Below are positions 1-5,081 of a stretch of DNA of 5,081 nt, piece after piece. Position 1 is the stretch's first letter; every line of letters begins with the position of its first letter. Source of the DNA: Streptococcus oralis. Lineage in GTDB: Bacteria; Bacillota; Bacilli; Lactobacillales; Streptococcaceae. Below the pieces are notes generated by a model. The model saw only the letters and a program-made list of their open reading frames with translations, was not told the origin of the DNA and did no database searches. The stretch spans positions 1 to 5,081 of the forward strand of contig CAJPKC010000118.1 in the NCBI GenBank assembly GCA_905370255.1. The letters run 5' to 3'. Both the position numbers and the translations under genes were made by a program.

Positions 1-889
1 TCTCGAATATTTCCTAGGTCAAATCCTGTATATTCTTCTTTTTGGAGTTGACCGTAGCATTCCTCAAGAACATCTTTTGAATTCGTTTAATATCCTCAAT
101 ATTTTCTTCCTCAATCGCTAAATTTAAGGAAGTGATAATATTTCCAAAATCATGACGAAAACCTTTTAATTCTAAATAGAGGCCTTGAATTTTATTCATA
201 TACTGCTCCATTTGGCGTTGTTCGAACCTCTTTTGCTTCAACTCCATTTTCTTTTCATAACGATCTCGAACCGTCTTCATTTGAACCATGGTTCCAATAA
301 AGATCAAGAAACAAATCGTTGCTACCATGCTACCAAAACTATTGAAATGAGCAATATCACTTATCCAATGAGAAGCATTCAATACTAAGGTTAAAATAAG
401 ATAACTAACAATCAATTGTTGGACAAATTTCTTAAAAACCCGCTCTTTAAAATAGAGAAGATTCACTTCGAGAATCGTTAATACCTTCATAATTAAAATA
501 AGTGAGATAATTCGAATAGTTAAAAAGTAATAATCAGAGTATTGGTTAATTATACTATCACCAAAAATAGAAGAAGTAATTACAGATAAAAATGTATCTG
601 TACTTTCAACTGCTAGATAAATGATGAATGAGTAAAGAACCGCTATCTGACGTTGAAGATTACAAATAAAATAGTAATAAAGATAAAGAAATAGTGGCCA
701 TAGACATAACATTAGATAATCAATATGTAAATCAAAGTAATCTAAGACCACTGTGATGACAAATACAGCAACAACACCAGATCCTAAAATCAATTGTTTA
801 CTATATTTATTAAGTTTTTGATCAATTTTTAAAAAAGATAAAAAAATTGTAAAAATAGTTAAAATTGAGAATAGGGTATTTAGAAACAT
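1..889 (-). pseudogene. comD: ComD competence histidine kinase, frameshifted and cut by the left window edge
   Basis: ComD is the membrane receptor kinase for the competence-stimulating peptide; it phosphorylates the response regulator ComE. The first 291 codons show a hydrophobic N-terminal half with about six membrane segments (residues 1-205), a charged helical linker (205-240) and the phospho-acceptor box FRHDF at 244-248 with His246, as in HPK10-family kinases. Intact ComD is about 440 residues. Here the open frame ends at a TAG (16-14) soon after the H-box region. Shifting frame just before position 32 gives YTGFDLGNIR, which matches the conserved YTYFDLNNIEDS region of pneumococcal ComD as I recall it. 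One extra base in the T run at 39-43 (A run in the gene) would restore it. The ATG at 889-887 shares one base with the comC stop. The SD is AGGAGG (901-896). Family assignment is firm; whether the frameshift is real or a sequencing error is open. Confidence 0.88.
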
Positions 890-1032
890 CAGTTTCCTCC
901 TCTACCAAAAATAAGCCCAATAAGATCAGAAAAATTATTTTTTTTGCGTTTATCCCCTCCACAGATTTGCTGCAATTCTTTTTCTGTAAGAACCTTAAAT
1001 TCTTTAGAAACTGTTGATGGATTGTTTTTCAT
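889..1032 (-). CDS. comC: ComC competence-stimulating peptide precursor
   Basis: This 47-residue gene encodes the competence pheromone precursor, exported and cut after a double glycine by the ComAB transporter in streptococci. Residues 1-26 form the leader, with the motif LTEKELQQICGG ending in Gly25-Gly26. This fits the LxxxELxxIxGG pattern of bacteriocin-type leaders; the Cys just before the glycines is less usual. The predicted mature peptide is residues 27-47: it starts DKRKKNNFSD, continues with a hydrophobic stretch LIGLIF and ends GRGGN. A negative or polar first residue with Arg at position 3 is common in streptococcal CSPs. I do not recognise this exact pheromone. The ATG at 1032 has SD AGGAG (1045-1041) eight bases upstream. 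The TGA at 891-889 overlaps the comD ATG, so comC and comD are translationally linked. A run of eight A's (945-938) lies in the mature-peptide codons. Confidence 0.93.
   Translation of the reverse strand: MKNNPSTVSKEFKVLTEKELQQICGGDKRKKNNFSDLIGLIFGRGGN
896..901 (-). promoter_or_regulatory. comD Shine-Dalgarno sequence inside the comC coding region
   Basis: AGGAGG on the minus strand lies six bases before the comD ATG (889). The same bases lie in comC codons for Arg-Gly-Gly near its end, so the comD ribosome-binding site and the pheromone C-terminus share sequence. This supports the comD start and implies coupled translation. Confidence 0.85.
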
Positions 1033-1078
1033 AAAAAAATCTCCTTATAATTTATTTGATTATTAAATTATTAAATTT

Positions 1079-1107
1079 AATATACATAAATTTTAGTAAA
1101 AAATCAA
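1079..1107 (-). promoter_or_regulatory. Probable comCD promoter
   Basis: On the minus strand, TTGATT (1107-1102) and TATATT (1084-1079) are separated by 17 bases, a fair sigma-A-type promoter. Transcription would begin near 1072 and give a leader of about 40 bases before comC. The direct repeat at 1156-1127 ends 19 bases upstream of the -35 element, as expected for a ComE-activated promoter. The region is very AT-rich, so other -10 choices are possible. Confidence 0.6.
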
Positions 1108-1126
1108 AGACTTTTTTAACATTTCC

Positions 1127-1156
1127 GCTATTTGGTTCATTTTTACAGCTATTTGG
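1127..1156 (-). promoter_or_regulatory. ComE-box-like direct repeat upstream of comC
   Basis: On the minus strand the 9-base word CCAAATAGC occurs twice, at 1156-1148 and 1135-1127, with exactly 12 bases between copies (21-base period, two helical turns). Two 9-base repeats separated by 12 bases is the established ComE-box layout in front of comCDE and other early competence genes. The word differs from the pneumococcal consensus, so binding by the cognate ComE is inferred from layout and position. Confidence 0.78.
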
Positions 1157-1160
1157 AACG

Positions 1161-1219
1161 AAAAATCTAGTTTTTGCAATTTTTTTATCCCATCTGTTTA
1201 GAAAAATTCTAGTTTTTTT
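1161..1219. repeat. Two AT-rich CTAG-centred repeats
   Basis: AAAAATCTAGTTTTT (1161-1175) and a near copy with TTCTAG at its centre (1202-1219) lie about 41 bases apart, between the comC control repeat and the tRNA terminator. Each is a near palindrome. No function is known to me; in such AT-rich DNA this could be chance. Apart from these and the listed promoter, ComE box and terminator, I see nothing else in 1033-1269. Confidence 0.35.
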
Positions 1220-1231
1220 AAACTAAGTAAC

Positions 1232-1265
1232 AAAAAAACGTGATTTTTATACAAATCACGTTTTT
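1232..1265 (-). terminator. Rho-independent terminator after tRNA-Arg
   Basis: Arms AAAAACGTGATTT (1234-1246) and AAATCACGTTTTT (1253-1265) pair over 13 bases around a six-base loop. Read on the minus strand the hairpin begins five bases after the tRNA and ends in seven T's (1238-1232). It also has a T-run in the plus direction and could work both ways. It separates tRNA-Arg transcription from the comC promoter. Confidence 0.85.
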
Positions 1266-1269
1266 ATTT

Positions 1270-1343
1270 TGATCCCAGCAGGATTCGAACCTGCGACCGT
1301 TCGCTTAGAAGGCGAATGCTCTATCCAGCTGAGCTATGAGACC
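1270..1343 (-). tRNA. tRNA-Arg (anticodon TCT)
   Basis: The minus strand folds into a full 74-base cloverleaf. The acceptor arms GGTCTCA and TGGGATC pair with two G-U pairs; the D arm is GCTC/GAGC, the anticodon stem TTCGC/GCGAA with loop CTTCTAA, and the T arm GCAGG-TTCGAAT-CCTGC. The discriminator base is A73. Anticodon TCT (1309-1307) reads AGA/AGG arginine codons. CCA is not encoded; the next bases are AAAA, so it must be added by the CCA-adding enzyme. A tRNA-Arg next to comC is the known arrangement in pneumococcus and relatives. Confidence 0.97.
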
Positions 1344-1355
1344 AGATTTCTTTTT

Positions 1356-1384
1356 ATTCTATCAGAAAATAGGAGGAGCGTCAA
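1356..1384 (-). promoter_or_regulatory. Promoter of tRNA-Arg
   Basis: On the minus strand, TTGACG (1384-1379) and TAGAAT (1361-1356) lie 17 bases apart, with an extended -10 TG one base before the hexamer. Transcription would start near 1349, about six bases before the tRNA 5' end. The -35 lies just past the rlmH stop codon, so the tRNA has its own strong promoter and need not rely on rlmH read-through. Confidence 0.8.
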
Positions 1385-1387
1385 GAT

Positions 1388-1867
1388 TCATTTATGGTAA
1401 GGACTTCCTTGTTGAATCATAAATGCCCGGTAGATTTGTTCGATTAAAACAAGCTTCATCAATTGATGGGGAAGGGTTAACTTTCCAAAACTCATAAGTA
1501 AATTCGCTCGTTTTTTAACTGCTGAAGACAAACCTAGACTTCCTCCAATCACGAAGGTAATTTCAGAATACCCTCGTACAGTCACCTCTTCTAAGGCTTG
1601 ACTAAACTTCTCAGATGGAAATTGTTGCCCTTCAATCGCTAAGGCAATCACATACTCACGATCTCCAATTTTAGCTAATATGCGATTTCCTTCTTTTTCC
1701 AGGATTTGCTGATTTTCTAAATCACTGGCCCGATCAGGAGTTTTTTCATCCGGTAATTCTATCATTTCTATCTTCGTAAACCGCCCCAAGCGTTTCGTAT
1801 ACTCGGCGATTCCATCTTTTAAATACTTTTCTTTTAATTTTCCAACTGTTACAATCTTAATTTTCAT
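1388..1867 (-). CDS. rlmH: RlmH, 23S rRNA pseudouridine-1915 N3-methyltransferase
   Basis: RlmH is a small SPOUT-class enzyme that uses S-adenosylmethionine to methylate pseudouridine 1915 in helix 69 of 23S rRNA, acting on assembled 70S ribosomes. From the ATG at 1867 it is 159 residues, the usual family length. Visible marks are the N-terminal [17 protein letters not shown], the cofactor-site loop GGSLG (108-112) of the SPOUT knot, LPHQL (132-136), and the strictly conserved tail [15 protein letters not shown] with the catalytic-region Tyr-His-Lys at the C-terminus. An in-frame ATG two codons upstream (1873) is possible, but MKIK fits relatives better. Neither start has a Shine-Dalgarno sequence. 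The gene runs opposite to htrA and away from it, sharing a control region containing DnaA boxes. In staphylococci the orthologue (orfX) is the SCCmec attachment gene; no inserted element is seen here. Confidence 0.96.
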
Positions 1868-1873
1868 ATTCAT

Positions 1874-1901
1874 ATTCTAACACAAATGAACTTATACACA
1901 A
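1874..1901 (-). promoter_or_regulatory. Probable rlmH promoter, possibly giving a leaderless mRNA
   Basis: On the minus strand an extended -10, TG-T-TAGAAT (hexamer 1879-1874), sits directly before the first rlmH ATG. A weak -35, TTGTGT (1901-1896), is 16 bases upstream. The usual start distance puts +1 at about 1867, the A of the favoured ATG. The -35 overlaps a DnaA box (1892-1900). Position and the missing SD support the call; the start site is inferred. Confidence 0.55.
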
Positions 1902-1996
1902 GTCTTCAACAAATAGACCAGCATCTATCTTTCAAAAAATGGCTCTATATTCACGTTTTTCACACTTATACACAGTTTTCCACAACTTGTGGAAAA
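1892..1996. promoter_or_regulatory. DnaA-box cluster between rlmH and htrA
   Basis: Four 9-mers resemble the DnaA box TTATCCACA: TTATACACA at 1892-1900 and 1966-1974 (one mismatch each), TTTTCCACA at 1976-1984, and its reverse complement TGTGGAAAA at 1988-1996 (one mismatch each). A weaker TTTTTCACA lies at 1956-1964. The TTTTCCACA form is also the main box type at oriC in this window. The cluster sits about 2.2 kb from oriC and overlaps the rlmH promoter while abutting the htrA promoter. It could titrate DnaA, help the origin, or control the two flanking genes. Confidence 0.7.
1976..1996. repeat. 21-bp perfect palindrome of two head-to-head DnaA boxes
   Basis: Arms TTTTCCACAA and TTGTGGAAAA flank a single central C (1986). 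The palindrome contains two opposed DnaA boxes three bases apart and ends nine bases before the CiaR box of htrA. Confidence 0.8.
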
Positions 1997-2005
1997 AATT
2001 TCCAT

Positions 2006-2038
2006 TTTAAGTTATAATTAAGAAACTAGGTCTATACT
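2006..2038 (+). promoter_or_regulatory. CiaR-type htrA promoter
   Basis: TTTAAG (2006-2011), five bases, ATTAAG (2017-2022), ten bases, then TATACT (2033-2038) as -10. This matches the established CiaR-activated layout NTTAAG-N5-WTTAAG-N10-TATAAT of the pneumococcal Cia regulon, of which htrA is a main member. Transcription would begin near 2045. A second -10-like TATAAT (2013-2018) lies within the CiaR box, with TGGAAA (1990-1995) 17 bases upstream, so a CiaR-independent start is possible. Confidence 0.85.
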
Positions 2039-2068
2039 TTTCCATAATTGGAACAATAGGAGAAAACT

Positions 2069-3247
2069 ATGAAACAACCATCAAATTTTCTAAAAAAAAT
2101 TTTGCAACTTTTACTTGTTCTTGTCATTGGGTTTACTGGAGGAATCTTAGGGACCTTGACCTCTTTCCAGTTTACCAAGGGGAATTCTACAAACCCTAGC
2201 CAAGAAATAAAATCTACCAAAGTTAATCGTGCTTATAAGAATACAACATCAACTAGTGAAGCTGTTGATAAGGTTAAAAATGCTGTTGTTTCTGTTATTA
2301 CCTATGCTGAAACCTCTGAAAAAGGCTTCATCAATGGAGAAACAGATTCTGATCCAGAAGTGGCTAGTGAAGGTTCAGGAGTTATCTATAAAAAAGATGG
2401 TAAAGACGCTTATTTAGTAACAAATGCCCACGTATTAATGGGAGCAACAAAAGCCGATATCCTCTTTGCAGATGGAAATAAAGTTTCTGGAGAAGTTGTT
2501 GGTTCTGATACTTTCTCAGATATTGCGGTTGTTAAAATCAGTTCAGATAATGTTACGACCGTGGCTGAATTTGGGGATTCATCTAAGTTGACTGTTGGAG
2601 AGACCGCAATCGCTATTGGTAGTCCTTTAGGAACAAAATTTGCCAATTCCGTTACCCAAGGGATTGTCTCTAGTCTCGGACGTACTGTGAAGCTCAAATC
2701 AGAAGACGGCCAAAATGTATCTACAAAAGCGTTGCAAACGGACGCTGCAATCAACCCAGGGAATTCTGGTGGTCCCCTTATTAATATTCAGGGACAAGTC
2801 ATCGGAATTACCTCAAGTAAAATCTCTTCAAATGGCCAAACTGCGGTTGAAGGAATGGGATTTGCAATTCCTGTAAATGATGTACAAAATATTATTGAAC
2901 ATTTAGAAAAAGATGGTAAAGTCATTCGTCCAGCTCTTGGAATTACCATGATGGACCTGGCTAACCTATCCTCTTCTGATCTTAGCCAATTAGACATTCC
3001 AAGCAAACTCAAAGGTGGGGTTCTTGTCCGCTCAGTTGAAAATGATATGCCGGCATCCAAATATTTGCGTCGATTAGATATCATTACAAAAATCGATGAC
3101 ACAACCATTGAATCAACTGCAGATTTACAATCTGCCCTCTATTCTCATCAAATTGGTGATAAAATTAAAATCATTTTCTATAGAGATGGTAAGCAAAAAA
3201 CAGCTACCATTGAGCTGACAAAATCTACAGAAAATCTTGGAAATTAA
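2069..3247 (+). CDS. htrA: HtrA/DegP-family surface serine protease
   Basis: HtrA is a membrane-anchored protease and chaperone on the outer cell surface; it degrades misfolded exported proteins and, in pneumococcus, limits competence. The 392-residue product matches the usual streptococcal length of about 393. It has a Lys-rich start and one membrane segment (about 10-32, rich in Leu/Val/Gly), a Ser/Thr/Asn-rich linker (37-65), a trypsin-like domain (about 66-280) and a single PDZ domain (about 285-383). The catalytic triad is intact: His121 in TNAHV, Asp151 in SDIAVV and Ser233 in GNSGG. The ATG at 2069 has SD AGGAGA (2058-2063) six to seven bases upstream. A CiaR-type promoter precedes it. 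parB follows 65 bases downstream with no good terminator between, so the two are probably co-transcribed. Confidence 0.97.
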   Translation: MKQPSNFLKKILQLLLVLVIGFTGGILGTLTSFQFTKGNSTNPSQEIKSTKVNRAYKNTTSTSEAVDKVKNAVVSVITYAETSEKGFINGETDSDPEVASEGSGVIYKKDGKDAYLVTNAHVLMGATKADILFADGNKVSGEVVGSDTFSDIAVVKISSDNVTTVAEFGDSSKLTVGETAIAIGSPLGTKFANSVTQGIVSSLGRTVKLKSEDGQNVSTKALQTDAAINPGNSGGPLINIQGQVIGITSSKISSNGQTAVEGMGFAIPVNDVQNIIEHLEKDGKVIRPALGITMMDLANLSSSDLSQLDIPSKLKGGVLVRSVENDMPASKYLRRLDIITKIDDTTIESTADLQSALYSHQIGDKIKIIFYRDGKQKTATIELTKSTENLGN

Positions 3248-3266
3248 GTAAATTTACAACAGTGTC

Positions 3267-3298
3267 AACACACCTTTACGAAATTGTAAAGGTGTGTT
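3267..3298 (+). other. Strong hairpin between htrA and parB, no U-tract
   Basis: Arms AACACACCTTTAC (3267-3279) and GTAAAGGTGTGTT (3286-3298) pair perfectly over 13 bases around loop GAAATT. What follows is ATGCTATATACATC and not a T-run, and the reverse strand has no T-run either. It is therefore a poor intrinsic terminator. It may be an RNA-processing or stability element, a partial terminator, or a control on parB translation, whose start lies 15 bases further on. Confidence 0.7.
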
Positions 3299-3312
3299 AT
3301 GCTATATACATC

Positions 3313-4074
3313 ATGGAAAAAATTGATATTATTGACGTAAAGCAAATACGAACCAATCCTTTTCAACCTCGTCAAACCTTTGTACAAGAAAAATTAGAAG
3401 AACTCGCAGCTTCAATCAAAGAAAATGGATTAATCCAGCCCATTATTGTTCGAAAATCTCCTATTGTTGGTTATGAACTACTTGCTGGAGAAAGACGCTA
3501 CCGAGCAGCTCAAATGGCTGGTTTCAAAGAAATCCCTGCGATTATAAGAGAATTATCAGATGATGACATGATCAAACAAGCCATTATCGAAAATTTACAA
3601 AGGGAAGATTTGAATCCAATTGAAGAGGCCGAATCCTACCAACATCTTATTGATAAAGGAGCTACCCATGAAGAAATTGCACAATTTATGGGAAAATCTC
3701 GTCCTTATATCAGCAACATGGTCCGTTTACTTCATCTCTCACCAGCTGTCAAAGAAGCCATCAAAAATGATCACATTTCACAAGGACATGCCCGCATTTT
3801 AGTTCCTTTAAAAGAAGATCTACAAATCTATTGGTTGGAACGAACTCTGAAAGAAGGGCTAAGCGTTCGTAGTTTGGAAGAAAAGGTTGGTCAAAAAAAG
3901 AAAAGGCCAAGTAAAAAAGAGAAAGAACTCTTTTTAGCACAGGAAGAAAACAGATTAAAAAAGATGCTGGGAACCGAAGTAGAAATCCGTCTGACAAAAC
4001 AAGAAAAAGGTAGTATTCATATTTCATTTAACAACCTTGATGAATACCAACGAATTATTAACAGTCTCAAATGA
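3313..4074 (+). CDS. parB: ParB/Spo0J chromosome-partitioning protein
   Basis: ParB binds parS sites near the origin, spreads as a CTP-dependent clamp and loads SMC condensin. Streptococci have ParB but lack the chromosomal ParA partner, consistent with no parA beside it. From the ATG at 3313 it is 253 residues, close to the 252 of pneumococcus. The N-terminal CTP-binding domain (1-105) shows NPFQPR (15-20), GERRYR (59-64) and ENLQREDLNPIEEA (93-106). A helix-turn-helix parS-binding region follows (about 117-140, GKSRPYISN), then a Lys-rich linker (190-205) and a C-terminal dimer domain ending YQRIINSLK. The frame is open upstream to a GTG at 3262, but that extension would read through the hairpin and does not resemble ParB. 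No SD stands at the usual distance from 3313; the nearest purine run, AAAGG (3288-3292), is 20 bases away. Confidence 0.96.
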   Translation: MEKIDIIDVKQIRTNPFQPRQTFVQEKLEELAASIKENGLIQPIIVRKSPIVGYELLAGERRYRAAQMAGFKEIPAIIRELSDDDMIKQAIIENLQREDLNPIEEAESYQHLIDKGATHEEIAQFMGKSRPYISNMVRLLHLSPAVKEAIKNDHISQGHARILVPLKEDLQIYWLERTLKEGLSVRSLEEKVGQKKKRPSKKEKELFLAQEENRLKKMLGTEVEIRLTKQEKGSIHISFNNLDEYQRIINSLK

Positions 4075-4088
4075 GGCTGTTATTTTTT
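4060..4088 (+). terminator. Rho-independent terminator overlapping the end of parB
   Basis: Arms AACAGTCTC (4060-4068) and GAGGCTGTT (4073-4081) pair over nine bases with one G-U pair and a four-base loop. TATTTTTT follows, with six T's at 4083-4088. The loop contains the first base of the parB stop codon TGA (4072-4074), so the last parB codons form part of the terminator. It closes the htrA-parB unit before the origin. Confidence 0.85.
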
Positions 4089-4106
4089 ATAACACAATTA
4101 ACAGAT

Positions 4107-4260
4107 TTATCCACTTCTTTAAAACTCCTCCTTACTTGATACTTCTACTTTCTTCTCTCTTATCCCCAACCTGTGGAAAACTTCTACACACATTGGGGAA
4201 AACTATTCACATATTGTGGAAAAAACTCTTTTTTATTCCCTCAGAACAAGTTGTGGAAAA
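4107..4260. other. oriC: oriC, DnaA-box region upstream of dnaA
   Basis: This AT-rich, gene-free stretch between parB and dnaA holds DnaA boxes in both orientations. The best are TTATCCACT (4107-4115, plus) and three TGTGGAAAA copies on the minus sense (4172-4180, 4215-4223, 4252-4260), each one mismatch from the consensus. Weaker matches are TTATCCCCA (4160-4168), TTCTACACA (4182-4190), CTATTCACA (4203-4211) and TGGGGAAAA (4194-4202, minus). DnaA-box clusters directly upstream of dnaA are typical of Firmicute origins. The unwinding element in bipartite Firmicute origins usually lies downstream of dnaA, outside this window. I saw no parS match here. Confidence 0.85.
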
Positions 4261-4282
4261 CTCCCTCCTTTTATGATAAAAT
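4254..4282 (+). promoter_or_regulatory. dnaA promoter overlapping a DnaA box
   Basis: An extended -10, TG-A-TAAAAT (hexamer 4277-4282), is preceded at 17 bases by a weak -35, TGGAAA (4254-4259). That -35 lies inside the DnaA box 4252-4260, which would suit DnaA repressing its own gene, as known in Bacillus subtilis. Transcription would begin near 4289, giving a leader of about 36 bases. Confidence 0.65.
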
Positions 4283-4324
4283 AAGAAAAACATAGCAAGT
4301 AAAAAATGAATAGGAGGGCGATAA

Positions 4325-5081
4325 GTGTCAAGAGAAGAAACATTCTGGAATCGTGTGATTGAATTAAGTAAAAAGACATTTAAAAAAGAAATCTTTGACT
4401 ATTTTGTCCTTACTTCAAGACTCATCAAAGTCGATCAACAAGAAGCCGTTATTTATTTAGATGCAGAAGTAAAGAAATTATTCTGGGAAGAGAATATGAC
4501 AAAGGTGATTCTGACTGCTGGTTTTGAAATTTATGCAGTAGAATTAACCATTTCTTATCAATTCAATCTTGAAGAAGAGGAAGAAGAAAAGGAGTTTATT
4601 CCCCTTTCAGAAACAACCAGAGCCTATGCAGTGAGCCATGCTCCAATAGTAGATTTGCCTCCTATCCAAACAGGATTAAGAAAGAAATACACCTTTGATA
4701 ATTTTGTAAGTGGAGACGGAAATCAATGGGCTTTGGCTGCCGCTTTAGCAGTTTCTGAAAACCTTGCTACCACTTATAATCCTTTATTTATCTATGGAGG
4801 ACCCGGTTTAGGTAAAACGCATTTGCTCAACGCAATTGGGAATCAGATTATGGAAAACTACCCAAATGCTCGAGTAAAATACATCCCAGCAGAATCCTTT
4901 ATCAATGAATTTTTAGAGCGTCTTCGCCTCAATGATATGGATACTTTTAAAAAAACCTATCGAAACTTGGATCTACTCTTAATTGATGATATTCAATCGC
5001 TTGGAGGAAAAAAGGTTACAACTCAAGAAGAGTTCTTTAATACCTTTAATGCTCTTTATGGGGATAATAAGCAGATTGTCC
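4325..5081 (+). CDS. dnaA: DnaA replication initiator, cut by the right window edge
   Basis: DnaA is the AAA+ ATPase that binds DnaA boxes at oriC, opens the duplex and brings in the replicative helicase. The first 252 codons are present, a little over half of the usual approximately 450. Domain I (1-80) starts MSREETFWNRVIEL. A short acidic linker, domain II (81-120), has a Glu run at 83-88. The AAA+ domain begins near KYTFDNFVSGDGN (121-133), with Walker A GGPGLGKT (158-165) and Walker B LLLIDD (217-222). The second half of the AAA+ domain and the DNA-binding domain lie beyond the edge. Start is the GTG at 4325, seven bases after SD AGGAGG (4312-4317). An ATG at 4306 is out of frame and before the SD. 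The frame is unbroken to the edge, and this gene would be missed by a search for complete ATG-to-stop frames. Confidence 0.97.
   Translation, partial: MSREETFWNRVIELSKKTFKKEIFDYFVLTSRLIKVDQQEAVIYLDAEVKKLFWEENMTKVILTAGFEIYAVELTISYQFNLEEEEEEKEFIPLSETTRAYAVSHAPIVDLPPIQTGLRKKYTFDNFVSGDGNQWALAAALAVSENLATTYNPLFIYGGPGLGKTHLLNAIGNQIMENYPNARVKYIPAESFINEFLERLRLNDMDTFKKTYRNLDLLLIDDIQSLGGKKVTTQEEFFNTFNALYGDNKQIV

Follow-up and report, generated by a model that had tools for sequence, protein, structure and literature searches.

A one-base deletion truncates comD near a contig end in an oral streptococcus: recent loss of pheromone sensing or assembly artefact

The 5,081-base stretch of DNA analysed here (the window) covers the comCD region close to oriC in an oral streptococcus that belongs to the S. 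xiaochunlingii / S. australis group. Its identity to Streptococcus xiaochunlingii E24 (L001) is 99.1% across 4890 positions, and to S. australis D40t1 (L002) it is 98.0%. It probably constitutes an entire contig, since its own ComD protein (P0001) is assigned to one of 5081 bases, and the contig end falls inside comD. The minus strand carries rlmH, a tRNA-Arg gene (1344..1269), comC (889..1032) and comD, and the plus strand carries htrA, a parB-like gene and the start of dnaA. The comC gene is intact and encodes a double-glycine pheromone precursor of 47 aa, which scores 22.1 bits with the Pfam ComC model, above the cut-off of 20.4, and 39.6 bits with the NCBIfam ComC model, under that model's cut-off of 50. 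A double-glycine pheromone gene of the ComC type immediately precedes comD, as expected for ComD, the HPK10 sensor kinase of the ComCDE system, and the comC stop codon overlaps the comD start codon (TGATG). No match to a phage collection was found for window positions 1-1060.

The region between tRNA-Arg and comC contains a 13-pair hairpin (1234-1265) with T tracts on both sides, which is terminator-like on either strand; the lengths of the flanking A/T runs vary among relatives. Transcription that continues from tRNA-Arg into comCDE is described for pneumococcus. Also upstream of comC, two copies of GCTATTTGG were read by eye at 1130-1160, about 21 bases apart, and this pair is spaced like a response-regulator binding site of the ComE type, for which it is a candidate only.

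The comD frame runs on the minus strand from 889 to 14 and stops at a TAG (16-14) after 291 codons. Codons 1-271 (77..889) are in frame and encode the membrane sensor region and the start of the kinase core, with 0/271 residue differences from each of L001 and L002, and 20 from a third relative (L003). An H-box stretch, FRHDFGNIITSL, lies at 125..160 of the minus strand; its core FRHDFGN (residues 244-250) contains the RHD motif typical of ComD, and the presumed phospho-acceptor is His246, at a computed position; the H-box consensus is the one given in PMC9638458. The remaining 20 codons (272-291) and the premature TAG (14..76, minus strand) are out-of-frame sequence. In an intact homologue (P0003) the ATPase domain (HATPase_c_5) occupies residues 332-434, and no match to this domain was found in the 291-residue product up to an E value of 0.1; the N-box, G-box and GHKL ATPase domain that characterize ComD are thus missing from it. 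These observations bear out the original prediction that comD ends just past its H-box and specifies a receptor devoid of its ATPase domain. A second frame near the left edge of the window had also been proposed to fit known ComD proteins, and it does: it reads EEYTGFDLGNIR, as do the in-frame products of all five named relatives (L001-L005).

Alignment with comD of these closest relatives had been suggested as a check, and it reveals the predicted frameshift at a different site. All five have one more base where the window has a four-A run in the sense strand (75-78, minus strand), and the five-T run at 39-43, where the lesion had been placed, is the same in 5/5. The frame is lost about 30 bases upstream of that run, and since the indel is at 75-78 rather than 39-43, the residues from the lesion to the stop are already out of frame. 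It had further been proposed that adding a base to the 39-43 run would join the two frames as NSKKEEYTGFDL; this segment is present in none of the five relatives, all of which read GQLQKEEYTGFDL. Locating a frameshift from a single sequence can therefore miss the true site by tens of bases. When the window is aligned pairwise with each of the five relatives (4890-4909 columns), the deletion at 75-78 is the only non-triplet coding gap; every other gap falls in an intergenic run or is a triplet within comC or comD of L005. The window has 109 coding homopolymer runs of at least 4 bases, 104 of which are within the part aligned with L001, and just one of these carries an indel relative to L001; the other 103, including a run of eight A's in htrA, carry none, which disfavours a homopolymer-prone sequencing method. 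A generally error-prone sequence was considered as well and is not supported, there being no other non-triplet coding indel relative to the five relatives.

In each of the five named relatives comD is open and is followed by a frame starting MNIVLLEDE, the position expected for comE, which the window does not reach because the contig ends inside comD. Among 284 Streptococcus genomes, 155 have a comD match at E <= 1e-60, and the eight closest of these are open throughout the match. The TAG at 16-14 is therefore not a trait of the lineage, and the possibility that homologues end naturally at this stop does not hold. One internal stop each was seen in two distant genomes (G201 and G156, 38% and 34% identity) among about 150 of the 155 matches listed. 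A search for the deletion allele with a 38-base pattern, tolerating two mismatches at most, gave 0/284 of the Streptococcus genomes, a set with one genome per species in which a rare allele would go undetected. A scan of viral_contigs returned neither the deletion allele nor the intact one and is uninformative, since the intact allele is absent there too.

Of the 125 ComD homologues, 120 were listed, and 109 of those listed extend to residue 430 of P0003 or further. The other 11 are shorter, and they include the window's own protein (P0001, in a cluster of two member sequences); some of them may have been cut by contig ends. Two homologues of 330 aa (P0002 and P0106), from two different sequence groups, have deviant tails near residue 318-323. 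The tail of P0002 is the neighbouring frame of L001, and it looks like another frameshifted comD on record in the S. xiaochunlingii / S. australis group, itself unverified. One relative, L005, is strongly diverged from the window in mature ComC and approximately the first 140 ComD residues (window 430-940) and near-identical to it on either side of this block, as if it were a pherotype mosaic in which recombination had exchanged the segment for pheromone and receptor.

Full-length ComD could in principle be produced by programmed -1 ribosomal frameshifting on C-AAA-AAG (44-38) or by transcript slippage, both of which had been raised in the original prediction, and the -1 direction and the presence of the heptamer in the shifted frame are as such a mechanism would require. 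However, the comD genes of 8/8 close relatives are open with no shift needed, and a dnaX-type slippery heptamer in the right phase is not conserved: CAAAAAG is in a different codon phase (CAA AAA GAA) in 7/8 of the intact relatives and missing in the eighth. The 50-80 nt after the heptamer in L001 fold no better than shuffled sequences (z from -0.89 to +0.83 over 8 segments, for pseudoknot-free folds), and the runs concerned are of just 4-5 bases, on which transcript slippage is implausible. We consider recoding extremely unlikely, and C-AAA-AAG is most probably an incidental A-rich coding stretch. A ComD that is naturally short in this lineage, and that either soaks up pheromone or acts as a dominant-negative receptor, would fit the unchanged sensor half, but the short form is present in 0/5 named close genomes and 0/8 closest matches, the allele is in none of the 284 genomes, and the last 20 residues are simply what the wrong frame encodes; this is extremely unlikely. 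A circulating 'signal-blind' strain, in which comC is retained and a CSP-binding, non-signalling receptor half soaks up the pheromone of neighbours as the cell stays out of competence, is also very unlikely.

Two readings carry real weight: a recent loss-of-function allele of comD that arose by the one-base deletion at 75-78, to which we assign a probability of roughly 0.55, and an assembly or sequencing artefact, in which the consensus took up a terminal branch that was erroneous or came from mixed strains, and the comD of the organism is intact. We give the artefact slightly less than even odds, such that a real recent loss and an error are about equally likely, and the original prediction was right to name a homopolymer error as an alternative, as it is a serious rival. 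The proximity of the lesion to the edge argues for the artefact: the contig ends 75 bases beyond it, a distance near common assembly word lengths, and contig ends are the least reliable part of assemblies. The absence of the allele from all 284 searchable genomes points the same way, as does the lack of any decay in the protein ahead of the lesion, which is the same as in L001 and L002. On the other side, the aligned sequence has no second coding indel of non-triplet length, despite the 103 other coding homopolymer runs, which supports a real allele. The frameshifted-looking P0002 in the same group, itself unverified, adds to that support, as do the open frames of the eight closest matches and the published losses in the same pathway. 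The P0001 cluster has a second member, which might be a similar fragment and counts against an artefact. The comparison shows the deletion relative to the relatives, the truncated frame and the intact comC; that the deletion exists in the cell, and that pheromone sensing and competence have been lost, is inferred at the level of confidence given above.

If recent loss is the correct reading, the absence of one base at 75-78 would shift the frame after codon 271 and bring in the stop after codon 291, giving a membrane sensor with an H-box and no N-box, G-box or ATPase domain. A histidine kinase that lacks its catalytic domain cannot autophosphorylate. The truncated ComD would accordingly be expected neither to autophosphorylate nor to activate ComE, and neither the CSP circuit nor competence would be switched on; PMC9638458 describes the H-, N- and G-boxes as essential. 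The original prediction that the strain makes pheromone and cannot sense it by this kinase is an inference. The pheromone gene is intact, but expression of both comCDE and sigX requires phosphorylated ComE, which induces comCDE (PMC6456647), so only basal comC expression and pheromone output would be expected. A real allele would be a further case of pheromone sensing lost in nature, here in an oral commensal, beside the published broken comD of one pneumococcus and the truncated sigX of many S. mitis strains. It would gain larger significance only if it recurred in a population, where one could ask whether non-responders exploit competent neighbours or escape them.

The window comD resembles ComD of the mitis-group ComCDE system, an HPK10 histidine kinase, in its comC-comD order, where the stop codon overlaps the start codon, in its FRHDFGN H-box, and in having 0/271 differences from two genomes up to the lesion, and differs in stopping after codon 291, short of the ATPase domain. 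The E. coli dnaX -1 frameshift site is an A-rich heptamer ending AAAAAG, and the window heptamer is likewise A-rich with the same ending; unlike at dnaX, the heptamer of intact relatives is out of slippery phase, the sequence after it in L001 gives no unusual pseudoknot-free fold, and the relatives' genes would need no shift to yield full-length protein. A literature search on premature stops in natural isolates gave no match. Losses elsewhere in the competence pathway have been reported, with about one in three of the S. mitis strains sequenced carrying a truncated sigX (PMC6456647). The closest parallel is S. pneumoniae 2245STDY5562278 (PMC9638458), in which comD is fragmented by a stop to give an N-terminal part of 270 aa, and for which the authors allow either a frameshift introduced by sequencing or a genuine change. 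According to the same paper, both comD parts are reported for that strain, whereas the window contig ends inside the gene, and the window, being from another species, represents an independent event; in each case comD is broken by a stop and its authenticity is equally in doubt. The window comD belongs to the ComD family as a broken copy, and a similarly broken comD has already been published from one pneumococcus.
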